Shown: positions 1 to 64,000 of the stretch, in pieces | How the letters are laid out: each line of letters begins with the position of its first letter | Numbering within the stretch: the stretch's first letter is position 1 | NCBI GenBank assembly: GCA_913055615.1 | Contig: CAJXKK010000012.1 | Location: forward strand, 1 to 64,000 | DNA from: an uncultured Ectothiorhodospiraceae bacterium | Lineage (GTDB): Bacteria; Pseudomonadota; Gammaproteobacteria; XJ16; Halofilaceae | DNA length: 64,000 bases | Direction of reading: 5' to 3' | Translations under genes and position numbers: made by a program | Notes under the pieces: model-generated | Database searches by the model: none | Told to the model about the DNA's origin: nothing | The model's input: the letters and a program-made list of their open reading frames with translations, nothing else

Positions 1-66
1 CTCAGCTGGTAGAGCACCGGACTTTTAATCCGTGAGTCGCTGGTTCGAACCCAGCACGGCCCACCA
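1..66 (+). tRNA. tRNA-Lys (anticodon TTT), 5' end cut off by the window
   Basis: The D-loop, anticodon arm, T-arm (TGGTTCGAACCCAGCA) and 3' acceptor strand are readable. The anticodon loop ACTTTTAATC gives anticodon TTT, hence lysine. The acceptor strand ACGGCCC is followed by discriminator A63 and an encoded CCA at 64-66. About ten 5' bases lie outside the window. The sequence closely follows the bacterial tRNA-Lys pattern. Confidence 0.95.
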
Positions 67-210
67 TTCTTCCGGGTACCGATTTCGGTCCCAGGCCGGC
101 CTTCCCTTTTACCCGTAGGCCCTGAGTGCGCTCGCCAACCGTGCCCGGCTGCAGGGATAACCCGATCGCCATGCCACGGAGGGATTCTGCGAACTGCAAT
201 CGCACGACGA

Positions 211-1137
211 TCATTCCCGTGCGTGGTTCTCCGGTTCTACGGTCGACAGCAGCCAGTCGTGTAGCGTCTCGGCGCGCGGGTTTACCGGGCCCTGCGCGGG
301 CAGCGCAAGCCAGTAGCCGCGGCCGGTGCGATACTCGGCCGCCATCGGTCGCACGAGCGTGCCTTCCTCCAGCAGCGGGTCAAGCATTCGCGCGGTGCCG
401 AGGGCGACCCCCTGGCCATCGATAGCCGCTTGCAGCAGTAGCGGGTAGCTGTTGAACATCGGGCCATGCGGCAGGCACATGCCCGCTTCCATCCGCTGCC
501 CGCGGAGCCACTCTGCCCAGGTTACCCAGTCCGGTCCCTGCGGGTCCATGTACAGCAGCGACGCGTCCAGCAGATCCGCGGGCTGCTCGAGCGAGGCGAC
601 CGCGTCCCGATAGCCGGGCGAGCACACCGGGAACAGCGTTTCCCGGAACACGAGCGTGCTGCGAGCGTCCCCCCATTCGCCGGTGCCGTAGCGTACGGCG
701 AGGTCGATGCCGTCGGTCTCGAAGGGCGGGTCGGTGTCAGCGGCGTAAACGGCCGGCTCAAGCGTCGGCTCGAGCCGCTGGTACTCGATGATTCGCCCGC
801 GAAGCCAGTAGAACGCCATCGCGTTATTGGCGGCGATGCCGACACGATCGGCCTGGTTTTCCTGTTCGATCCGGGCAATCGCGTCGCCGATCTGGTCGAA
901 GCCGTAGCTCACGGCCTGCTGGAGGCGCTCGCCGGCCGGGGTGAGGGCGACGGAGCGGTGAAGCCGGTCGAACAACCGTGTCTGGATCCGGTCCTCGAGT
1001 TCCCGGATCTGGCGGCTGACCGCGGCCTGACTCACGTGCAGCTCCTCGGCCGCACGGCTGAAGTTGCAGTGGCGCCCGGCGGCCTCGAATGCCACCAGCG
1101 CGGTGAGCGACGGTAATCGACGATAGAGCTCTCTCAT
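211..1137 (-). CDS. LysR-family transcriptional regulator (GcvA-like)
   Basis: The 308-residue protein has a typical LysR layout: a winged HTH at about residues 8-67 (FSRAAEELHVSQAAVSRQI recognition region) and an effector-binding domain from about 90 to 300. The N-terminus (LPSLTALVAFEAAGRHCNF) is the GcvA/AmpR style. It is divergent from the M24 metalloenzyme gene at 1240 with 102 bp between starts, so it probably controls that gene and the betaine-binding protein after it. A palindrome-like site at 1154-1174 lies in the shared promoter region. The effector is unknown; a methylated amine is a guess from context. Confidence 0.9.
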   Translation of the reverse strand: MRELYRRLPSLTALVAFEAAGRHCNFSRAAEELHVSQAAVSRQIRELEDRIQTRLFDRLHRSVALTPAGERLQQAVSYGFDQIGDAIARIEQENQADRVGIAANNAMAFYWLRGRIIEYQRLEPTLEPAVYAADTDPPFETDGIDLAVRYGTGEWGDARSTLVFRETLFPVCSPGYRDAVASLEQPADLLDASLLYMDPQGPDWVTWAEWLRGQRMEAGMCLPHGPMFNSYPLLLQAAIDGQGVALGTARMLDPLLEEGTLVRPMAAEYRTGRGYWLALPAQGPVNPRAETLHDWLLSTVEPENHARE

Positions 1138-1153
1138 AATCTCAAGTTATCAC

Positions 1154-1174
1154 ATGGCCGCGTATACGTGCCAT
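1154..1174. promoter_or_regulatory. Candidate LysR operator between divergent genes
   Basis: Arms ATGGC (1154-1158) and GCCAT (1170-1174) flank an inner palindrome CGTATACG (1161-1168). The site lies in the 102-bp gap between the LysR gene and the M24 gene. LysR proteins commonly bind interrupted palindromes in such positions. Binding is not demonstrated. Confidence 0.35.
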
Positions 1175-1239
1175 TCACGGCGCGGTGATTCGCGTGGATC
1201 ATGCGGAGCTGTTGACCACCGTCCAGGAGCGACCCGACC

Positions 1240-2496
1240 ATGGCGACAATGCCCGCCGGGACAGTCAATGGCACAACCCCTGATCTCGACACGCCCAACG
1301 ACCCGTTGCGCCCGCTGGAGACGCCGCGGCTGCGCCTCGGCCGGCTGCAGCGCCTGCGCGAGCACATGGCGGCGTGGAGCGTCGACGCCTGCGTGCTGCT
1401 CGACCCGATCAATGTCCGCTACGCCACCGGCGCACGCAACATGACGCCTTTCATGCACCGCAATCCCGCGCGCTATGCCTTCGTGCCGTTGAACGGGCCG
1501 GTGGTCATGTTCGAGGCAATGGGTGCGAATCATCTCGCCGAGGGCATCGAGACCATCGACGAGGTACGGCCATCGACGACCGTTTCCGCCGTCGCGGCCA
1601 ACGCGCAGCTCGATCAGCGCGCACGACAATGGGCCGATGAACTGGCCGGGTTGATCCGCCAGCACTGTGGCAATCAGGTGCGGGTCGGCATCGAGCGGGT
1701 GTATGCCGGGGCCGCGCAGGCGCTGCAAGTGCACGGTTTCACCGTGGTCGACGCGCAGCAACCGATGGAACAGGCGCGGGCGCGCAAGCTGCCCGAGGAG
1801 ATCCCGTGCATCCGCGCCTCGGCGGACGCGACGATGGATGCGGTCCGTCGTCTGGAGGCGGCGATCGAGCCCGGGCGCACCGAGAACGAGGTCTGGTCGC
1901 ACCTGCACGCTTCGATCATCGAGCAGGACGGCGACTACGTCGAGACGCGACTGTTCAACTCGGGGCCGCGGACCAACCCCTGGTTCCAGGAGAGCTCGCC
2001 GCGCCCGATCGAGGCCGGTGATCTCGTCGCGCTCGACACGGATGTGGTCGGTACCTACGGCTACTACACCGACTTCTCGCGCACGTTTCTTGCCGGTAAC
2101 GGCCAGGCCACCGCGCACCAGCGCGAACTCTACCGCCTGGCCCACGAGGAAGTGCAGTACAACACGAGCCTGATCCGCCCCGGCAAGACGTTCCGCGAGC
2201 TCGCCGAAAGCGCGTGGCAGATCCCTGACCGGTACTTCCCGGAGCGCTACTTCGTGATGATGCACGGTTGCGGAATGACCGGCGAATATCCCTACATCCT
2301 CCACGCGCGCGATTTCGACAGCGCCTACGACGGCGTGGTCGAGGAAAACATGGTGCTGTGCGTGGAGAGCTACATCGGTGAACCGAACGGGCGCGAGGGC
2401 GTCAAGCTCGAGAACGAGTACCTGGTCACCGCAGATGGCGTGGAGAATCTCACGCCGTATCCTTTCGACGAGCGATTGCTCGGGCCATCGTCCTGA
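1240..2496 (+). CDS. M24-family metalloenzyme, DddP-like, catalytic Asp position replaced by Gly
   Basis: 418 residues with a creatinase-type N-terminal domain and a C-terminal pita-bread metal site. Candidate metal ligands D266, D268, D278, H342, E376 and E391 have nearly the spacing I recall for the iron ligands of DMSP lyase DddP. The NSGPRTNPWFQE stretch and the end NLTPYPFD also look DddP-like. At the position I recall as the DddP catalytic base (Asp377) this protein has G348, in HGCGMTGEYP. It may therefore be a relative acting on another betaine-like substrate. AGGAG at 1225-1229 supports this start. It is followed after 61 bp by a betaine-binding protein gene and has a paralogue at 18781. 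M24 membership is firm; the substrate is unknown. Confidence 0.85.
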   Translation: MATMPAGTVNGTTPDLDTPNDPLRPLETPRLRLGRLQRLREHMAAWSVDACVLLDPINVRYATGARNMTPFMHRNPARYAFVPLNGPVVMFEAMGANHLAEGIETIDEVRPSTTVSAVAANAQLDQRARQWADELAGLIRQHCGNQVRVGIERVYAGAAQALQVHGFTVVDAQQPMEQARARKLPEEIPCIRASADATMDAVRRLEAAIEPGRTENEVWSHLHASIIEQDGDYVETRLFNSGPRTNPWFQESSPRPIEAGDLVALDTDVVGTYGYYTDFSRTFLAGNGQATAHQRELYRLAHEEVQYNTSLIRPGKTFRELAESAWQIPDRYFPERYFVMMHGCGMTGEYPYILHARDFDSAYDGVVEENMVLCVESYIGEPNGREGVKLENEYLVTADGVENLTPYPFDERLLGPSS

Positions 2497-2557
2497 CGTC
2501 GGCCCGGGACTGTTGCTCCGGCCGTTCCGGAGCGCAACGCAGCAAGAGGAATAACAC

Positions 2558-3424
2558 ATGACAAATCTGAAGCTGGAAGTGGCCCGGTGGCTCGCACCGG
2601 TGCTGGCGGTCGTCCTGTCCGCGCCGGTCATGGCGGCGGACAAGGGCAGCGTTCACATCGGCCTGAACAACTGGGCCGAGAACATCGCCGTGTCCAATAT
2701 GTGGAAGGTGCTGCTGGAAGAGCGCGGCTATGACGTCGAGCTCACCAGCGCCGGCAAGTCCGTGATCTACTCCGGCGTCGCCACCGACTCGATTGACGTC
2801 GGACTCGAGGTCTGGATGCCGAAGACCGACAAGCAGTTCTACGAGCGTTACGAGGAAGACATCGCGCTGCAGGAACCCTGGTACAGGGGCACCGGTCTCG
2901 GCCTCGTGGTGCCGGCGTACGTCGATGTGAACTCGATCACCGAGCTCAACGCCAATGCCGAGAAGTTCGAGCAGGACGGCAGCCCGGGGATCGTCGGCAT
3001 CGACCCCGGCTCGGCGCTGATGGGCCTGACCGAGGACGTGATCGAGAAATACGACCTCGATCTCAAACTGATCCCCTCGTCCGGCCCGGGGATGATGTCC
3101 GCACTTGATCGTGCCTACAACCGCGAGGAACCGGTTGTTGTCACGCTGTGGAACCCGCACTGGGCGTTCGCCGATTATGACCTCAAGTACCTCGACGATC
3201 CGAAGAACATCTACGGCAAGGGCGAGAACATCCACTGGATGAGCCGGCCGGAGTTCGAGGAGGAGCAGCCGAAGGTCGTTACCTGGATGAACAACTGGGA
3301 GATGAACGACCAGCAGGTCGGCGGCCTCATGGCCACGATCAAAGAATCCGACACGGCCGAGGCCGGTGCGCGGAAGTGGATCGAGAACAACCGCGACCTG
3401 GTGGACAGCTGGTTCGAGGGCTGA
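2558..3424 (+). CDS. Glycine betaine/proline betaine ABC transporter substrate-binding protein (OpuAC/ProX type)
   Basis: 288 residues starting with a Sec signal peptide (hydrophobic core LAPVLAVVLSAPVMA, likely cut after VMA). The mature part is an OpuAC-type periplasmic binding domain with aromatic residues that could form a quaternary-amine cage (NNWAEN, VWMP, WNPHWAF). AGAGGA lies just upstream of the ATG. It follows the M24 gene, probably in one transcript, and ends at a hairpin-plus-T-run at 3467-3486. No permease or ATPase gene is adjacent, so it must partner a transporter encoded elsewhere. Ligand specificity (glycine betaine, proline betaine, DMSP, carnitine) cannot be read from sequence. 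Confidence 0.9.
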   Translation: MTNLKLEVARWLAPVLAVVLSAPVMAADKGSVHIGLNNWAENIAVSNMWKVLLEERGYDVELTSAGKSVIYSGVATDSIDVGLEVWMPKTDKQFYERYEEDIALQEPWYRGTGLGLVVPAYVDVNSITELNANAEKFEQDGSPGIVGIDPGSALMGLTEDVIEKYDLDLKLIPSSGPGMMSALDRAYNREEPVVVTLWNPHWAFADYDLKYLDDPKNIYGKGENIHWMSRPEFEEEQPKVVTWMNNWEMNDQQVGGLMATIKESDTAEAGARKWIENNRDLVDSWFEG

Positions 3425-3466
3425 TCCGAAAGCCCGAATGACCTCCCTGTGGGCGGGATCGTCTTT

Positions 3467-3486
3467 GGCGGTTCCGCCTCTTTTTT
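3467..3486 (+). terminator. Rho-independent terminator after the betaine-binding protein
   Basis: GGCGG-TT-CCGCC (3467-3478) is followed by TCTTTTTT (3479-3486). An alternative longer stem can form with GGCGGGA at about 3452-3458. It sits 43 bases after the stop codon of the binding-protein gene. Confidence 0.7.
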
Positions 3487-3583
3487 GTCTGAACCGTGCT
3501 TCGGTTGTCGCCTTGGTGAGAACCCGATCTTCAGTGCTGTTCGCTGCTCGAAGGGGCGTGTCCGGTTAGCCGCGGAGCGATCG

Positions 3584-4564
3584 TTACGCGGTGCCGTGCT
3601 GGTCATGCAAGCCGGCCGCCGTAGCGAGTTCCCCGCGGAGCCAGTCCTCGAACTGCTGCAGACCCTCGTGCGGGTCGGCCTCGACCGGGCGCACCAGCCA
3701 GTAGGACTGCGTACCGGCCACGGCGGTATCGAGCACCCGCTCGAGTCGTCCGGCGGCGAGATCGTCGGCGACCATCTTGACGTCGGCGATGGTCACTCCC
3801 AGGCCGGCGACCGCCGCCTCGACGGCGAGATCGAGTGTGTCGAGTTCCAGCCCCTGCTCGACGTCGGTGTCGACCAGGCCCGCCGCGTCCACCCAATGCT
3901 GCCAGGTCAGGTAGCGTCCCTCGCGCTTGAGCACGTGCAGAAGCGTCGAGCGGTCCAGATCAATGCCGCCGTCGCCGTCGGTGATCGACGCGACCACCGA
4001 CGGCGCGGCCACCGCGATGTGCGATTCCTGGAAAAGGTGGCTGCTGTGCAGCGCCTCCCAGTCACCCGTGCCGAAGCGGATGGCCGCGTCCAGTTGGCCC
4101 GGGTGCGACAGCGCGTCCTTCGGTTGCGTACGGATCGAGAGCACTAGATCCGGGTGGGCGGCGCGCAGGCGACCCAGGCGCGGCAGCAGGAAGCGTCGGG
4201 CGAAGGTCATGGGCACATTCAGCGAAAGTCGCCGTCGCGCACCGCCGTTGCGCACGTCCTGCACGGTATTCCGGATCCGTTCGAACGATTCGGACAGCAC
4301 GGGCATGAGGGCCCGACCCGCGGGTGTGAGGTCGACCTGTTGATGGCCGCGGATCAGCAGTGGCTCGCCGATCTGTTCTTCGAGGTGTTTGACCTGGCGT
4401 GAGACGGCGCTCGGGGTAACGCACAGGATCGCGGCGGCCCTCGAGAAGGAGGCACAACGTGCGACGACCTCGAAGGCCTTCATTGCGTTGAGGGATGGAA
4501 GCCGGTACACCGCGGGCGTCTGGTCGGCTGGGGCTGTGTCTGTCCGGTTTTGCGTTTTAGTCAA
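3584..4564 (-). CDS. LysR-family transcriptional regulator
   Basis: 326 residues if translated from the TTG at 4562-4564; a GTG at codon 19 is an alternative start. The HTH covers about residues 25-85 (SFSRAAAILCVTPSAVSRQVKHLEEQIG) and a LysR substrate domain follows. It is divergent from the aldehyde dehydrogenase gene at 4657. A small palindrome at 4612-4624 lies in the gap. It is the likely local regulator of the ALDH / Fe-ADH / enolase-superfamily operon; the effector is unknown. Confidence 0.88.
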   Translation of the reverse strand: MTKTQNRTDTAPADQTPAVYRLPSLNAMKAFEVVARCASFSRAAAILCVTPSAVSRQVKHLEEQIGEPLLIRGHQQVDLTPAGRALMPVLSESFERIRNTVQDVRNGGARRRLSLNVPMTFARRFLLPRLGRLRAAHPDLVLSIRTQPKDALSHPGQLDAAIRFGTGDWEALHSSHLFQESHIAVAAPSVVASITDGDGGIDLDRSTLLHVLKREGRYLTWQHWVDAAGLVDTDVEQGLELDTLDLAVEAAVAGLGVTIADVKMVADDLAAGRLERVLDTAVAGTQSYWLVRPVEADPHEGLQQFEDWLRGELATAAGLHDQHGTA

Positions 4565-4611
4565 TGGGCAGCTTCCGTATCGTCGATTGTATGGGGATAT
4601 GGGGCCAACTT

Positions 4612-4624
4612 ACGGTAACACCGT
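4612..4624. promoter_or_regulatory. Candidate LysR operator (ACGGT-AAC-ACCGT)
   Basis: A perfect 5+5 inverted repeat with a 3-base centre lies between the divergent LysR (start 4564) and ALDH (start 4657) genes. The position is typical for a LysR recognition site. No binding evidence exists. Confidence 0.35.
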
Positions 4625-4656
4625 TCACGTAAACGCAACCGCTGTAGAGATCGATC

Positions 4657-6150
4657 ATGGCGAGCACCGCACCCGAGACCACCTGGCACGACGTCGCCCG
4701 TGGCGTCGCGCTGCCGACTGAGGCGTTCATCGACGGCGCCTATGGCCCTTCCATCGACGGCGCGACTTTCACGCGCACCAATCCGGCGACCGGCGAGACA
4801 CTGGCGACGATCACCGAGTGCACGAGCGGCGATGTCGATCGCGCCGTTAGCGCCGCGGCGCGGCGCTTCGCGAGCGGCGAATGGCGCGACGCCGACCCGT
4901 CCGAGCGCAAGCGCGTGCTGCTGCGCTTCGCCGAATTGATCCGCGAGCACTCGGCGGAGCTCGCGCTGCTGGAAACGCTCGATACCGGCAAGCCGATCGG
5001 GCAGACCACGACGGTCGATGCGCCGGCCTGCGCGGCCACGATCCAGTGGTATGCCGAGACCCTCGACAAGCTCTATGACGAGGTCGCGCCGAGCGGCAAG
5101 GGCTCGGTGATCACCATCCGGCGCGAGCCGGTGGGGGTGGTAGCGGCGGTCGTGCCGTGGAATTTCCCGCTGATCATCACCTCGTGGAAGATCGGTCCGG
5201 CGCTCGCGGCCGGCAATTCCGTAATCCTCAAACCCGCCGAGGAATCCTCTCTGGCCGGCATCCGCCTCGGCGCGCTGGCGGCCGAGGCTGGCATACCGGC
5301 CGGGGCGTTCCAGGTGGTGCCCGGGCGCGGGCATGTCACCGGCGAGGCGCTGGGATTGCACGACCGCGTCGATGCGATCGCGTTCACCGGCTCCACGGAG
5401 ATCGGCAAGCGCTTCCTCAACTACGCCGGCGACTCGAACATGAAGCGCGTGGCGCTGGAGTGCGGCGGCAAGTCGCCGCAGATCGTCACACGCGACTGCG
5501 CTGACCTTGACGGTGCGGCCGAGGCGATCGCCTGGAGCATCTGGTACAACCAGGGCGAGACCTGCCACGCCGGATCGCGCCTGCTGGTCGATAGCGCCGT
5601 GCGTGATGTCCTGCTGCAAAAGGTGCAGGCACGGATGGCGACCTTCGAGCCGGGCCACCCGCTCGATCCCGATACGGTCATGGGCGCGATGATCGGCGCT
5701 GACCATCTCGATCGCGTCCAGGGCTACCTCGACAGCGCGCGCTCGGAGGGCGCGTCCGTTCACGGTGGCGATCGCGTCGAGCACGAGAGCGGCGGCGCCT
5801 ACATGCGCCCGGCCGTGATCACCGGCATGACCAACGACATGCGTGCGGCGCGCGAGGAAATCTTCGGCCCGGTGCTGAGCGTCATCGAGTTCGACGGCCT
5901 GGACGAGGCCATCGGGATCGCCAACGACACGCATTACGGCCTTGCCGCCTCGATCTGGACGGACCGTATCAGCGACGCCCACCGCGCGGCGGGTGAACTG
6001 CGCGCCGGCACGGTCTGGATCAACTGCTACGACCAGGCGGCGGTGGCCACGCCGTTCGGCGGCTACAAGCAGTCCGGCATCGGCCGCGACCGCTCGCTGC
6101 ACGCGTTCGACAAGTACACCGAGATCAAGACGACTTGGCTGGAGCTGTGA
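4657..6150 (+). CDS. NAD(P)-dependent aldehyde dehydrogenase (PuuC/betaine-aldehyde dehydrogenase type)
   Basis: 497 residues, full-length ALDH. The cofactor region includes VPWNFP (167-172) and FTGSTEIG (243-250). General base E268 (LECGG) and nucleophile C303 (GETCHAGSR) are present. The C-terminal FGGYKQSGIGRD motif is intact. It oxidises an aldehyde to an acid. It is the first gene of a tightly packed operon: its stop codon overlaps the start of the iron alcohol dehydrogenase gene (ATGA-type overlap at 6148-6152), which in turn overlaps the enolase-superfamily gene. The alcohol/aldehyde dehydrogenase pairing suggests alcohol -> aldehyde -> acid conversion of one carbon skeleton. Substrate not determinable. 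Confidence 0.93.
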   Translation: MASTAPETTWHDVARGVALPTEAFIDGAYGPSIDGATFTRTNPATGETLATITECTSGDVDRAVSAAARRFASGEWRDADPSERKRVLLRFAELIREHSAELALLETLDTGKPIGQTTTVDAPACAATIQWYAETLDKLYDEVAPSGKGSVITIRREPVGVVAAVVPWNFPLIITSWKIGPALAAGNSVILKPAEESSLAGIRLGALAAEAGIPAGAFQVVPGRGHVTGEALGLHDRVDAIAFTGSTEIGKRFLNYAGDSNMKRVALECGGKSPQIVTRDCADLDGAAEAIAWSIWYNQGETCHAGSRLLVDSAVRDVLLQKVQARMATFEPGHPLDPDTVMGAMIGADHLDRVQGYLDSARSEGASVHGGDRVEHESGGAYMRPAVITGMTNDMRAAREEIFGPVLSVIEFDGLDEAIGIANDTHYGLAASIWTDRISDAHRAAGELRAGTVWINCYDQAAVATPFGGYKQSGIGRDRSLHAFDKYTEIKTTWLEL

Positions 6151-7325
6151 TGAACGTGCCTTACGCCACTGGATCGGTGCCGCCGCTCGTCTGCGGGGCC
6201 GGGGAACTGGCCCGCCTGCCGGGCCTGCTGCCCGACGATGCGGCGAGCGTGCTGCTGGTGTGCGACGTCGGCGTGGGCGCGGCTGGTCTTGTAGACCGCG
6301 TCGAGAACGCGCTGACCGACGCCCCGCCCGTAACGCGTTTCGTCGCGCCCTCCAGTGAACCGGCGGTCGCCACCGTCGACCAGGCCGCCGAGCAAGCGCG
6401 TCGACTTGATCGGCCGGTAATCGTCGGTCTGGGTGGTGGGACGGCGCTGGATATCGCCAAGCTGGTCGCGGGTCTCGCGCGCACAGACCGCGGCCTCGGT
6501 GACTTCCTGCTTGGCGCCGACACCTTCGCCGAGCGGGCGCCGGCCGTGATGGTGCCGACCACGGCCGGGACCGGCTCGGAGGTCACGCGTACCTGTATCG
6601 TCAGCGATGCCGAAGGCGCCAAGCTCTGGGTCTGGTCTCCGGTGCTGGCACCCGATGCCGTGGTGCTCGATCCGGAACTCTCGGTCTCGATGCCGCGCTC
6701 GCTCGCGGTCGCTACCGGCCTCGATGCCTTCGTGCACGCCGCGGAAGCCGCGACCGGCCAGGCCCGCAACCATGTGAACGAGGCCTTTGCGCTGCAGGCC
6801 GTGCACCTCGCGACGCACTGGCTCGAGACCGCCGCTGATGGCGCTGGCGACCTCCAGGCCGCCGGGGCCATGCAGGAATCGGCACTGCTGGCCGGGTTGG
6901 CGATCGATTCCGGCGGTACCGGCATCGCGCACAACATCGGCCATGCGCTGGGCTCGCTCTATCACATTCCGCACGGTATCGCGGTGGCGCTGGCACTCGA
7001 GGCCAGCCTGGGCTGGAGCGCGAACGAGGCGGGCGCGCGCTTCGAACGCGTGGCCGGCGCTTTCGGCGGCGGCGCAACGCCGGACAGCCTCGCATCCGCC
7101 TATACACGCTGGCTGGAGCGACTGGATTTCGCGGCGGTGGCCGCGCCCGCGTTGCCGTCCGTGCTCGATGCGGAGGCGCTGGCGCGCGCCATGGCGGCCG
7201 ATGCCAACCGGCCTATGGCGGACAACAACGCGCGGCCGCCCGCCCCCGGCGATCTCGATATGCTCGCGCGGGCGACGGTGGCGGTCTGTGAGCGTTACCG
7301 CCGCAAGCGGGCCGTGCCGGCATGA
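6150..7325 (+). CDS. Iron-containing alcohol dehydrogenase
   Basis: 391 residues from the ATG at 6150, which overlaps the ALDH stop. The group III alcohol dehydrogenase fold is shown by [12 protein letters not shown] (nucleotide binding), [12 protein letters not shown], and the metal-ligand region with [17 protein letters not shown]. It should interconvert an alcohol and an aldehyde or ketone with NAD(P). Its operon partner ALDH would take the aldehyde further. In some DMSP degraders an iron ADH (DddB) and an ALDH (DddC) form a similar pair, and DddP-like and betaine-binding genes lie close by here. That parallel is only an inference. Confidence 0.92.
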
Positions 7326-8467
7326 CCATCCGCGACATCCGCATCTCCCATCATCAGCTGCCGCTGGACCCGCCATTCCCGGCGGCCTGGGACACGCAGC
7401 CGCGCCAGCTATTCCCTGCGACCATCGTCCGCGTGGACGACGACAGCGGTCACGTCGGGATCGGCTCCGGCGATCCCATGCACGGCATCGCCGATTACCT
7501 GCCCCTGTTCCTGGGGGCTGATCCCCTCGATCTGCACCGTCACAGCGAAGTGCTGGCGAACATCGACTTCCACGCGGGCCGCCCCTGGGCACTCGAGGTC
7601 GCACTCTGGGATCTTGCCGGCAAGTGTCGTGGTGAGCCGGGTTGGCGCATGGCCGGTGGTCGCGACGATCGCATCCGCGTTTACGCCTCCAGCGGTGTCC
7701 ATCGCCCGACAAACGATATGGCCGCGCTCGCCGAGCGCGTGCGCGACGAGGGTATCCCTGCGCTGAAGATCCGCTTCGGCCGCGCCACGATCGAAGAAGA
7801 CATCGCCGTGCTCGAGCGCGTGCGCGCCAGGGTGGGTGATGCGCTGGAACTGATGGTCGACTGCAACCAGGGCTGGCGCATGCCCTGGGACACGCAGGCG
7901 CCATGGGACTACGCCCGGGCGATCGAGGTCGCGCGCGAGCTCGAGCGCCTCGGCGTGTACTGGATGGAGGAGCCGCTCCACCGCGGCGACTACGCCGGCA
8001 TGGCGCGTCTGCGCGCCGACACGGACCTGCGCATTGCCGGCGGTGAGATGACGCGCGAGCTGCACGAGTTCCACACCCTGCTCGAGCGCGAATGCCTCGA
8101 CGTCTACCAGCCGGATGCCGTGTGTTCGCTCGGAATGACCCGGCTGAAGGGCCTGGCCGAGTCCGTGGTCGCCGCCGGCTGCGAATTCACGCCGCACACC
8201 TGGGGCAACGGGATCGGACTGCTGGCGAATGCCCATCTCACGGCCGGCAGCGTCGGCGCGTCGTTCATCGAACTGCCGTACGACCCGCCGGAGTGGTCTC
8301 CGGAGCGCCGCGATTTCCCGCTGGCGCGGGCCATCTATCCCGATGCGGCGGGATGGCTGCAGCTCGGCGACGAGCCGGGTCTCGGGATCCGTCTCGACGA
8401 GGCACGCCTGGAACAGACAACCGCCGGCGCCACCGGCTATCGCCAACGCCACGCGCGGGCGAGCTGA
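7322..8467 (+). CDS. Mandelate racemase/muconate lactonizing enzyme family protein (enolase superfamily)
   Basis: 381 residues. The capping domain is followed by a TIM barrel with K149-x-R151 on the second strand, metal ligands D180 (MVDCNQGW), E216/E217 (WMEEPL) and E242 (IAGGEM), D265 (QPDAV), and H292 (PHTWGNG). The Lys and His positions match acid-sugar-dehydratase-like members of the MR subgroup. It overlaps the iron ADH gene by 4 bp and is followed by a betaine-binding protein, so the operon may process a hydroxylated acid. It differs from the HpbD-like member at 29119. Exact reaction unknown. Confidence 0.88.
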
Positions 8468-8535
8468 TGGCCCCGGCAACCCGGCCGCCGATGCAGCGGC
8501 GGCATTCACACGGTCCCGACCGTGAAGGAGGAAAA

Positions 8536-9507
8536 ATGCTGAAACTGCAACACAGCACCCGCCGTAGCCGCGGCGTCGTGGCCGCCGGCCTCGCCGTCGG
8601 CCTGGCCGCGGCACTGTACACACCTTCGACACTCGCCGAGCCGAAGGAGGGCACGGTCCGCCTCGGCGTACCGGCTTGGCCGGGCGTGGAGATCAAGAGC
8701 GCGGTCGTGCAGCACATCCTCGAGCCGCTCGGCTACACCGTGAACGTGCGCAAGGCCAGTGCACCGATTATCTACCGTGGGCTCGCCGACGGTTCGGTAG
8801 ACATCAACATGTCCGCCTGGTCGCCTGGACAGCGCTCGAGCTTCGGCCCGTATGTCGAGGAGGGTAAGGTCCTCGAACTGGCGGAGAACCTGCGCGGTGC
8901 CACCGCCGGTTTCGCCGTGCCGGATTACGTCTACGAGGCGGGCCTGCAGTCGGACACGCAGATCACCGAGTACGCCGAGGAGTTCGAGCGCAAGGTGTAC
9001 TGCATCGATCCGGGCAGCGGTGCCAACGAGGTGGTCAAGAAGGCCATCAACGAAGATGTCTACGGGATGGGCGACTGGGAGATCGTCGCCAGCAGTACCT
9101 CCGGCATGCTCGCGCAGGTCAAGAAGACCATGAAGAACGAGGGCTGGATCATGTTCTGCGGCTGGCGCCCGCACTGGATGAACGTGATCCACGACATGAA
9201 GTATCTGAAGGACCCCAAGGATCTTTGGGGCCCCAACGGCGGCGAGAGCCGGGTCTACACACTCGCCACGGATAGCTATCCGGACGTGAACCCGGAGATC
9301 GCTACGTTCTTCAAGCGCTTCCAGGTGGACTCCTCGGTCCAGAGCGAGTGGATCTACCAGTACGCCTACGAGGAACGCGAGGCCGAGGCGGTCGCACAGG
9401 AGTGGATCCGGGCAAACATGGATGCCGTCGAGCAGTGGCTCGATGGCGTAAAGACCGCCGATGGCGGTGATGCCATGAACGCCGTGCGCGAAGCCTACGG
9501 GGGCTAG
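8536..9507 (+). CDS. Second OpuAC-type betaine-binding protein
   Basis: 323 residues from the ATG at 8536, preceded by a strong AAGGAGGA. A signal peptide (about residues 1-35, ending near STLA) precedes an OpuAC domain. Aromatic-rich patches VPAWPGVE, SAWSPG and CGWRPHW could form the ligand cage. It is probably the last gene of the ALDH / Fe-ADH / enolase operon (68 bp gap). Like the binding protein at 2558 it has no adjacent permease or ATPase. The two paralogues are divergent in sequence, so they may take different quaternary amines. Confidence 0.9.
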   Translation: MLKLQHSTRRSRGVVAAGLAVGLAAALYTPSTLAEPKEGTVRLGVPAWPGVEIKSAVVQHILEPLGYTVNVRKASAPIIYRGLADGSVDINMSAWSPGQRSSFGPYVEEGKVLELAENLRGATAGFAVPDYVYEAGLQSDTQITEYAEEFERKVYCIDPGSGANEVVKKAINEDVYGMGDWEIVASSTSGMLAQVKKTMKNEGWIMFCGWRPHWMNVIHDMKYLKDPKDLWGPNGGESRVYTLATDSYPDVNPEIATFFKRFQVDSSVQSEWIYQYAYEEREAEAVAQEWIRANMDAVEQWLDGVKTADGGDAMNAVREAYGG

Positions 9508-9553
9508 TACGGCAAGAGCGACGCCGGCGGGGCGCCATCGTCCTGCCGGCGCC

Positions 9554-9679
9554 GGCTCCATTCGAAAGGCCTCCCGGCGGCACCTGCGCGCGCCGGGCCG
9601 TTGCGGCTACACTGGCGATGAACCGTGTGCCCTGCGAACACCGGTGGACCCGGCCGCGATGGGCCTTTCGAATGGAGCC
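9554..9679. repeat. Perfect 18-bp inverted repeat bracketing the XRE-cupin leader
   Basis: The arm at 9554-9571 (GGCTCCATTCGAAAGGCC) is the exact reverse complement of 9662-9679, with 90 bp between. Each arm contains a TTCGAA palindrome. The right arm includes the GGAG that would serve as ribosome binding site for the regulator gene starting at 9683. It could be an RNA structure masking translation, paired regulator sites, or the ends of a small relic element. A CGCCGGC/GCCGGCG hairpin at 9522-9551 lies just before the left arm. Confidence 0.8.
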
Positions 9680-9682
9680 TGC

Positions 9683-10303
9683 ATGAACGAGCGAGCGGCA
9701 ACCGCATCCGATTACCCGATCGACGAGCTTGGCGGTCGCCTGCGCAACGTGCGCCGTGCGCGGCGCCTGACGCTGGCGGAACTCGCCGAGCGCAGCGGGG
9801 TGTCGCGCTCCATGCTCTCGGAGATAGAACGGGGTTCGGTGAATCCCACGATCGGAGTGCTCTGGAATCTCACGTTCGCGCTCGGCATCGAGCTGACCGA
9901 GCTGTTGAGCAACGCCTCGGTGGCCGAGGGCGGTTCGAGCGTCATCGAGCACGTCAAGAGCTATTCCACGCCGGTGATGACCAGTCGCGACGGCACCTGC
10001 ACGCTGCGCATCCTGAGCCCGGCACGCACGCTGCTGCCGATCGAGTGGTATGAGATGCGCTTCAGCCCGGGTGGCTGCTTCGATACCTCGCCGTACCCGC
10101 CTGGCACCTACCTGCACCTGACGGTCGCCAGCGGCCCGATCACGCTGCACGCCGGCGGACGCACCGTGCAGGTGGAGGACGGGGACACGGTGCGCTTCCC
10201 GGGGGATCAGGATATCCGCGTCGAATCGCCGCCGGACGTGTCGGCCGTTGCCTGGCTCGTGGTCGGGCTGCCGGAATCCTACGATGGGCGCCAGCGCGGC
10301 TGA
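9683..10303 (+). CDS. XRE-family regulator with C-terminal cupin domain
   Basis: 206 residues from ATG 9683; GGAG at 9674-9677 sets this start. An N-terminal HTH (LRNVRRARRLTLAELAERSGVSRSM) is followed by a linker and a cupin sensor domain (TYLHLTVASGPITLHAGG, DGDTVRFPGD). This class usually senses a small amine or amino acid. It lies just upstream of kbl-tdh-mttB-dimethylglycine dehydrogenase, and two similar palindromic sites lie before kbl, making it the likely regulator of that operon. Its own leader carries an 18-bp inverted repeat. Confidence 0.9.
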   Translation: MNERAATASDYPIDELGGRLRNVRRARRLTLAELAERSGVSRSMLSEIERGSVNPTIGVLWNLTFALGIELTELLSNASVAEGGSSVIEHVKSYSTPVMTSRDGTCTLRILSPARTLLPIEWYEMRFSPGGCFDTSPYPPGTYLHLTVASGPITLHAGGRTVQVEDGDTVRFPGDQDIRVESPPDVSAVAWLVVGLPESYDGRQRG

Positions 10304-10332
10304 TCGCGCCGCCAACGCGGTTGACAGGTTGG

Positions 10333-10365
10333 TCGGTATATTGGAACCTCGTCCGATATATCGGA
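10333..10365 (+). promoter_or_regulatory. Twin operator-like sites upstream of kbl
   Basis: CCGATATATCGG (10353-10364) is a perfect 12-bp palindrome. A related sequence TCGGTATATTGGA lies exactly 20 bp upstream (10333-10345), matching the second site at 10 of 13 positions. TTGACA at 10321-10326 looks like a -35 element, though I cannot fix the -10. Two sites two helical turns apart suggest a dimer pair of the XRE-cupin regulator encoded just upstream. Binding is inferred. Confidence 0.45.
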
Positions 10366-10381
10366 TTCCCGGGGTGAAACC

Positions 10382-11599
10382 ATGTCCGCCGCCCTCATCG
10401 ACGACACCTCGCAGGCCTTGGCCGGGCTCGAGGCCGAGGGTCTGGGCAAGCACGAGCGGGCGCTCGTCGGGCCGCAGTCGACCGAGGTTCGTGTGGCCGA
10501 CGACGGCGAGGTGCGCTCGTTCATCAATCTCTGCGCGAACAACTACCTCGGCCTGGCCGATGACGCGCGGCTGATTGCCGCGGCGAAGGAAGGCCTCGAC
10601 AGCCATGGCCTCGGCATGGCGTCGGTGCGCTTTATCTGCGGCACGCAGGACCTGCACCGCGCGCTCGAGCGGCGCGTGGCCGACTTCCTCGGCACTGAGG
10701 ACGCGATCCTCTACTCGTCCTGCTTCGATGCCAACGCGGGCTTCTTCGAGGCCATCCTCGGCCCCGAGGACGCGATCATCTCCGACCAGCTCAACCATGC
10801 CTGCATCATCGACGGCATCCGGCTGTGCAAGGCGCGGCGCCTGCGCTACGCGAACGGCGACATGGCCGAGCTCGAGCAGCGGCTGCAGGAGGCGGGTGAT
10901 GCGCGCCACCGCATCGTCGTCACCGATGGCGTGTTCTCGATGGACGGCATCGTCGCGGATCTGCCCGCCATCTGCGAGCTGGCCGAGCGGTATGACGCGC
11001 TGGTCATGGTCGACGACAGCCACGCCGTCGGTTTCCTGGGGGCGCGCGGTGCCGGTACGCCCGATTACAAGGGCGTCGAGGGGCGGGTGCAGATCCTCAC
11101 CGGCACCTTCGGCAAGGCGCTCGGCGGGGCCTCCGGCGGTTATGTGGCCGGCCCGGCGCCGATCGTGCAGATGCTGCGCCAGAAATCACGGCCTTACCTG
11201 TTCTCCAACGCGCTCGCGCCGCCGATCTGCGCGGCCACGCTGGCGGCGTTCGACGTCGTCGAATCGGACGAGGCCCCGCGCCGCGCGCTCGAGGGGAATG
11301 CCCGCTACTTCCGTGAGGGTCTGGTCGCCGCGGGTTTCGAACTCGTGCCGGGCGAGCACCCGATCATCCCCGTGATGACGCGCGACCCGCATCTGGCCAA
11401 GGCGCTGGCCAGCGGGCTGGCGCGCGAAGGGATCCACGTAACGGCCTTCTCCTACCCGGTGGTGCCGCGCGGGCAGGACCGGGTGCGCACGCAGTTGTCC
11501 GCCGCGCACACCACCGGGCAACTCGATTGCGCGCTTGCCGCGTTCGAGCGGGTAGGCCGCGAGATCGGCCTGCTCGACGGCAACGGGTGGGCCGCGTGA
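10382..11599 (+). CDS. kbl: Glycine C-acetyltransferase (2-amino-3-ketobutyrate CoA ligase)
   Basis: 405 residues, PLP-dependent alpha-oxoamine synthase. CANNYLGL, the active-site stretch DDSHAVGF and the PLP lysine K245 in [10 protein letters not shown] are all present, and length matches E. coli Kbl (398). It cleaves 2-amino-3-oxobutyrate with CoA to glycine and acetyl-CoA, or runs in reverse. The stop overlaps the tdh start, so the two are translationally coupled. In this operon with mttB and a dimethylglycine dehydrogenase it may handle glycine released from betaine. Confidence 0.95.
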
Positions 11600-12627
11600 T
11601 GAGGGCGCTGGTCAAGCGCAAGGCCGAACCCGGCCTCTGGATGGAGGAAACGGAGGCCCCGGTGCCGGGGCCGCGCGATGTGCTGATCCGCGTCACGCAC
11701 GCTTCGATCTGTGGCACCGACCTGCACATCCATCAGTGGGACGACTGGGCGGCCGCGACCGTGCCGGTGCCGATGGTGGTCGGCCACGAATACGTCGGCG
11801 TGGTGGAGGCGGTCGGCGACGAGGTCGAGGGCGTCGGCCCCGGCGAGCGCGTCTCCGGCGAGGGCCACATCGTCTGCGGTAACTGCCGCAACTGCCGTGC
11901 GGGCCGCGAGCACCTGTGCCGCGCCACGGTGGGCGTGGGCGTGCAGCGTCCGGGTGCTTTTGCCGACTACGTGGTGATCCCCGAACACAACGTGTGCAGC
12001 GTGCCCGACGGCATCCCCGACGAGATCGGCGCGATCCTGGATCCGCTCGGCAACGCCGTGCACACCGCGCTGTCGTTCGATCTGGTAGGCGAGGACGTGC
12101 TCATCACCGGCGCCGGGCCGATCGGCCTGATGGCCGCGGCCGTCGCGCGCCACGTCGGCGGGCGCCACGTCGTCATTACCGACATCAACGACCGGCGCCT
12201 GGAACTGGCGACGGCCATGGGCGCGAGCCGCGCGGTGAACGTCACGCGCGAGCGCCTCGACGACGTCGCCAGCGAACTCGACATGAAGGAGGGCTTCGAC
12301 GTCGGCCTCGAGATGTCCGGCAGCGCGGCGGCGCTCAACGACATGATCGAGGCGGTCACGCACGGCGCGAAGATCGGCTTACTGGGCGTCTACCCGGGGC
12401 CGGTGGAGGTCCAGCTGAACCGCGCGATATTCAAGGCGCTGGTGCTCAAGGGCATCTACGGGCGCGAGATGTTCGACACCTGGCACAAGATGTTCTCGAT
12501 GCTGCAGAGCGGCCTCGACGTGCGCCCGGTGATCACGCATCACGTGCCCTTCGACGAGTACGAGCGCGGGTTCGCCGCGCTCGCCAATGGCGAGGCCTCG
12601 AAGGTCGTCTTCGACCTCGGCTCCTGA
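11599..12627 (+). CDS. tdh: L-threonine 3-dehydrogenase
   Basis: 342 residues, the family length. It is a medium-chain zinc dehydrogenase with catalytic-zinc residues C38, H63 and E64 (VVGHE) and structural zinc cysteines C93, C96, C99 and C107. The NAD fold [16 protein letters not shown] is intact. It oxidises threonine to 2-amino-3-oxobutyrate, the substrate of Kbl, whose gene it overlaps by one base. The pairing makes the assignment secure. The direction of the pathway here is open. Confidence 0.95.
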
Positions 12628-12658
12628 CAACAACCCAGACTCCGAAACGGGAGGAACC

Positions 12659-14218
12659 ATGGCACGTGCCCGAGGTGGCCGCGCCGCTCGCCGCGCCGAG
12701 CGCGCGGAGAGCGATGCCGACGACGGGACATCGGTCGTCCAGCAATCCCGCTGGGGACAGCTGCGCTACACCGACCCGCCGACCGAACCCCTGGATCGCG
12801 AGGGCGTGGAGCGCGTGCACGGCGCGGCCATGGAGATCCTCGAGGATATCGGCATCGATTTCCTGCACGAGGACGCGCGGCGCCTGCTCGCCGAGGCCGG
12901 CTGCAGCGTCGATGCCGACGGGCCCACGGTGCGTATGGGGCGCGACTTCGTCATGGAGATGGTCGCTCGCGCGCCGTCGTCGTTCACCATCACGCCCCGC
13001 AATCCCGATCACGCGATCACGATCGGTGACGGCATGGCCGCCTTCGGCACAGTGGCGAGCGCGCCGAACGTGAGCGACCTGGCCGGTGGCCGGCGCACCG
13101 GCAACCACGCCGACTATCAGACACTGCTCAAGCTCGCGCAGTCGTTCAACTGCATCCACTTCGTCAGCGGCTACCCCGTCGAACCCGTGGATCTGCATGC
13201 CTCGACACGCCACCTGGATGCGCTCGCTGATGCGCTGACGCTCAGCGACAAGGTCATCCAGCCGTACTCGCTAGGCAGCGAGCGTATCGAGGACGGTATG
13301 GAGATGGTGCGCCTCGCCGGTGGCCTGACGCACGAGGAATTCGAGGCCAGCCCGCGCACGTTCACCAACATCAACTCCTCCTCGCCGCTCAAACACGACT
13401 GGCCGATGCTTGACGGTGCGATGCGCATGGCCCGCCGCGGCCAGGCGGTGCTGGTCGCGCCGTTCACGCTGGCCGGTGCGATGGCGCCGATCACGCTGGC
13501 CGGTGCGATCGCACAGCAGACCGCCGAGGCGCTGGCGGCGGTCGCGCTCCTGCAGTACATCCGCCCGGGCGCGCCCTGCGTCTACGGCGCGTTCACCTCA
13601 AACGTCGACATGCAGAGCGGGGCGCCGGCGTTCGGCACGCCGGAGTACATGCGCGCGATGCAGATGTCGGGGCAAATGTCACGGCGATACGGCCTGCCGC
13701 TGCGCTCATCGAACGCCAATGCGTCCAACGCGCCCGACGCGCAGGCCACCTGGGAGAGTTCCAACTCGCTGTTCGGGGCGCTCTCCGGGCATGCGGCGAT
13801 GGTGTTCCATGCGGCCGGCTGGCTCGAGGGCGGGCTGACGGCGAGCCTCGAGAAGTTCGTCATCGACTGCGAACTGCTCCAGCACTGGACCCATTACCAC
13901 CAGCCGGTGCCGACCGGGCCGGAGGACCTCGCCCTGGATGCGATCCGCGAGGTGGGCCCGAACGGGCACTTCCTCGGCAGCGAACACACGCAGGCGCGCT
14001 TCCGCAACGCCTTCTACAGCCCGTTTCTCTCGGACTGGCGCAACTATGAGGCCTGGGAACAGGCTGGGGCCGAGACCACGGAGCAGCGGGCCCACCGCGT
14101 CTGGCAGGATGTGGTCGCGGGCTACATGCCGCCGCCGATGGACGCGGGCGCGAGCGAGGCGCTGTACGCCTTCGTCGAACGGCGCCGATCCGAGGGCGGG
14201 GCGCCCACCGATTTCTGA
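12659..14218 (+). CDS. MttB-superfamily (trimethylamine methyltransferase family) protein, non-pyrrolysine
   Basis: 519 residues from ATG 12659, preceded by GGGAGG. It starts with an Arg-rich tail (GGRAARRAERA) like its paralogue at 27385. The rest is an MttB TIM-barrel methyltransferase without any in-frame amber codon, so it is of the MtgB type rather than the pyrrolysine type. Such enzymes move a methyl group from a quaternary amine such as glycine betaine to a corrinoid protein. It lies 31 bp after tdh and 54 bp before a dimethylglycine-dehydrogenase-like gene, which suggests glycine betaine -> dimethylglycine. No corrinoid protein gene is nearby. Substrate inferred. Confidence 0.85.
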   Translation: MARARGGRAARRAERAESDADDGTSVVQQSRWGQLRYTDPPTEPLDREGVERVHGAAMEILEDIGIDFLHEDARRLLAEAGCSVDADGPTVRMGRDFVMEMVARAPSSFTITPRNPDHAITIGDGMAAFGTVASAPNVSDLAGGRRTGNHADYQTLLKLAQSFNCIHFVSGYPVEPVDLHASTRHLDALADALTLSDKVIQPYSLGSERIEDGMEMVRLAGGLTHEEFEASPRTFTNINSSSPLKHDWPMLDGAMRMARRGQAVLVAPFTLAGAMAPITLAGAIAQQTAEALAAVALLQYIRPGAPCVYGAFTSNVDMQSGAPAFGTPEYMRAMQMSGQMSRRYGLPLRSSNANASNAPDAQATWESSNSLFGALSGHAAMVFHAAGWLEGGLTASLEKFVIDCELLQHWTHYHQPVPTGPEDLALDAIREVGPNGHFLGSEHTQARFRNAFYSPFLSDWRNYEAWEQAGAETTEQRAHRVWQDVVAGYMPPPMDAGASEALYAFVERRRSEGGAPTDF

Positions 14219-14272
14219 CTCCCCGGGCGCGGGACACGAACCCGACCGGCACCGACACGACAAGGGGATGGC

Positions 14273-16681
14273 ATGAACGGCAACACGCGGGTCGCCGTGA
14301 TCGGCGGCGGTATCGTCGGCGCGAGCGTGCTCTACCACCTCGCCCGGCTCGGCTGGACGGATGCCACGCTGATCGAGCGCAAGCAACTCACGGCGGGCTC
14401 GACCTGGCATGCGGCGGCCAACTTCCACACGATCAACGCCGATCCGAACCTGGCCGCGCTGCAGGCCTACACGATCGAGCTCTATGACCAGTTGGACCGC
14501 GAGTCGGAGCAGGCGATCGGGTTGCACCGCACCGGTGGCGTAAACATGGCCGCTACGCCCGAGCGCTGGGCCTTTCTGCAGGCCGAGTGGGCGCGCCACC
14601 GCGTGCTCGGCATCCGCTCGGAGCTGGTCACGCCGGAGCAGATACGCGAACTCTGCCCGATCGCCGATACGTCCAACATCTACGGCGGCCTGTACGACCC
14701 GGACGAAGGCCATCTCGACCCGTACGGCGTGACCCAGGCGCTGGCGAAGGGGGCAACGGCCGAGGGCGCGCAGGTTCTGCGCAACACCTGCGTCAACGAC
14801 CTGCAGCAGCACGCCGATGGCAGCTGGGACGTGGTCACCGATCACGGCACGATCCACGCCGAGCACGTGGTCAACGCCGCCGGTCTCTGGGCGCGCGAGG
14901 TCGGCCGCATGGCCGGCGTGCAACTGCCGCTGGTGCCGATGGAGCACCACTACCTGATCACCGACACCATCCCGTCGCTCGCCGCGCGCGAGGGCGAGAT
15001 CTCGATCTGCGTCGACCTCGACGGCGAGATGTACCTGCGCCAGGAACACGACGGCGTGCTGCTCGGCGTCTACGAGAAGAACGCCACGCCGTGGGCCGCC
15101 GACGGCACGCCCTGGGACTTCGGCGAGAGTGACCTGCTGCCGGCCGACCTCGACCGCATCTCCGATGCGCTGGAGACCGGTTTCAAGCGCTTCCCCGAGG
15201 TCGAGGCCGCGGGCATCAAGCGCATGGTGAACGGGCCGTTCACGTTCACGCCGGACGGCAATCCGCTGGTCGGCCCGGTGCGCGGTGTTCGCAACTTCTG
15301 GTCCGCCTGCGGCGTGATGGCCGGCTTCTCGCAGAGCGGCGGCGTGGGCCTCGCGCTCGCGCAGTGGATCGTGAACGGCGAGCCGGAGGGTGATCTGTTT
15401 GCGATGGACGTCGCGCGCTTCGGCGAATTCGCCACGCCGAGCTACACCATCGACCGCGCCCGCGAGTTCTACGCCCGCCGCTTCCAGCTCGCCTACCCGA
15501 ACGAGGTGTGGCCGGCGGGGCGGCCGATGAAGACCTCGCCGATCCACGACCGTTTCGTCGAGCGCAACGCGGTGTTCGGCGTCGGCTACGCGCTGGAGCA
15601 CCCGCTGTACTTCGCCCCGGCGGGCGAGGAGCCGGTCGAGATGCCGACTTTCCATCGCTCGAACGCTTTCCCTGCGGTCGCTGCCGAATGCAGGGCCGTG
15701 CGCGAGGCGGCCGGGCTGTTCGAGATCTCGACCTTCGCCAAGTACGAGATCACCGGGCCCGACGCACGGGCCTGGCTCGATCGCGTCCTCGCCTGCCGCC
15801 TGCCGCCACCCGGTCGCGCGCGGCTGGCGCCGATGCTCCACCACAACGGCCGCCTGGCGGGTGACCTGACCGTGATGTGCATGGACGAGGAGCACTTCCG
15901 GATCTTCGGTTCCGGGTTCCTGCAGGAGTGGCACATGCGCTGGTTCGAGAACCAGCTTGGCGAAGAGCGCGTAAACGTGCGCAATGTCTCCGAAGAACTG
16001 CTCGGCTTCTCGCTCGCCGGCCCGCGTTCGCGGGCGATCCTCGAATCGCTGGTGGGCGGATCGGTGGAACTGCCGTTCATGGGTGTCCGCACGCTCGACG
16101 TGGGCGGCGTGCCGGCAACCGTCGCGCGCCTGTCGGTCACCGGCGAACACGGCTACGAGATCTACGTGCCCGCAGCCTACCAGCGCACGCTGTACGATCG
16201 TCTGCACGCCGCCGGCGATGGCGAGGGGCTGCGCGACTTCGGCATGTACGCACTCAACAGCCTGCGCCTGGAGAAGGGTTTCGGCATCTGGTCGCGCGAG
16301 TTCAGCCCCGACTTCACGCCGCGCATGACCGGCATGGATCGTTTCATCGCATACGATAAGGGCGAGTTCATCGGTCGCGAGGCGGCACTGGCCGACCGCG
16401 ACAGGGCGCCCGAACAGCGACTGGTCTCACTCGCCATCGACACGGAGGATGCCGATGCCATCGGCTACGAGCCGATCTGGCTCGGCGACCGCCGCATCGG
16501 CTACACCACTTCCGGCGCCTACGGCCACGCCGTCGAGCAAAGCCTCGCGATGGGCTACGTCGACCACGACATCACCGCCGACCAGGACGGCCTCGAGGTC
16601 CATATTCTGGGCGAGCGCCGCCCGGCCACCATGCTTGCCGGGGCCGCCTACGATCCGAAGGGCGAGCGCATGCGGGGATGA
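14273..16681 (+). CDS. FAD- and folate-dependent dimethylglycine/sarcosine dehydrogenase (GcvT-fused)
   Basis: 802 residues. An N-terminal DAO-type FAD domain begins with VAVIGGGIVGASVLYHLARLG. LTAGSTWHAA carries the histidine that binds FAD covalently in mammalian dimethylglycine dehydrogenase. The C-terminal half (from about 430) is a GcvT-like folate domain that captures formaldehyde as methylene-THF. The preceding MttB-family gene would supply dimethylglycine. The GAAGGGG-type site upstream (AAGGGGATGGC) supports the start. Dimethylglycine is favoured; sarcosine is possible but is served by soxBDAG at 20617. Confidence 0.87.
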   Translation: MNGNTRVAVIGGGIVGASVLYHLARLGWTDATLIERKQLTAGSTWHAAANFHTINADPNLAALQAYTIELYDQLDRESEQAIGLHRTGGVNMAATPERWAFLQAEWARHRVLGIRSELVTPEQIRELCPIADTSNIYGGLYDPDEGHLDPYGVTQALAKGATAEGAQVLRNTCVNDLQQHADGSWDVVTDHGTIHAEHVVNAAGLWAREVGRMAGVQLPLVPMEHHYLITDTIPSLAAREGEISICVDLDGEMYLRQEHDGVLLGVYEKNATPWAADGTPWDFGESDLLPADLDRISDALETGFKRFPEVEAAGIKRMVNGPFTFTPDGNPLVGPVRGVRNFWSACGVMAGFSQSGGVGLALAQWIVNGEPEGDLFAMDVARFGEFATPSYTIDRAREFYARRFQLAYPNEVWPAGRPMKTSPIHDRFVERNAVFGVGYALEHPLYFAPAGEEPVEMPTFHRSNAFPAVAAECRAVREAAGLFEISTFAKYEITGPDARAWLDRVLACRLPPPGRARLAPMLHHNGRLAGDLTVMCMDEEHFRIFGSGFLQEWHMRWFENQLGEERVNVRNVSEELLGFSLAGPRSRAILESLVGGSVELPFMGVRTLDVGGVPATVARLSVTGEHGYEIYVPAAYQRTLYDRLHAAGDGEGLRDFGMYALNSLRLEKGFGIWSREFSPDFTPRMTGMDRFIAYDKGEFIGREAALADRDRAPEQRLVSLAIDTEDADAIGYEPIWLGDRRIGYTTSGAYGHAVEQSLAMGYVDHDITADQDGLEVHILGERRPATMLAGAAYDPKGERMRG

Positions 16682-16751
16682 TCCGCTCGCCCGGGGTCGC
16701 CGTGGTCGCGCGAATCGTCCTCGACCGCGATCGGCAGACCCGTGATCGCCG

Positions 16752-17660
16752 TCACGCAGCTGCCGACGCGACCATGTCCCGCAGCAACGCCTCCAGGTCA
16801 TCGCCCGCCGGATGCTGAAAGCTGGGGGATCGATGGAGCTCCAGCTCGGTGGAAGGCAAGGATGGCAGTCCGTCGTGCTCGTCGAGCACGTGCCAGGATG
16901 CCGGCAGGGTGCGGCGGTCGGTGACCGTGACCGCGCTCCCCTGGTCCACGGTTACCCGTAACCCGGTCGGGCTCTGACTGGTGTATTCCAGGGTCCATGT
17001 GCGTGCGGTGCGCGCCAGTGCATCCAGCGCGCGCCGTCGGTAGGGACAACCTTCCGGGAACAGCGCGAGCGGCAGCGCACCCTCGGCCTCTGGGCGGAAG
17101 TCGCGATGGGCCGCCCAGACCAGCGTCTCGGTGGCGACGACCTCCCCGGTCGGGCGCGGCTCGTGACACACACTCAGCACCAGATCGAGTTGGCCCTCGC
17201 CGAGCGCTTCCAGCAGCTCGCGTGACATGCGGCAGTGGATGTGCAGGCGTACGCCGGGGTGCAGCCGGGCGAATCGCTGCAGCAGGGCCGGCAACCAGGC
17301 CTCTGCGTAGTTCTCCGGCACGCCGAGGCGGATCACGCCCCCGCTACCGGTCCCGAGCACACTCACCGCTTCGCGCTGCAGCTGCAGGATGCGCCGCGCG
17401 TACACTAGAAAGGTTTCACCATCACGGGTCAGCGCCACCCTCCGACTGGTCCGCTGGAGCAGCCGGGTGTCCAGACGTTGTTCGAGGGTGCGCAGGCGCG
17501 CGCTGATGGTCGACTGCGTCTTGTGGAGTTGCCGCGCCGCCGCCGTGAAGCTGTCGTTCTCGACCACGGCCACGAATGCGCTCAGCAGTTCGCTATCAAG
17601 CAGCGGGGCGGCAGAGCTATCGGTACTGTCGATGGATTCCATCAGAACAAATCGTTTCAT
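16752..17660 (-). CDS. LysR-family transcriptional regulator
   Basis: 302 residues from the ATG at 17658-17660; ATG 17642 is an alternative and no strong ribosome site decides. The HTH lies at about 20-80 (DSFTAAARQLHKTQSTISARL), followed by a LysR effector domain. It is divergent from the 2-oxoglutarate oxygenase at 17768. The palindrome CATCAATTGATG covers the first start codon. It resembles the regulator at 36316 in the effector domain (the IRLGVPENYAE / LRIGIPEDYAP stretch). Confidence 0.88.
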   Translation of the reverse strand: MKRFVLMESIDSTDSSAAPLLDSELLSAFVAVVENDSFTAAARQLHKTQSTISARLRTLEQRLDTRLLQRTSRRVALTRDGETFLVYARRILQLQREAVSVLGTGSGGVIRLGVPENYAEAWLPALLQRFARLHPGVRLHIHCRMSRELLEALGEGQLDLVLSVCHEPRPTGEVVATETLVWAAHRDFRPEAEGALPLALFPEGCPYRRRALDALARTARTWTLEYTSQSPTGLRVTVDQGSAVTVTDRRTLPASWHVLDEHDGLPSLPSTELELHRSPSFQHPAGDDLEALLRDMVASAAA

Positions 17661-17669
17661 CAATTGATG
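17658..17669. promoter_or_regulatory. Palindrome CATCAATTGATG at the LysR start
   Basis: A perfect 12-bp palindrome overlaps the first ATG of the LysR gene and lies about 100 bp before the oxygenase gene. It could be an autoregulatory LysR site. If so, the downstream ATG at 17642 would be the better start. Confidence 0.3.
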
Positions 17670-17767
17670 GGCGGCCTCTACTATGCCTTCCCGGCGGGCC
17701 GGAGCAAAGCGGCGCCCGCGCCGCGAAAGCCGACCCGCACCGTTTCGTAAACACGCTGGGAGGAACC

Positions 17768-18658
17768 ATGTTGACCGCAGACAAGCTCGCCGACGCCGAG
17801 CGGATGGATCTGTCCGACTTTGTTGATACCGCGCGCTACCCGCTCCATGACCCTGAAAGTGACACGCTGGGCGCGGTCATCGAGGAGGCCCGCGCCGACC
17901 TCGATCGCGAGGGCTGTGCGGTGTTGCGGGGTTTCATGCGCCCGGAGGTCCTCGAGCAGGCGCGTCGCGAGAGCATGGATCTGGCCGACAGGAGCTTCTA
18001 CAACACGGCCGACGTGAACGCGTACTTCACGGCGGACGATCCCTCGCTGCCGGAGAGCGACCCGCGTCGGATGTTCATGCGCCGCACCAGCGGTTTCGTG
18101 ACCCGCGATCTTATTACCGCGGATACGCTGATCCATCGCCTGTACGTATCGACGGCGATGAAGTCGCTCGTTGCCCGGTGCCTCGGGGAAGATGCCATCT
18201 ACGAATATGCCGACCCGTTCGCGGGGCTGGTACTCAATGTCCTGCCCGACGGCACCGAGCAGCCGTGGCACTACGACACGAACGAATTCATCGTCACGAT
18301 GATGACCCAGCAGCCGGAGACGGGCGGCGTTTTCGAGTACTGCCCGAACATCCGCACGCCGGGAGACGAGAATCACGCCGGTGTTGGTGGCGTTATCCGC
18401 GGTGAGGACCGCACGCCCGTCAAGCAACTCGCGCTGCGCCCGGGTGACCTGCAACTCTTCAAGGGCCGCTTCAGTCTGCACCGGATCACGCAGGTGAGCG
18501 GTGAAACGCCGCGCCTGACGGCGATCTTCGCCTATTCGCAGGAACCCGACATGGTCGGTCGCCTCGAGCGCACGCGCCAGCTCTACGGGCGTGTCTCGGA
18601 AAAGCATATCCAGGCCGAGACGCGGCGTGTCGAGCGCCACGACGCCCTGATCGACTGA
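17768..18658 (+). CDS. 2-oxoglutarate/Fe(II)-dependent oxygenase (ArpA/HalD-like family)
   Basis: 296 residues from ATG 17768, preceded by GGGAGG. The facial triad is visible as H168-x-D170 (WHYDTNEF) and H238 (FSLHRIT), with R249 as candidate 2-oxoglutarate ligand. Because Asp rather than Gly or Ala is at the second triad position, a hydroxylase or demethylase is expected, not a halogenase. It sits between a LysR regulator and the second M24 enzyme, upstream of soxBDAG, so a methylated amine or betaine is a plausible substrate. Substrate unassigned. Confidence 0.8.
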   Translation: MLTADKLADAERMDLSDFVDTARYPLHDPESDTLGAVIEEARADLDREGCAVLRGFMRPEVLEQARRESMDLADRSFYNTADVNAYFTADDPSLPESDPRRMFMRRTSGFVTRDLITADTLIHRLYVSTAMKSLVARCLGEDAIYEYADPFAGLVLNVLPDGTEQPWHYDTNEFIVTMMTQQPETGGVFEYCPNIRTPGDENHAGVGGVIRGEDRTPVKQLALRPGDLQLFKGRFSLHRITQVSGETPRLTAIFAYSQEPDMVGRLERTRQLYGRVSEKHIQAETRRVERHDALID

Positions 18659-18665
18659 GCTCCCG

Positions 18666-18708
18666 TTCCCGCCCGGCGTACGCGTGGCGATCGCCGGGCG
18701 GCACGGGA
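18666..18708 (+). terminator. Strong GC hairpin after the oxygenase gene
   Basis: TTCCCG plus CCCGGCG (18666-18678) pairs with CGCCGGG (18692-18698) and, after a small bulge, CGGGAA (18703-18708). There is no T-run, so it may act as a 3' RNA-stabilising or weak termination structure between the oxygenase and M24 genes. Confidence 0.4.
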
Positions 18709-18780
18709 ATCGCACTGTGACCACTTATCCCCGGCCCGGTCGAGCACGTCCGCCGGCGCCGGTCATGCGAGGAGCAAGCA

Positions 18781-20028
18781 ATGCAACCCGATCTCTCCGG
18801 AATGGGCATTCTGGCCCCCACTCATGCGCCCGCGGCCTGCGAGCCGACCGCGGAAGAAAAGCACCAGATCCTGCTGGATCGCCTGCAGCAGGTACGGCAG
18901 GAACTCGCGCGCCGCGATATCGCCGCGGCCGTGATGTTCGATCCGGCCCACGTGCGCTACGCGACCGGCTCGCGCAACATGCAGATCTACAGTTCACGCA
19001 ACCCGGCACGCTACGCCTTCGTCCCGGCGCAGGGGCCGGTGGTGCTGTTCGAATTCTCCGGCTGCGACCATCTGGCGAAGCACCTGCCGACAGTGGACGA
19101 GATTCGCCCGGGCAAGGCGATCTCCTACTACTTCAACGAGCGCCGCACCGAGGAAGTGACGCGGGAGTGGGCCGAGGAAATCGATGACCTCGTTCGCCAG
19201 TGCGGTGGCGGTGAGCGCATTGCCATCGAGAGCGCGACCGCCGAGGCCGCTTTCGCCCTGAAGCGCTGTGGCTACGAGGTGCTGGATGCCCAGGAGCCGC
19301 TGGAGCAGGCACGCGCATACAAGGTGCGGAACGAGATCAAGATGATCCGCTCTTCGCTGCGCGCGGTCGAAGACGGTGTCCGCAAGCTCGAAAGGGCGAT
19401 CGAACCCGGTGTCACCGAGAACTACGCCTGGTCGATGCTGCACCAGCACATCATCGAAACCGATGCGGATTTCGTCGAGACGCGACTGATGAACTCGGGG
19501 CCGCGTACCAACCCCTGGTTCCAGGAGAGTTCGGACCGCGTGATCCAGAGAGGCGAACTGGTCGCGCTCGATACCGACGTGGTCGGTCGATACGGCTACT
19601 ATGCCGACTTTTCGCGGACCTTCCTGTGCGGGGACGGCGAAGCAACGTCAGGACAGAAAGAGCTGTACCAGATGTCGTACGACCAGATCTGTACCAACAT
19701 GAACCTGCTGCGCCCCGGCATGACGTTCCGGGAGTATGCCGAGCGCGCCTGGGTCATCCCGGAGGGCTACTGGAGTCGGCGCTACTTCGCGCTCGCGCAC
19801 GGTGTCGGCATGAACGGTGAGTATCCCTATATCGTGCACGGGCCGGATTTCGAGACCTCCGGATACGACGGGGTAATCGCGCCCGGCATGACCCTGTGCG
19901 TGGAGAGCTACATCGGGCACGAGGACGGTGGCGAGGGCGTGAAGCTCGAGGAGCAGCTCTACATCAACGAGGATGGAGCGGTGGAGTTGCTTTCCGACTA
20001 CCCGTTCGAACCGCGCCTGCTGCAGTGA
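18781..20028 (+). CDS. Second M24-family DddP-like metalloenzyme
   Basis: 415 residues, paralogous to the protein at 1240. Metal ligands D264, D266, D276, H340, E375 and E390 are conserved. At the recalled DddP catalytic Asp position it too has Gly (G346 in HGVGMNGEYP). GAGGAG lies just before the ATG. It follows the oxygenase gene by 122 bp. The two copies share the same substitution, so this looks like a functional subfamily and not decay. The substrate is probably a betaine-like or N-methyl compound. Confidence 0.85.
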   Translation: MQPDLSGMGILAPTHAPAACEPTAEEKHQILLDRLQQVRQELARRDIAAAVMFDPAHVRYATGSRNMQIYSSRNPARYAFVPAQGPVVLFEFSGCDHLAKHLPTVDEIRPGKAISYYFNERRTEEVTREWAEEIDDLVRQCGGGERIAIESATAEAAFALKRCGYEVLDAQEPLEQARAYKVRNEIKMIRSSLRAVEDGVRKLERAIEPGVTENYAWSMLHQHIIETDADFVETRLMNSGPRTNPWFQESSDRVIQRGELVALDTDVVGRYGYYADFSRTFLCGDGEATSGQKELYQMSYDQICTNMNLLRPGMTFREYAERAWVIPEGYWSRRYFALAHGVGMNGEYPYIVHGPDFETSGYDGVIAPGMTLCVESYIGHEDGGEGVKLEEQLYINEDGAVELLSDYPFEPRLLQ

Positions 20029-20062
20029 GGCCGGCCGTTTCGACCCGGCCCGCACGGCATCG

Positions 20063-20504
20063 GGGGAACCTGGCCGGGCTGGCCGCGGCGGTCACGAGGA
20101 CCGGACCGTCGCCGTCCAGTTGGCGCGCGGCATGCGCGGCGGTGGCGGTATCCGAACAGATGATCTCGCCGCTCCGTGCGCCCGGTCTCGAAGAAACGCG
20201 GCAGCAGATCGTTGTCGTTCGAGATGAGCACCGGGCGGCCGACGGGCAATCCGAGGCGCCGCGCGACATCCCCGGCGAGGATGCGGCCGAAGTTGCCGGT
20301 CGGAACGACGTAGTGCACGGGCCTCCTCGCCGTTCGACCGGGCTGAGGACCATGCGTAGTCGCCCCCAAAGCCGATCGAGTGTCTCCGGGGCCAACGACT
20401 CGATCGCCCCGGGGACGTACAATCCGCCATCCGTGCGAGTCCCGACAACAGCGTGCCTGCGAACCCGTGGCGCTCGTCGCACCCCGCGTACTGTCGTATT
20501 GCAT
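20063..20504 (-). pseudogene. thrC: Threonine synthase (thrC) remnant, frameshifted and internally deleted
   Basis: Read on the minus strand, pieces of threonine synthase appear in order but in different frames. They are the start MQYDSTRG (from 20504), then LLSGLAR and TDGGLYVP (around 20411-20431), the core motif VPTGNFGRILAGDVARRLGLP, NDNDLLPRFFETG, and the C-terminal TAAASPARFP (near 20063-20071). Only about 440 bp remain of a gene normally about 1.3-1.4 kb, and at least two frameshifts are needed. It lies in the 588-bp gap between the M24 gene and soxB. A functional thrC must be elsewhere. Confidence 0.8.
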
Positions 20505-20616
20505 GCGCTCCGCGAAAATCCGTTATGCCGGAATTTGATCCGAAAAATTGGACCACGTACGGTAGCGACCCTATGCCTGTAACCGGTCGCCGATACCGTC
20601 GCAGAAAGCACGAGGA

Positions 20617-21885
20617 ATGAACCCGGCGATGAAACGCTACTCCGCCTGGAAGCTGTTCACGCACGCGCTGCGCGGACACAAGGATTGGCCCGAGGCGTGG
20701 CGCGCGGCCGAGCCGAAGAAGCACTACGACGTCGTCATCGTCGGCGGCGGCGGGCACGGGCTCGCCACGGCGTACTACCTCGCACGCAACCACGGCATCA
20801 CCAACGTGGCCGTGCTCGAGCGCGGGTGGATCGGCGGCGGCAACGTCGGGCGCAACACCACCATCGTGCGCTCGAACTACATGATCGATGGCAACACGCC
20901 GTTCTACGAGTGGTCGATGAAGCTCTGGGAAGGGCTGTCGCACGACCTGAACTTCAACGTGATGCTGTCGCAGCGCGGGCACGTGATGCTCGCGCACAGC
21001 GCCGACCAGATGCAGGCGCACGTGCGCCGCGCGAACACCATGCGCGCGCACGGTATCGATGCCGAGATCCTGTCGCGCGACGAACTCCGGCGCGAGGTCC
21101 CGGATCTCGATTATTCCGACGAGGCGCGCTTCCCGATCCACGGCGCCATCGTCCAGCGTCGCGCCGGCACCGCGCGCCACGACGCGGTGGCCTGGGGCTA
21201 CGCGCGTGCCGCCGATCGCCTCGGCGTCGATATCATCGAGCACTGCGAGGTGACCGGCTTTGTCGAGGAGGGCGGGCGCGTGACCGGCGTGGAGACCACG
21301 CGCGGGCGCATCGGCGCCGGCGCCGTCGGCATGGCCGTCGCGGGTCACACCAGCGAGCTCGCCCGCAAGGCGGGCCTCGAGCTGCCGATCGAGAGCCACG
21401 TCCTGCAGGCCTTCGTCACCGAGGGCATCAAGCCGCTGATCGATCAGGTGATCGTGTTCGGCGCGGGACACTTCTACATCAGCCAGTCGGACAAGGGCGG
21501 GCTGGTCTTCGGCGGCGACCTCGACGGTTACAACTCCTACGCCCAGCGCGGCAACCTGCCGGTGGTGCACAACGTTGCCGAGATCGCGCTGGCGATCGCG
21601 CCGCACCTGTCGCGCCTGCGACTGCTGCGTCACTGGGGCGGGGTGATGGACATGACGATGGACGGCAGCCCGATCATCGCGCGCACGCCGCTCGATCGGC
21701 TCTACCTCAATGGCGGCTGGTGCTACGGCGGCTTCAAGGCCACGCCGGCCTCCGGTTGGACGTTCGCCCATACCATTGCCCACGACGCCCCGCACGAACT
21801 CAATGCCCCGTTCACGCTCGATCGTTTCCGCGAGGGCGTGCAGATCGACGAGGGCGGTTCCGGGCCAGTGCCCGGCCACCACTGA
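20617..21885 (+). CDS. soxB: Sarcosine oxidase beta subunit
   Basis: 422 residues. An FAD-binding motif VVIVGGGGHGLATAYYLAR at 39-57, the WIGGGNVGRNTT loop and H188 (GTARHDA), the expected covalent FMN ligand, identify SoxB. It carries the catalytic site that oxidises sarcosine to glycine. CGAGGA precedes the ATG. It is the first of four genes in the order soxB-soxD-soxA-soxG with gaps or overlaps of under 15 bp, the classic heterotetrameric operon. Confidence 0.95.
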   Translation: MNPAMKRYSAWKLFTHALRGHKDWPEAWRAAEPKKHYDVVIVGGGGHGLATAYYLARNHGITNVAVLERGWIGGGNVGRNTTIVRSNYMIDGNTPFYEWSMKLWEGLSHDLNFNVMLSQRGHVMLAHSADQMQAHVRRANTMRAHGIDAEILSRDELRREVPDLDYSDEARFPIHGAIVQRRAGTARHDAVAWGYARAADRLGVDIIEHCEVTGFVEEGGRVTGVETTRGRIGAGAVGMAVAGHTSELARKAGLELPIESHVLQAFVTEGIKPLIDQVIVFGAGHFYISQSDKGGLVFGGDLDGYNSYAQRGNLPVVHNVAEIALAIAPHLSRLRLLRHWGGVMDMTMDGSPIIARTPLDRLYLNGGWCYGGFKATPASGWTFAHTIAHDAPHELNAPFTLDRFREGVQIDEGGSGPVPGHH

Positions 21886-21898
21886 AGGACGGCCCGCG

Positions 21899-22180
21899 AT
21901 GCTGCGTATTCCCTGTCCCTTCTGCGGCGAACGCGACCACGCCGAGTTCAGCTACGGCGGCGACGCCAGAGTGCAGCGTCCGGCGCTCGACGATCGCTCG
22001 GAGGAGCGCTGGTACCGCTACGTGTTCCTGCGCGATAACCCGCGCGGCCCGCATCGCGAGTTCTGGCAGCACGTCGGCGGCTGCCGCGCGTGGCTCGTGG
22101 TCGAGCGCGATACCGGCAACCACGAGATCCTCGACGTGCGCTTTGCCGCGGATGCGATGAAGGAGGCCCAGTGTGAGTGA
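21899..22180 (+). CDS. soxD: Sarcosine oxidase delta subunit
   Basis: 93 residues, as expected for SoxD (about 90-100). The N-terminus MLRIPCPFCGERDHAEF has the CxxC of the delta-subunit zinc site, and the second region EFWQHVGGCRAWLVVERD is conserved. It starts 13 bp after soxB and overlaps the soxA start. Confidence 0.95.
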   Translation: MLRIPCPFCGERDHAEFSYGGDARVQRPALDDRSEERWYRYVFLRDNPRGPHREFWQHVGGCRAWLVVERDTGNHEILDVRFAADAMKEAQCE

Positions 22181-25136
22181 GCAGAGGGCGCGGCTGGCCC
22201 GCGGCGGACGGATCGACCGCTCGCGGATCTGCACCTTCACCTTCGACGGGCGGACGTACACCGGCTGCGCCGGCGACACGGTCGCCTCGGCGCTGCTCGC
22301 CAACGGCGTGCACCTGGTCGGGCGCAGCTTCAAGCTGCACCGCCCGCGCGGCATCGTCGGCGCCGGCGTCGACGAGCCGAACGCGCTGCTCACGCTGCGC
22401 GGCGGCGGGCGCACCGAACCCAACATCCAGGCGACGATGGCCGAGCTGTACGACGGCCTCTCGGCCGTCAGCCAGAACCGCTGGCCCTCGCTCGCGCTCG
22501 ACGCGCTGTCGATCAACGGTCTGTTCTCGCGCTTCATGCCGGCGGGCTTCTACTACAAGACCTTCATGGGCCCGACCCGCGGCGCCTGGATGTGGTTCGA
22601 GCCGGCGATTCGGCGCGCTGCCGGCCTCGGCAAGGCCGCTCGCGAGCGCGATCCGGATCGGTACGAGCGCGAGCACGCATTCTGCGACGTGCTCGTCGTC
22701 GGCGCCGGCCCGGCCGGTATCGCCGCCGCGCTCGCCGCCGGGCGGGCCGGGTCCCGGGTGTTGTTGCTCGAGCAGATGGCGACGGCCGGCGGCGCGCTGC
22801 TCGACGAGCGCACTGACAGCCACGCCGAGCGCTGGCGCAGTGAGCACCTGGCCGAGCTCGAGGCGCTCGACAATGTCACGCTGATGACCCGCACCACCGT
22901 GTTCGGTGTCTACGACGGCGGCGTGACCGGCGCGCTTGAGCGGGTGCACGACCACGAGCCCGAGCCGCCGCGCGGGCAGCCGCGCCAGAGGCTCTGGACC
23001 GTCCGGGCGGCGCGCACGGTATTCGCCGCCGGATCTACCGAGCGGCCGCTGCTGTTCGGCGACAATGACTGCCCGGGCGTGATGCTGGCCTCGGCCGCGC
23101 GGCGCTACCTGAACCACTTCGGCGTGCTCCCGGGCAGGCGGGTCGTCGTCCACGCCAACAACGACAGCGCCTACGCGGCGGCCGGCGAGTTGCGCCGCGC
23201 CGGCGCCGAGGTCACGGTCGTCGACCGGCGGGAACAGCCGGCCCCCGATGTCGGCGCCGCGCTGCGCGCGGACTCCATCGAGTTGATATCGGGGGCGCGT
23301 GTCGAACGGGCTCACGGCCGCCATCGAGTGCGCGCCGTGACCGTCGCCGACGCGCGCGGCACCCGCCGCCTCGACTGCGACCTCGTCTGCGTCGCCGGGG
23401 GCTGGTCACCCAACGTGCACCTGGCGTCCCACCTCGGCCATCGGCCCGTGTACGACGCTCGCGTCGGGGCCTTCGTGCCGGACACGTTGCCGGAGGGCCA
23501 GTTCGCGGTCGGTACGATGACGGGGGAGCTCGACGACGCCGGGGCCGTCGCCGTGGGCTGGCGCGCGGGCCTGGCCGCCGCCGGGCAGACCGATGACGAG
23601 CGCGCGCCGGCGCCGCCGGCGACGGCCGCGGCCTCCGGCTGGGTGCACGCGCACGGCAACGGGGAGGCGCCTCGCGGCGGTCCCGGCAAGACCTTCGTCG
23701 ACCTGCAGAACGACGTCACCGACCGCGACGTCGCGCTCGCCTTCCGCGAGGGCTACCGCTCGGTCGAGCACCTGAAGCGCTACACCACGCTCGGCATGGG
23801 CACCGACCAGGGCCGCACCAGCAACATCAACGGCTTGGAACTGATGGCCGGCCTGCGCGGGCAGTCCATCCCCGAGACCGGGACGACGACCTTCCGCCCG
23901 CCGTTCACGCCCGTCGCGCTCGGTGCGCTGGTCGGGCGGCGTACCGGCCGCCACTTCCGGCCCGAGCGGCGCACCCCGATGCACGACTGCCACCGCGAAC
24001 GGGGTGCGGAGTTTGTGCGGGCCGGGCAGTGGCTGCGGCCGCGGTACTACCCGGAACACGGCGCGGACGTCGACACCGCCTACGTCGCCGAGATGCGCGC
24101 GGTCCGCGAGGCCGTGGGCATGGTGGACGTCTCCACCCTCGGCAAGATCGACGTGCAGGGCCCGGACGCGCCCGAGTTCCTCAACCGCGTCTACGCCAAT
24201 GGCTGGCTCAAGCTGGCGGTCGGTAAGGCCCGCTATGGGGCGATGCTGCGCGACGACGGCCTCGTGTTCGACGACGGAACCACCTCGCGCCTGGCCGAGC
24301 ACCGTTACTTCATGACCACGACGACCGCCGAGGCCGGGCCGGTCATGAGCTGGCTCGAGTTCCTGCTGGACACCGCCTGGCCCGACCTGCGCGTGCACGT
24401 GACTTCGGTCAGCGACCAGTGGGCCGGGGTAGCGGTCGCCGGCTCGTCCGGCGGCCATGTCCTGGCGGCGGCGCTCGATGGCGTCGACACGAGCGACGAC
24501 ACGCTGCCGCCGATGGGCGTGCGCGACGCGACCACCGACGACGGCCTGCCCGTGCGCATCCTGCGCGTGAGCTTCTCCGGCGAGCGCGCTTACGAGGTGT
24601 ACACGCCGGCCGGCTACGGCGCTCACCTGTGGGAACGGCTGATGGCTGCCGGTCAGCCGCACGGCATCGAGCCCTACGGCACCGAGGCGCTCGGCGGCCT
24701 GCGCATCGAGAAGGGCCACCCGGCCGGGCCGGAGCTCGACGGGCGCACGACGCTCGACGACCTCGGCCTCGGGCGCATGGCGCGCCCGAACAAGCCCTTC
24801 GTGGGCGACGTGCTGCGCCACCGCCCCGCGCTCGAGAGCGAGGATCGGCGCCGGCTCGTGGGCCTGCAACCGGTCGAGCCCGGTGCGCGGCTGCGGGCCG
24901 GGGCGCTGGTGTTCCCCGACGGCGCGCCGGTCGAGGGCCACGGCATCGGCCACGTCACCTCGGTGACCTGGAGCCCGACCCTCGGCCACTACGTCGCCCT
25001 GGCGCTGGTCGCCGGCGGCCCGGCGCGCGAGGGCGAAATCGTCGCCGCCGCCTCGCCGGTCCACGGCGAGCACGTGCGCGTGCAGGTCGTCCCGGGGGTA
25101 TTCCTCGACCCCGAAGGAGAACGCATCCATGCCTGA
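22173..25136 (+). CDS. soxA: Sarcosine oxidase alpha subunit
   Basis: 987 residues from a GTG start with AAGGAGG upstream (22160-22166). Order of domains: an N-terminal ferredoxin-like segment (FTFDGRTYTGCAGDTVASALLANG), a pyridine-nucleotide domain (VVGAGPAGIAAALAAGRAG), and a C-terminal GcvT-type folate-binding half with KFD-like DVSTLGKIDVQGPDA. The alpha subunit binds NAD and tetrahydrofolate, so the methyl group ends as methylene-THF. It overlaps soxD and soxG by 8 bp each. Confidence 0.95.
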   Translation: MSEQRARLARGGRIDRSRICTFTFDGRTYTGCAGDTVASALLANGVHLVGRSFKLHRPRGIVGAGVDEPNALLTLRGGGRTEPNIQATMAELYDGLSAVSQNRWPSLALDALSINGLFSRFMPAGFYYKTFMGPTRGAWMWFEPAIRRAAGLGKAARERDPDRYEREHAFCDVLVVGAGPAGIAAALAAGRAGSRVLLLEQMATAGGALLDERTDSHAERWRSEHLAELEALDNVTLMTRTTVFGVYDGGVTGALERVHDHEPEPPRGQPRQRLWTVRAARTVFAAGSTERPLLFGDNDCPGVMLASAARRYLNHFGVLPGRRVVVHANNDSAYAAAGELRRAGAEVTVVDRREQPAPDVGAALRADSIELISGARVERAHGRHRVRAVTVADARGTRRLDCDLVCVAGGWSPNVHLASHLGHRPVYDARVGAFVPDTLPEGQFAVGTMTGELDDAGAVAVGWRAGLAAAGQTDDERAPAPPATAAASGWVHAHGNGEAPRGGPGKTFVDLQNDVTDRDVALAFREGYRSVEHLKRYTTLGMGTDQGRTSNINGLELMAGLRGQSIPETGTTTFRPPFTPVALGALVGRRTGRHFRPERRTPMHDCHRERGAEFVRAGQWLRPRYYPEHGADVDTAYVAEMRAVREAVGMVDVSTLGKIDVQGPDAPEFLNRVYANGWLKLAVGKARYGAMLRDDGLVFDDGTTSRLAEHRYFMTTTTAEAGPVMSWLEFLLDTAWPDLRVHVTSVSDQWAGVAVAGSSGGHVLAAALDGVDTSDDTLPPMGVRDATTDDGLPVRILRVSFSGERAYEVYTPAGYGAHLWERLMAAGQPHGIEPYGTEALGGLRIEKGHPAGPELDGRTTLDDLGLGRMARPNKPFVGDVLRHRPALESEDRRRLVGLQPVEPGARLRAGALVFPDGAPVEGHGIGHVTSVTWSPTLGHYVALALVAGGPAREGEIVAAASPVHGEHVRVQVVPGVFLDPEGERIHA

Positions 25137-25752
25137 GATCCGCTCGGCCCTCGCCGCCGCCTACCAGCCCGGCCGCTACCCGGCGGACGCCGAGCCGGGC
25201 GTGCACCTGCGCGAGCTCACGGGCTGGGATCTGGTCCAGGTCGCGGCCTGGCGTGGCCGCTTCGAGGCCCTGTGCACCGCGACCGGGCAGGCGCTCGGCA
25301 CGGCGCCGCCGAGTGCGCCGAACCGTTGTGCGCGCGCCGACGACGTCGAGATCCTCACCACGTCGCCCGGTCGCCTCTGGTGCCTGGCGCCGGCGGGTGA
25401 CGAGCGCCTGGTCGCGCTCGAAACCGCCATCGACGAGGATACGGGCTGTGTCACCCACATTGGCCACAGCCATGCCCGCGTTCGCCTGGCCGGCCCCGCC
25501 GTGCGCCGGCTGCTGGCGCAGGAACTCGCGCTCGACCTGTCCGCCGAGGTCTTCGGGGCCGACATGATCGCGCGTACTTCGCTGCATCACGTCTCAGTCG
25601 TGCTCCAGTGCATCGACGCCGATCCGGCGACGCCGACCTTCGACCTCTACCTGCCCCGCACCTTCGCCGGCAGCACCTGGGAATACCTGCTGGATCTCAC
25701 CACGCCCCACGGCTACGAGATCCTCGAGCGCACGGTACCGGCCTCCAGTTAG
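25129..25752 (+). CDS. soxG: Sarcosine oxidase gamma subunit
   Basis: 207 residues, the usual SoxG size, with a GcvT-like fold and conserved LTGWDLVQVAAW and SHARVRLAG regions. Its start overlaps the soxA stop by 8 bp, closing the soxBDAG operon. No glyA, purU or folD gene follows, unlike several other sox operons. Confidence 0.92.
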   Translation: MPEIRSALAAAYQPGRYPADAEPGVHLRELTGWDLVQVAAWRGRFEALCTATGQALGTAPPSAPNRCARADDVEILTTSPGRLWCLAPAGDERLVALETAIDEDTGCVTHIGHSHARVRLAGPAVRRLLAQELALDLSAEVFGADMIARTSLHHVSVVLQCIDADPATPTFDLYLPRTFAGSTWEYLLDLTTPHGYEILERTVPASS

Positions 25753-26044
25753 GCCGATGCCCGTGGCCACCGATGTGGTCGATGGGTTCGAACGTGTTGC
25801 ACTCAGAGTTCGCACAGGAACGCAAAGCCGCAAAGAAGCTTGATACTGAGGGCTTCCGTGATGCCAACCACGCCTGCCAATGGTACGGCGAGTTCTTCCC
25901 GACCATAATCGCCGACCGCACCAGGGGCTGGCGTTGTTCACCCACGAAGATGTCCATACCGGCCGCCGCGACCGCGATGTCCGGTTCATCAGAACCATCG
26001 AACGTCTGCGAGACGCTGCAACGGCGATCGACTCGCATGGAAGC
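25753..26044. other. Unassigned 292-bp gap between soxG and a convergent gene
   Basis: No gene is convincing here. Open frames exist on both strands but show no recognisable domain, and codon pattern differs from neighbours. A stretch near 25806-25840 with GCAAAGCCGCAAAG resembles common intergenic repeat text. No clear terminator is visible. Confidence 0.4.
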
Positions 26045-27151
26045 TCAGTCGGGTGACTGCGGTGGTACGAGCACGAGCTTGCCCGCGTATCTTTTGGCGA
26101 TGAAATCTTCCTGCGCCTGGGCAATCTCGGCCAGCGGGTAAGTCCTTGCGACGAACGGGCGGACCCGACCCTGCTCGATGTACCGCACGATGTTGTCGAA
26201 CACGACGTCCTCCTGGAACGTGCAGCCGTAGAAGGTCAGGTCCTTGAGGTAGAGCGTGCGCACGTCGAGTTCGACGACCGGGCCGGCGATGGCGCCGGCC
26301 GTGGCATAGCGGCCGCCCCGGTCGAGGGCTTCGATCAGTTCGGCCCATTGCTCGCCCGCCACGAGATCGATGGCTACGTTGACACTGCCCGCGCCCAGGG
26401 CCTCGACGAGGTTCTCCCCGCGTGGCACCACGTGATCAGCGCCCAGGGCAAGGATCTCCTCACTCTTCGCCGCGCTCGCAACGCCGATCACCTCGGCGCC
26501 GCGGCACTTCGCGAGCTGGACGGCCGCCGAGCCTACTCCGCCGCTCGCCCCGGTGATGATCACGCGATCCCCCAGGCCGACCCATGCCCGGTGCAGCATG
26601 TTCTCGGCGGTCGACCAGGCGCAGGGAATGGAGGCGAGGTCGGTGTCGCTCCAGTCACAGTCCACCATCCAGGTATCCGCCGCTGGGGCCTTCGTATACT
26701 GGGCGAAGCCGCCGTCGCATTCGGATCCCAGTGACCAGCACTCGTAAGGGCGAAAGTCCACGGGGGCCCGCAGCATGTTGCGGACGAGCACGCGCTCGCC
26801 AATCCGTGCAGGATCGACACCGTCGCCGACGGCGACGATCCGCCCGCAGCAATCGGTCCCCTGGATACGCGGGAACTGGAGCGGTACGCCGGACCAGGTC
26901 GCGTCCCGGGTCTCGGCCTCTTCGAAGCCGGCGGCGCTGCCGGTATTCGTATCGCCGCGAACGCGCTTCGAGTACCAGCCGATGCGCGTATTGATATCGG
27001 TGTTGTTCACGCCGGCGGCGGCGACGCGGATCAGGACCTCACCAGCGCCGGGCCGCGGCACCGGGATGTCTTCGCGATAGACCAGCTTGTCCATACCCCC
27101 GTGTCCGGTCAGTTGAACGGCCGCCATCGTGTCGGGTAGCTGTGTGGGCAT
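26045..27151 (-). CDS. Zinc-independent alcohol dehydrogenase / NADPH:quinone oxidoreductase-like protein
   Basis: 368 residues from the ATG at 27151, chosen because GAGGAG lies 5 bases upstream on the minus strand. It is a medium-chain dehydrogenase with a GroES-like N-terminal part and a cofactor motif ITGASGGVGSAAVQLAKCRGAEV of the quinone reductase branch. The second region GTDCCGRIVAVGDGV is typical. It is divergent from the MttB-type gene at 27385, with the double GTATAC site between. A role in the hydroxyproline-betaine pathway is suggested by position only. Confidence 0.82.
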   Translation of the reverse strand: MPTQLPDTMAAVQLTGHGGMDKLVYREDIPVPRPGAGEVLIRVAAAGVNNTDINTRIGWYSKRVRGDTNTGSAAGFEEAETRDATWSGVPLQFPRIQGTDCCGRIVAVGDGVDPARIGERVLVRNMLRAPVDFRPYECWSLGSECDGGFAQYTKAPAADTWMVDCDWSDTDLASIPCAWSTAENMLHRAWVGLGDRVIITGASGGVGSAAVQLAKCRGAEVIGVASAAKSEEILALGADHVVPRGENLVEALGAGSVNVAIDLVAGEQWAELIEALDRGGRYATAGAIAGPVVELDVRTLYLKDLTFYGCTFQEDVVFDNIVRYIEQGRVRPFVARTYPLAEIAQAQEDFIAKRYAGKLVLVPPQSPD

Positions 27152-27303
27152 GAATCTCCTCGGCGTTTCAGTGGCTTGATCCCGGAATCGACGGGCAATC
27201 GTGCCGTGTGGCACCGGCGGAAGCCTGGCCCGAGGTCATCGTGGCGGCAACCCTGGCAGGGCGCGAGCCAATCGGGACTGGCGCGCCAGGCCCATCTTGC
27301 CGA

Positions 27304-27326
27304 TAGTATACAAACTGTATACAATT
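27304..27326. promoter_or_regulatory. Candidate GntR operator pair GTATAC-N5-GTATAC (site A)
   Basis: GTATAC occurs at 27306-27311 and 27317-27322, spaced 11 bp, followed by AATT. The same arrangement with the same spacing and a following AAT occurs at 34480-34496, in front of the GntR/FCD regulator gene. FadR-type GntR proteins bind short palindromes of this kind. It lies 59 bp before the MttB-type start and 153 bp before the divergent oxidoreductase. Confidence 0.6.
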
Positions 27327-27384
27327 ATTTCGATGCTGGATGATACCGGACACCGCCTCCCGGGCGCGCCATGAGGAGAGCAAG

Positions 27385-28920
27385 ATGACTGAACAGGCCG
27401 TACGAACACGGCGGGGCGGCCGCTCCGCCAGGCGCAGCGCGCGGACGGAACAGCGCGAGCCGATGCTGCCGGCGCTGGAGCGCCAGCTGCCGACCGTGGA
27501 TGCCCTCTCGGACGCGGGTGTCGAGCGCCTGCACGACGCCTCGATGCGGGTACTGGAAAATACCGGCATCGATTTTCGCGATCCCGTCGCGCTGGAGGAC
27601 TGGCGTCAGGCCGGCGCCGAGGTGGACGGCCAGCGCGTGCGGATACCGCGCGGCCTGATCATGGAGAAACTCCGTACGGTCCCGGAACGGATCCGCCTGC
27701 ACGCGCGGGATCCCGCCAAGTCGGTCGAACTCGGCGGTAACTCGAGCATCTTCGTGCCCATGACCGGGGCACCGTTCATCCGTGACCTCGATGACAAACG
27801 CCGCTCCGGTACGATCGCGGACCTCAACGACTTCCACCGCCTGGCGCACATGGAGCCGGGCCTGCACTCGAGCGCGCACGTGATCTGCGAGCCGATGGAC
27901 ATTCCCGTCGGTCATCGTCACCTGTGGATCACTTATTCTTCGATGACGCACTCGGACAAGACCTTCATGGGCATGTCCACGACCCGGACGCGGGCCGAGG
28001 ACGTCATGGAGATGGTCAAGCTGATGTTCGGCGCCGACTACGTCGACGATCATCCGGTGGTGACCGGCAACATCAACGGCAACTCGCCGCTGGTCTGGGA
28101 CGAGTCGATGCTGGGGGCGCTGCGCGCGTTCAGCCGGCACAATCAGCCGGTGCTGTGCTCGCCGTTCGTGCTGGGCGGCGCCAACACGCCTGCGCACACG
28201 CTCGCATCGGTCGCGCAGCTGAACGCCGAGGCGGTCGCCGCGCTGGCCTATACGCAGATCGTGCGCCCGGGTGCGCCGACGATTTACGGGCACTATCTGT
28301 CGACGGTGTCGATGCGCTCCGGCGCCCCGATGGCGGGGACGCCCGAGATCTCGCAGATGAACTTCCTGGTCGGCCAGATGGCGCGGTATTACGGCGTGCC
28401 GTGGCGTACATCGGGCTCGCTCGGCGGCGCCAAGACGTTCGACGCCCAGGCCGGCTATGAGTCCGCCTCGACGCTCACGGCGACCATCCTCGCGGGGGCG
28501 AACTACATCTGGCACGCGGCGGGCTGGAACGAGGCCGGCATGCACTGCTCGATGGCGAAGTTCGTGGTCGACGCCGAGCAGTGCGCGATGGCGCACAAAC
28601 TCGGCCGCGGTGCGGAATGGGATGACTTCGAGGAGGCGTTGGCGACCGTCGACGACGTGGGGCCGGGCGGGCATTTCCTGGGTACGGAATACACCCAGAA
28701 GAATTTCCAGCGTGCCTTCTTCATTCCGAACCGCTTCGATAACGACAACTACGAGCAGTGGGCCGCCAACGGCGAGCAGGAGATCACGGCCCGCGCGCTG
28801 CAATATGCGCGCAACCAATTGAACGAGTACGAGCAGCCCGCGCTCGACCCGGCGGTCGATGAGGCACTGCGCGATTACATCGCCCGTCGAGAACGGGAGA
28901 TCGACCCGAACGAGGTCTGA
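27385..28920 (+). CDS. Second MttB-superfamily methyltransferase, candidate (hydroxy)proline-betaine demethylase
   Basis: 511 residues from ATG 27385, which has GAGGAGAG at 27373-27380. It shares the Arg-rich N-terminus (TRRGGRSARRSAR) and full barrel with the paralogue at 12659, but the substrate-facing regions differ. No amber codon interrupts it. In Eubacterium limosum the MttB-family enzyme MtpB demethylates proline betaine. Here the gene shares a regulator site with hydroxyproline catabolic genes and lies 199 bp from an HpbD-like epimerase. It is therefore the candidate demethylase of that pathway. No corrinoid protein is encoded nearby. Confidence 0.82.
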   Translation: MTEQAVRTRRGGRSARRSARTEQREPMLPALERQLPTVDALSDAGVERLHDASMRVLENTGIDFRDPVALEDWRQAGAEVDGQRVRIPRGLIMEKLRTVPERIRLHARDPAKSVELGGNSSIFVPMTGAPFIRDLDDKRRSGTIADLNDFHRLAHMEPGLHSSAHVICEPMDIPVGHRHLWITYSSMTHSDKTFMGMSTTRTRAEDVMEMVKLMFGADYVDDHPVVTGNINGNSPLVWDESMLGALRAFSRHNQPVLCSPFVLGGANTPAHTLASVAQLNAEAVAALAYTQIVRPGAPTIYGHYLSTVSMRSGAPMAGTPEISQMNFLVGQMARYYGVPWRTSGSLGGAKTFDAQAGYESASTLTATILAGANYIWHAAGWNEAGMHCSMAKFVVDAEQCAMAHKLGRGAEWDDFEEALATVDDVGPGGHFLGTEYTQKNFQRAFFIPNRFDNDNYEQWAANGEQEITARALQYARNQLNEYEQPALDPAVDEALRDYIARREREIDPNEV

Positions 28921-29004
28921 AACCGGTCAACGGCTGCTCCACCGCACGTCACGGATCGGCGAAATCGCGCATGTCGCAGAACCTGCCGCCCGGGTTAACC
29001 AGGC

Positions 29005-29113
29005 GTAGGCCGGCTTGCGACCGAAGGGAGCCAGCCGGCGGCCCACGCGGATCTCGCCCCGAACGGTTTGCGCCGGGAAGCCGGCTGTTGCCTGTCGGCA
29101 AAAGCCGGCCTAC
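29005..29113. repeat. Intergenic inverted repeat, GTAGGCCGGCTT arms
   Basis: GTAGGCCGGCTT (29005-29016) and its exact complement at 29102-29113 flank about 85 bp containing further GCCGGCT/AGCCGGC text. It lies between the convergent MttB-type gene and hpbD-like gene. Related arms (CGTAGGCCGG) occur at 43151-43282, so this is a dispersed element. Confidence 0.7.
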
Positions 29114-29118
29114 CGCGT

Positions 29119-30225
29119 TCAGCCATACACGGCGATCGGCTCGCCGAAAATTGCCGGGTCGATCTCGATACCCAGTCCGGCGCCGGTCGGCACATCGATG
29201 AAGCCATCGCGGATCGCGATCCCGCGCTCCGCATCGTAATGCCCGTCGATCCAGGGCGCGGCGATCCACACGCCATCGAGCAGTGCAGGCGAGACCGTGG
29301 CGGCGACGTGGACGCAGGCGGCGGCGACGATGTCCCCGCCCCAGGCGTCATCGCAGGTGTGGGGCAGCGAACGGGCGGCGCATACGTCGCGAATCGCGCG
29401 CAGGGCGCCGATGCCGCCGACGCGGGTGAGTTTGAGGCCGAAACCCTCGCAGGCATTCGCGGTGATCGCACGCAGCACGGCGGGCAGATCCTCGGCGCTC
29501 TCATCAAGGAATACCGGATGCCGCAACTGCGAACGGATACTCACCGTCTCCTCGATCGTGCTGCAGGGCTGTTCGAGCGTCAGCGGGAACCCGGCACAGG
29601 CGTTGGAGATCAGCTGCGCGTCGCGCGCGGTCCAGCCCCGGTTGGCATCGGCCACCAGGCGTACTCCGCGCGGCACCGCGTCGGCGATGGCGTGCAGGGT
29701 CTCTATGTCGGCCTCGACCGGCCGGCCTCCGAGTTTGATCTGCAGGCGGGTGAAGCCCTCGGCGGCCTTATCGGCGGCGATCCGCGCGGTCTCTGCCGGC
29801 TCGCTGACCCCGGTGGCGTAGTATGACGGTACGCGCTCGCGCCGGGCGCCGCCGAGCAGATCGCAGACCCGGGCACCGTAGTGCCTTCCCGCGAGGTCCC
29901 ACAGCGCCATGTCGAGCGCCGCCTTGGCGTAGCCGTGGCCGTTGAGGCGTTCGTCCATGGCCTCGCGCGCGGGTTCGATGCCCAGCGGGTCCAGCCCGAT
30001 CAGGCCGGGCGCCACCTCGGCGAGCGCGGCGCGGGCACCGCCGGCGTGATGCGGCTGATAGACCGGCCCGACCGGGCAGGTCTCGCCCCAGCCGATGAGA
30101 CCATTGTCCGCGATGATGCGGACAATGGTCGTATCCAGCGCGTCGACCGACGTGCTGGCCATGCGGTATGGACCACCGGCCACCGGCAGATCGCGCTGGT
30201 ATACCTCAATCGTCGAGATCCGCAT
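29119..30225 (-). CDS. hpbD: 4-hydroxyproline betaine 2-epimerase (HpbD-like, enolase superfamily)
   Basis: 368 residues. Acid/base lysines K164 (LQIKLG) and K265 (GLKLTRVGG) and metal ligands D193, E218 and D241 are in place. The stretches LPHTCDDAWGGDI, GWGETCPVGP and GPGLG-like PTGAGLGIEIDP closely match, from memory, the Pelagibaca bermudensis enzyme (PDB 4H2H) that epimerises trans-4-hydroxy-L-proline betaine and proline betaine. AAGGATC precedes the ATG. It is the last gene of a leftward cluster, separated from the FAD oxidoreductase by a 447-bp gap with a nested repeat. Confidence 0.87.
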   Translation of the reverse strand: MRISTIEVYQRDLPVAGGPYRMASTSVDALDTTIVRIIADNGLIGWGETCPVGPVYQPHHAGGARAALAEVAPGLIGLDPLGIEPAREAMDERLNGHGYAKAALDMALWDLAGRHYGARVCDLLGGARRERVPSYYATGVSEPAETARIAADKAAEGFTRLQIKLGGRPVEADIETLHAIADAVPRGVRLVADANRGWTARDAQLISNACAGFPLTLEQPCSTIEETVSIRSQLRHPVFLDESAEDLPAVLRAITANACEGFGLKLTRVGGIGALRAIRDVCAARSLPHTCDDAWGGDIVAAACVHVAATVSPALLDGVWIAAPWIDGHYDAERGIAIRDGFIDVPTGAGLGIEIDPAIFGEPIAVYG

Positions 30226-30287
30226 GTTGATCCTTCATCGGCGCTTCGAGGTCACGAGAACCGTTGTCAGACGAATCATTTCTTTAG

Positions 30288-30617
30288 TGAGAACCACGAA
30301 TCAACACGAATGGGTCTTTGGGGTGGTCATGTTTCAGGGAGCTACGCTGATGTCTGATCGTGCAGTGAATCTTTAAAGGCGAACCACGGATGAACACAGA
30401 TAAACACGGATTACAGTCGGCTTGATCGCACGTCCCGCAATGTCCGGATGCCTGGGGATTTCTTAACCTCGGGTGTTCAAGTGTCCTTTGGCCCATCTGT
30501 GTCCATCTGTGTTTATCCGTGGTTCCAGAATCACGGCGCGGACATAGAGCACCTTTCAGCGACGCTCCCTCGGCATTACCACTCCAAAGACCCATTCGTG
30601 TTGATTCGTGGTTCTCA
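30288..30617. repeat. Nested inverted repeat of about 330 bp
   Basis: Outer arms 30288-30326 and 30579-30617 are 39 bases each and match at 38 positions as reverse complements. Inner arms 30381-30401 and 30505-30525 match at 20 of 21. Outer arms start with TGAGAACCACGAATCAACAC and inner arms with GAACCACGGATGAACACAGA, so inner and outer arms are related to each other. The element fills most of the 447-bp gap between hpbD and the FAD oxidoreductase gene. No protein is encoded. It could split the operon or stabilise RNA. Confidence 0.85.
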
Positions 30618-30672
30618 AAAAAGCGCTCTCAAACTGCGTTATACCAATGAGAGCGTTCACCGAGGACCGGTG

Positions 30673-32001
30673 CTACTCGCCCCGTGCGCGGTACTCGTGC
30701 CAGCGCAGGTAGGCGTTCGCGCCCACGTACATGAACGGCTCGGGCGGCAGTTTCGATGGCTGGTCGTACGCGAGCATGGCGTCGACGCGCCAGGACGCGG
30801 TGCGTGTTGCGAGTTCCGCGGCCGCCATGCCGGCGAGCGTGCCCTTGGCCGTGCCGAGGCCGTTCTGGCACACGGCCGAGTACACGCCTTCCTCGACCTC
30901 GCCGAAGGCTGGGACGCCGTTGCGTGACAGGCACAGACGTCCGCCCCAGCAATATTCCATTTCCACGTTCGGCAGCATGGGGAAGCGCCGTGCGAACGCC
31001 TCCCGGTGTTGCCGACCGATATGTTGGATGCGTCCGTCGCCGACTTCCATGGACGGGTCGTATGTGAAGCGGTTGCGCACCACGATCCGGTTCTCGCGGA
31101 TGCGGCGCACCGAGGTGCCCATCGGTTCGGCCGACACGGCGTGCCACTCCGGCTCGCCGCCCAGTCGCCTGACCTCGTTCGCGGTCAATTCACGGGTCAT
31201 GCTCGCGTAGGTGAGCACGTGCATCAGTCGGCGCTGATAGAAACCGAACGACTCGGCGTGCCCGTTCACCCCGAGGATGATTTTCGGCGCGGTGATGCGC
31301 CCGCGCGGCGTGTGCGCGACATGGTCCGGGCCGAAGTCGACGCGCGTCACCGGCGACTGCTCATAGAGCTCGACACCTTCCGACTCCAGGCCGCGTGCGA
31401 GTCCACGGATGTAGGCCGCCGGCTGGAGGATCGCAGCGCCCGGTGCGAATACCCCGGCGCGGTAGTAGTCGAGGCCGGTGAGTTCTTTCATCGCACGCGC
31501 ATCGAGCCATTCGTACGGCTCGCCCAGCGCATTGAGATGATTGACGAACGCGCTCAGGTGTTCCACCCCGCGTTCAGTAGCGGCGAAGTGGTGCTTGCCG
31601 CACGCCTGGAAGGCCGTACCTGTAAGTCCGCAGGTCTGCGCGGCTTCCTGCGCGAACTCGATACCCGCACGGTTCAGCCGGATCTGTTTGAGATCCTCAT
31701 CGGCCGCCCCGGCGTAGGTATCGCTGTCGAGGTCGTGGGGCAGGTCGATCATGAAGCCCGAGTTGCGCCCGGCCGGGCCTTCGCCGACGCGGTTGGCCTC
31801 GAGCACCGCGACCCGGTCGTCGGGGCGCAGCTGCTTCAGGCGTCGGGCGGCCGAGAGGCCGGCGAAGCCGGCGCCGATGACCAGCCAGTCGGCGGTGACC
31901 GCACCCTCGAGTTCGCGGGCCGGCCCGGGCGCGGGCAGGATTTCGTTCCATCCCGCCGGGCCCGGATCGACCGGCAGCCGTCTGGCGTCGACCGACCGCA
32001 T
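30673..32001 (-). CDS. FAD-dependent amine/amino-acid oxidoreductase (DAO family)
   Basis: 442 residues with a Rossmann motif WLVIGAGFAGLSAARRL near 39-55 and the DAO layout (AGRNSGFMIDLPHD; C-terminal GGRLCLSRNGVPAFG). It resembles PuuB-type gamma-glutamylputrescine oxidases and other secondary-amine oxidases. In the cluster with HpbD, a DapA-family deaminase and an ALDH it fits oxidation of cis-4-hydroxy-D-proline, or removal of an N-methyl group, giving delta1-pyrroline-4-hydroxy-2-carboxylate. The start lies one base after the ALDH stop. Specific substrate inferred. Confidence 0.82.
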   Translation of the reverse strand: MRSVDARRLPVDPGPAGWNEILPAPGPARELEGAVTADWLVIGAGFAGLSAARRLKQLRPDDRVAVLEANRVGEGPAGRNSGFMIDLPHDLDSDTYAGAADEDLKQIRLNRAGIEFAQEAAQTCGLTGTAFQACGKHHFAATERGVEHLSAFVNHLNALGEPYEWLDARAMKELTGLDYYRAGVFAPGAAILQPAAYIRGLARGLESEGVELYEQSPVTRVDFGPDHVAHTPRGRITAPKIILGVNGHAESFGFYQRRLMHVLTYASMTRELTANEVRRLGGEPEWHAVSAEPMGTSVRRIRENRIVVRNRFTYDPSMEVGDGRIQHIGRQHREAFARRFPMLPNVEMEYCWGGRLCLSRNGVPAFGEVEEGVYSAVCQNGLGTAKGTLAGMAAAELATRTASWRVDAMLAYDQPSKLPPEPFMYVGANAYLRWHEYRARGE

Positions 32002-32002
32002 C

Positions 32003-33526
32003 TCAGTCGAGCGATTCCTCGACCCCGCGGTCGGCGAGATCGATCCAGATGGTCTTCATTTCGGTGTACTGGTCGTGGGCGTGCAGCGAGTTGTCACGTC
32101 CGCCGAAGCCCGACTGCTTGTAGCCGCCGAAGGGCGTGGTGATGTCGCCTTCGCCGTAGCAGTTGATCGTGACCGTGCCGGCGCGGATCGCGCGTGCCGT
32201 GCGCAGCGCCCGCTTGATGTCGCGCGTGAACACCGACGCCGCCAGCCCGTAGGGCGTGTCGTTGGCGATCGCGATCGCCTGTTCGGTGCTGTTCACGGTG
32301 ATCATCGACAGCACGGGCCCGAAGATCTCCTCGCGCGCGACCGTCGCCGAGGGCTCGACGTCGAAGATCGTCGGCGTGATGAAGAGGCCCTTGCCGGCCT
32401 CCGCCGCGTCGCCGCCCAGGATTGCCTTCGCGCCCTCGGCGCGCGCCGTGTCGATGTACTCGCGTACCTTGTCGTAGTGGCCCTGGTCGATCATCGCGCC
32501 GAGATGGTTCGCCGGATCAAGTGGGTCGCCCGTGCGCCATTCGCGGGCACGGGCCAGCACGCGCTCGATCAGTGCCTCCTTGACCGACTCGTGCACGATC
32601 AGCCGCGAGTTGGCCGAGCAGTTCTCGCCCATGTTCCAGAAGGCGGCGTTGAGGACGTGGTCGGCGGCGAGATCGAGGTCCTCGGCGTCCTCGAGCACGA
32701 CGCAGGGGTTCTTGCCGCCGCATTCGAGCACGATCTTCTTGAGGTTGCTCTCGGAGGAGTAGCGCAGGAACGCGCGGCCGATGTCGGTCGAGCCCGTGAA
32801 CGAGATCATGTCGACATCCGGGTGGCGCCCGAGCGACTCGCCCGCGCCCGGGCCGTCGCCCGTGATGACGTTGAACACGCTGCGCGGCACGCCGGCCTCA
32901 TGGGCGAGTTCGGCGACCCGCAGGGCGGTCATCGAGGTCTGCTCCGCCGGCTTCACGAGCACGCTGTTACCCGCCGCGAGGGCGGGGCCCAGCTTCCAGG
33001 CCAGCATCATCAGCGGGAAGTTCCAGGGCAGCACGGCGCCGACCACGCCGACCGGCTCGCGTACGATCATCGCCATAGCGTCGTCGCCCACCGGTGCGCT
33101 CTCGTCGTAGATCTTGTCGATCGCCTCGGCGTGCCACAGCAGGCACTGGATCGTTTCCGGTACATCGACCTCCGCGCAGTCGCGGATCGGCTTGCCCGAA
33201 TCCAGGCTCTCGAGCACGGCCAGTTCCCGCCGATTGCGCTGCATCAGCTTGCCCAGGCGGACCATGACGCGCTTGCGGTCGCCCGGGTGCATGCGCGACC
33301 AGTCACCGCGGTCGAAGGCCTCGCGCGAGCGGCGCACGGCCAGATCGACATCGTCCGCCTCGCACGCCGCGAGGTGACCGAGCAGCTCGCCGGTAGCGGG
33401 GTTGCGCGTCTCGATCGTGCGACCCGACTGCGCCGTACGGTAGGCACCGTCGATGAAGGCGTCGGTCGGGAACGACAGTTCCGCCGCGATCGCGGCGTAT
33501 TCTTCACGCGTGAGCAGTTCGGACAT
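32003..33526 (-). CDS. Aldehyde dehydrogenase, candidate 2-oxoglutarate semialdehyde dehydrogenase
   Basis: 507 residues from ATG 33526. General base E268 (LECGG), nucleophile C303 (GENCSANSR), VLPWNFP and FGGYKQSGFGGRD are intact. By sequence alone it is a PuuC-like ALDH, as is the protein at 4657. Its start lies inside the 3' end of the DapA-family gene (23-bp overlap), so the two are coupled. Deamination of 4-hydroxy-pyrroline-carboxylate gives 2-oxoglutarate semialdehyde, which an ALDH must oxidise. That makes the proposed function likely but unproved. Confidence 0.85.
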   Translation of the reverse strand: MSELLTREEYAAIAAELSFPTDAFIDGAYRTAQSGRTIETRNPATGELLGHLAACEADDVDLAVRRSREAFDRGDWSRMHPGDRKRVMVRLGKLMQRNRRELAVLESLDSGKPIRDCAEVDVPETIQCLLWHAEAIDKIYDESAPVGDDAMAMIVREPVGVVGAVLPWNFPLMMLAWKLGPALAAGNSVLVKPAEQTSMTALRVAELAHEAGVPRSVFNVITGDGPGAGESLGRHPDVDMISFTGSTDIGRAFLRYSSESNLKKIVLECGGKNPCVVLEDAEDLDLAADHVLNAAFWNMGENCSANSRLIVHESVKEALIERVLARAREWRTGDPLDPANHLGAMIDQGHYDKVREYIDTARAEGAKAILGGDAAEAGKGLFITPTIFDVEPSATVAREEIFGPVLSMITVNSTEQAIAIANDTPYGLAASVFTRDIKRALRTARAIRAGTVTINCYGEGDITTPFGGYKQSGFGGRDNSLHAHDQYTEMKTIWIDLADRGVEESLD

Positions 33527-34454
33527 TCTCGGCTTCCCGGTTGGTCGCGCTGGTGGTCCGCTCGATCTGGCGAACGGCCGTCTGGAGCGTGCGGATCGTG
33601 GTTTCCAGTGCGCGCGCCTCATCCTTGTTGAGTTCGCGCAATGGCTTGCGCACGGGGCCGGCGGGCAGGCCGACGTAACGCGCCCCGTGCTTGATGCTCT
33701 GCAGGAACTTGCCGCCCTGCTCAAGGGTGCGCATCAACGGCAGCATCGCCGACATGATGCGCCGGCCGCGGGTGAAATCGCCTTCGACCACGCAGGCCTG
33801 ATACAGGGCGATATGCTCGGCCGGCAGGAAGTTGGAACCGGCACATACCCAGGCGCGGGCGCCCCAGGCGAAGTACTCGAGCGCCTGATCGTCCATGCCG
33901 CAGCAGGCCTGGATGTGTGGGTAGTCGCGCGCGAGCGCGTGCAGGCGGTTGATGTCGCCGCTGGATTCCTTGATCGCGCAGAAGTTCGGGTTGCGGCCGA
34001 CGCGGTCGAGGAACTCGTCGCCCATCATCACGCCCGTGCGCGAGGGGAAGTTGTAGAGCATCACCGGCAGGTCGGCGGCGCGCTCGACCTCGAGACAGTG
34101 CAGGGCGATCTCGCGCTCGGTCGGCACCGCGTAGTACGGTGACCCGATCAGGATCGCGTCGGCGCCCGCCTCGCGGGCGTGACCGGCATACATCGCCGCG
34201 TCCTCGGTGCGCAGCGCGCTCACGCCGACCACCAGCGGCACGCGCCCGGCAATGTGCTCCACCGCGAGGTGCATCATGTCGACGCGTTCCTCGGTGGTCT
34301 GGGCGTAGTACTCGCCCGTGGTGCCGCCCAGCACCAGGCCGTGTACCCCGGCGTTGATCAGGTGATCGAGGAGGCGCGTGAAGGCCTCGCGGTCGATCGT
34401 GGCGTCGCTGTGGAACGGCGTGATTACCGGGGTGTAAATTCCCTCGAAGCGCAT
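33504..34454 (-). CDS. DapA-family aldolase/deaminase, candidate 4-hydroxy-pyrroline-2-carboxylate deaminase (HypD-like)
   Basis: 316 residues, DHDPS/NAL fold. The Schiff-base lysine K162 (AIKESSGD), Y134 (YNFPSRTG) and GGTTGEY (residues 43-49) are conserved. Neighbours are an ALDH, a DAO-type oxidase and an HpbD-like epimerase, not lysine genes. In hydroxyproline catabolism a DapA-family enzyme removes water and ammonia from delta1-pyrroline-4-hydroxy-2-carboxylate. It starts 98 bp from the divergent GntR gene and would be repressed through the GTATAC pair at 34478-34500. A true DapA cannot be excluded from sequence alone. Confidence 0.82.
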   Translation of the reverse strand: MRFEGIYTPVITPFHSDATIDREAFTRLLDHLINAGVHGLVLGGTTGEYYAQTTEERVDMMHLAVEHIAGRVPLVVGVSALRTEDAAMYAGHAREAGADAILIGSPYYAVPTEREIALHCLEVERAADLPVMLYNFPSRTGVMMGDEFLDRVGRNPNFCAIKESSGDINRLHALARDYPHIQACCGMDDQALEYFAWGARAWVCAGSNFLPAEHIALYQACVVEGDFTRGRRIMSAMLPLMRTLEQGGKFLQSIKHGARYVGLPAGPVRKPLRELNKDEARALETTIRTLQTAVRQIERTTSATNREAENVRTAHA

Positions 34455-34477
34455 AACGCGACCGTCTCGCTCAGTTA

Positions 34478-34500
34478 ATGTATACTTAACGTATACAATC
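34478..34500. promoter_or_regulatory. Candidate GntR operator pair GTATAC-N5-GTATAC (site B)
   Basis: GTATAC at 34480-34485 and 34491-34496, 11 bp apart, followed by AAT. The arrangement equals site A at 27306-27322. It sits between the divergent DapA-family gene (start 34454) and the GntR gene (start 34552), where it could control both. Confidence 0.6.
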
Positions 34501-34551
34501 GGTCAGGCGGTGTCAACGCACGCCCGCTGCCGGTCATAAAGGAGTCCATCA

Positions 34552-35241
34552 TTGGCGATTACCAAAGAAGCGCTGTATCACGAGCTGCGGCGGCGCATCG
34601 TGACCCTGGACCTGCCGCCGGGCACGGATCTCGATGAGGTCGAGTTGACCGGTGCCTACGGCATGTCACGCACGCCCGTGCGGGAGACGCTGATCCGGTT
34701 GCAGAGCGATGGTCTGGTCGTCGCCCGGCGGAATCGCGGCGTTTCGGTCGCCCCACTCGACGTGGGCACCCTGCAGTGCTGGTTCGAGGCGGGGCCCATG
34801 ATCCACCGGGCCGTGGTCCGACTGGCGGCCTACCGCCGGCGGCAGGAGGATCTCGATGCGATCCGCGGCGCGATGGAGGAACTCGAGCAGGCCATGGCCA
34901 TGGAAGACGGCACCGGCATGGTCCTCGCCAACGAGCGTTTCCATGATCTGATCGGTCAGGCCGCGCGTAACCCCTATCTGTACGCCTCCTACAGCCGCAT
35001 CCTCGCGGACCATGCGCGCATTGCCGAGCTCACGTACGGCTATGAGAACGAGGTCCGGGCGGAAGACAACAAGGACCTGACGCGGCGTGAGCATCGGGCA
35101 CTCTATGACGCGATCGCCGCCGGCGATACCGCTACGGCGGAGCGCGTGATCGAAGAGCATCTGAACCGGGCGGCGGACACGCTGCGCCGCGTCCTCGAAC
35201 GCTCCGGCGAAGTGCTCGCGGACGTATCCCTCGGAACCTGA
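34552..35241 (+). CDS. GntR-family (FadR/FCD) transcriptional regulator
   Basis: 229 residues with an N-terminal GntR HTH (LDEVELTGAYGMSRTPVRETLIRLQSDGLV) and a C-terminal all-helical FCD domain (residues 75-215). The start is a TTG; AAAGGAG at 34538-34544 with a 7-base spacer decides it, and no better ATG is near. It is divergent from the DapA-family gene. The GTATAC pair beside it, repeated at the MttB promoter, suggests it controls both gene groups. The effector is probably a pathway intermediate. Confidence 0.9.
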   Translation: MAITKEALYHELRRRIVTLDLPPGTDLDEVELTGAYGMSRTPVRETLIRLQSDGLVVARRNRGVSVAPLDVGTLQCWFEAGPMIHRAVVRLAAYRRRQEDLDAIRGAMEELEQAMAMEDGTGMVLANERFHDLIGQAARNPYLYASYSRILADHARIAELTYGYENEVRAEDNKDLTRREHRALYDAIAAGDTATAERVIEEHLNRAADTLRRVLERSGEVLADVSLGT

Positions 35242-35294
35242 ATCGTTGCTGCCGTTGGCGGTTGCAAAGACCCGCCCCGGGACATCCTCGACCT

Positions 35295-36209
35295 TCAGGT
35301 CGTGACGGGGGCGGGTTGCGTTCGCGGCCGCGAGGCCAGCGCGCAGCCGGCCACGACCGCCGCCGCGGCGACCACAAGACGCCAGTCGACACGTGCCATG
35401 CCCGCGGCGATCAGCAGCAGGGCGGACAGCACCGGTACCGCGTAGGCGAGCGTCCCGACCGTCGCGCTGCGACCCTGGCGGAGCGCGGTGTCCCAGGCCA
35501 CGAAGGCGAGCCCATAGGGGCCGAAGCCGATGAAGACGATCGAGGCAATCTCGCCGGTCGCGATCGATAACAGCGTCGCCTCGAAAAGCAGGTGGCCGGC
35601 AATCGCCCAGAGGGTCGCGAGCCCGAACAGGCGCGGCATGATGCCCGACAAGGGGATCGGCTGCTGGCGCGCCAGCAGCGAGAACGCCGCCCAGCACGTA
35701 CCGCTCGCGAAGGCGAGCGCATAACCGCCCCACGCCGCTTCACCCGCGGACCCGGATGGGTCCAGCAGCACCAGTGCGGCACCGCTGAACGCCACGAGCG
35801 TGCCGCCGAGCGAGTTGATGTGCACGCGCCGCACCTGAATCAGCTCCGCGGCGATCACGAACAGCACCGGCCACGTATAAGTGACGAGCGCCACCTCCGC
35901 CGCCGGGGCGAGCCGCAGCGCCACGAAGTAGAATCCGATCGCACCGAGCACGAGCAGCGGGCCGCTCAGCCATACGCGCAATGGTATGGCGACCGGGTCG
36001 CCATCGCGGCGACCGGCGAGACGGCCTACCGGCCAGGTCGCCAGGGTCGCGACGCCGGCGACCATCGCCGCGAGTTGCAACGGCGGCACGGCCGTGGCGA
36101 GTTCGGCGAGCACCGGCGCGAGGCTCCACAGCACCACCGCGGCCGCAGCCGGTACGACGCCCCCGACGGGCGCGTGGAATGGATACCTGCGGCGGAGCCG
36201 GCCCTGCAT
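35295..36209 (-). CDS. EamA/DMT-family transporter
   Basis: 304 residues from ATG 36209; GGGAGG lies 9 bases upstream, whereas it directly abuts the earlier ATG at 36218. About ten hydrophobic segments and two EamA repeats are visible (first near residues 15-140, second near 150-290). It is a probable inner-membrane exporter of a metabolite. It is divergent from the LysR gene at 36316, which probably controls it. Confidence 0.85.
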   Translation of the reverse strand: MQGRLRRRYPFHAPVGGVVPAAAAVVLWSLAPVLAELATAVPPLQLAAMVAGVATLATWPVGRLAGRRDGDPVAIPLRVWLSGPLLVLGAIGFYFVALRLAPAAEVALVTYTWPVLFVIAAELIQVRRVHINSLGGTLVAFSGAALVLLDPSGSAGEAAWGGYALAFASGTCWAAFSLLARQQPIPLSGIMPRLFGLATLWAIAGHLLFEATLLSIATGEIASIVFIGFGPYGLAFVAWDTALRQGRSATVGTLAYAVPVLSALLLIAAGMARVDWRLVVAAAAVVAGCALASRPRTQPAPVTT

Positions 36210-36288
36210 CTGAAACATCCTCCCGGGTTGCGTTCGTTGACTGCGGGGCATTCTTCCAACAGCATCTGTATCAATCCAACGAATTTGT

Positions 36289-36306
36289 ATTGAGTAAACG
36301 TTCAAT
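36289..36306. promoter_or_regulatory. Candidate LysR box ATTGA-N8-TCAAT
   Basis: The arms ATTGA and TCAAT form an inverted repeat in the EamA/LysR divergent promoter, 10 bp before the LysR start. The spacing fits LysR sites of the T-N11-A class. Confidence 0.4.
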
Positions 36307-36315
36307 TCTGTTGAT

Positions 36316-37182
36316 ATGTCGCTGCGTCGCCGCAACCTTGAGCTGAGCCTCCTCAGGACCTTCGTGGCCCTGGCGGATGTCGGCACCGTGACCGGAGTTG
36401 CCGAGCGTCTCGCGTACACGCAGTCCGCGGTGTCGATGCAGTTGCGGCGCCTGGAAAGCGCCGTCGAGGTGGAACTGGTTCGTCGCGAGGGCCGGAAGCT
36501 GGTATTGACCCCCGAAGGCCAGCGCCTGCTGAACTACGCGCGCCGTATGCTGGCGCTCAACGACGAGGCCTGGGCGGATCTGCGGTCGGGGCCCGTGACC
36601 GGTGTCCTCCGGATCGGTATACCGGAAGATTACGCGCCCCTGCTGTCACCGACGCTGGCGTATTTCCAGCAGGTCTATCCGTCGGTACAGCTCGAGATCC
36701 ACTGCGCATTGAGCGTGCAGCTGGTCCGCCAGGTGCGCGCCGGCGAACTCGACATCGCGATCACCACACGCCAGCGCAACAGTCCCGGCGGCGAGGTCCT
36801 GCGCCGCGAGCCACTGGTCTGGGTGGCGAGCCGTGCCCATGAGCCCGTGCTGGATGATCCGGTCGCGCTCGCACTGTTCTCGGCGGGCGAGGATGTTTTC
36901 CGCGAACTCGCGCTCGCCCGGCTGGAGACGGCCGGGCGCAGCTGGCGGGTCGCGTGTACCAGTCAGAGCCTGACCGGGATCCGCCCGGCCGTGGACGCGG
37001 GCCTGGCCATTGCGGTCGTGGCGCGCTACATGGTTACGCCGGATCTGCGTATTCTCGACGAGTCGAGCGGCCTGCCCGACCTGCCGTCCGTGGAGATCTC
37101 GCTGCACCGCCCGCCCGGACGCCCTTCTGAGCCGGCACGCTGGCTCGCCGGCCTGATCCAGGATCAGTGGCGGGAGGGCTGA
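36316..37182 (+). CDS. LysR-family transcriptional regulator
   Basis: 288 residues with an HTH at about 7-65 (GTVTGVAERLAYTQSAVSMQLRRLE) and an effector domain. The start ATG has no visible ribosome binding site. It is similar in the effector domain to the LysR protein at 16752. It lies opposite the EamA transporter, the likely target, and the ProC-like gene follows 68 bp after its stop, perhaps co-transcribed. Confidence 0.88.
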   Translation: MSLRRRNLELSLLRTFVALADVGTVTGVAERLAYTQSAVSMQLRRLESAVEVELVRREGRKLVLTPEGQRLLNYARRMLALNDEAWADLRSGPVTGVLRIGIPEDYAPLLSPTLAYFQQVYPSVQLEIHCALSVQLVRQVRAGELDIAITTRQRNSPGGEVLRREPLVWVASRAHEPVLDDPVALALFSAGEDVFRELALARLETAGRSWRVACTSQSLTGIRPAVDAGLAIAVVARYMVTPDLRILDESSGLPDLPSVEISLHRPPGRPSEPARWLAGLIQDQWREG

Positions 37183-37250
37183 TCGTCGTCACGGGGTGTG
37201 CCTGCGTTACCCTGACGAATCCAATTGCATGCGCGGCATCGGGAGGGAGA

Positions 37251-38024
37251 GTGAACGTCGGTTTCATTGGCACTGGCCGGATTACCCGGCGCCTGATCCG
37301 GGGACTGGACCACCAGGAACATGCGATCACCATCACCCGGCGCAGCGAGTCGGTGTCGAGTGAACTGGTGGCGGAGGATCCGGCCATCGAGGTCGTGGAG
37401 ACGGCGCAGGAAGTCGTCAATCGCAGCGAGGCCGTTTTTGTCTGCCTCGCGGCGGATGTGGCGCGCGAGGTGCTTCCCCGCGTGTCATTCTCTCGGGGTC
37501 ACGCCGTGATCAGTGTCATGGCGGGATTCCCGCTTGAGGAACTGCGGTCCGCGGTGTCGCCGGCGACTGAAATCTGCGTGACGATCCCGATGCCGGTGAT
37601 CGAGCAGGGCGGATGCCCATTGCCGGTGTATCCCGCCTCGTTGGCACTCGAAACGCTGTATGGGCCACGCAACCCGGTGATCCCCGTGGTCAACGAGTCA
37701 GCGCTTGAGCCCTTCTGGGCCGTGAGCGGGACCATGGCGAGTGTACTCGAAGAACTGCGGACGATCGCCGCGTGGCTCGGGGACCGGATCGGCGATGCGG
37801 ACGCCGCCGAGCGTTACGTAACCCATCTGTTCGGTGCGCAGTTGTCCGACCTGCAGACCGACACCGCCGGTCGCCTCGACACCGTGCTCCAGGATCTCTC
37901 GATCGGCGGTGGTCTCAACGCCACGCTGCACGATCGCATCGAGGGTTCGGGGCACTATGACGAGCTCCGGGCCGGGCTCGACGCGCTTTACGATCGCGTC
38001 AGGAGTCAGGGAAACGCCGGTTAA
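37251..38024 (+). CDS. Pyrroline-5-carboxylate reductase-like protein (ProC family)
   Basis: 257 residues from a GTG start just after GGGAGGGAGA. The Rossmann start is NVGFIGTGRITRRLIRGL, followed by a ProC-like strand pattern (VFVCLAADVAREVLP, VISVMAGFPLEEL, ICVTIPMPVIEQGG). The C-terminal dimerisation region is shorter and divergent compared with housekeeping ProC. Near hydroxyproline-betaine genes it could reduce a pyrroline carboxylate. It is unlikely to be the sole housekeeping ProC. Confidence 0.75.
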   Translation: MNVGFIGTGRITRRLIRGLDHQEHAITITRRSESVSSELVAEDPAIEVVETAQEVVNRSEAVFVCLAADVAREVLPRVSFSRGHAVISVMAGFPLEELRSAVSPATEICVTIPMPVIEQGGCPLPVYPASLALETLYGPRNPVIPVVNESALEPFWAVSGTMASVLEELRTIAAWLGDRIGDADAAERYVTHLFGAQLSDLQTDTAGRLDTVLQDLSIGGGLNATLHDRIEGSGHYDELRAGLDALYDRVRSQGNAG

Positions 38025-38049
38025 GCGAGCGCTGATTCCAGGGAGTCCC

Positions 38050-38104
38050 GCAGGTCGGGCTTGCAGCCCGACACTCTCAAGCGTCTGATGTAAGCCCGAC
38101 CTGC
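38050..38104. repeat. Intergenic palindrome, GCAGGTCGGGCTT arms
   Basis: The 13-bp arm at 38050-38062 is exactly complementary to 38092-38104. An alternative hairpin GTCGGGCT-TGC-AGCCCGAC (38054-38072) uses the left arm. It lies in the 190-bp gap between convergent genes and may also help termination. Confidence 0.75.
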
Positions 38105-38214
38105 ATCATTATTCAATCGGCCGACCGGTTTTAATCAGAGCTTCCCTGACGCGCTGCGTGGTTGTTACCAGGGTTCCCTCGGTGGGCCTTCCCGGGACGT
38201 CGCGTGGCATTCCG

Positions 38215-39504
38215 CTACCTTCGGTCGACGCCGGTCATGGAGGCAGCTTCGATCAGGATCGCCCGCAAGTCATTGACGTTCGTGCCGGTCGGGCCGGTGA
38301 TTACGAGATCGTCGAGCGACTCGAAGTAGGTGTAGGCGTCGTGGCCCGCGAGAGACTGCAGCGGATCGAGGCGGGCCGCGCGCCCGCGTTCCAGGGTGCC
38401 GGGCCCGATCAGCGCGCCGGCATTGCGTTCGCTGCCGTCGATGCCGTCCGTATCGCAGGCGAGCGCGTGGATCCGCTCATGGCCCGCCAGCGCGACCGCC
38501 AGCGACAGGGCGAATTCGGTGTTGCGGCCACCGCGACCGGCGCGGCCCGAGATCGTGACGCTCGACTCGCCGCCGCTCAGGAGTACCGCCGGCGGTGATA
38601 CTGGTTGTCCGTGCAGGGCGACACTGCGGGCGATGCCCGCGAAGACCGTTCCCATATCCGCGGCCTCACCCTCCAGCGCATCGCCCAGGATCAGGGGCGT
38701 GATGCCCTGCTCGCGGGCTGCGGCGGCGGCCGCTTCCAGGCTTTGCATGGGCGAGCAGATGATCGCGTGCCGGCAACGCTCCCCGAGTTCGGCGGCGCTC
38801 GGCAGCGGATCGTCGCGCTCGGCCGCGCGCAGCGCATCCGGGACCGGGACGCCGTAGCGTTCGAGCACGGCCTCGGCCTCGCCCGCCCGGAAGGGCGAGG
38901 CCACGGTTGGCCCGGAGGCGATCGTGGCCGGGTCGTCGCCGGGCACATCCGAGACCAGCAGGGTGTAGACCGGCGCCGGGGCCGCGAGCGCGGCCAGGCG
39001 CCCGCCCTTGATGCGGGATACGGCCTGGCGTACGCAGTTGATCTCGCGGATGCTGGCACCGCTTTTCAGCAGAGCGCCGGTGAGCGCGCGTTTGTCCTCC
39101 AGGCTGAATCCCTCGGCCGGGTCGCAGAGCAGGGCGGAGCCACCGCCGGAGATCAGGGCGATGACCTCGTCATCGGCGTTCAGCCCGGTCACGCACTCGC
39201 GCATGCGCCGGGCTGCGGCGACGCTGCGCTCGTCCGGTACCGGGTGGCTGGCGGTCAGGCACTCGATGGCCCGGCACTCGCACGGGGTTCCTTGCGGTAG
39301 TGCGACCGTGCCAATCACGTCGCCGCCGCGCGCGGCTTCCAGTGCCTCCGCCATCCCGGCGGTCGCCTTGCCGGCCCCGACGACGATGGTCCGCCCGTGC
39401 GGCGCGGGGGGGAGGTGATCGGCAAGATGGCGTCCGGGCTCGGCGGCGGCCACGGCGCGGTCGAACAGATGGCGCAGGAACGCATTCGGGGCGGGGTCGG
39501 TCAT
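38215..39504 (-). CDS. Glycerate 2-kinase (type II, MOFRL family)
   Basis: 429 residues from the ATG at 39504 (a second ATG lies directly upstream; GGAG spacing favours 39504). IVVGAGKATAGMAEALE, the phosphate-binding region SGGGSALL, the DVPGDDPATIASGPT segment and the C-terminal MOFRL part (TDGIDGSERNAGALI) are clear. It phosphorylates glycerate, feeding 2-phosphoglycerate into central metabolism. It would receive carbon from glyoxylate or glycine/serine. It follows the GFA-domain gene on the same strand. Confidence 0.92.
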   Translation of the reverse strand: MTDPAPNAFLRHLFDRAVAAAEPGRHLADHLPPAPHGRTIVVGAGKATAGMAEALEAARGGDVIGTVALPQGTPCECRAIECLTASHPVPDERSVAAARRMRECVTGLNADDEVIALISGGGSALLCDPAEGFSLEDKRALTGALLKSGASIREINCVRQAVSRIKGGRLAALAAPAPVYTLLVSDVPGDDPATIASGPTVASPFRAGEAEAVLERYGVPVPDALRAAERDDPLPSAAELGERCRHAIICSPMQSLEAAAAAAREQGITPLILGDALEGEAADMGTVFAGIARSVALHGQPVSPPAVLLSGGESSVTISGRAGRGGRNTEFALSLAVALAGHERIHALACDTDGIDGSERNAGALIGPGTLERGRAARLDPLQSLAGHDAYTYFESLDDLVITGPTGTNVNDLRAILIEAASMTGVDRR

Positions 39505-39568
39505 CATGGACTCCACGTCCACCACTGCCCGGGCATGTTCAATGTTGCTCCACGGACGGCTCTTGGAT

Positions 39569-39940
39569 TCACCGGGCCTGCCATTCGCTCCGCGATCCCT
39601 GGTGATAATCGCGGAGCGGTTGCGGTTCGAGCGGGCTGTCGAGCGCCGATATGGCGAGGCCGAAGGTGCCGGCGCCGTCGCGCATGAACTGCAGGGACGA
39701 GCCGCACTCGCGGCAGAAAGTCCGCTGCGCGACGTCGGAGGAGCGGTAAGTGGCGATGGATTCCGCGCCGGCGGTGACCGAGAAATCTTCGTGCCGGAAG
39801 CGGGCGAAAGTGGCGAACGGGGCACCGTGCGCTTTCTGGCACATGCGGCAGTGGCAGCGGATGATCTCGCTTGGTGTGGCGGCGACTTCGAATTGGACCG
39901 CGCTGCACAGGCAGGCGCCTTTCAGGTTTTCGCGTACCAA
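39569..39940 (-). CDS. GFA (CENP-V/GFA) domain protein
   Basis: 123 residues if started at the TTG at 39940; AAGGG lies about 9 bases upstream. Zinc-binding cysteines are visible as CLC (10-12), CHCRMC (29-34) and CRECG. The fold is that of glutathione-dependent formaldehyde-activating enzymes, though many members have no proven activity. Formaldehyde is a by-product of the demethylations encoded in this window, so the link is suggestive but not proof. Confidence 0.8.
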   Translation of the reverse strand: MVRENLKGACLCSAVQFEVAATPSEIIRCHCRMCQKAHGAPFATFARFRHEDFSVTAGAESIATYRSSDVAQRTFCRECGSSLQFMRDGAGTFGLAISALDSPLEPQPLRDYHQGSRSEWQAR

Positions 39941-40052
39941 CGGTTATGCCCTTGATGCGGGTGTGGCTTGCCCCGCGCTGGGGCACATATGTGGATGCTA
40001 CCGGATCAGCGCGGTCCTGTGGCCGGCCATGGGCCGCGAGGCCGGTGAACCA

Positions 40053-41366
40053 TCAGGAGGCTGCGACTGCTCCAGCCTCCGCAGCCACGATCCGGCTGAT
40101 ATCGACGCCGGCACCCGCCGGCGTCAATGCCCGGGCGATCCGGCTCGCCGGGTTGTGCTCCTCGGCCGCCGCGCTCTCCGCCAGGTTGATCAACAGGCGT
40201 TTCTCATAGGCCTCACCATCGGGTGTGCGGACCATCCGCAGGGTCGGCTGGAGGCGGGCGTCTGGGCGGGTGTTGACGACGACGCCGATGGAGCCGTTAT
40301 CGAGTTCGACCACGCTGCCGACAGGGAAAATGCCGAGGCAACGGATGAACGTCTCCACCAGATCCGTACCAAAGGCGTCGTGTTCGTGACGATACAGTTG
40401 ATGGAGGGCCTCATCCGCCGCCATGGCGCCGCGATAGGCGCGATCGCTGGTCATGGCGTCATAGGTGTCGACCAGGCCCACGACGCGTACCGTCAGCGGG
40501 ATCTGCTCGCCCTTCAACCCAAACGGATACCCCGTGCCGGTTACGCGTTCATGGTGCAGACGCACGATGTCGAGCACGGCTGGGGGTATCCCGCGACTAT
40601 CGGCCAGGAGCCGGTAGCCGTCCTCGGGGTGGCGCTTGATGATGGCGAATTCCGCGTCGGTCAGCGGCCCGCGCTTGTTCAGGATCGCGTCCGGGGTCCG
40701 CGTCTTGCCGATATCGTGGAGCAGCGCGCCCGTGCCGAGAGTAACGAGTTCGTCTTGAGCGAGCCCGAGGTGGAGACCGAATGCGAGCGCGAGCACGCAG
40801 ACATTGACGCAGTGGATCGAGGTGTATTCGTCGCGGTTCTTGAGGCTGGTCAGCCACAGCGCAGCGCTGGCATCCGCGGATACCCGGCTCACGAGCTCCT
40901 CGACGGCCACCCGGGATGCGCGGGTGTCCACGCTTTTGCCGAGGCGGAGATCCGTCATGATCCGATCGACGGCCTGGCGCGCCTCATCGCGGCCGGCCTT
41001 GGCGGCGGCTACCGATGCGCGGAATCGTTTGCCCGCAGGGAAGCGCTCACCGGCGGTCTCCGCCTGCTCCGGGCGTTGCGTTGCCGGCGTCTGCGGTGGC
41101 GTGGATTCCGACCGGCGGACGCGCTTCACGGACGTGTTCTCCGCTTCCCGGAACGCGGCCTTGAGGGCTTGCAGGTCGGATCGCTCGGGGTCGACGTAGA
41201 CGAAGCAGCAGTACCGCTCCAGAGTCCGGATCTCTCCAACCTCCTGGATCGCAAACCCCTGGAACAGGAACGGCGTGTCGAGCCACGGCCGGTCGAGCGC
41301 GGCGACGTACAGTCCCGGGCGCAGACAGGCCGCCGGGAGTTTCAGTTGGTGCTCTGGATTGTCCAC
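40053..41366 (-). CDS. HD-GYP domain cyclic-di-GMP phosphodiesterase with DUF3391
   Basis: 437 residues from the GTG at 41366, preceded by GAGGGGGG. An N-terminal DUF3391 (residues 1-65) is followed by a low-complexity linker. The HD-GYP domain has LLHDIGK, HHERVTGTGYPFGLKGEQI and DTYDAMTSDRAYR, with metal and GYP residues intact. It should hydrolyse cyclic di-GMP in the cytoplasm. The gene stands alone, with 112 bp to the GFA gene. Confidence 0.93.
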   Translation of the reverse strand: MDNPEHQLKLPAACLRPGLYVAALDRPWLDTPFLFQGFAIQEVGEIRTLERYCCFVYVDPERSDLQALKAAFREAENTSVKRVRRSESTPPQTPATQRPEQAETAGERFPAGKRFRASVAAAKAGRDEARQAVDRIMTDLRLGKSVDTRASRVAVEELVSRVSADASAALWLTSLKNRDEYTSIHCVNVCVLALAFGLHLGLAQDELVTLGTGALLHDIGKTRTPDAILNKRGPLTDAEFAIIKRHPEDGYRLLADSRGIPPAVLDIVRLHHERVTGTGYPFGLKGEQIPLTVRVVGLVDTYDAMTSDRAYRGAMAADEALHQLYRHEHDAFGTDLVETFIRCLGIFPVGSVVELDNGSIGVVVNTRPDARLQPTLRMVRTPDGEAYEKRLLINLAESAAAEEHNPASRIARALTPAGAGVDISRIVAAEAGAVAAS

Positions 41367-41629
41367 GCATTCCCCCCTCGGCGCTCCGTACCCATTCCGC
41401 ACGAGTGTTGGATCATTTCGGTGGAGCAGCGGCCCGGGCCCGCGGACCGCATTCCGCGCGACTGCCTGGGCCCATGATCGCCCCGGTGTATTTACAAGCA
41501 AAATTCGCACCCACCCGCGGGGGCTCCGGGCGACCGCATTACTGAGCCGTTCCGGGCGACCACGCGGACTGCTATCGTGCGGGTAGGCGGGTTTACGCGA
41601 CGGTGGCGTCAGGTCGTCGCGTGCCGCGG

Positions 41630-42028
41630 CTACAGGGTCGGGTGTCCCGGTTGCGCATGGGTCTTTTCGTGCCGCTTCTGGCAAACCAGGCAGCGTGTTG
41701 CTGTCGGCGAGGCTTGCAGGCGTTCGAAGTCAATCGCCTCGCCACAGTCGATACAGGTGCCGCAAGTGCCGAGCGCGAGCCGTTCCTCGGCCGCCTGGAC
41801 GTCGCGCAGATCCGCGATCTCGCGCTGTATCCCGGCCAGTTCGGCGTCGACCAGGAGTTCGGCAAGCGCATGATCCTCAAGGTCGCCCACCTGGCCGACA
41901 AGATCGCTGTAACCGGTCCGTTCCTGCGCCTCGAGGTGACTGTCGATCGCGGCCGTAAGCGCCGCTCGCCGTTCCGCCAGAAGCCTGGCCAGTTGCTCGG
42001 TCTGGGCGCTTGTCAGTTGTCCGTTCAT
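41630..42028 (-). CDS. DksA/TraR-family zinc-finger protein
   Basis: 132 residues from ATG 42028 with GGAG upstream. A helical region (residues 5-80) precedes a four-cysteine zinc finger CGTCIDCGEAI...CLVCQKRHE. It is shorter than housekeeping DksA and probably a DksA-like paralogue acting on RNA polymerase. The same frame stays open 110 codons upstream to 42358, but no domain is visible there and the internal ATG is better. Confidence 0.85.
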   Translation of the reverse strand: MNGQLTSAQTEQLARLLAERRAALTAAIDSHLEAQERTGYSDLVGQVGDLEDHALAELLVDAELAGIQREIADLRDVQAAEERLALGTCGTCIDCGEAIDFERLQASPTATRCLVCQKRHEKTHAQPGHPTL

Positions 42029-42357
42029 GGCATCTCCGTTTGCGTGATGACTGTCAGTGAATGCAATCCTCGTGGCCGCGGGTACCCCGGTATCCGCCCG
42101 TCCACGTTCATGCCATCCGATATAGCGGCCCCACACCGTGCGAAAACACAACGACGGGTTGGAGTTGACGATCATCTCCAGCGCGAGGCTGGTGTGCCCC
42201 GTGCGGTAGAGCATCTCCTGTTGGGCGCACACGAACCGGGGTTCGTGGACGTCGTCGCGCGGGGTCGACACGGTCTCGCCATGCTCCGTGTCGGCAATGC
42301 CGTGGTTGTTCAGATTCTCCCGGATCGCGCCGCGGCACCGTACCCGTGCGCGGCCCA
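42029..42357. other. Unexplained 329-bp stretch upstream of the DksA-like gene
   Basis: The frame is open on the minus strand through 42358, yet the encoded residues match nothing I recognise. It ends exactly where the MITE-like element begins. It may contain the DksA-like promoter or a decayed gene end. Confidence 0.4.
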
Positions 42358-42524
42358 CTAGCAGTCTGTCGGACTTAGGGCGTCGTAGCGAGGCGAGTGG
42401 GAATCGAGGCCAGATTTTCGATCATCCGAGGAGAATAGTGGTGACTATTTGACGAGGAGGATCGGGAATATGGACCGATTCCCACTTGCCGCAGTAGATG
42501 AGCCTAAGTCCGACAGACTGCTAG
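42358..42524. mobile_element. MITE-like element with perfect 22-bp terminal inverted repeats
   Basis: The left end 42358-42379 (beginning CTAGCAGTCTGTCGGACT) and right end 42503-42524 are perfect complements. A second inner arm pair GGCGAGTGGGAATCG / CGATTCCCACTTGCC (near 42392-42406 and 42477-42491) has one mismatch. Both ends carry CTAG, which could be a palindromic target duplication. At 167 bp and with no gene inside, it is a non-autonomous element candidate; the parental IS family is not identified. Confidence 0.65.
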
Positions 42525-42532
42525 GGCAGGGA

Positions 42533-42985
42533 TTATTCCCCGCGGCGCTCGCCGGCGGGCACATGGGCACGGGCGAGCGCCCGGATCGCGGCATCGTCAC
42601 CCGGATCCCAGGTCGCACCGCAGGGCTGGTGCATGATGACCTGCCAGGCCTCCAGCGGAACGCGATAGCCGGAGCGCCATTGGCCGCGCTCGCCCACCGC
42701 CGCGACGGCGCCCTGGTCACGGATGGGGCCGATATCGGCGTACTGGCGGACCAGTTCCGTGACCGCCCGGGTCAGTTCCGGGTCGTGCACGCGGGTACGC
42801 CATTCCGTGGGGATCTCCACCCAGGCGTTACGGCCCCGCCGCACGCAGCGCCAGTCCGGCGCGAGTTCCTCGAGCCGCTGATCGCGTACCCGCGGTTCAG
42901 GTTGGCCATCCGCCCAGTACCAGCCCCCGTCGCCCCGTCGCAGGGCACCGTCGAGTTCTGTAATCTCGGGTAAAGTGATACTCAT
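42533..42985 (-). CDS. Hypothetical protein
   Basis: 150 residues from ATG 42985 (MSITLPEITELDGALRRGDGGWYWADGQP). It is rich in charged and Trp residues, with no signal peptide or membrane segment and no recognised domain. Acceptable codon use and an independent start suggest a real small gene. It ends 9 bp from the MITE-like element. Confidence 0.55.
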   Translation of the reverse strand: MSITLPEITELDGALRRGDGGWYWADGQPEPRVRDQRLEELAPDWRCVRRGRNAWVEIPTEWRTRVHDPELTRAVTELVRQYADIGPIRDQGAVAAVGERGQWRSGYRVPLEAWQVIMHQPCGATWDPGDDAAIRALARAHVPAGERRGE

Positions 42986-43087
42986 CACGGCGTTCCGTGG
43001 AACCCTTGTCTGATCGGTTCCGGTTCCGGGAACAGAAGACCACGCCCAGACGCCCGCTTGCAAGCGCGCACGAACGCAAAGACGATT

Positions 43088-43143
43088 CTGCCGCCTGCCG
43101 CCTGCCGCCTGCCGCCTGCCGCCTGCCGCCTGCCGCCTGCAGC
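43088..43143. repeat. Heptamer tandem array (CTGCCGC) x 8
   Basis: Seven perfect CTGCCGC units (43088-43136) are followed by a degenerate eighth (CTGCAGC). A 7-base unit in noncoding DNA is prone to slippage. It lies upstream of the hypothetical gene at 42533, about 100 bp from its start. Confidence 0.9.
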
Positions 43144-43150
43144 CTTAGAA

Positions 43151-43282
43151 CGTAGGCCGGCTTTGCGCGGTCCGCGCCAATGGATACGGGCCTGGACGCC
43201 TCGCCGCGCAATGCCGGCATTCCCCGGCGGGAAATGGCGATGCAAACGGGCATGCCACGGGCCCGGGGAAAACCGGCCTACG
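43151..43282. repeat. Intergenic inverted repeat, CGTAGGCCGG arms
   Basis: CGTAGGCCGG (43151-43160) pairs with 43273-43282. The arms are related to those at 29005-29113. The element is flanked on both sides by a heptamer tandem array. Confidence 0.65.
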
Positions 43283-43285
43283 ATC

Positions 43286-43341
43286 CTTCGCCCTTCGCCC
43301 TTCGCCCTTCGCCCTTCGCCCTTCGCCCTTCGCCCTTCGCC
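43286..43341. repeat. Heptamer tandem array (CTTCGCC) x 8
   Basis: Eight perfect CTTCGCC units run from 43286 to 43341 and stop two bases before the YceI stop codon. Unit length equals that of the array at 43088, but the unit sequence differs. Confidence 0.92.
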
Positions 43342-43342
43342 C

Positions 43343-43927
43343 TCAACCCTCATGCTTCAGCAGCAGATCCACCTCGACATCCACCTGCCGCCCCACGGTA
43401 TCCCCGGACGACCACTCGCCCGTACCCACCTCCCAGCGCGTGCGGTCCATGCTCAGCCCGCCCTGCATTACCGCCGTGGCCTTGCCCTCGATACGGGCGC
43501 TGTCGCCCTGGCGCGTCCAGGTGAACGGCAGCGTGACCTCGTGGGTGTTCGACTTGATGGTCAGGTCGGCGACGGCCTCGTACGAATCGCCCTCTTTATG
43601 CTCGATCCGCTTCGTCTCGAATCGTGCCCGGGGGAATTCCTCGAACCAGAACCACGGTTTATCGGCCAGCGTGCTGTCGCGGTCGGCGGACCCCGTATCC
43701 ACGCTGGTCACATCGACGGTCACGTCGAAGGCGCTGGCGTCGAGATCGTCGGCATGGAAGGTCATATCGGCGTCGAAATCCTCAAACCGGCCGCTGAACT
43801 CGCTGCCGGTCTGGGTCGCCGTGAACCCGAGAAGGCTCTCCTCATGGATGACGGACCAGTTGCCCGCATGGGCCAGCGGCGTGGCGGCCAGCAACAGGAT
43901 TAGGGCACGCGCCAGGTCGGCTCGCAT
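43343..43927 (-). CDS. YceI-family periplasmic protein
   Basis: 194 residues with a signal peptide (LARALILLLAATPLAHA) and a lipocalin-like YceI domain (NWSVIHEESLLGFTATQTGSEFSGRFEDF). YceI proteins bind isoprenoid or amphiphilic ligands in the periplasm. It lies immediately after cytochrome b561 in a YceI-b561-YceI set of three, and its 3' end abuts a heptamer array. Confidence 0.92.
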   Translation of the reverse strand: MRADLARALILLLAATPLAHAGNWSVIHEESLLGFTATQTGSEFSGRFEDFDADMTFHADDLDASAFDVTVDVTSVDTGSADRDSTLADKPWFWFEEFPRARFETKRIEHKEGDSYEAVADLTIKSNTHEVTLPFTWTRQGDSARIEGKATAVMQGGLSMDRTRWEVGTGEWSSGDTVGRQVDVEVDLLLKHEG

Positions 43928-43932
43928 ATCGA

Positions 43933-44514
43933 TTACTCTCCGCGAATGGGATCGCTCGCGCGGCTGAAAGGCAGCATCCGCCTGAGCACCGTGTCGCGAT
44001 TGACGATGTGGTGTTTGAGCGCGCCCAGGACGTGCAGCGCAAGCAGCCCGCAGATGGTGATGAACATCCAGTAGTGGGCCGCTTTCGCGAGATCACCGAC
44101 GGCGGATTCATCGGCACTCGCAGGGATAATGTCCGGGACCGGGAAAACGCCGTACAGGTCGAGCGGGAAATTGGCCGCCGAGTGGATCACCCAGCCCGAC
44201 AGCGGCATGGCGATCATCAGCACATAGAGCAGCACGTGGCTGGTGTGGGCGAGGGCGCGCTCCCAGCCGGACATGTCGCTCGGCAGGCGCGGACTCGGGT
44301 TGGTGAAACGCCACAGCAGCCGCAGCAGGGCCAGCCAGAGCACGGTCAGGCCGATACTCTTGTGCCAGTAGAACGCCTCCACCTTGGTCGGCGACACGGC
44401 CAGACCCTCGGCCCAGTAACCGAGGCCCAGATTGGTGATGATCAACAGCGCGATCAGCCAATGGAAGGCCTTGGCGATCGTGCCCCAGTTGCTCGATGTA
44501 TTGCGCAGCCGCAT
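43933..44514 (-). CDS. Cytochrome b561
   Basis: 193 residues from ATG 44514. Four membrane helices and heme-ligand histidines are visible (KAFHWLIALL, AFYWHKSIGL, LAHTSHVLLYVLM, AAHYWMFITICGLLALHVLGALKHH). It is an inner-membrane diheme electron carrier. Flanked by two YceI genes, as often seen, where it may serve superoxide or quinone chemistry. Confidence 0.92.
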   Translation of the reverse strand: MRLRNTSSNWGTIAKAFHWLIALLIITNLGLGYWAEGLAVSPTKVEAFYWHKSIGLTVLWLALLRLLWRFTNPSPRLPSDMSGWERALAHTSHVLLYVLMIAMPLSGWVIHSAANFPLDLYGVFPVPDIIPASADESAVGDLAKAAHYWMFITICGLLALHVLGALKHHIVNRDTVLRRMLPFSRASDPIRGE

Positions 44515-44557
44515 CTTTTTCGCCCGGGACGGGCGCACCCGCCCCGGACTCCCCTGT

Positions 44558-45148
44558 TCACAGATCGGATTCGCGCTGCATCTCCGACGAGATGCTGATG
44601 GTGACCTCGTCACCCACGTTCGGGGCGTATTTGCCCATGTCGAACGCGCTGCGGTTGACGGTGGTGGTTGCGTCGAAGCCGATGGTTCTGGCCTCGGTCA
44701 CCGGGTGCTGGCCGATCTTGTTGATCGTCGTATCCAGGGTGACCTCTCTGGTCACGCCCTTGAGGGTCAGGTCACCGGTCACGCGCAGGCGATCGTTGCC
44801 GAGCGCCTTGATCTTCGTGCTGGTGAACGTGGCCTTCGGATACTGGTCGGTATCGAACCACTCCGGTTTCTCCGTCAGGTGCTCGTTGAATGTAGCGAAG
44901 CCGCTGTCGACCGAACCGACGTCGATGGTCACATCGATGGAGCTGTTGGCCCGGTCTTCCGGGTCGAACCGGAGCTCACCGGAGAACTCCTCGAATTCCG
45001 CGCTGGTGGTGGAGAACCCGAAATGGTCCCAGCTGAACTGGATGTCCGTGTGGCCCTTGTCGAAGACGTAGGTCTCGGCGGCCAGAGCCGGTTGCGCAAG
45101 CGCCAGCGCGGCGAGGGCCGCGGTCGTACTGAGGATGCGTCGGACCAT
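44558..45148 (-). CDS. YceI-family periplasmic protein
   Basis: 196 residues from ATG 45148, set by AGGAG upstream. Signal peptide (STTAALAALALAQPALA) followed by a classic YceI domain beginning ETYVFDKGHTDIQFSWDHFG. It is closer to E. coli YceI than the copy at 43343. First gene of the YceI-b561-YceI operon. Confidence 0.93.
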   Translation of the reverse strand: MVRRILSTTAALAALALAQPALAAETYVFDKGHTDIQFSWDHFGFSTTSAEFEEFSGELRFDPEDRANSSIDVTIDVGSVDSGFATFNEHLTEKPEWFDTDQYPKATFTSTKIKALGNDRLRVTGDLTLKGVTREVTLDTTINKIGQHPVTEARTIGFDATTTVNRSAFDMGKYAPNVGDEVTISISSEMQRESDL

Positions 45149-45287
45149 CTTGTCACTCCTTGTTCCGGTATGGATCGCGTACGCCCCGTCCGGGGCGATG
45201 GTGTGCGGGTGTCCCCATGATACTAACCCGAGGGGGGCGCGCCGCGGCAACGGTGACCGCCGCTGCCTGCGTTATGCATATTCGCCG

Positions 45288-46805
45288 TCAGCCGCCCAGG
45301 GGGTTGCTGGCGAGCCGCTCGCGCCGCAGTTCGCGTACCTGTTCGACACGGGTGGTCAGGCGGGTGTGCTCGGTCGACCCGGATTCGGCACGCTCCAGGG
45401 CGAGTTCGAGCTGTGTCAGGGCCTGCTCCAGGCGATCGACGCGGACATAGTATTCGCCCAGTGCTTCGTGGCTGCGCCCGGGACGATCGGCGGCATCCGC
45501 GGCCTCCGCGAGCAGACGCCACGCCTCGGGCTCCATCGGTCCGTCGCCACGCAGATAATCGGTGACCAGTTCGACCGCCCGATCGGCCTGCTCGTTCCCC
45601 AGCAGCAGGTCGTGACCGGTCGCCACCACGGGATAACCGTCCGGGTGCAGGGCGCGCGTGTCCTCCCAGGTCGCGAGCGCGGCCTCGGCATCGCCGCCAC
45701 TTTGGAGCGACCGCGCCAGGGCGAGGCCATAGTGGAGGTTGTCGGGGGCCGCCGCGTGCAGTTCGTCCAGGCGCTCGCGCGCGCGCTCGTGCTGATCGAG
45801 GCGCAGTTCGAGCACGGCGAGGCCATACTGCTGTGCCGCCGCGCGATCGTCATCCTCGGCCGGGTCGCGTTGCCGCCAGCGGTCGTGCAGCCGTCCCGGT
45901 TGGTCGCTGAACTGCGCCTGCATGCGCGCCTTCATGAGCTGGAAGGAGAGCGTGTCGCGGCGCTGGTCGTGGCGCTGCAGGGCGTCCGCGCGGGAGGCGG
46001 CCTCGGCGATCCGGTTCTGCGACAGCGGGTGCGTACGGAGGAATTCGGGGACCTGGCTGCCGCCCGCGCCGGCGGATCGCATCAGCGTCTCGAAGAATTC
46101 GGTCATGCCGACCGGGTCGTAGCCGGCGCGCGCGAGCAGGGCAATCCCGATCCGGTCGGCCTCGTACTCGTTCGAGCGCGTGTAATTGATCCGGCGCTGC
46201 TGTCCGGCCGCGATACCGCCCGTAATCGCCGCTTGGCCGGCCTGGGGGTTCTGCGAGCCGATCACGAGTCCCGCCAGGATCGCGGCCAGGGTGGCGTAGC
46301 TGTCGCGCTGACTGCGCGCGAACGAGCGCGCAATGTGGCGTTGCGACACGTGGGCGATTTCGTGAGCGATCACGCCGGCCATCTGCGCTTCCGTCTCGGC
46401 CTCGGTGATCAGGCCGGAATGGACGCCGATGTAGCCGCCCGGCCCCGCGAAGGCGTTGATCGAGGCATTGCGCACGACGAAGAAGGTGTAGCCGTTGACC
46501 GGTGTCGAATCGCTGTGGGTCGCCAGGCGGCGGCCGATACTGTCGATATAGGCCGCGATCTCGGGGTCGCGGTTGAGATCCAGTGCGCGCCGCGCCTGCG
46601 CCATCAGCTCGCGGCCGATCTCGGCCTCCTGGCGTGGCGACAGTACCTGGTCCACCGGTTCGCCCATGGACGGCAGTTCGGCGGCGGGGGCCGTGGGGCC
46701 GCCGGCAATCGCTGTCAGCAGCACAAGGATCGCGATGCGTCGAATCAAATCACTGGTCTCCGGATGCAGCGATCCGGCCGCGGGTCGGTATCGATCGGCC
46801 GGCAT
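45288..46805 (-). CDS. M48-family metalloprotease with TPR region (BepA-like)
   Basis: 505 residues from ATG 46805; a TTG at 46748 with GGAG upstream would put the signal peptide (IRRIAILVLLTAIAGG) right at the N-terminus and is a good alternative. The zinc motif HEIAH (148-152 in the long form) and third ligand in NEYEAD are present. The C-terminal half is TPR-like. BepA-type proteins degrade or assist misassembled outer membrane proteins in the periplasm. It is divergent from the ilv operon. Confidence 0.9.
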   Translation of the reverse strand: MPADRYRPAAGSLHPETSDLIRRIAILVLLTAIAGGPTAPAAELPSMGEPVDQVLSPRQEAEIGRELMAQARRALDLNRDPEIAAYIDSIGRRLATHSDSTPVNGYTFFVVRNASINAFAGPGGYIGVHSGLITEAETEAQMAGVIAHEIAHVSQRHIARSFARSQRDSYATLAAILAGLVIGSQNPQAGQAAITGGIAAGQQRRINYTRSNEYEADRIGIALLARAGYDPVGMTEFFETLMRSAGAGGSQVPEFLRTHPLSQNRIAEAASRADALQRHDQRRDTLSFQLMKARMQAQFSDQPGRLHDRWRQRDPAEDDDRAAAQQYGLAVLELRLDQHERARERLDELHAAAPDNLHYGLALARSLQSGGDAEAALATWEDTRALHPDGYPVVATGHDLLLGNEQADRAVELVTDYLRGDGPMEPEAWRLLAEAADAADRPGRSHEALGEYYVRVDRLEQALTQLELALERAESGSTEHTRLTTRVEQVRELRRERLASNPLGG

Positions 46806-46977
46806 CCGGTCCGGAACCCGCCACCTCGGGCCCGGACGATGCGATTATGACCCCGCAATCGTTGCTTGCCCATTACCAATGCGTAATCCGCCAAAGCGGG
46901 TACGCCGTGATCGCTCGCGGCCCGTGGCCAGTGTGGGCGCGGACCATGGTGGCTGTCCCCGGCCCGTATGACCGCAC

Positions 46978-47100
46978 ATGATGGCCATGGTTCAACCTTG
47001 GTCGCGATCCGGCCGTCAAATGCCCGTGAAATCCGCCGTCTGGCGTATTACACTTGGGAGTTCGTCCGCCCGCGCGGCGGCCAGCGGAGTGGCGCTTTGA
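46978..47100 (+). CDS. Candidate ilv leader peptide ORF
   Basis: A 40-codon frame starts at ATG ATG (46978-46983) and its TGA (47098-47100) falls in the loop of the terminator-like hairpin before ilvB. The last codons are GGA GTG GCG CTT, containing Val and Leu. Overall branched-chain codon content is modest, so attenuation through this peptide is only possible, not shown. Confidence 0.3.
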   Translation: MMAMVQPWSRSGRQMPVKSAVWRITLGSSSARAAASGVAL

Positions 47101-47117
47101 CGCGACTCCGGTTTTTT
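47086..47117 (+). terminator. Attenuator-like terminator upstream of ilvB
   Basis: GGAGT-G-GCG (47086-47094) pairs with CGC-G-ACTCC (47101-47109) with one internal mismatch and loop CTTTGA, followed by GGTTTTTT (47110-47117). It ends 26 bp before the ilvB start codon. A CCGCC/GGCGG hairpin lies just upstream (47067-47081). The position is typical for attenuation of branched-chain amino acid operons. Confidence 0.65.
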
Positions 47118-47142
47118 CTCTACTCATCGGGGGATCTGAACC

Positions 47143-48864
47143 GTGGAATTGTCCGGCGGCGAAATCGTGATGGAGGCCCTCCGGCGCGAGGGTGTTGAGC
47201 ACATCTTCGGATATCCTGGCGGTGCGGCACTGCACATCTATGACGCGCTGTACCAGCAGGACGCTGTCGAGCACATCCTGGTACGCCACGAGCAGGGCGC
47301 GGTGCACGCGGCCGATGGCTACGCGCGAGCCACCGGCAAGCCCGGCGTGGTGCTCGTCACCTCGGGGCCCGGCGTGACGAATTGCGTGACCGGGATCGCG
47401 ACGGCCAATATGGACTCCATCCCGATGGTAGTCCTCTCCGGCCAGGTGGCGACCAAGGCGATCGGGTCCGACGCGTTCCAGGAGTGCGACGCCGTCGGCA
47501 TCACGCGTCCCTGCGTCAAACACAATTTCCTGGTGGACCGGATCGAGGATCTCGCAGACGTGATGGCCAAGGCCTTCTACGTGGCGACCTCGGGTCGTCC
47601 AGGCCCGGTGCTGGTTGATATCCCGAAGGACATCACGGCGCCGCACATCAAGGTCCCGTTCGAGTACCCGGAGCAGATCCGGATGCGCTCCTACAACCCG
47701 ACGGTCAAGGGGCACCCCGGCCAGATCCGCAAGGCCGTTGACCTGCTGCTGTCGGCCGAGCGCCCGATGATCTACTCCGGTGGCGGCGTCATTCTGGGCG
47801 ACGCGTCAGAGGAGTTGACCGCGCTGACCCGTGAGTTGGGCTACCCGATCACGAACACCCTTATGGGCCTGGGGGCTTATCCCGCCACCGACGAGCAGTT
47901 CGTCGGCATGCTGGGCATGCATGGCACCTACGAGGCGAACATGGGCATGCACGAGTGTGACGTGCTGTTTGCCATCGGCGTGCGCTTTGACGATCGCGTC
48001 ACCGGTGAACTCGAGCACTTCTGCCCGCATGCCCGGATCGTGCACATCGACGTGGATCCGGCCTCGATATCCAAGAACGTCCACGTCGACGTGCCCATCG
48101 TCGGCGAAGTCCGCCACGTGCTGGCCGACATGCACAAGGTCGTCCAGGCCAGCGAGCGGCGCCCGGATCAGCAGGCCCTCGAGACCTGGTGGGGCCAGAT
48201 CCGCCGCTGGGCGGCGACCGACTGTCTCGCCTATGACCGCGAAGCGGACGTGATCAAGCCGCAGTACGTCATCGAGAAGCTGTACGAGCTGACGAAGGAC
48301 TCCGAGACCTACGTCACTTCCGACGTCGGTCAACACCAGATGTTCGCGGCCCAGTTCTACAAGTTCGACAAGCCGCGGCGCTGGATCAACTCCGGCGGTC
48401 TCGGGACGATGGGCTTCGGGTTGCCCTCGGCGATGGGCGTCAAGCTGGCGCACCCGGATGCCACGGTCGTGTGCGTGACGGGCGAGGCGAGTATCCAGAT
48501 GTGTATCCAGGAACTGTCCACGATGAAGCAGTACGACCTGCCAGTGGTCATCGTCAACCTGAACAACCGTTATATGGGTATGGTGCGCCAGTGGCAGGAG
48601 TTCTTTTACTCGAAGCGCTACTCCCACTCCTATGTGGATGCGCTGCCGGATTTCGTCGCCCTTGCCGAGAGCTTCGGGCACCGTGGCGTGCGGGTCGAGA
48701 ACAAGGCGGATGTCGAAGGCGTGCTGCGCGAGGCGCTGGAACGACGGGGTGAGGTCACGTTCCTCGATTTCATCACGGATCAGACGGAAAACGTCTATCC
48801 GATGATTGCAGCCGGCAAGGGGCATCACGAGATGCACCTGTCGAGCGACCGTGAACTGGCCTGA
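47143..48864 (+). CDS. ilvB: Acetolactate synthase large subunit
   Basis: 573 residues from GTG 47143, with GGGGA upstream. The ThDP-enzyme layout is complete: GYPGGAALHIYDAL and E51-region HEQGAVHAADGYAR at the N-terminus, a central FAD-binding part, and a C-terminal ThDP motif with GEASIQMCIQEL...NNRYMGMVRQW. Joins two pyruvates, or pyruvate and 2-ketobutyrate, in branched-chain amino acid synthesis. Followed 13 bp later by the small subunit gene. The symbol ilvI is equally usable. Confidence 0.97.
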   Translation: MELSGGEIVMEALRREGVEHIFGYPGGAALHIYDALYQQDAVEHILVRHEQGAVHAADGYARATGKPGVVLVTSGPGVTNCVTGIATANMDSIPMVVLSGQVATKAIGSDAFQECDAVGITRPCVKHNFLVDRIEDLADVMAKAFYVATSGRPGPVLVDIPKDITAPHIKVPFEYPEQIRMRSYNPTVKGHPGQIRKAVDLLLSAERPMIYSGGGVILGDASEELTALTRELGYPITNTLMGLGAYPATDEQFVGMLGMHGTYEANMGMHECDVLFAIGVRFDDRVTGELEHFCPHARIVHIDVDPASISKNVHVDVPIVGEVRHVLADMHKVVQASERRPDQQALETWWGQIRRWAATDCLAYDREADVIKPQYVIEKLYELTKDSETYVTSDVGQHQMFAAQFYKFDKPRRWINSGGLGTMGFGLPSAMGVKLAHPDATVVCVTGEASIQMCIQELSTMKQYDLPVVIVNLNNRYMGMVRQWQEFFYSKRYSHSYVDALPDFVALAESFGHRGVRVENKADVEGVLREALERRGEVTFLDFITDQTENVYPMIAAGKGHHEMHLSSDRELA

Positions 48865-48877
48865 AGGAACCCGTCGA

Positions 48878-49369
48878 ATGCGCCACATCATATCCCTGTT
48901 GCTGGAGAACGAGTCCGGCGCGCTGTCCCGTGTGTCCGGGCTCTTTTCCGCCCGCGGCTATAATCTCGAGTCGGTCACGGTGGCGCCGACCAACGATCGC
49001 TCGCTGTCGCGCATGACGATCGTCACTTCGGGGACGGACGAGATCGTCGAGCAGATCACGAAACAGTTGAACAAGCTGGTGGACGTGGTCCGGTTGTCGG
49101 ATCTGACCGAATCGAGCCATATCGAACGCGAACTGCTGCTGATCAAGGTCCGCGCCGAGGGGACCGGACGGGAGGAGATTCGCAGCCTGGTCGATATCTT
49201 CCGCGGCCAGATCGTGGACGTCACCGACAAAAGCTACATCATCCAGCTGACCGGCGACGGTCAGAAGATCGATGCGTTCATGAATGCGCTCGGTGAGCAC
49301 TCGATCCTCGAGGTCGCGCGGTCCGGCTCGACCGGCATCGCCCGCGGCGAGAGGGTACTGCGCTACTGA
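48878..49369 (+). CDS. ilvH: Acetolactate synthase regulatory small subunit
   Basis: 163 residues, the standard length, with an N-terminal ACT domain (HIISLLLENESGALSRVSGLFSARGYNLESVTV) and C-terminal ACT-like domain. It activates the large subunit and confers valine inhibition. GAAGGA precedes the ATG. It sits between ilvB and ilvC. Confidence 0.97.
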   Translation: MRHIISLLLENESGALSRVSGLFSARGYNLESVTVAPTNDRSLSRMTIVTSGTDEIVEQITKQLNKLVDVVRLSDLTESSHIERELLLIKVRAEGTGREEIRSLVDIFRGQIVDVTDKSYIIQLTGDGQKIDAFMNALGEHSILEVARSGSTGIARGERVLRY

Positions 49370-49402
49370 AGACCACCAGTCGCACAATCTGAAATCGATC
49401 CC

Positions 49403-50548
<1,146 letters not shown>

Positions 50549-50579
50549 ACCGATCGATGCACGGGTGCCGGCCTGATCC

Positions 50580-51197
50580 ATGCGCCTGCTGACGCTATTC
50601 CGGCTGCCGTTCGCGATCGCGGTGCTCGCCGCCCTGGGCGCGGCGGTCAGTGGTTCGCCGGTGCTGGTCGTGCTGGCGGGACTCGCCGGTGCCGGTATTT
50701 TCGTCCTGGGGCGCGATCCAGAGCGTAATGAACCGTCACACCCGCTCGGTATCGTCAGCCCGGTGGATGGCCGGGTCGAGTCGGTGCAGCGGCTCGAGGA
50801 CCCGTTCCTGCGCCGCGACGCGCTTGCGATCGTGGTGCAGCAGGGTTGGATTGCGCCGGCGATCCTCTGCAGCCCGGCGGAGGGGCGGATCGTCCAGATC
50901 TGGGCCGGGCCGGAGATTCCGGGCCATGTCGATGGCGAACGCCTCGCCATCCATCTGCGCACGGATGAGGACGATGACGTCGTGTTCTCCGTGAGTCGTC
51001 CGGGCCTGTCCCGGGGCCCACTGCGCTGGTCCGTGCAGCCCGGCGAGCGGGTCGGTCAGGGGCAGCGGCGGGGTCTGGCCGGCTGGGGCCGGCGCGCGAC
51101 GCTCTACCTGCCGCCCGAGAGTACGCCCGCGGTACAATCGGGCGTGTCGGTGGAAGCGGGCGCCGACCTGCTGTGCCAGCTGGTACACGGGGGCTGA
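50580..51197 (+). CDS. Phosphatidylserine decarboxylase-like pseudoenzyme
   Basis: 205 residues; two N-terminal hydrophobic segments, then a Psd-like domain beginning FVLGRDPERNEPSHPLGIVSPVDGRV. In short-form Psd enzymes the self-cleavage site is FGSR, whose Ser becomes the pyruvoyl group. Here the aligned text is WGRR (169-172) so that serine is missing. The HVNR segment of the active site is also replaced (APAILCSP). It lies between ilvC and pssA, where an active psd might be expected. Probably a non-catalytic lipid-associated paralogue; a true psd should exist elsewhere. Confidence 0.8.
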   Translation: MRLLTLFRLPFAIAVLAALGAAVSGSPVLVVLAGLAGAGIFVLGRDPERNEPSHPLGIVSPVDGRVESVQRLEDPFLRRDALAIVVQQGWIAPAILCSPAEGRIVQIWAGPEIPGHVDGERLAIHLRTDEDDDVVFSVSRPGLSRGPLRWSVQPGERVGQGQRRGLAGWGRRATLYLPPESTPAVQSGVSVEAGADLLCQLVHGG

Positions 51198-51215
51198 TGC
51201 CCCGGGGAGTCGTCA

Positions 51216-52079
51216 TTGACCACAGCGGATGAACGCAAACGCCGGCGCGGCATCTATCTGTTGCCGAGCCTGTTCACCACCGGTGCCCTGTTCGCCGGGT
51301 TCTTCGCTATCGTCGCCGCCCTGCAGGGGAATTTCACGCCGGCGGCCATCGCGATCCTGATCGCAATGGTGCTCGACGGGCTCGACGGCCGCGTCGCGCG
51401 CATGACCGATACCCAGAGTGATTTCGGCGCCGAGTACGACAGCCTGTCGGACATGGTGTCGTTCGGCGTGGCGCCGGCACTGATCGTCTACGAGTGGTCC
51501 CTGAAGCATGTCGGTGAGATCGCGGCGAGCTGGAGTCAGCTCGGCTGGCTGGTGGCCTTCATCTATACCGCCTGCTGTGCGCTGCGCCTGGCGCGCTTCA
51601 ATACCCAGGTCGGCAAGGCCGACAAGCGCTTTTTCCAGGGGCTGGCGAGCCCCTCGGCGGCCGCGGTGATGGTGGGCATGGTCTGGGTGGCCCGCTCGTT
51701 CGGCATCTCCGGTCAGGATCTGATGACGCTGGCGTTCGTCGTGACCCTCGCCAGCGGGCTGCTGATGGTCACGAGCCTGCCGTATTACAGCTTCAAGGAT
51801 CTCGGCGGTCATCGGCGCGTGCCGTTCATCACGATGCTGGCCGTGGTGATGCTGTTCGTGTTCGCGACCATCGATCCACCGGTCGTCATTTTCGCCGGGT
51901 TCGCGCTGTACGCCCTGTCGGGCCCCGCGTGGTGGGGCTTTCGGCGGCTGCGGCGCCGGGGACGCCGCCACGCGGGCGCGGGCGGCGAAGGGGAAGCCGG
52001 AGCCCCGGGGGACGATCCGGGCGCTGGTGCCGGGCAGGAGCCCGGCCCCCATGTCGATGATGATGCGGGCCGCAACTGA
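51216..52079 (+). CDS. pssA: CDP-diacylglycerol--serine O-phosphatidyltransferase
   Basis: 287 residues, TTG start with GGGGAGT upstream. The CDP-alcohol phosphotransferase motif D-G-x2-A-R-x8-G-x3-D-x3-D is seen as DGLDGRVARMTDTQSDFGAEYDSLSD split over 54-79. Several membrane helices follow, and a Gly/Asp-rich C-terminal tail of about 40 residues is unusual. Makes phosphatidylserine at the inner membrane. Follows the Psd-like gene by 18 bp. Confidence 0.94.
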   Translation: MTTADERKRRRGIYLLPSLFTTGALFAGFFAIVAALQGNFTPAAIAILIAMVLDGLDGRVARMTDTQSDFGAEYDSLSDMVSFGVAPALIVYEWSLKHVGEIAASWSQLGWLVAFIYTACCALRLARFNTQVGKADKRFFQGLASPSAAAVMVGMVWVARSFGISGQDLMTLAFVVTLASGLLMVTSLPYYSFKDLGGHRRVPFITMLAVVMLFVFATIDPPVVIFAGFALYALSGPAWWGFRRLRRRGRRHAGAGGEGEAGAPGDDPGAGAGQEPGPHVDDDAGRN

Positions 52080-52093
52080 GGTAACGTCCGGCG

Positions 52094-52327
52094 ATGCGAC
52101 GATTCCATGATGACTCGGGCGTAGAATGGACGGTGGCCGTGTCGGCGGGGTCGTACGGTGCGATTACGCTGATGTTCGCGGCGAGCGGTGACAGCGGTGT
52201 CTGCTGGCTGGCGTTCGAGGCGGACAACGCGGCCGAGGCCCAGAGCATGCTTGCGGATTTCAGCGACGAGGAGCTGCGCGCGCGACTCGAGCGCGCCGAG
52301 TGGTGGCGCGACGAGGGGCCGTCTTGA
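52094..52327 (+). CDS. Small hypothetical protein
   Basis: 77 residues, acidic, starting MRRFHDDSGVEWTVAVSAG. It has no signal peptide and no recognised domain. The frame, 14-bp distance to pssA and fitting composition suggest a real small gene in the same transcript. Confidence 0.6.
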   Translation: MRRFHDDSGVEWTVAVSAGSYGAITLMFAASGDSGVCWLAFEADNAAEAQSMLADFSDEELRARLERAEWWRDEGPS

Positions 52328-52469
52328 AGCGCCGATGCCGTGGCGCTCCGCGGCCTGTGGCGTAGTCCGTCCCGCCGGGCCGCTGCTATACTCCGCCACA
52401 GCCGAGCAGCGATCTCCAGGCGCCCGCCGGGGCGTGTTTCAGACCTATATAACGGGAAGGGCCTCTCCA

Positions 52470-53489
52470 ATGAATACCAGTCAACTGATCACGGTCGCCA
52501 ATGCGCTTGTCGAGCCCGGCAAGGGGCTGCTTGCCGCTGACGAGAGTGGGCCGACGATCGCCAAGCGTTTCCGCGAAATCGATGTCGATTCGACCGAGGA
52601 GAACCGCCTCGCGTACCGCCGGCTGCTGTTCACCACGCCGGAAATCGAGCGTTATCTCAGCGGCATCATCCTGTTCGACGAGACCATCCGCCAGAGCGCG
52701 AGCGACGGCACGCCGCTGCCGAAGATCCTGTCGGACAAGGGCGTGATCCCCGGGATCAAGGTCGACCGCGGCGCGAAACCATTGGCCGGATTCGGCGACG
52801 AGAAGGTCACCGAGGGGCTGGATGGTCTGCGCGAACGCCTGGCCGAGTACTACGAGCTGGGCGCGCGCTTCGCCAAATGGCGGGCCGTGATCGCGATCGG
52901 CGACGGCATGCCGACCACCGCCTGCATGGAGGCGAACGCGCACGCGCTGGCCCGCTATGCCGCACTCTGCCAGGAAGCGGATATCGTGCCGATCGTCGAA
53001 CCGGAGGTGCTGATCGACGGCGATCACACGATCGAGCAATGCCGCCAGGCTACGGCCGAGACCTGGTATCACCTGTACAACCAGATGCACCGCCAGGACG
53101 TCCTCCTCGAGGGCTCGCTGCTCAAGGCCAGCATGGTGCTCTCCGGCAAGGGCTGTTCCGAGCAGGCGAGCGTCGAAGAGGTCGCCGAGGAGACCGTATC
53201 GCTGGCGCGCGAGCTCGTGCCGGCCGCCGTACCGGGCATCGTATTCCTCTCCGGCGGCCAGTCGCCGTTGCGGGCGACGCAGCATCTCGATGCCATGAAT
53301 CGCCTCGGCGAGCAGCCCTGGAAGCTCGGCTTCTCCTACGCCCGTGCCCTGCAGGAGCCCGTCATGCAGGTCTGGCGCGGCGACGACGGCAACGCCGAGG
53401 CGGCGCAGAAGGCGCTCTTCCAGCGGGCGAAGCTCAACAGCGAGGCGATGCTGGGCCGTTACTCCAGCGCTATGGAAGAGGCCGCCTGA
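52470..53489 (+). CDS. Class I fructose-bisphosphate aldolase
   Basis: 339 residues from ATG 52470. The sequence follows the animal/plant-type class I aldolase: GKGLLAADES, ILFDETI, GIKVDRG, VPIVEPEVLIDGDH, and the Schiff-base lysine region LLEGSLLKASMV. It cleaves or forms fructose-1,6-bisphosphate. A strong terminator follows at 53506, so it is probably a single-gene or end-of-operon unit. Confidence 0.95.
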   Translation: MNTSQLITVANALVEPGKGLLAADESGPTIAKRFREIDVDSTEENRLAYRRLLFTTPEIERYLSGIILFDETIRQSASDGTPLPKILSDKGVIPGIKVDRGAKPLAGFGDEKVTEGLDGLRERLAEYYELGARFAKWRAVIAIGDGMPTTACMEANAHALARYAALCQEADIVPIVEPEVLIDGDHTIEQCRQATAETWYHLYNQMHRQDVLLEGSLLKASMVLSGKGCSEQASVEEVAEETVSLARELVPAAVPGIVFLSGGQSPLRATQHLDAMNRLGEQPWKLGFSYARALQEPVMQVWRGDDGNAEAAQKALFQRAKLNSEAMLGRYSSAMEEAA

Positions 53490-53505
53490 ACCGCTGAATC
53501 CCCGG

Positions 53506-53547
53506 TCGCCCCGGTCCGCCGACAGGCGGGCCGGGGCGATTTCGTTT
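53506..53547 (+). terminator. Rho-independent terminator after aldolase
   Basis: TCGCCCCGG-T-CCGCC (53506-53520) pairs with GGCGG-G-CCGGGGCGA (53525-53539) around a GACA loop, 15 pairs with one T-G wobble, followed by TTTCGTTT. Confidence 0.8.
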
Positions 53548-53608
53548 GGCCCGTTCGCGTTCGGGCCGATCCCGTTCGGCCACGCTCAACCGTCGTCACC
53601 TCACCCGC

Positions 53609-55381
53609 ATGAGCGATCCCGACAAAGAGCGGTACGCGAGTACCGACGAAAGAGAACTCCTGCCCGCCTGGGACATGTTCATCATGGCGCTGATCGTCGG
53701 CGTCCTCGCCGGCGTCGGGTCGATCCTCTTCCAGGGCACCATCGCGTTTGCGGGGAGCCTCCTGTTCTACGGCGAGTTCGGCTTCCACTTCGAGCCGGAC
53801 GACCATCTGGCGCTCAGCCCCTGGGGGTGGGGCGTGATCTTCGTGCCGGTCGTCGGCGCGGCGATCGTCACGTGGATCACCAACACGCTGTCGCCGGAGT
53901 CGCGTGGCAGCGGTGTGCCCGAGGTCATGCACGCGATCTACTACCACGGTGGCCGCATCCGCCCGGTTACGGTGGTGGCGAAGGCGCTGGCCTCCGCGGT
54001 CTCGATCGGCAGTGGCGGTTCGGTCGGCCGCGAGGGGCCGATCATCCAGATCGGTTCCTCGTTCGGGGCGCTGACCGCGGGCTTCCGCGCGATGCCGGCC
54101 CGCCAGCGCATCGTGCTGGTCGGTGCCGGCGCGGCCGCCGGCATCGCCGCCACCTTCAACGCCCCGCTGGGCGGGCTCGCGTTCGCGGTCGAGCTGCTGC
54201 TGGTATCGGTCAGCGCGCTCAATATCGCCGTCGTCGCCAGCGCGACGGTGACGGCCACGTTCATCGGCCGACTCTACTCCGGCATCGGGCCGACCTTCGA
54301 GATCCCGGCGGTGGACCTGTTCTCCGATCACCTGATCGGTACCTACCAGCTGTTGCTGTGCGTGCCGTTCGGGCTGCTGACCGGCCTCGCGGCCGCGGTC
54401 TTCGTGCGCTCCATCTACTGGATGGAGGACCGCTTCAACGGGCTGTTCGACAACGACTACCTGTGCCACATGAGCGCCATGCTGGTCGTCGGGCTCATGA
54501 TCTACGGCTTTTTGGTTTATACCGGCGAGTATTACGTCGCCGGGGTGGGCTACGCCACGATCCTCGATGTGCTGCGTGGCGTGCTCAAGGATCCGCTGTT
54601 TCTGCTGCTGCTGTTCGCCGCCAAGATACTGGCGACGGCGCTCACGCTGGGTACGGGGGCCTCGGGTGGCGTGTTCTCGCCATCGCTGTTCCTGGGGGCC
54701 ACCCTCGGCGCGGCCTGGGCCCAGTTGGCGGGCGTCGTGCTGCCCGGTATCGAGGTCGATCCGATCGTGTTCGCGGTGGCCGGCATGGCGGGTATGGTCG
54801 GCGCGACCACCTCCGCGGTCGTCACCGCCATCGCCATGATCTTCGAGCAGACGCTCGATTACTCCGCGATCCTGCCCATTATCATCACGGTTGCTCTGGC
54901 CTACGTCGTCCGTGTGCGTCTGGTCAGCGAGAGCATTTACACGCTCAAGCTGGCGCGGCGCGGCCGCGGCGTCCCTCAGGGGCTGCAGGCGGCCATGTCC
55001 GTGACCCTGGACGCCCGCAGCGTGATGAGCCGGAACTTCGAGATCGTCGAGTACGCGGACCTCACCGAGTGGTGCCGTACCCGGCCGGCCGAGCATGAGG
55101 CCCGTTATGCCGTCGTCGTCCGCGATGGCGAGATCCATGGTCTGGCGCACGAGGATCGGCCATGGCTGCTCGCCGATCATGATCCCGAGCAGCTCGTCTG
55201 GACCGATTTCCTGCTCGTGCCGCCGCGCATGCGCTGGTCGGTGCTGATGCGGGCGCTGCGCTCGGGCAGCAGCGAGATCGTGATCGTGGGCCATTCATTG
55301 GCGATCGAGGACCTGAAGGGCGTGATCACCGCCCGGGAGATCGCGCGGGCGGCGCGCGACAACGCCGACCTGATGGAATAG
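53609..55381 (+). CDS. ClC-type chloride channel/antiporter with C-terminal CBS-like region
   Basis: 590 residues from ATG 53609. The anion-pathway motifs are present: GSGVPEV (first), GSGGSVGREGP with the gating glutamate E142, and GTGASGGVFSPSLFLG. About ten or more membrane helices end near residue 440 and a CBS-like tail follows. The intact gating Glu permits chloride/proton exchange or gated conduction. A second ClC gene follows 75 bp or more downstream. Confidence 0.93.
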   Translation: MSDPDKERYASTDERELLPAWDMFIMALIVGVLAGVGSILFQGTIAFAGSLLFYGEFGFHFEPDDHLALSPWGWGVIFVPVVGAAIVTWITNTLSPESRGSGVPEVMHAIYYHGGRIRPVTVVAKALASAVSIGSGGSVGREGPIIQIGSSFGALTAGFRAMPARQRIVLVGAGAAAGIAATFNAPLGGLAFAVELLLVSVSALNIAVVASATVTATFIGRLYSGIGPTFEIPAVDLFSDHLIGTYQLLLCVPFGLLTGLAAAVFVRSIYWMEDRFNGLFDNDYLCHMSAMLVVGLMIYGFLVYTGEYYVAGVGYATILDVLRGVLKDPLFLLLLFAAKILATALTLGTGASGGVFSPSLFLGATLGAAWAQLAGVVLPGIEVDPIVFAVAGMAGMVGATTSAVVTAIAMIFEQTLDYSAILPIIITVALAYVVRVRLVSESIYTLKLARRGRGVPQGLQAAMSVTLDARSVMSRNFEIVEYADLTEWCRTRPAEHEARYAVVVRDGEIHGLAHEDRPWLLADHDPEQLVWTDFLLVPPRMRWSVLMRALRSGSSEIVIVGHSLAIEDLKGVITAREIARAARDNADLME

Positions 55382-55456
55382 CGGCGGCATCGGGGTGGGG
55401 CGCGCTAACGCGCGCGGCGCCATCGTGGCAGAATATGCTCGGCCAGGGACCTGGAC

Positions 55457-57280
55457 GTGGCAATTGCGCAGACTCGATCGCGATCGGCAGAACGGACGGC
55501 GGTGTCGCGGATGAGTGCGCTCCTCCGCCTCCGGGGGCAGGCCGCGGGCCTCGCGAGCGTCGCGCGGCGTGCGCTGGCGGTGAGCCTGCTCGGGCTGGTG
55601 CTCGGGGGGCTGGCATCGCTCGCCGCCACCGGTTTCGTCGCGGCGGTGGAATGGCTCAACGACGCCCTCTGGGTCTCGGCGCGCAGCCGCATGATCCACG
55701 GGGACTGGCCCTGGCTGCCGTGGGTGACGGTCGCGGTGCTGGCGACCGGCGGGCTGCTGGTGGGCCTGCTCAATCGCTATGTCCTGCCCGGTGGCCGGGT
55801 CCACGGGCCACCGGATGTAATCGAGGTCGCCCAGAGTGGTCATGGCCGGTTGAGCCTGCGCGCGGGGCTGGCCAGCGCCGGCGCAGCCGTCACGTCACTC
55901 GGCGCCGGCGCCTCGGTCGGCCAATACGGGCCGCTGGTCCATCTCGGCGCGACCCTCGGGTCCGTGATCGCGCGCTGGATGCCCGCCGGGAGCGCCGCGC
56001 TCGGCACCATCGGGATCGGCTGCGGCGTCGCCGCGGCGATCTCGACGGCGTTCAACGCGCCCATCGCGGGCATCCTGTTCGCCCATGAAGTGATCCTGCG
56101 GCATTACTCGCTCAAGGCCTTCGCGCCCATCACGGTGGCGTCGACCATCGGCTTTGTCTTGACCAATTTCGTCTTCGAGACCCGGCCGCTGTTCCGGGTG
56201 GACGTGGTACCCGAGGTCGCGCCGGCCGAATTCGGGGCCTTCATCGTCCTCGGGATCCTCGGAGCACTGGTGGCGATCGCGTTCATGCGCGCGGTCGTGT
56301 TCGCCGGGCGCCTCGCCCGGGCCTCGCGCCTGCCGGTACCGTTGCGTCCGGCGGCGGCCGGCGCGGCCCTCGGGATCATGGCGCTGTGGACGCCGGAGGT
56401 CCTCGGGATCGGCAAGGAGACGCTGCGCTTCGCCATCATCCCGGACGCGTTCTCGGCCGGCGAGCTCGGCCTGCTCATGGTCGCGAAGATTATCGCCACC
56501 GCACTCTGCCTGGGGTTCGGCTTCGCCGGCGGCAGTTTCAGCCCGGCGCTGGTCATTGGTGCGCTCTACGGCGTGCTGGCCGGCTATGTAGCGGCGCCGC
56601 TGGTGCCGGGCGCCGCCGATTCGATCAGCGTCTACGCGATCTGCGGGGTGGCCGCGGTCACCAGCCCCGTCATCGGCGGACCGATCACGACCATCCTGAT
56701 CGTGTTCGAACTCACCCGGAACTACGAACTTACCACCGCCGTCATGGTCAGCGTCGTCTTCGCCAACCTCGTGTCGTACCGCCTGTTCGGTCGGTCGATG
56801 TTCGACGAAGTGCTGCGCGCTCGCGGCTGTGACCTGACCATGGGCCGCGATCAACTGGTGCTCGATCACAGCACGATCGGAGCGTACATCACGCACCATT
56901 TTGTCGAGGCGCACCCCGGCGAATCGCTCGGCGTGCTGCGCGATCGCCTGGTCGCCGCCGAGGCCACCGAGGCGCAGTTGATCGACGGCGAACGCAATTA
57001 TCTCGGCACCATCACCCTCAGTCGCCTGCTGGTGGCGATCGCGCGGGAGCCGAATGCGAGCGTCGACAGTGTTTCCGACTGGGACGATGAGGCCCTGCGC
57101 GTCGATACCTCGATCCGGGCAGCCCTGAAACACGCCGAATCGAATATCGGCGAGATGCTGCCGGTGCTCGAGGAGGGCGGCAGCAACCGGATCGTCGGCG
57201 TGATCGCGCAGTCGGTCATCGTGCGCGCCTACCGCGACACGATGTACGGCATCCGGCGCGAGGAACACGCGGCGCCATGA
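55457..57280 (+). CDS. ClC-family protein lacking the gating glutamate
   Basis: 607 residues from GTG 55457 (ATG 55511 is the alternative; neither has a strong ribosome site). The helix motif that normally reads GREGP is GQYGP here, with Y157 at the gating-glutamate position. The FGFAGGSFSPALVIG segment and the CBS pair (HFVEAHPGESLGVLRDRLVAAEA; NRIVGVIAQSVIV) remain. Without the gate it should act as an uncoupled channel or transport another anion. Its stop overlaps the next gene's start by 4 bp. Confidence 0.9.
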   Translation: MAIAQTRSRSAERTAVSRMSALLRLRGQAAGLASVARRALAVSLLGLVLGGLASLAATGFVAAVEWLNDALWVSARSRMIHGDWPWLPWVTVAVLATGGLLVGLLNRYVLPGGRVHGPPDVIEVAQSGHGRLSLRAGLASAGAAVTSLGAGASVGQYGPLVHLGATLGSVIARWMPAGSAALGTIGIGCGVAAAISTAFNAPIAGILFAHEVILRHYSLKAFAPITVASTIGFVLTNFVFETRPLFRVDVVPEVAPAEFGAFIVLGILGALVAIAFMRAVVFAGRLARASRLPVPLRPAAAGAALGIMALWTPEVLGIGKETLRFAIIPDAFSAGELGLLMVAKIIATALCLGFGFAGGSFSPALVIGALYGVLAGYVAAPLVPGAADSISVYAICGVAAVTSPVIGGPITTILIVFELTRNYELTTAVMVSVVFANLVSYRLFGRSMFDEVLRARGCDLTMGRDQLVLDHSTIGAYITHHFVEAHPGESLGVLRDRLVAAEATEAQLIDGERNYLGTITLSRLLVAIAREPNASVDSVSDWDDEALRVDTSIRAALKHAESNIGEMLPVLEEGGSNRIVGVIAQSVIVRAYRDTMYGIRREEHAAP

Positions 57281-58362
57281 GACGCGCCGCCCTCTGCCTT
57301 GCGCTCGTCTGCGGGGCCGCACTGGCCCAGGACGACACACAACCGCTCAACATCGCGACCTGGGGCGGCGTGTATGAGGACAGCCAGCGCAAGGCCTATT
57401 TCGAGCCCTTCGCCGCCGAAACGGGCGTGCCGGTCGACACGGCCGCTTACTCGGGCGGGGTGGACGGGCTGCGCGAACAGGTCGCCAGCGAACGGCCCGA
57501 ATGGGATGTGGCCGATATGACCATGGCCGACCATCGCCAGGCCTGTGAGGAGGGCCTGCTGGAGCCGTTCGACCGGGGCGCGCTGGCCGCGGCGCCCGAT
57601 GGTACGCCGCCGGAGCGGGATTTCATCGAGGGCAGTTTCACCCGCTGTGGCGTGGCCCACAACGTGTTCTCGGTGGTCTACGCCTTCGACAAACGGAACT
57701 TCCCGGGGGCGCAGCCGTACCGGATCGAGCACCTGTTCGATCCGGAGCGCTTTCCGGGGCAGCGCGCGTTTCACCGCCGTCCCGATGCGCTGCTCGAATG
57801 GGCGCTGATTTCCTACGGCGTGCCGGTCGCCGACCTGTACAGCCTGCTGTCGACCGACCGCGGCATGCGGCTTGCGTTCGAGCGGCTGGATCGGATCCGC
57901 GACGACATCATCTGGTGGAGCGATCCGGCCGAGGCCGTCGAGCTGCTGCTGGAGTCCGACGTGTCGTTTGCCATGGGCTACAACGGCCGTTTCTTCGACG
58001 CGGCGGTCGTGCGCGACGAGCCGATCGAGATCGTCTGGGATGCCCAGGTCTATGAGCTCGAGGTCTGGGGCGTACCCCGTGGCGCGACCCGGCCGGATCT
58101 GTCACGCCGCTTCATCCGCTTTGCCACACGCACCGAATCACTGGTGGAGCAGGCCCGGTATATCGCCTACGGGCCGACCCGCTTGTCGGCCAACAGGCGG
58201 CTCGGTGAGCACGCGACGGCCGGGGTAATGATGCGCCCGCACATGCCGACCAATCCCCTGCACATGGACCGGGCGATCGAGAAGGACGTGGCCTGGTATG
58301 CGCGCACCCGGGATCGCCTCGATGAGCGCTTCGACGCCTGGCTGGCGGCGGGAGACGGGTAG
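57277..58362 (+). CDS. Orphan extracellular solute-binding protein (PotD/PotF-like)
   Basis: 361 residues with signal peptide (ALCLALVCGAALA) and a type-2 periplasmic binding fold (NIATWGGVYEDSQRKAYFEPFAAETG). This family usually serves spermidine, putrescine or similar ABC importers. No permease or ATPase genes are near. Its ATG overlaps the stop of the second ClC gene, so translation is coupled. Confidence 0.87.
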   Translation: MRRAALCLALVCGAALAQDDTQPLNIATWGGVYEDSQRKAYFEPFAAETGVPVDTAAYSGGVDGLREQVASERPEWDVADMTMADHRQACEEGLLEPFDRGALAAAPDGTPPERDFIEGSFTRCGVAHNVFSVVYAFDKRNFPGAQPYRIEHLFDPERFPGQRAFHRRPDALLEWALISYGVPVADLYSLLSTDRGMRLAFERLDRIRDDIIWWSDPAEAVELLLESDVSFAMGYNGRFFDAAVVRDEPIEIVWDAQVYELEVWGVPRGATRPDLSRRFIRFATRTESLVEQARYIAYGPTRLSANRRLGEHATAGVMMRPHMPTNPLHMDRAIEKDVAWYARTRDRLDERFDAWLAAGDG

Positions 58363-58437
58363 CCGACCCCGCGCGGCAGTGTCACGCCGGGCCCGGGCGC
58401 ATGCGATAATGAGTTCAGGTAAACGGAGATCGAAATC

Positions 58438-58905
58438 ATGGCGACTGCAATCTTCGCCGCCGGCTGTTTCTGGCACGTGGAGCACGCGTTCCGGCAGGTA
58501 CGCGGTGTCAGTGCCGTCGAGTCCGGCTACATCGGCGGGCACGTTGATAACCCCACCTACAAGCAGGTCTGCCGCGAGGACACCGGCCACGCCGAGGCGG
58601 TCCGCGTGACCTGGGACCCGGTGCAGGTGTCCTACGATCAGCTCCTCGAAACCTTCTGGCAATGCCACGATCCGACCCAGGTCAACCGCCAGGGACCGGA
58701 CATCGGCAGCCAGTACCGTTCGGCGATCTTTTATGTCGACGAGGACCAGCGAGCGGCGGCCGAGGCCTCGAAGGAAGATCTGCAGTGGTCGGGGCGGGTG
58801 AGAGGCAAGGTCGCCACCGAGATCGCTCCGGCCGGCGAGTTTTACCGCGCCGAGGAATACCACCAGCGGTACTTCGAAAAGAACGGCATCGTCTGCGGGG
58901 TCTGA
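58438..58905 (+). CDS. msrA: Peptide methionine sulfoxide reductase MsrA
   Basis: 155 residues. The catalytic motif GCFW with nucleophile C10, GYIGG, and a C-terminal [11 protein letters not shown]...C are in place. It reduces methionine-S-sulfoxide. CGGAG lies before the start. The usual GCFWGVE reads GCFWHVE here, a mild deviation. Confidence 0.94.
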
Positions 58906-58934
58906 TTCGCGATAACCGACGATTTCGCGGGAAA

Positions 58935-58983
58935 GGTTCTCGCCAGGGCGCCCCTTTGCGCCCTCCGCGCCTTTGCGAGAACC
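58935..58983. repeat. Intergenic hairpin GGTTCTCG ... CGAGAACC
   Basis: 8-bp arms (58935-58942 and 58976-58983) enclose GGGCGCCCCTTTGCGCCCTC-like text with CCTTTGCG repeats. It is of the common intergenic GGTTCTCGCAAAGGCGC type and lies 30 bp after msrA. Confidence 0.6.
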
Positions 58984-59074
58984 CAAACCCACGCGTCTGG
59001 AGAATAGAGGCCGGCGCTTGGCACAACGCCCCGCGCGCGTTATATTCGATCAGCCATTCAGACGGATAGCCCTC

Positions 59075-59197
59075 ATGACGGCGCGTTCCGGCCGCAAAGT
59101 CGTTTCCCGCGTCGCGGTCTCGCGCGATGCACGGCCGACGTACGCCCTGCTGTCCGGCTCCCTCCTGCTTCTGCTCGCGCTTCTCCTCCTGCCTTAG
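59075..59197 (+). CDS. leuL: Leucine-rich leader peptide of leuA
   Basis: A 40-codon frame starts at ATG 59075 and ends at TAG 59195-59197. The last sixteen residues are LLSGSLLLLLALLLLP, so it holds eleven leucine codons (CTG, CTC and CTT). That is the hallmark of a leucine attenuation leader, which stalls the ribosome when charged tRNA-Leu is scarce. The stop codon lies in the loop of a perfect 8-bp hairpin. leuA begins 135 bases later. No classic terminator T-run is visible, so control may be translational. Confidence 0.75.
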   Translation: MTARSGRKVVSRVAVSRDARPTYALLSGSLLLLLALLLLP

Positions 59198-59205
59198 GGC
59201 AGGAG
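59186..59205 (+). promoter_or_regulatory. Hairpin at the leader-peptide stop
   Basis: CTCCTGCC (59186-59193) pairs perfectly with GGCAGGAG (59198-59205) around a TTAG loop containing the leader stop codon. A ribosome stalled at the leucine codons would prevent or change this structure. Confidence 0.6.
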
Positions 59206-59319
59206 AGATGACCTGGCGAGGCAAAACGCACCCAATCAGAATCCTCCGCACCGACCCGACAGGGGGCCGGGACGCGGCGAGTCCGAACCATCGGCGTCGC
59301 CGAGGCGGCGCAGGCAGAC

Positions 59320-59332
59320 GACGGAGTCCGTC
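59320..59332 (+). promoter_or_regulatory. Hairpin covering the leuA ribosome binding site
   Basis: GACGG-AGT-CCGTC ends directly before the leuA ATG and contains the GGAG ribosome binding site. It could switch translation of leuA depending on upstream leader structure. Confidence 0.5.
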
Positions 59333-60886
59333 ATGAGCCACGACAAACTGTATGTATTCGACACGACGCTGCGCGACGGCGAGCAGAGCCCGGGCGCGTC
59401 GATGACCAAAGAGGAAAAGGTCCGGATCGCGAAGGCGCTGGACCGCATGAAGGTCGATATCATCGAGGCCGGCTTCCCGGCCGCCAGCAAAGGCGACTTC
59501 GATGCTGTCCAGGCCGTCGCTCGCACCTGTAAGTACAGCACCGTCGCCGGGCTCGCGCGGGCGAAGGAGAGCGATATCGACCGCGCCGGTGAGGCGGTCA
59601 AGGACGCCCCGAAGAGCCGCGTGCATACCTTTATCGGCACCTCGCCGATCCACATGCAGGCCAAGCTGAAGATGGAGCCGGACGCGGTGCTGGAATGCGC
59701 CGTCGCGGCGGTAGAGCGCGCCCGCAAGTGGACCGATGATGTCGAGTTCTCCTGTGAAGACGCGGGCCGCTCCGAGGCGGACTTCCTTTGCCGCATCATC
59801 GAGGCGGCCATCGACGCCGGCGCCCGCACCGTGAATATCCCCGATACGGTCGGCTACAACGTCCCCGAGCAGTACGGCGGACTGATCCGCAGCCTACGCG
59901 AGCGCGTGCCGAATTCGGACAAGGCGGTCTGGTCGGTCCACTGCCACGACGATCTGGGCATGGCCGTCGCCAACTCACTGGCCGGCGTCCAGAACGGCGC
60001 CCGCCAGGTCGAGTGCACCATCAACGGCCTGGGCGAGCGCGCCGGCAACGCCTCGCTGGAGGAGATCGTTATGGCCGTGCGCACGCGCCGCGACGTGTTC
60101 CACTGCGATACTGATATCGAGACTACCGAGATCCTGCCGACCTCGCGCCTGGTCGCGAACATCACCGGTTTCCACGTGCAGCCGAACAAGGCGATCGTCG
60201 GCGCCAATGCCTTCGCCCACGAATCGGGCATCCACCAGGACGGTGTGCTCAAGGCCCGCGAGACCTACGAGATCATGAAGGCCCAGGACGTGGGCTGGAA
60301 CAACAACCGCATGGTCATGGGCAAGCACTCGGGCCGCAACGCCTTCCGCAGCAAGCTCGAGGAATTGGGAATCTCTTTCGAGACGGCGGCGGAACTGGAC
60401 GATGTGTTCGCCCGCTTCAAGGATCTGGCCGACAAGAAGCACGAGATCTTCGACGAAGACCTGCAGGCGCTGGTGACTGAGGCCTACACGGAAGAGGTCA
60501 ACGAACGCTATCAGCTCAAGCGCCTGCACGTGTGCTGCGAGAGCGATGTCGCGCCCGAGGCCTCGATCACGCTGTCGATCGACGGCGAGGAGAGGCAGGC
60601 CAAAGCGACCGGCGACGGACCCGTGGACGCCGCCTTCAAGGCGATCGAGGCGCTGGTCGACAGCGGCGCGGAACTGCGCCTGTACTCGGTCAACAGCATT
60701 ACCGGCGGGACGGACGCCCAGGGCGAGGTGACGGTGCGGCTGCTGCAGGGCGATCGCGTGGTCAACGGCCAGGCGGCGGATACCGACATCGTCATCGCCT
60801 CGGCCAAGTCGTACGTGAATGCGCTCAACAAGCTGACCCAGAAGGGTTTCCGCGAGCATCCGCAGATCGCCGCGGCCGACCTCTGA
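59333..60886 (+). CDS. leuA: 2-isopropylmalate synthase
   Basis: 517 residues. HMGL-like catalytic domain with the metal/active segment [37 protein letters not shown], and [11 protein letters not shown]; a C-terminal leucine-responsive regulatory domain follows from about residue 390. It condenses acetyl-CoA with 2-oxoisovalerate, the first step specific to leucine. Feedback by leucine through the C-terminus and leader control at 59075-59332 would act together. Confidence 0.97.
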
Positions 60887-60910
60887 GGCGGGGCACGGCG
60901 GCACGTGGCC

Positions 60911-61699
60911 ATGGACGAGTCGACCCGGCGGGCCTACCTCGAGGCTATGGGCGTGACCGTGTGGGTGCCGCGCGGGTCGCGGGGAACGGACGCCGACACC
61001 GAAGAGACGGCCCGCGCCGCCTCTTCCGTGCCGCCTGCAACCGAGCCGTCGCCCGGGACATCCACCGGACCCACTTCGTTGCCGGAGGACGACGCGGCGG
61101 CGGTCACGTCTTTCGAGCGCAGTGCCGCGACGAGCGATGTGGCGTCGATGGACGGCGAGACCCTGCGCCGGACCATTCTGGGCTGTACCGCCTGTGGTCT
61201 ATGCGAGACCCGCACGCAGGCCGTGCCGGGTGTCGGCAGCCTGACCGCGGATCTGCTCGTGATTGGCGAGGCGCCCGGCCAGGAGGAGGACCGCCGCGGC
61301 GAGCCCTTTGTCGGCCGTGCCGGCCAGCTGCTGGACCGGATGCTCGCGGCCATCGGTCTCGACCGCCAGACCGTCTATATCACCAACGTCCTCAAATGCC
61401 GGCCGCCGAACAACCGTGACCCGAGGGCCGATGAGGTCCAGGCCTGCGCCGCGTATCTGCGGCGCCAGATCGAACTGATCGACCCGAAGGTGATTCTGTC
61501 CGTGGGCCGGATCTCGGCTCAGAGCCTGCTGGAGACCGACGAGACCATCGGGCGCCTGCGCGAACGCTGGCATCGCTTCGGCCCGAACGGCGCACCGTTG
61601 CGCGTGACCTACCATCCCGCCTATCTGCTCCGCAGCCCCGGGCAGAAGCGCAAGTCCTGGGGCGACCTCAAGGCCGTACGCGCCCTGCTGGCCGATTGA
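60911..61699 (+). CDS. Family-4 uracil-DNA glycosylase (UdgB/UDG type 4)
   Basis: 262 residues from ATG 60911 (GTG 60905 is in frame and possible). A linker-rich N-terminal 80 residues precedes the UDG domain. Iron-sulfur cysteines are seen in [10 protein letters not shown] and CRPPNNRD. The motif [24 protein letters not shown] is diagnostic for family 4, and the ending [15 protein letters not shown] is conserved. Removes uracil from DNA. Confidence 0.93.
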
Positions 61700-61778
61700 T
61701 GGATCCGCAGGTGCGCGTCAATCGTCCCACTGGCCGTCGAGCCCGCGCTTGCCCCATTACCCGTCGCGAGCGTAAGTT

Positions 61779-62300
61779 ATGGCCGTTTCAGCGCCTGGAA
61801 CGATCATGGCCGCAGTAGTCGACCCCGCTCTCACGATCCGGCCGATGCAGGAGGCGGACCTGGCGGACGTGCTCGCGGTCGAACGCGGCGGCTATCCCTA
61901 CCCGTGGTCATCGCGGATCTTCGAGGACTGCCTGCGGGTCGGGTACTGCTGTCTGGTCGCGGATTCCGACGGGCGTATCGACGGCCACGGCATCATGATG
62001 GCGCGTGCCGGCGAGGCGCATATCCTGAACCTGTGCGTGGATCCGGGCGCGCGCCGCTCGGGCGTCGCCAGCGCACTGCTGACGAGCCTGATGGAGCTCG
62101 CGGTCACGGCCAACGCCGACTGCGCCTTCCTCGAGGTGCGGCCTTCCAACCACGGCGCCATCGCCCTCTACCAGGGGGCCGGATTCCATGAGGTCGGCCG
62201 CCGCCCGAATTATTATCCGGCGCCATTCGGGCGCGAGGACGCGCTGGTCATGGCGCGCGGACTCGCCGACCCGGACGAGGACGGGCCACAGCGGTTATAA
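61779..62300 (+). CDS. rimI: Ribosomal-protein-alanine N-acetyltransferase
   Basis: 173 residues, GNAT fold. [21 protein letters not shown] forms the acetyl-CoA binding motif and [19 protein letters not shown] the conserved C-terminal part. It acetylates ribosomal protein S18. A second in-frame ATG (61806) could be the true start. It follows the uracil glycosylase gene, a common gammaproteobacterial order. Confidence 0.9.
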
Positions 62301-62359
62301 TGTCGGGCTGCGGCCCACACAGGCCGTCGATCCGTTCCACTGAATGCATCCGATATCCT

Positions 62360-63952
<1,593 letters not shown>

Positions 63953-64000
63953 CGGGTGTACCCTGCGGGCCGCCGTGTCCGCTTCCACGGAGCCTGACCG

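Follow-up and report, generated by a model that had tools for sequence, protein, structure and literature searches.

The window, by which we mean the whole stretch of 64,000 nucleotides of DNA that was analysed, carries a leuA gene preceded by a short leucine-rich open reading frame (ORF) and several candidate RNA elements. The features on which the analysis turns are as follows.

59018 to 59046, forward strand: sigma-70-type promoter candidate, TTGGCA-17-TATATT, 10 of 12 matches; same place and spacing in L002 and L003
59075 to 59197, forward strand: putative leader peptide ORF, 40 codons, ending in LLLLLALLLLP and stop; similar ORFs in relatives
59186 to 59205, forward strand: stop hairpin P1, 8 bp, with the stop in its loop (59194-59197); kept with different loops in relatives
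59212 to 59229, forward strand: predicted H-type pseudoknot P2, with covariation of both stems; covariance-model match at 59179-59231, 48.7 bits, the window itself belonging to the training set of the model
59230 to 59260, forward strand: stretch after the pseudoknot, A/C-rich and G-poor in relatives (117 species); possibly an unstructured spacer or a rut-like site
59320 to 59332, forward strand: local hairpin GACGG-AGT-CCGTC over the leuA Shine-Dalgarno (SD) sequence GGAG (59323-59326), exact, 5 bp
59333 to 60886, forward strand: leuA, 2-isopropylmalate synthase, 517 aa; TIGR00973 E 3.4e-220, Pfam HMGL-like and LeuA_dimer

A few genes 3' of leuA, past those for a uracil-DNA glycosylase and a GNAT acetyltransferase, lies prfC (release factor RF3, Pfam; 62300-63952). 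At the gathering score, Rfam returned for the window only a tRNA at positions 1-63 (RF00005), a gene of which the window start leaves only the 3' part; at gathering and relaxed scores alike, no family was returned for the leader element, and no match to a T-box or a known riboswitch.

The leader ORF runs from the ATG at 59075 to the TAG at 59195-59197, and its product is MTARSGRKVVSRVAVSRDARPTYALLSGSLLLLLALLLLP. An earlier note on this DNA, made from the sequence alone, had claimed eleven Leu codons for the leader and nine leucines within ten residues at the end of the peptide. Translation of the ORF confirmed both counts: eleven Leu codons (five CTG, four CTC, two CTT) in 40 residues, nine of them within residues 30-39, which are followed by Pro and the stop. 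This ORF is the sole instance of at least 8 Leu per 10 codons in the six frames of the 64-kb window. The promoter-like site at 59018-59046 was the only one of its kind found, with none in shuffles, and by eye its counterparts TTGGCA-17-TATATT and TTGCAC-17-TATATT (the latter in L003) occupy the same place in the two genus relatives; transcription should thus start near 59053, upstream of the leader ORF.

Folding energy gives no argument here, as the complete leader folds no more stably than shuffles do (z -0.89), and the case is therefore built on comparison. Since genus, family and order comprise three genomes in all in our samples (G001 and G002 being the only other ones of the order), the comparison was made at class level. 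Across the relatives, where the earlier note had proposed to look, the leader is retained: in both G001 and G002 the run LLLLLALLLLP is conserved, as are the stop hairpin and a block of roughly 50 nt on its 3' side, with an N-terminus that is identical in G001 and very different in G002. Several Leu codons differ synonymously (CTC/CTT) between the window and L003, as expected of a translated run, and this conservation suggests that the ORF is translated. Leu-rich ORFs ending about 100-200 nt 5' of leuA were present in most of the 112 leuA loci that were examined first. A 69-aa ORF at 59127-59336 shares the bases ATGA with the beginning of leuA; neither in L002 nor in L003 does a comparable ORF reach over the leuA start, and the ORF was treated as due to chance. 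The hydrophobic C-terminus could, in this species, belong to a real small membrane peptide, to which the RNA features would be incidental; we regard this as most improbable, given that relatives carry Arg inside the run (LLRLLP, LLRR), that N-termini and lengths vary, and that the RNA element is tied to leuA.

As the earlier note had noticed, the leader stop lies within a perfect hairpin, CTCCTGCC (59186-59193)-TTAG-GGCAGGAG (59198-59205), whose 8 pairs are all perfect and whose loop contains the stop codon; perfect 8-bp hairpins have a background of about 0.28 per kb in the window. A second perfect hairpin had been claimed for the leuA ribosome site. Here the exact pairing stood, but it amounts to only 5 bp: the hairpin at 59320-59332 is present with a loop change only in the closest relative, L002, and is missing in L003, the third member of the genus, so that it was rejected as a conserved feature beyond L002. 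In L044, L057, L065, L072 and L080, the sequence GATTTGAAGGTCAAGTCATG or variants of it, located just 5' of leuA, can fold into a hairpin immediately at the leuA start codon, so that the SD comes to lie in the loop.

The most conserved part of the leader is the pseudoknot, which was overlooked by the earlier note though it lies inside 59075-59332. About 7 nt 3' of the stop hairpin, the window carries a second conserved element, CCUGGCGAGG...ACGC, predicted to form an H-type pseudoknot, and in many species CCUGGCGAGG likewise follows the stop hairpin, with ACGC a few nucleotides later. In the window, stem 1 joins 59212-59214 to 59219-59221 (3 bp) around the loop GGCG (59215-59218), and stem 2 joins 59216-59218 to 59227-59229 (GCG:CGC). 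Only three pairs of stem 1 are firm in the genus of the window; over the whole collection all five pairs vary on both sides around the loop GGCG (CCU/AGG, CCC/GGG, UCU/AGA and CUU/AAG), and the outer pairs are of every type. In stem 2, a G-C pair is replaced by A-U in five sequences from about four lineages, where the loop GACG is matched by the partner ACGU in five out of five. Loop/partner combinations were G/C in 74 sequences, G/U in 7, A/U in 5 and A/C in none (Fisher p 2.3e-5, a value that overstates independence because the sequences are related), and the G-U intermediate occurs alongside the A-U form within one genus (G047, G187). Further cases of stem 2 covariation were sought in the order of G090, represented by one genome in the sample.

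A composite alignment was built from 76 sequences picked by stem 1 and an ACG after it, with the inter-stem loop trimmed to its last two bases. In this alignment 92% of the cells pair, whereas shuffles reach 83% and alignments with slid partners 52% at most; six of eight pairs have changed on both sides. The loop G, the loop CG and the partner ACG are almost invariant, partly as a result of the selection by those letters. Covariation thus lends good support to the predicted fold of the RNA element as a compact H-type pseudoknot. Two further roles for these elements were considered and rejected: an antiterminator-like helix between the 3' arm of P1 and the 5' arm of P2 fits the UGCCU types and not the TTCCT/GTCT types in our reading of the alignment, and the distance from hairpin to pause that P1 and the spacer would need as a pause site is not constant by eye. 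At L015, L067, L087, L170 and other loci before leuA, the leaders are Leu-rich and most have the stop hairpin, while the position of the pseudoknot is taken by other hairpins or sequence; this second element is apparently replaceable.

A covariance model comprising the stop hairpin and the P2 hairpin (39 training sequences) was used in a blind search of 369 gammaproteobacterial genomes, 254 of which contain leuA. The search yielded 90 matches at E ≤ 1e-3, and 86 of them lie on the same strand as leuA, 92-287 nt upstream of it; 76 of these 86 are outside the training set. An ORF of 18-49 codons ends at the element in 84 of the 85 leuA-linked matches with enough sequence. On average, 5.6 of its final 12 codons are for Leu, compared with about 1 in each of the two other frames; the model spans a few codons 5' of the hairpin, so that the last ORF codons are not independent of it. 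The four matches that are not linked to leuA comprise two chance hits inside ABC-F coding sequences, one at a contig end and one orphan copy. At L146 (position 401) the element matches strongly (E 2.3e-8) and is accompanied by a Leu-rich ORF, but no leuA lies downstream; the genome concerned, G087, also carries a second, leuA-linked copy (L151). Among the leuA-bearing genomes without a strong model match, 38 of 80 still have an ORF with at least 5 Leu in its last 14 codons. A phylum-wide search of 398 genomes returned four matches: one is the window, a second comes from another gammaproteobacterium in which the element also precedes leuA, and the remaining two are not near leuA and look like chance; the element seems to be rare outside the lineages that carry it.

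The near-fixed loop G, loop CG and partner ACG (fixed in part by selection of the sequences), together with a P1-P2 spacing that looks more tightly kept than the position of the stop, could also mark P1 and the pseudoknot as a putative binding site for a leucine-sensing protein or small molecule, with the Leu-rich ORF merely tuning exposure of the site; a protein was in fact favoured for the actinobacterial LEU element by Seliverstov et al. (PMC1262725). We consider this unlikely, as the presence of Leu-rich codons with the element in 84 of 85 cases is hard to explain if the peptide is irrelevant.

No intrinsic terminator-like site was found in 58800-59500, in agreement with the earlier note, which had reported that no T-run terminator precedes leuA. 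Likewise, the spacer between element and leuA is free of terminator-like sites in 111 of 117 species and has a weak one in 6 of 117, compared to 1.2 in mononucleotide shuffles. The distance from the pseudoknot to the leuA start is only 39-47 nt in L063, L043 and L080, a length that is too short for an intrinsic terminator and offers Rho little space. It is thus highly unlikely that we are dealing with classical leu attenuation whose intrinsic terminator was overlooked by the scans: none was found in the window or in 111 of 117 element-bearing relatives, it would have to fit spacers of about 40 nt, and on reading of the alignment P1 and P2 are not consistently mutually exclusive arms, even if a Leu-rich leader is what that mechanism calls for. 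The classical form does exist in the class. L209 (G348), 91 nt before leuA, has the Leu leader LLLSLLLMAARLHG and then CCCGTGCAAAGCACGGGTTTTTTTTT, a textbook terminator, and provides a model of a terminator-type leader.

Rho-dependent attenuation deserves more weight, although we still hold it to be improbable. According to this explanation, when leucine is plentiful Rho would load on the naked, C-rich and G-poor RNA past the leader stop and end transcription before leuA, unless prevented by a stalled ribosome or by the pseudoknot. The first 15 nt after the pseudoknot do consist of 28% C and 11% G (117 species), the lack of an intrinsic terminator in the window and in 111 of the 117 spacers of relatives would fit it, and Rho was proposed for the terminator-less leaders of Mycobacterium cys operons (PMC1262725); however, the G-poor stretch covers only about 30 nt, and spacers down to about 40 nt are short for both loading of Rho and release before leuA.

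In view of the short spacers and the lack of terminators, translational control was put to the test. The Leu-codon region and the leuA ribosome site were more complementary when both came from one species than when pairs were swapped (energy z -5.3, with -2.7 in reversed-sequence controls), and the longest perfect complementary run gave a z of 3.4, versus 1.0 in the reversed-sequence controls; this signal is modest and partly compositional. Examples are L082, where CTCTCCTGC can pair with GCAGGAGAG, and L043, where TGCTATCTC can pair with GAGATAGCA. When 30 nt at the Leu codons were masked, accessibility of the leuA SD rose by 0.092 +/- 0.017 (mean of 101 species), with 35 species going up by more than 0.1 and 4 going down; with the mask on the N-terminal part, on the gap or on the pseudoknot, the change in the same 101 species was about 0. 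The leuA SD is often GGAGCAG or GGAGTAG (26 of 123, for instance in L006, L011 and L018), which is longer than pairing with 16S requires and is complementary to CTGCTCC/CTACTCC Leu codons.

The equilibrium fold of the window mRNA gave no such effect: the SD was unpaired at about 0.43 whichever part of the leader was masked, and sits in the local hairpin GACGG-AGT-CCGTC. Since the SD stays there regardless of masking, it is the family as a whole that speaks for the translational model, which is putative for this member. The suggestion of the earlier note that attenuation is translational rather than transcriptional is thus the best fit as regards the short spacers and the complementarity of Leu codons and SD across species, but it is invisible in the fold of the window.

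Taken together, the comparisons argue well for a predicted leader whose leucine codons control leuA without an intrinsic terminator. We infer the leucine response, the direction of control, the translational output and the role of the pseudoknot. Under the translational model, the translated Leu-rich peptide would sense charged tRNA-Leu through ribosome pausing, in a leader composed of a hairpin over the last codons and the stop, and of a pseudoknot about 6-15 nt beyond. With plentiful leucine, ribosomes would clear the Leu codons, and in many species the freed CU-rich codons could then pair with the SD region of leuA; in the window, the local hairpin would keep the SD closed instead. With scarce leucine, a ribosome parked on the Leu codons would block this pairing and leuA would be translated, while the pseudoknot would probably position or insulate the two halves of the leader. 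To the reading of the locus as a leucine-responsive leuA leader, made of a Leu-rich peptide, a stop hairpin and a pseudoknot and with an output that is most likely translational, we would give an even chance. The balance is equally level for the broader proposal of a widespread class of cis-regulatory RNA in many non-enteric gammaproteobacterial families, in which a Leu-codon leader and an H-type pseudoknot would control translation of leuA and not its transcription.

The terminator switch of E. coli is the usual image of how leucine attenuation works in Gammaproteobacteria. In contrast, at least 86 model matches before leuA combine a Leu leader with a stop hairpin and with a pseudoknot and are mostly terminator-less. 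Neither Rfam 15 nor those open-access papers that were searched yielded an earlier description of the element; a 2004 comparative study of proteobacterial attenuators reportedly may already describe part of it.

Leu leaders with terminators precede leuA in Enterobacteria and Shewanella (PMC2659441). The E. coli/Shewanella leuABCD attenuator shares with the present leader a Leu-codon peptide, encoded before leuA, by which charged tRNA-Leu would be sensed, whereas the leader described here has no terminator or T-run, places its Leu run at the very C-terminus and has a conserved pseudoknot. The contrast with the E. coli leu operon drawn in the earlier note therefore holds, yet Leu leaders with no clear terminator had already been described in Actinobacteria (PMC1262725). 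In Campylobacterota, LeuL is a leader peptide of 20-35 aa with C-terminal Leu, also upstream of leuABCD; its leader RNA was reported to end shortly past the stop codon by transcriptional termination, and a pseudoknot was not reported there (PMC3847290). Corynebacterium glutamicum also has a Leu-codon leader peptide before leuA, but it is actinobacterial, has four Leu codons and was assigned to attenuation by its authors (PMC4046766). In P. putida, loss of TruA, a tRNA-modifying enzyme, leads to 4.2 times more LeuA (PMC7822408), which would fit control by a putative leader there.

The element appears to work most like the actinobacterial LEU element of leuA, a likeness of parts that we do not take as a claim of common descent. 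Both have a Leu-rich leader before leuA, a pseudoknot in the leader, a proposed pairing of Leu codons with the SD and no classical terminator (Seliverstov et al. 2005, PMC1262725). The present element differs in its phylum, in its compact local pseudoknot, which follows the stop hairpin and pairs a GGCG loop with ACGC, and in that the pairing of Leu codons with the SD is only a statistical tendency across species, absent from the window fold. If control is translational, it would offer a parallel to the unexplained LEU element, and short reporters would make the mechanism testable.
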